Assembly (NCBI GenBank): GCA_002373085.1
Contig: DFJP01000068.1
Coordinates: 1-5,223 of the forward strand
DNA: 5,223 nt
Source of the DNA: Caryophanales bacterium UBA3668
GTDB lineage: Bacteria > Bacillota_I > Bacilli_A > RFN20 > CAG-826
Direction of reading: 5' to 3'
The notes beneath the pieces were generated by a model that was not told where the DNA came from, ran no database searches, and worked only from the letters and a program-made list of their open reading frames with translations. Position numbers and translations under genes: made by a program. Below, piece after piece: positions 1 to 5,223 of this stretch. Position 1 is the stretch's first letter, and the number at the start of each line of letters is the position of its first letter.

Positions 1-909
1 GCAGTCGCTGTGGTTAGACACTTAGGTAAAATCACAAATCTTAGACAACCTGGCACCCACTTCGACTGGTGGATGGTGAACACTTATGAATCATACGATA
101 CGAAAGTCCAACAAGACCATATTCTTACCGCCGCTTATTCCAAAGACGGCCAAACAATGGAACTCGAGGTTTTCTTACAATATCAAGTCCAATCTGAAAA
201 TATTATGAAGATTGCGACTGAATACGGTAGCTTAGATGCCCTTCAATCTCGTATCGAAACCCAAACAATTGAAAAAACCAAAGCTGTCATGTCTTCAGCC
301 GAAGCGATGACAATTATTCAAAACAGAGCCCAATTCTCTAACGACGTATCAGAAGCGGTCCGAAACGGTATCTCTGCCGACTATTATGTGAACGTACGTG
401 ATGTCGTACTTACTAATATTGACTTTACAGATGAATTCGAAAAATCGGTTGAAAACAAGGTTATTGCCGAACAAGATAAACAAGCCGCTATTACAAAAGC
501 CGAAGGTGAATTAGAAGTCGCCAAATTAGAGGCACAAAAGAAGATCGAAGCTGCTCGTGGTGATGCCGAAGCCCAAAAAATCGTGGCTCAAGCAACTGCC
601 GAAGCTGCTACTTATAAAATCATTGAATTAGCACGTACATTAGGCTACGATGTTAACGAAACTTATATCTATTCTGTGGATGGATTAGAAACGGAATTTG
701 GCACAAGACAAAACGAAACAGATACCGTTATCTATTTAAGAACCAAATACGAAATAGATTTAAGTTCTGGTGCAGGTGCAGACAACTTCAAAAAGTTAGT
801 TGAAGACTACTTACAATACCTTGAATACTTATCTGCTTGGAACGGTGAATTACCAAGCGTAGTTGCAGGAGATGACGCATTATCTATTATTGTCCCAGGA
901 GGCAATTAG
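1..909 (+). CDS. SPFH/band 7 (prohibitin-like) membrane scaffold protein, 5'-partial
   Basis: The frame is open from the first base, giving 302 residues. The N-terminus is missing: family members normally begin with a membrane anchor and roughly 30-50 more residues. The GTG at position 10 lies inside the conserved fold, so it is unlikely to be the real start. The SPFH core is visible as RHLGKI (residues 6-11), PGTHF (17-21), a KDGQTMELEV strand and a TNIDFTDEFEKSVE segment. An Ala/Glu/Lys-rich coiled coil follows (about 153-214). The C-terminus has the prohibitin-type ending: a Tyr-rich helix, WNGELP, then a hydrophobic SIIVP tail. A Tyr/Asp-rich stretch of about 45 residues separates coiled coil and tail. 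SPFH proteins form membrane ring assemblies and often modulate FtsH-type proteases; a role in host membrane remodelling or exclusion is inference. The lipoprotein gene follows after 2 nt. Family call is firm, role unknown. Confidence 0.9.
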   Translation, partial: AVAVVRHLGKITNLRQPGTHFDWWMVNTYESYDTKVQQDHILTAAYSKDGQTMELEVFLQYQVQSENIMKIATEYGSLDALQSRIETQTIEKTKAVMSSAEAMTIIQNRAQFSNDVSEAVRNGISADYYVNVRDVVLTNIDFTDEFEKSVENKVIAEQDKQAAITKAEGELEVAKLEAQKKIEAARGDAEAQKIVAQATAEAATYKIIELARTLGYDVNETYIYSVDGLETEFGTRQNETDTVIYLRTKYEIDLSSGAGADNFKKLVEDYLQYLEYLSAWNGELPSVVAGDDALSIIVPGGN

Positions 910-911
910 AT

Positions 912-1211
912 ATGAAGAAGCGTGTGCTCCTTGTTATCGCTGCGTTCATAGCCTTATGTGCATTAGCCTTAGTTTCATTGATTGGATGTGGCCTCGGAAG
1001 TAAAGGCTACACCGAATATGACGGCCTTAATACCGAATACACAAAAGTTCATATCTATGGCGTAGGCTGTGTAGAAAAAGAAAAAACCAAGCTTTTATCT
1101 GTCGGTGAAAACGGAGGCTTGCTTATAAGATATACAGACAAATACGGAGATGAGTTCATAACAACTGAATTCGCTCTCGTGAAAGGCACTTGCCCTATTT
1201 GCAAGAAATAG
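912..1211 (+). CDS. Small predicted lipoprotein, unknown function
   Basis: This 99-residue protein has a classical lipoprotein signal: MKKR basic start, a hydrophobic core (residues 5-24), and lipobox LIGC with the lipidated Cys at residue 26. After cleavage the mature part would be about 74 residues, membrane-tethered on the outer face of a Gram-positive cell. It contains Cys53 and a C-terminal CPIC pair (Cys94, Cys97) that could form a disulphide or bind metal. The mature sequence looks beta-rich (VHIYGVG, GLLIRYTD, EFITTEFALV), and I recognise no family. The AGGAGG site (897-902) lies inside the end of the SPFH gene, 9 nt from the ATG, so the two genes are co-transcribed. Small surface lipoproteins from phages of Gram-positive bacteria are known to block superinfection, which is one possible role. 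The lipoprotein call is good; the function is speculative. Confidence 0.82.
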   Translation: MKKRVLLVIAAFIALCALALVSLIGCGLGSKGYTEYDGLNTEYTKVHIYGVGCVEKEKTKLLSVGENGGLLIRYTDKYGDEFITTEFALVKGTCPICKK

Positions 1212-1233
1212 TTAAGGAGGGGTTTTATACCTT

Positions 1234-1941
1234 ATGATAAAAGATTATCAAAAACCACAAGCTTTATTAGCTTATGATGAAAAAATAGGAAAGTATTTGC
1301 TTAGATTTGCTAGCTCAGTAGTTGACTATTTGCACGTGCTTCCTTGGGCAGCTCATGAACACATTGAAGGTCTATTAATTCGTGTTCATTGGGATGGCAA
1401 AAAAATTGAATGGGCCAGTGAAGGAAACGATCCATTACCACCAGCAGTTGATGATTTGATTCATGACAAGTTTGACGACACAGAAAATGTTTTCAAGAAA
1501 ATGTTCGGTGACAAAGACACTCATTTATTTGCTACCGCTTACGGTGGAAAAATCAACAACGGTGCTTACGGTGGAAAAGAACGTTTAATTGGATTAGACG
1601 TTTTGATCGAAGACAACTTCTTAGGCAAAGCACTTATCAAACAAGTCTTTGATGCATTCGACATTAACACTGTTGATTTGTTCAAAGTCAGAGATTTACA
1701 AGAAGCCATTCAAATCGTTTCAAAAGAATCTGGAGAAAGCAAATACAACTTAAAGGGCGCAGACACACCAGTTAGTGGTTTAGTTTGCTATCCACTTGAA
1801 CGTTTATACGATGCCGCTGGAAAACGTGTTTCTACTTTAATTAGAAAAGCAGACTTAGATAATGTCTACGATCCTAATGCAGTCCAAGAAGCAGTCCAAG
1901 AACCTAAAAAAGCTAAAAAAGGTTCAAAGAAAGCAAATTAA
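1234..1941 (+). CDS. RNA-ligase-like protein, probably catalytically degenerate
   Basis: The 235-residue protein matches, from memory, the layout of phage ATP-dependent RNA ligases. Family members carry EKIDGTNIR (motif I, nucleotidyl Lys), a YGEGYGAKIQ block, a LFDV strand, EGLVARP (motif IV), then an I-K-I-K motif V. Here the order is kept: EHIEGLLIRVHWDG (42-55), FATAYGGKINNG (99-110), GLDVLIEDNFL (120-130), SGLVCYP (181-187) and TLIRKADL (201-208). His43 replaces the nucleotidyl Lys, the Glu of the YGEGYG block is absent, Ser181 replaces the motif IV Glu, and the first motif V Lys is lost. The scaffold looks intact but the active site does not, suggesting a pseudoenzyme, perhaps an RNA-binding one. 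The Lys-rich tail (223-235) could contact nucleic acid. The SD (1214-1222) sits rather far from the ATG. Family call is moderate and inactivity is inferred from motifs. Confidence 0.65.
   Translation: MIKDYQKPQALLAYDEKIGKYLLRFASSVVDYLHVLPWAAHEHIEGLLIRVHWDGKKIEWASEGNDPLPPAVDDLIHDKFDDTENVFKKMFGDKDTHLFATAYGGKINNGAYGGKERLIGLDVLIEDNFLGKALIKQVFDAFDINTVDLFKVRDLQEAIQIVSKESGESKYNLKGADTPVSGLVCYPLERLYDAAGKRVSTLIRKADLDNVYDPNAVQEAVQEPKKAKKGSKKAN
1879..1902 (+). repeat. 12-bp perfect tandem duplication inside the RNA-ligase-like gene
   Basis: GCAGTCCAAGAA occurs twice head to tail (1879-1890 and 1891-1902). It encodes AVQE-AVQE at the start of the Lys-rich tail. This in-frame duplication probably arose by slippage and lengthens a linker outside the conserved fold. 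Confidence 0.9.
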
Positions 1942-1961
1942 ACAAATTAAACAAAATTAAA
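1935..1961 (+). repeat. 9-bp AT-rich tandem repeat across the stop codon
   Basis: AAATTAAAC occurs at 1935-1943 and 1944-1952, followed by an imperfect third copy (AAAATTAAA). The unit includes the stop codon of the RNA-ligase-like gene and repeats a second in-frame TAA at 1948-1950. The A/T-rich block ends just before the -35 box and could act as an UP-type element for that promoter. Confidence 0.7.
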
Positions 1962-1969
1962 AAAACTAC

Positions 1970-1998
1970 TTGACACTTGATAAAATGTTTGTTAAATT
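1970..1998 (+). promoter_or_regulatory. Sigma-A-type promoter for the deformylase operon
   Basis: A perfect TTGACA -35 box (1970-1975) is followed by a 17-nt spacer and TAAATT (1993-1998, 4 of 6 consensus). TG at 1990-1991 supplies an extended -10 in the correct TGn position. The A-rich run just upstream (1951-1969) could act as an UP element. Transcription would begin near 2004-2005, about 45 nt before the deformylase ATG. It lies in the largest intergenic gap of the window, between two gene blocks, where a promoter is expected. Confidence 0.75.
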
Positions 1999-2031
1999 GT
2001 AAGAGCAAACAGAAAATCAAGTGTTTTTATT
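1973..2031 (+). terminator. Inverted repeat with T run: possible weak terminator or operator
   Basis: ACACTTGAT (1973-1981) and ATCAAGTGT (2016-2024) are perfect 9-bp inverted arms separated by 34 nt, with one more possible G-U pair. A T run (2024-2028, then ATT) follows directly. RNA reading through from the left block could form a hairpin followed by U residues, as in an intrinsic terminator. The stem is AT-rich and the loop long, so it would be weak. Because the left arm overlaps the -35 box, the dyad could instead be a repressor operator with two half-sites flanking the promoter. Either use is inference. Confidence 0.4.
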
Positions 2032-2033
2032 AC

Positions 2034-2041
2034 AAAGGAGG
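2034..2041 (+). promoter_or_regulatory. Strong Shine-Dalgarno of the deformylase gene
   Basis: AAAGGAGG lies 8 nt before the ATG at 2050. It is a near-perfect match to the 3' end of 16S rRNA at ideal spacing, and it fixes the start codon of the deformylase. Confidence 0.85.
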
Positions 2042-2049
2042 CTTAATTA

Positions 2050-2532
2050 ATGAAACACGAATTAGTAATTTACCCTAATCCAATCTTAAAAAAAGAATGT
2101 GAAAAGGTTAACTTTCCTCTATCAAAAGAAGACAGAGAGCTTTTAGACGAAATGTATGATTTCGTTAAGGATCCTGAGAATGAAGCAGTCGGTTTGGCCG
2201 CTCCACAATTCGGCGTATCCAAATGTATGTTTGTCATTAGACATAAGGACACAGATGGAAAAGTTGATTTCCAAGTTAAAATGGTTAATCCAACAGTTCT
2301 TCCAGACGCTGGCGCTAGAAAAACTTATTGCGTTAAAGGTGGCGAAGGCTGTTTAAGTGAACCTGGTAAACACGTTGTTGTGAACAGATACAACAAAATT
2401 ATGTTAATGGGCTATGATGCGATCACAAATAGGTTCGTTAAATATAAGCTAACTGGCTTTTTAGCCGCAGCAGTACAACACGAGCAAGACCATTTACGTG
2501 GCAAGTTGCTTGTCGATTATGAGGCTAAGTAG
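2050..2532 (+). CDS. def: Peptide deformylase, type-2-like
   Basis: This metalloenzyme removes the N-formyl group from nascent proteins at the ribosome. All three family motifs are intact in the 160 residues: motif I GLAAPQFG (48-55), motif II EGCLS (99-103) and motif III QHEQDHL (143-149). Metal ligands are Cys101, His144 and His148, the catalytic acid is Glu145, and Gln53 completes the site. The N-terminus (IYPNPILKKEC) is typical. The insert between motifs I and II (HKDTDGKV and following residues) resembles the type 2 deformylases of Gram-positive bacteria. The region after EGCLS is shortened and the long C-terminal extension is absent, as in several phage deformylases. It is the first gene behind the predicted promoter and has a very strong SD. 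Being phage-borne is inferred from context. Likely active, and possibly serves to process phage proteins during high-level synthesis. Confidence 0.96.
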   Translation: MKHELVIYPNPILKKECEKVNFPLSKEDRELLDEMYDFVKDPENEAVGLAAPQFGVSKCMFVIRHKDTDGKVDFQVKMVNPTVLPDAGARKTYCVKGGEGCLSEPGKHVVVNRYNKIMLMGYDAITNRFVKYKLTGFLAAAVQHEQDHLRGKLLVDYEAK

Positions 2533-2544
2533 GAGGAACCGAAT

Positions 2545-2901
2545 ATGTTAAAACACGTATTCGTAATCTATGGCGAACCAAAAGTCGGAAAAAGCATTTT
2601 AGCCAATTTAATGACTAATTCGTTCTCTAATAAGTTCAAAGTGCAAGTCGTTGAAGATTATCAACAATCATTCTCGTCTATGTATACGGAACTAATCCAA
2701 AAAGCCGAAATGTCTAAACAATTAAAATATGTCGATACTGTCGATTATGACGATTATTTCATTGTCATAACTCATTCACAAGAACGTGCATTAAAATTAG
2801 CCAAAAAGTTTAAAAAAGACTTTTTAGAAGAATTAAGACGTTATCATGGCAGAAGAGTTAACTTCTTAGTCAGTATCTGTGGTATGGAGGCAGTGTTATG
2901 A
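2545..2901 (+). CDS. Small P-loop NTPase-like protein
   Basis: The 118-residue protein begins with a hydrophobic strand (HVFVIY, 4-9) running directly into a Walker A loop GEPKVGKS (10-17), the nucleotide phosphate-binding signature. A second strand (KVQVVEDY) and a later buried strand ending FIVITHS (about 92-98 by layout) could supply the Walker B or sensor position, but no clear hydrophobic-Asp pair is visible. A basic helix (KLAKKFKKDFLEELRRYHGRR) follows. At 118 residues it is shorter than most P-loop kinases or ATPases, so it is minimal or degenerate. AGGAGG (2531-2536) overlaps the deformylase stop codon, placing it in the same operon, and its own end overlaps the next gene by 4 nt. 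Nucleotide binding is likely; substrate and partner are unknown. Confidence 0.78.
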   Translation: MLKHVFVIYGEPKVGKSILANLMTNSFSNKFKVQVVEDYQQSFSSMYTELIQKAEMSKQLKYVDTVDYDDYFIVITHSQERALKLAKKFKKDFLEELRRYHGRRVNFLVSICGMEAVL

Positions 2902-3146
2902 GCGACGCATTAAGAAATATGAAAAGAAGAATGGCTCTAACAATGGCTAGTATAATGCCTTGGATGCCATACGGCCCTTTCTATGGTGGAGAACGTAGTT
3001 GTGGCTCACCAACAAAATGCAAGAATGTTGATGAGATTGCTGGCTATCATCACGATGGCATTTACTCTCAACCGAAGAAGTTAAGAAAAGGCGCTGGTCA
3101 TAAAAAATTAACCAGAGCCCAAAGAAGAAGACTAGGAAGGAAATAA
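2898..3146 (+). CDS. Small basic protein with possible phospholipase-A2-like His-Asp motif
   Basis: This 82-residue protein is translationally coupled to the P-loop gene by an ATGA overlap, with GGAGG (2886-2890) 7 nt upstream. The middle reads YGPF (25-28), CGSPTKC (35-41), then NVDEIAGYHHDGIY (43-56). This resembles the secreted and viral phospholipase A2 core: a glycine-rich Ca2+ loop with GP, then acid-x-A-x-x-x-H-D-x-x-Y, with His52-Asp53 as candidate dyad and Tyr56 at the expected distance. The second catalytic Asp helix normally found downstream is missing, and the tail (60-82) is instead a Lys/Arg-rich segment. It could be a minimal or inactive PLA2-like domain, a small Cys/His metal-binding protein, or a nucleic-acid-binding protein. 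The gene is well supported; the family is tentative. Confidence 0.75.
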   Translation: MSDALRNMKRRMALTMASIMPWMPYGPFYGGERSCGSPTKCKNVDEIAGYHHDGIYSQPKKLRKGAGHKKLTRAQRRRLGRK

Positions 3147-3147
3147 T

Positions 3148-3627
3148 ATGCAAAAATACATTAGAACTGAACAAGGCGTTTTTGACATTGAAAAAGAAGT
3201 CAAAAAAGTGTTAGATTCCGTCATTGAAGAAGTTAATTTTTCTTACCAATTTAATTTGGAATGTGCTCGTAATGAAAGTGAATATCACGACTTAAAAGAA
3301 AAATTAAAGGAAGAAATTGACGGCATTAAAGTTAAAGTTGATTTTAACGAATACTTCTATGTCTATGTGGAAGCTAGTTTCACTGATAGAGATAACGACT
3401 TTGGCAAAATCATTAAAAGTTCAGATTTCATTGAAGAACTGTGTGATGAGTTTGTGTTATTAGACAAAGAATTAAATCACCGACACATTGTTACAAGTCC
3501 AAAAGGTTTTATGCCTAGTAAAGATTATGAACTCTATGGTGCTATTTGGATAGATGGTGATCACGACGAACCTATCTTAAAATCTGTTGCAAGAATAAAC
3601 GAGAAAGGAGAATTAGAACTCTTATGA
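3148..3627 (+). CDS. KYIRT-family small phage protein, unknown function
   Basis: The 159-residue acidic protein has three visible parts: an N-terminal KYIRTEQGVF tag (3-12), a Glu/Lys-rich helical and strand region (about 13-85), and a C-terminal module with KIIKSSDFIEELCDEFVLLD (87-106) and YGAIWIDG ending NEKGELELL (130-159). The same ends, KYIRT and an IIK..D.IEEL block, recur in the partial gene at the right edge of this window, so the two are paralogues. From memory, such proteins are common in phages and mobile elements of gut Bacillota and have no assigned function. The start has an AAGG site 7 nt upstream and follows the preceding stop by 1 nt. Its end overlaps the next start by 4 nt. 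The middle is longer than expected for the family and may be an inserted domain. Confidence 0.82.
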   Translation: MQKYIRTEQGVFDIEKEVKKVLDSVIEEVNFSYQFNLECARNESEYHDLKEKLKEEIDGIKVKVDFNEYFYVYVEASFTDRDNDFGKIIKSSDFIEELCDEFVLLDKELNHRHIVTSPKGFMPSKDYELYGAIWIDGDHDEPILKSVARINEKGELELL

Positions 3628-4028
3628 AATTTAAAGAATGGTTATTAGAACATTGGGACGAACTTAGAAAAGATACAAAATGCTTTTCTGATGATGAACA
3701 TAAAGTATTAGACTTAGAAGAAAAATCTTGGTGGATCAACTATTCACACGAGAAACCATTGGATAGTTGGGACAGATTATTTGCCTTATACTTAATTGAC
3801 ATTCACCCAGAGTGCATTGATAAAACTTGGGATGAAGTGAAAGATATTGAAGATATTAAAGACTTTGATAATGGTGGTTATGAAGGCAATAAGGCTTATA
3901 ACAACTACGAACGTGAATGGCTTAGTAGTGAAGAAGCTTGGAGAGAAATGACCAAGGTTGCTAAGAAAGGTAGAGAAGCTGTCTTAGTCGATTCTTATGA
4001 CGAAGACGGTTGGTTTGGTGCTAGCTAA
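3624..4028 (+). CDS. Acidic, tryptophan-rich protein of unknown function
   Basis: This 134-residue protein is not recognised. It is strikingly acidic (35 Asp/Glu against 19 Lys/Arg) and contains nine Trp, including the Trp36-Trp37 pair. It is predicted soluble, with no signal peptide or membrane segment. Helical stretches FKEWLLEHWDEL (3-14) and EREWLSSEEAWREMTKVAKK (96-115) place Trp on amphipathic faces. The start forms an ATGA overlap with the upstream gene, whose end carries an AAAGGAG site (3604-3610), somewhat far at 13 nt, which suits translational coupling. Small acidic phage proteins include DNA mimics that bind host DNA-binding or defence proteins; only composition suggests that here. 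The reading frame stays open past the TAA, across an 18-codon gap, into the next small ORF. Confidence 0.78.
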   Translation: MKFKEWLLEHWDELRKDTKCFSDDEHKVLDLEEKSWWINYSHEKPLDSWDRLFALYLIDIHPECIDKTWDEVKDIEDIKDFDNGGYEGNKAYNNYEREWLSSEEAWREMTKVAKKGREAVLVDSYDEDGWFGAS

Positions 4029-4070
4029 TATAAAGGCAGACAACAAGCCGTAAAGAAGATACTTGAGCAA

Positions 4071-4076
4071 GGAGGA
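4071..4076 (+). promoter_or_regulatory. Shine-Dalgarno supporting the 48-residue ORF
   Basis: GGAGGA lies 6 nt before the ATG at 4083. It is the main evidence that the short ORF is a separate translated gene rather than a remnant of the upstream frame. Confidence 0.7.
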
Positions 4077-4082
4077 AGTAAA

Positions 4083-4229
4083 ATGAATAAATTAGAATGG
4101 TTAAACGAAAAAGAAATTGCAAATCTTACTGATTGGGAAGTAATCCAAATTATAAGAGAAAGAGCAAGACCAAGCGGTATGTTTGAAAACGTAACCGAAT
4201 TTCTTTGTCTTTTAAAGAGGGTTAAATAG
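4083..4229 (+). CDS. 48-residue small protein, unknown function
   Basis: This short ORF fills the gap between two larger genes and ends at TAG 4227-4229, 2 nt before the next ATG. It has a strong GGAGG site. The product begins MNKLEWLNEKEIANLTDWEV, and the rest (IQIIRERARPSG, then FLCLLKRVK) can form two or three short amphipathic helices. Its opening K-x-E-W-L-x-E recalls the start of the acidic Trp-rich protein just upstream (MKFKEWLLE), which could be a duplication or chance. No family is recognised. The tight spacing, SD and AT-rich coding character support it as a gene. Confidence 0.68.
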   Translation: MNKLEWLNEKEIANLTDWEVIQIIRERARPSGMFENVTEFLCLLKRVK

Positions 4230-4231
4230 TT

Positions 4232-4564
4232 ATGAGCAGGAAAGAGTTTGAAGAATACGAAAAGCAAATTACCGATTTAATTGATAACCCGGTTCAGCAT
4301 GATTATAGAAAACACGCTTTTGAGGAATTGGAAGAAATGGAAAAGAAAGCCAAAAAGTCTTTCCCAAACATTGCGTTTATCATTAACGAATACCCAGACT
4401 TTAATAGTGTGTGTTTGAAAGTTACACAACCAAATCATTTTGTTTTTCAAATTTTTATCAATCCTCATGATTACAAAGATTTGCCACCTAAAAAGAAGAA
4501 AAAAACAATCGAAAACCTTGTAAAAATGATGATGTCTTTTGGTGGCAATAAAGGAGAAAGATAA
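4232..4564 (+). CDS. 110-residue hypothetical protein
   Basis: The protein is not recognised. Residues 1-43 are highly charged and helical (EFEEYEKQITDLID, then EELEEMEKKAKKSF). Residues 45-77 look like a small beta sheet (NIAFIINEYPDF, VCLKVTQ, HFVFQIFINPHDY). The C-terminus carries a PPKKKKKT basic patch (85-92) and a Met-rich helix. This helix-sheet-helix layout suits a small nucleic-acid-binding or adaptor protein, but nothing specific can be claimed. AGAGGG (4216-4221) lies 10 nt before the ATG, inside the previous ORF, so the genes are co-translated. Confidence 0.75.
   Translation: MSRKEFEEYEKQITDLIDNPVQHDYRKHAFEELEEMEKKAKKSFPNIAFIINEYPDFNSVCLKVTQPNHFVFQIFINPHDYKDLPPKKKKKTIENLVKMMMSFGGNKGER
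4551..4556 (+). promoter_or_regulatory. Shine-Dalgarno for the GTG-start small ORF
   Basis: AAGGAG sits inside the last codons of the 110-residue gene, 11 nt before the GTG at 4568. No ATG-start frame in this gap is served by it, so it supports GTG as the start. Confidence 0.55.
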
Positions 4565-4567
4565 CTT

Positions 4568-4726
4568 GTGGATACGTTACATACGTTACAATTGATAGAA
4601 AAATACATTGATGAAGCGATTGCACCAATACATAGAAGTTTTAGAATATGTGCGAAAAGACAAGTAGAGTTATACTTCTGTAAATGTGTAAAACCTAAAA
4701 GAAAGTTAAGGAGAAAGTTAAGATGA
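4568..4726 (+). CDS. 52-residue basic protein with GTG start
   Basis: The 158-nt gap after the 110-residue gene is fully open in one frame from a GTG at 4568 to a TGA at 4724-4726, which forms an ATGA overlap with the next gene. The product starts (fMet)DTLHTLQLIEKYIDEAIAP, a good amphipathic helix. A Cys-containing middle follows (Cys27, then FCKC with Cys38 and Cys40), and the end is a very basic tail (KPKRKLRRKLR, 42-52). AAGGAG 11 nt upstream, the 3-nt gap behind the preceding stop and the coupling overlap in front support a real gene that an ATG-only search would miss. Function is unknown; the basic tail and Cys suggest nucleic-acid or metal binding. Confidence 0.66.
   Translation: MDTLHTLQLIEKYIDEAIAPIHRSFRICAKRQVELYFCKCVKPKRKLRRKLR
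4701..4722 (+). repeat. 10-bp direct repeat flanking a ribosome binding site
   Basis: GAAAGTTAAG occurs at 4701-4710 and 4713-4722, creating the repeated RKLRRKLR end of the 52-residue protein. The AAGGAGA site of the next gene (4708-4714) spans the join, 8 nt from its ATG. Probably slippage kept by the need for both basic codons and an SD. Confidence 0.75.
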
Positions 4727-5070
4727 GCAAAGAATTAGAATACTTTCAAGAAATTATTCAGTTGGATGAAGAAGCACTGAAAATTGCTAATAAAGAAAAA
4801 AGTAAAAGGCGAGATGTTATGCTTCATAGACATTGGCTTAAACAAAGAAAAAATGCCATTGAACAAGCTCTCAAAGACAAAGAAGATCAAGACAGAGCGT
4901 TAAAGCTTATCATTGAAAAAGGTGTTGATATGGAACTTCTCAAGAAATGTGGTAATGCCGTTTCCTATAATTCCAATGTGTATGCACCTCAAACTTTAAA
5001 AATAGACGATTTCGTTTTCTTAAAAGAATTCGTATCCAAATATAGAGGAAAAGAGCATGAAATACATTAG
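4723..5070 (+). CDS. Coiled-coil phage protein with a common C-terminal small module
   Basis: The 115-residue protein has a charged helical N-terminus (1-55, likely coiled coil: YFQEIIQLDEEALKIANKEK, then KQRKNAIEQALKDK). A C-terminal module reads ALKLIIEKGVDMELL (59-73), a YN pair (82-83), and LKIDDFVFLKEFV (92-104). From memory, this type of ending (LEII-K--VD ... YN ... LT-EEF-LLKE) recurs on many small proteins of gut Bacillota phages and mobile elements; its function is unknown. The start is set by AAGGAGA (4708-4714) and overlaps the previous stop by 4 nt. The 3' end overlaps the next gene by 14 nt. No enzymatic motif is visible; a structural or protein-binding adaptor is possible. Confidence 0.8.
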   Translation: MSKELEYFQEIIQLDEEALKIANKEKSKRRDVMLHRHWLKQRKNAIEQALKDKEDQDRALKLIIEKGVDMELLKKCGNAVSYNSNVYAPQTLKIDDFVFLKEFVSKYRGKEHEIH

Positions 5071-5223
5071 AACGAAAGATGGTATTTATAAAGCGACCGA
5101 AATAAACGGAATGATTGTAGCAAGAGGCGGTGTCGCTTATAGTTGTGATATTGCAGATGTTCATTTTCCAATAGTTTTCAAAAAACAAGACATCATTAAA
5201 CAAGCCGACACTATTGAAGAATT
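5057..5223 (+). CDS. Second KYIRT-family protein, 3'-partial
   Basis: Fifty-five codons are visible before the window ends. The protein starts MKYIRTKDGIYKATEING, then an MIVARGGVAYS strand region, and reaches KKQDIIKQADTIEE. These match the start (KYIRTEQGVF) and the IIKSSDFIEEL block of the protein at 3148-3627, so it is a paralogue. Here the two blocks are only about 35 residues apart, against about 75 in the other copy, so this is the shorter, more typical form. The ATG lies inside the end of the preceding gene (14-nt overlap), with AGAGGAA (5044-5050) 6 nt upstream. Function unknown; the missing C-terminus would be expected to carry a YGAIW-type ending. Confidence 0.78.
   Translation, partial: MKYIRTKDGIYKATEINGMIVARGGVAYSCDIADVHFPIVFKKQDIIKQADTIEE

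What the first reader, a model, noticed from the sequence alone, without database searches (positions are those of the whole stretch)
1234..1941. RNA-ligase-like pseudoenzyme with all key catalytic positions replaced
The protein keeps the order and spacing of phage RNA ligase motifs, but His43 stands where the nucleotidyl Lys should be, the YGEGYG Glu is lost, Ser181 replaces the motif IV Glu, and motif V lacks its first Lys. The frame is intact over the full expected length with a strong SD, so it seems maintained rather than decaying. A ligase fold retained for binding RNA ends or nucleotides would be a new role, for example shielding or sensing cleaved tRNA. Family comparison is from memory.
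Basis: partly seen in the sequence, partly recalled or inferred. Interest (0 to 1): 0.7.

Follow-up and report, generated by a model that had tools for sequence, protein, structure and literature searches.

The report
Phage RNA ligase without active site
A probable phage carries an intact gene for a protein that keeps the shape of an RNA-sealing enzyme but has lost nearly all the residues needed for sealing, so it probably works by binding something rather than by chemistry.

The parts
1234..1941 (+). Pseudo-RNA-ligase gene, 235 aa, predicted T4 Rnl2-type nucleotidyltransferase fold
1214..1222 (+). Shine-Dalgarno-like AAGGAGGGG
   Evidence: sequence
1360..1362 (+). His43 codon, at the place of the motif I nucleophile Lys (T4 Rnl2 K35)
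1420..1422 (+). Glu63 codon, at the place of the motif Ia Arg (T4 R55)
1534..1536 (+). Thr101 codon, at the place of the motif III Glu (T4 E99)
1594..1599 (+). Leu121-Asp122: motif IIIa Phe (T4 F119) lost, Asp (D120) kept
1738..1758 (+). SKYNLKG (169-175), the same in the three clade members; K170, Y171, L173, K174 and G175 differ from all seven close intact relatives P0003-P0009; lies just before motif IV
1774..1776 (+). Ser181 codon, at the place of the motif IV Glu (T4 E204)
1837..1845 (+). Leu202-Ile-Arg204: motif V KxK (T4 K225, K227) changed
1903..1938 (+). Lysine-rich C-terminal end PKKAKKGSKKAN, shared by the three clade members
   Evidence: 31 residues after motif V in P0001 and P0002 (same in the window), at most 13 in the other listed P proteins; L084, an intact relative, has a longer C-terminal extension
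1..909 (+). SPFH/Band_7 membrane protein (5' end cut by the window), upstream gene of a possible operon
   Evidence: PF01145, 2.8e-24
912..1211 (+). 99-aa protein with hydrophobic N-terminus, lipoprotein-like, ending CPICKK
   Evidence: similar small protein beside Band_7 in L087 by eye
1970..1998 (+). Promoter-like site TTGACA-17-TAAATT with TG, after the gene; may start a separate deformylase unit
   Evidence: consensus match only; 10 sites in the window against 16.8 expected in shuffles

Best explanation
The gene encodes a non-catalytic descendant (pseudo-ligase) of the short phage T4-Rnl2-like RNA ligases. It lost the residues that carry AMP and bind ATP's ribose, adenine and phosphates, kept the scaffold, and has a tail with a lysine-rich end. 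SHOWN by calculation: homology, predicted fold, which residues were replaced, a single origin, sharing by three different sequences. INFERRED: it cannot self-adenylylate or seal RNA; it acts by binding, most likely an RNA (cleaved or nicked RNA, or RNA held by the tail) that it holds or shields, or brings to a partner repair enzyme. Confidence that it is catalytically dead as a ligase: about 0.9.
Against: No RNA-binding data. Core net charge (-6) is ordinary for the family (64 intact members: mean -5.1, sd 3.0), and the whole tail is only +2 (P0002 +4) against mostly +1 to +2 in close intact relatives. The lost R55, K35 and K225 equivalents are themselves phosphate contacts in T4 Rnl2, so the old 5'-end pocket is probably impaired. 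A long branch is not special to the clade: L084, which keeps the motif residues, has an end branch of 1.56. The fold model was made from an alignment in which 64 of 67 rows are intact ligases. No active partner ligase can be shown, as only 5.2 kb is held.
Confidence: 0.38

Rival explanations
1. A protein-binding scaffold, decoy or assembly factor: the ligase fold is kept as a surface for a phage or host protein (a repair enzyme, a tRNA nuclease, or a virion part), not for RNA.
For: T4 gp63 (RNA ligase 1) has a tail-fibre attachment function that mutants affected in ligase activity keep (PMC3004832, passages). Inactive DNA ligase IV promotes repair and the activity of Lig3 (PMC9638927, abstract). 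The gene lies behind a membrane SPFH protein and a lipoprotein-like protein.
Against: No partner is known; the lysine-rich end needs no such role. Both precedents are other ligase families.
Confidence: 0.3
2. A ligand sensor: the rebuilt pocket (H43, E63, T101, S181, L202) binds a nucleotide or another small molecule and signals through the protein.
For: These five residues are the same in all three members although window and P0002 agree at only 144 of 212 core positions. Stand-alone ligase NAD+-binding Ia domains in 81 phages are proposed as NAD+ sensors (PMC9503650, passages). 4 of 87 loci with intact relatives hold genes that look like NAD+ salvage genes (L085, L086, L032, L001, names by eye).
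Against: Contacts to adenine (F119), ribose (E99, R55) and phosphate (K35, K225) are all replaced, so ATP, AMP and NAD+ are unlikely ligands. Five sites staying the same is weak evidence (0.68 to the fifth power, about 0.15, own arithmetic).
Confidence: 0.15
3. It is still an enzyme: His43 or another residue carries the nucleotide, or it performs only the last joining step on pre-adenylated RNA.
For: The motif I Lys mutant K97A of MthRnl keeps step 3 (PMC3514331, passages), as do the single mutants R55K, K225R and K227Q of T4 Rnl2 (PMC3149579, passages). D122 and Glu42 are kept.
Against: Motif I plus first motif V Lys double mutant is inactive in all steps in MthRnl. Here the motif Ia, III, IIIa and IV residues are gone too. 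The nearest clade-specific Lys to motif I is K57, 14 residues on, at a place where close intact relatives have Arg or Ser.
Confidence: 0.08
4. A decaying gene on its way out.
For: Long stem branch 1.2; no dN/dS to exclude it.
Against: Three different full-length sequences with the same five replacements and the same kind of tail; good codon score and a ribosome-binding site in the window. P0001 and P0002 are predicted proteins, so their lack of stops is no evidence.
Confidence: 0.07

Closest known systems
Short phage Rnl2-like RNA ligases (PF09414, phrog_548), e.g. P0003-P0009, L091, Campylobacter phage vB_CjeM_WX1 RNA ligase
   Same: Length of the core, order and spacing of motifs, fold; 37-44% identity for the seven nearest proteins P0003-P0009
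   Different: The 202 others seen keep Lys, Glu and Lys of motifs I, III and V; the 119 other listed P proteins lack the long lysine-rich tail
T4 RNA ligase 2 (1s68, 2hvq, 2hvr)
   Different: 14-16% identity; active, with a C-terminal domain (recalled); active-site residues are replaced here
T4 gp63 (RNA ligase 1 / tail-fibre attachment)
   Same: Precedent for a ligase-fold phage protein with a second function apart from ligation (PMC3004832, passages)
   Different: Rnl1, an intact enzyme; other family
Catalytically inactive DNA ligase IV in end joining
   Same: Precedent for a non-catalytic role of a ligase (PMC9638927, abstract and section titles)
   Different: K273A mutant of a DNA ligase used as an experiment, not a natural pseudoenzyme
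Deviant RNA ligase 2 of Diplonema (DpRNL)
   Same: Predicted rewired ATP pocket in an Rnl2 relative (PMC4599027, abstract and two sections)
   Different: It keeps the motif I Lys and the Arg that matches T4 R55
Stand-alone NLig-Ia domains of phages
   Same: A ligase part kept in phages without the catalytic module (PMC9503650, passages)
   Different: A different domain, and its ligand residues are conserved

Membership tests
T4 Rnl2-like RNA ligase (PF09414) | Sequence homology to family members | tested here: met
   phmmer P0003 1.8e-40, P0004 3.3e-38, both PF09414
T4 Rnl2-like RNA ligase (PF09414) | Pfam model match of the protein itself | tested here: not met
   No family at E<=1 for the window protein; none at E<=10 for P0001 and P0002
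T4 Rnl2-like RNA ligase (PF09414) | Nucleotidyltransferase fold | tested here: met
   predicted model
T4 Rnl2-like RNA ligase (PF09414) | Motif I nucleophilic Lys (K35) | tested here: not met
   His43
T4 Rnl2-like RNA ligase (PF09414) | Motif Ia Arg (R55) | tested here: not met
   Glu63
T4 Rnl2-like RNA ligase (PF09414) | Motif III Glu (E99) | tested here: not met
   Thr101
T4 Rnl2-like RNA ligase (PF09414) | Motif IIIa Phe-Asp (F119, D120) | tested here: not met
   Phe replaced by Leu121 (Ile in P0002), Asp122 kept
T4 Rnl2-like RNA ligase (PF09414) | Motif IV Glu (E204) | tested here: not met
   Ser181
T4 Rnl2-like RNA ligase (PF09414) | Motif V Lys pair (K225, K227) | tested here: not met
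   Leu202 and Arg204; Lys at the second place in P0002
T4 Rnl2-like RNA ligase (PF09414) | Self-adenylylation and RNA sealing | not testable with these tools
   needs purified protein
Pseudoenzyme of the Rnl2 family | Enzyme homologue lacking catalytic residues, shared by related sequences | tested here: met
   three different sequences, one clade
Pseudoenzyme of the Rnl2 family | Purifying selection on the protein (dN/dS) | not testable with these tools
T4 Rnl1 / tail-fibre attachment protein | Rnl1 fold closer than Rnl2 | tested here: not met

The most novel reading that the evidence does not exclude
A natural phage pseudo-RNA-ligase that binds broken or nicked RNA (for instance tRNA cut by host defence) without sealing it, shielding or handing over the ends with the help of its lysine-rich tail: a ligase fold turned into an RNA-end reader.
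Probability: 0.2. Interest if true: 0.75.

Novelty: new variant of a known kind. Interest (0 to 1): 0.56.

Why it matters
Phage RNA ligases repair tRNAs that bacterial defences cut. A phage lineage that kept the ligase body but discarded its chemistry would show that the fold has a use of its own in infection, and gives a clean natural contrast (intact sister proteins at about 40% identity) for finding what that use is. It also warns against annotating ligases by fold alone.

Tried and rejected
Sequencing error or chance: rejected, because the same five replacements occur in P0001 (95%, 9 member sequences) and P0002 (69%, 4 member sequences). Clusters are made at 90% identity, so the window's own protein may be one of P0001's nine; P0002 is the clearly separate case. 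Misalignment: rejected, no gap inside motifs I, III, IV and V against P0003-P0009; one gap lies just after motif Ia. Fold outside the superfamily: rejected (viral library). Lys106 as replacement nucleophile: unlikely, it is a family residue.

More clade members: the single-protein search gave four hits among 426 candidates, the three-member alignment the same four among 4,120. Viral-contig scans gave no clade member (one search kept the best 80 of 272; two of the three loci repeat contigs). One genome-contig scan gave three ligases with the motif residues intact by eye. 1 of 279 genomes of the order of G006 had a match, G006 itself. Only 120 of 6,900 family hits were listed (from 8,000 candidates scored), so other pseudo-ligases may exist unseen. 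The motif I pattern allowed only K or H there, so the 202 of 205 count describes the sequences seen; they include near-copies (the 202 thin to 61 at under 80% identity).

Neighbourhood: four viral contigs with a Band_7 relative (L087-L090) hold no match to alignment A3 (records may be fragments). One of them, L088, has a three-domain kinase-phosphatase-RNA ligase gene just upstream of Band_7, but the Band_7 genes of four named phages show no gene annotated as RNA repair within 3 kb, where most neighbours are 'hypothetical protein' and one stretch ends at the record's end. A Band_7 relative lies in the held flanks of 4 of 87 family loci at E<=1e-5, and one further short match appears at 5e-5. 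So the operon gives no firm clue. Window DNA has no match in the phage collection. A viral-contig scan with the deformylase found nothing.

Papers: searches returned 0 papers. The listed parts of 42 (20 of 61), 43 (15 of 129), 72 (12 of 15), 74 (5 of 5) and 93 (3 of 4) showed no phage pseudo-RNA-ligase by title and abstract start. One search was for DNA ligase IV (8 of 98 listed).

Full report
WHAT IS THERE. The window (5,223 bases, 35.8% GC) reads as a stretch of closely packed genes, all on the + strand by their main ORFs: a Band_7/SPFH protein (PF01145, 2.8e-24), a small lipoprotein-like protein, the target, a peptide deformylase (PF01327, 5.1e-36), a small P-loop protein and several short unknown genes. 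No whole genome is held, so 'phage' is likely but not proven. Band_7 relatives (51-81%) lie in four IMG/VR viral contigs, and the closest viral-contig relative of the target that was found lies in a 160-kb contig (L091, 37%). The target ORF is sound: 235 codons, Shine-Dalgarno-like AAGGAGGGG, the best codon score of the six frames, and a chance of about 5e-9 of being open at this composition.

THE REPLACED RESIDUES. Alignments with intact relatives need no gap inside motifs I, III, IV and V. A profile of 63 intact relatives finds T4 Rnl2 by sequence (1s68, 1.8e-10) and fixes the numbering: T4 K35 = H43, R55 = E63, E99 = T101, F119 = L121 (I in P0002), D120 = D122 (kept), E204 = S181, K225 = L202, K227 = R204 (K in P0002). 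PMC3149579 (passages) names K35, R55, E99, F119, K225 and K227 as contacts of AMP or the RNA 5' phosphate; the role of E204 is recalled. In 205 sequences seen (window, 121 proteins, 83 loci, with near-copies), motif I Lys, motif III Glu and first motif V Lys are present in 202 and absent in the same three: window, P0001 and P0002. Motif IV Glu is present in 201, Ser in these three, Lys in L008. Among 61 intact relatives thinned to under 80% identity, 41 columns are conserved at 95% or more. The clade has lost, in all three members, 5 of the 6 named AMP contacts but 6 of the 35 other columns (Fisher p 0.003, test chosen after seeing the data). Scaffold columns such as Y5, K7, W38, E42, G46, G55, F80, G104, D122 and G182 are intact.

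HISTORY. In a tree of 67 proteins the three pseudo members form one clade (100/100), within an 11-row group of otherwise intact ligases (100/100; 97/96 for ten of them; midpoint root), with a stem of 1.2 changes per column and then 0.26, 0.18, 0.035 and 0.016. This fits one burst followed by slower change, but a long branch alone is not proof of lost function: L084, with the motif residues intact by eye, has an end branch of 1.56. The clade also has 31 residues after motif V, ending PKKAKKGSKKAN or similar; in the 121 listed proteins the median is 9 and the longest other tail is 13. L084 has a longer extension of its own. Forty-three positions are the same in the three and absent from the seven close intact relatives, including five of SKYNLKG just before motif IV. 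dN/dS could not be computed.

HOW IT PROBABLY WORKS. Loss of chemistry: in MthRnl, K97A (motif I) alone keeps step 3, and K246A (first motif V Lys, equal to T4 K225) alone keeps step 3, but the double mutant is inactive in all steps (PMC3514331, passages). The window clade has both replaced plus motif Ia, III, IIIa and IV changes, so I expect no ligase step to remain (about 0.9). What is left is binding. Precedents for non-catalytic work by ligases are T4 gp63 in tail-fibre attachment (PMC3004832, passages), inactive DNA ligase IV (PMC9638927, abstract) and stand-alone ligase Ia domains in phages (PMC9503650, passages); they support scaffold and sensor rivals as much as the RNA reading.

VERDICT. 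The pseudoenzyme reading is well supported; the RNA-end role is open. I found no description of a phage pseudo-RNA-ligase in paper searches (listed parts only, open-licence papers). It is a new variant of a known kind: family membership by descent and fold is met, family membership as an enzyme is tested by residues and not met.

Noticed in passing
L088:5-2278: A 757-aa kinase-phosphatase-RNA ligase gene (AAA_33, Metallophos, RNA_lig_T4_1) sits just upstream of a 71% identical Band_7 relative of the window's first gene.
   Followed up: partly
L085:8128-10639 and L086: Intact short RNA ligases lie directly behind genes that look like a NadR-type adenylyltransferase and a PnuC-type transporter (names by eye, no family search); both have homologues in L032 too, 3 of 87 loci. 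L001 has genes that look like NAMPT, NadE and nicotinamidase near its ligase. A possible link of RNA repair with NAD+ salvage.
   Followed up: partly
window 2050-2532: Peptide deformylase with the GLAAPQ, EGCLS and HEQDH motifs present by eye, so probably active; up to 37% identity to matches in the 20 of 135 phage records listed.
   Followed up: partly
window 1-1211 and L087:9420-10903: Band_7 gene next to a small lipoprotein-like gene with a CPIC motif near its end, in opposite gene order in the two genomes (by eye): a possible membrane module of these phages.
   Followed up: no
L008 (match 6001-6552): A family member with the other motif residues intact has Lys where the motif IV Glu stands.
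   Followed up: no
L084:10001-10945: A long-branched relative with motif residues intact by eye and a C-terminal extension (314-aa frame) lies among bacterial-looking genes of a MAG contig.
   Followed up: no
window 2545-2901: Small P-loop protein (GEPKVGKS near the N-terminus); best family hit MMR_HSR1 at 2e-4, just at its cut-off, and no relative in the phage collection.
   Followed up: no
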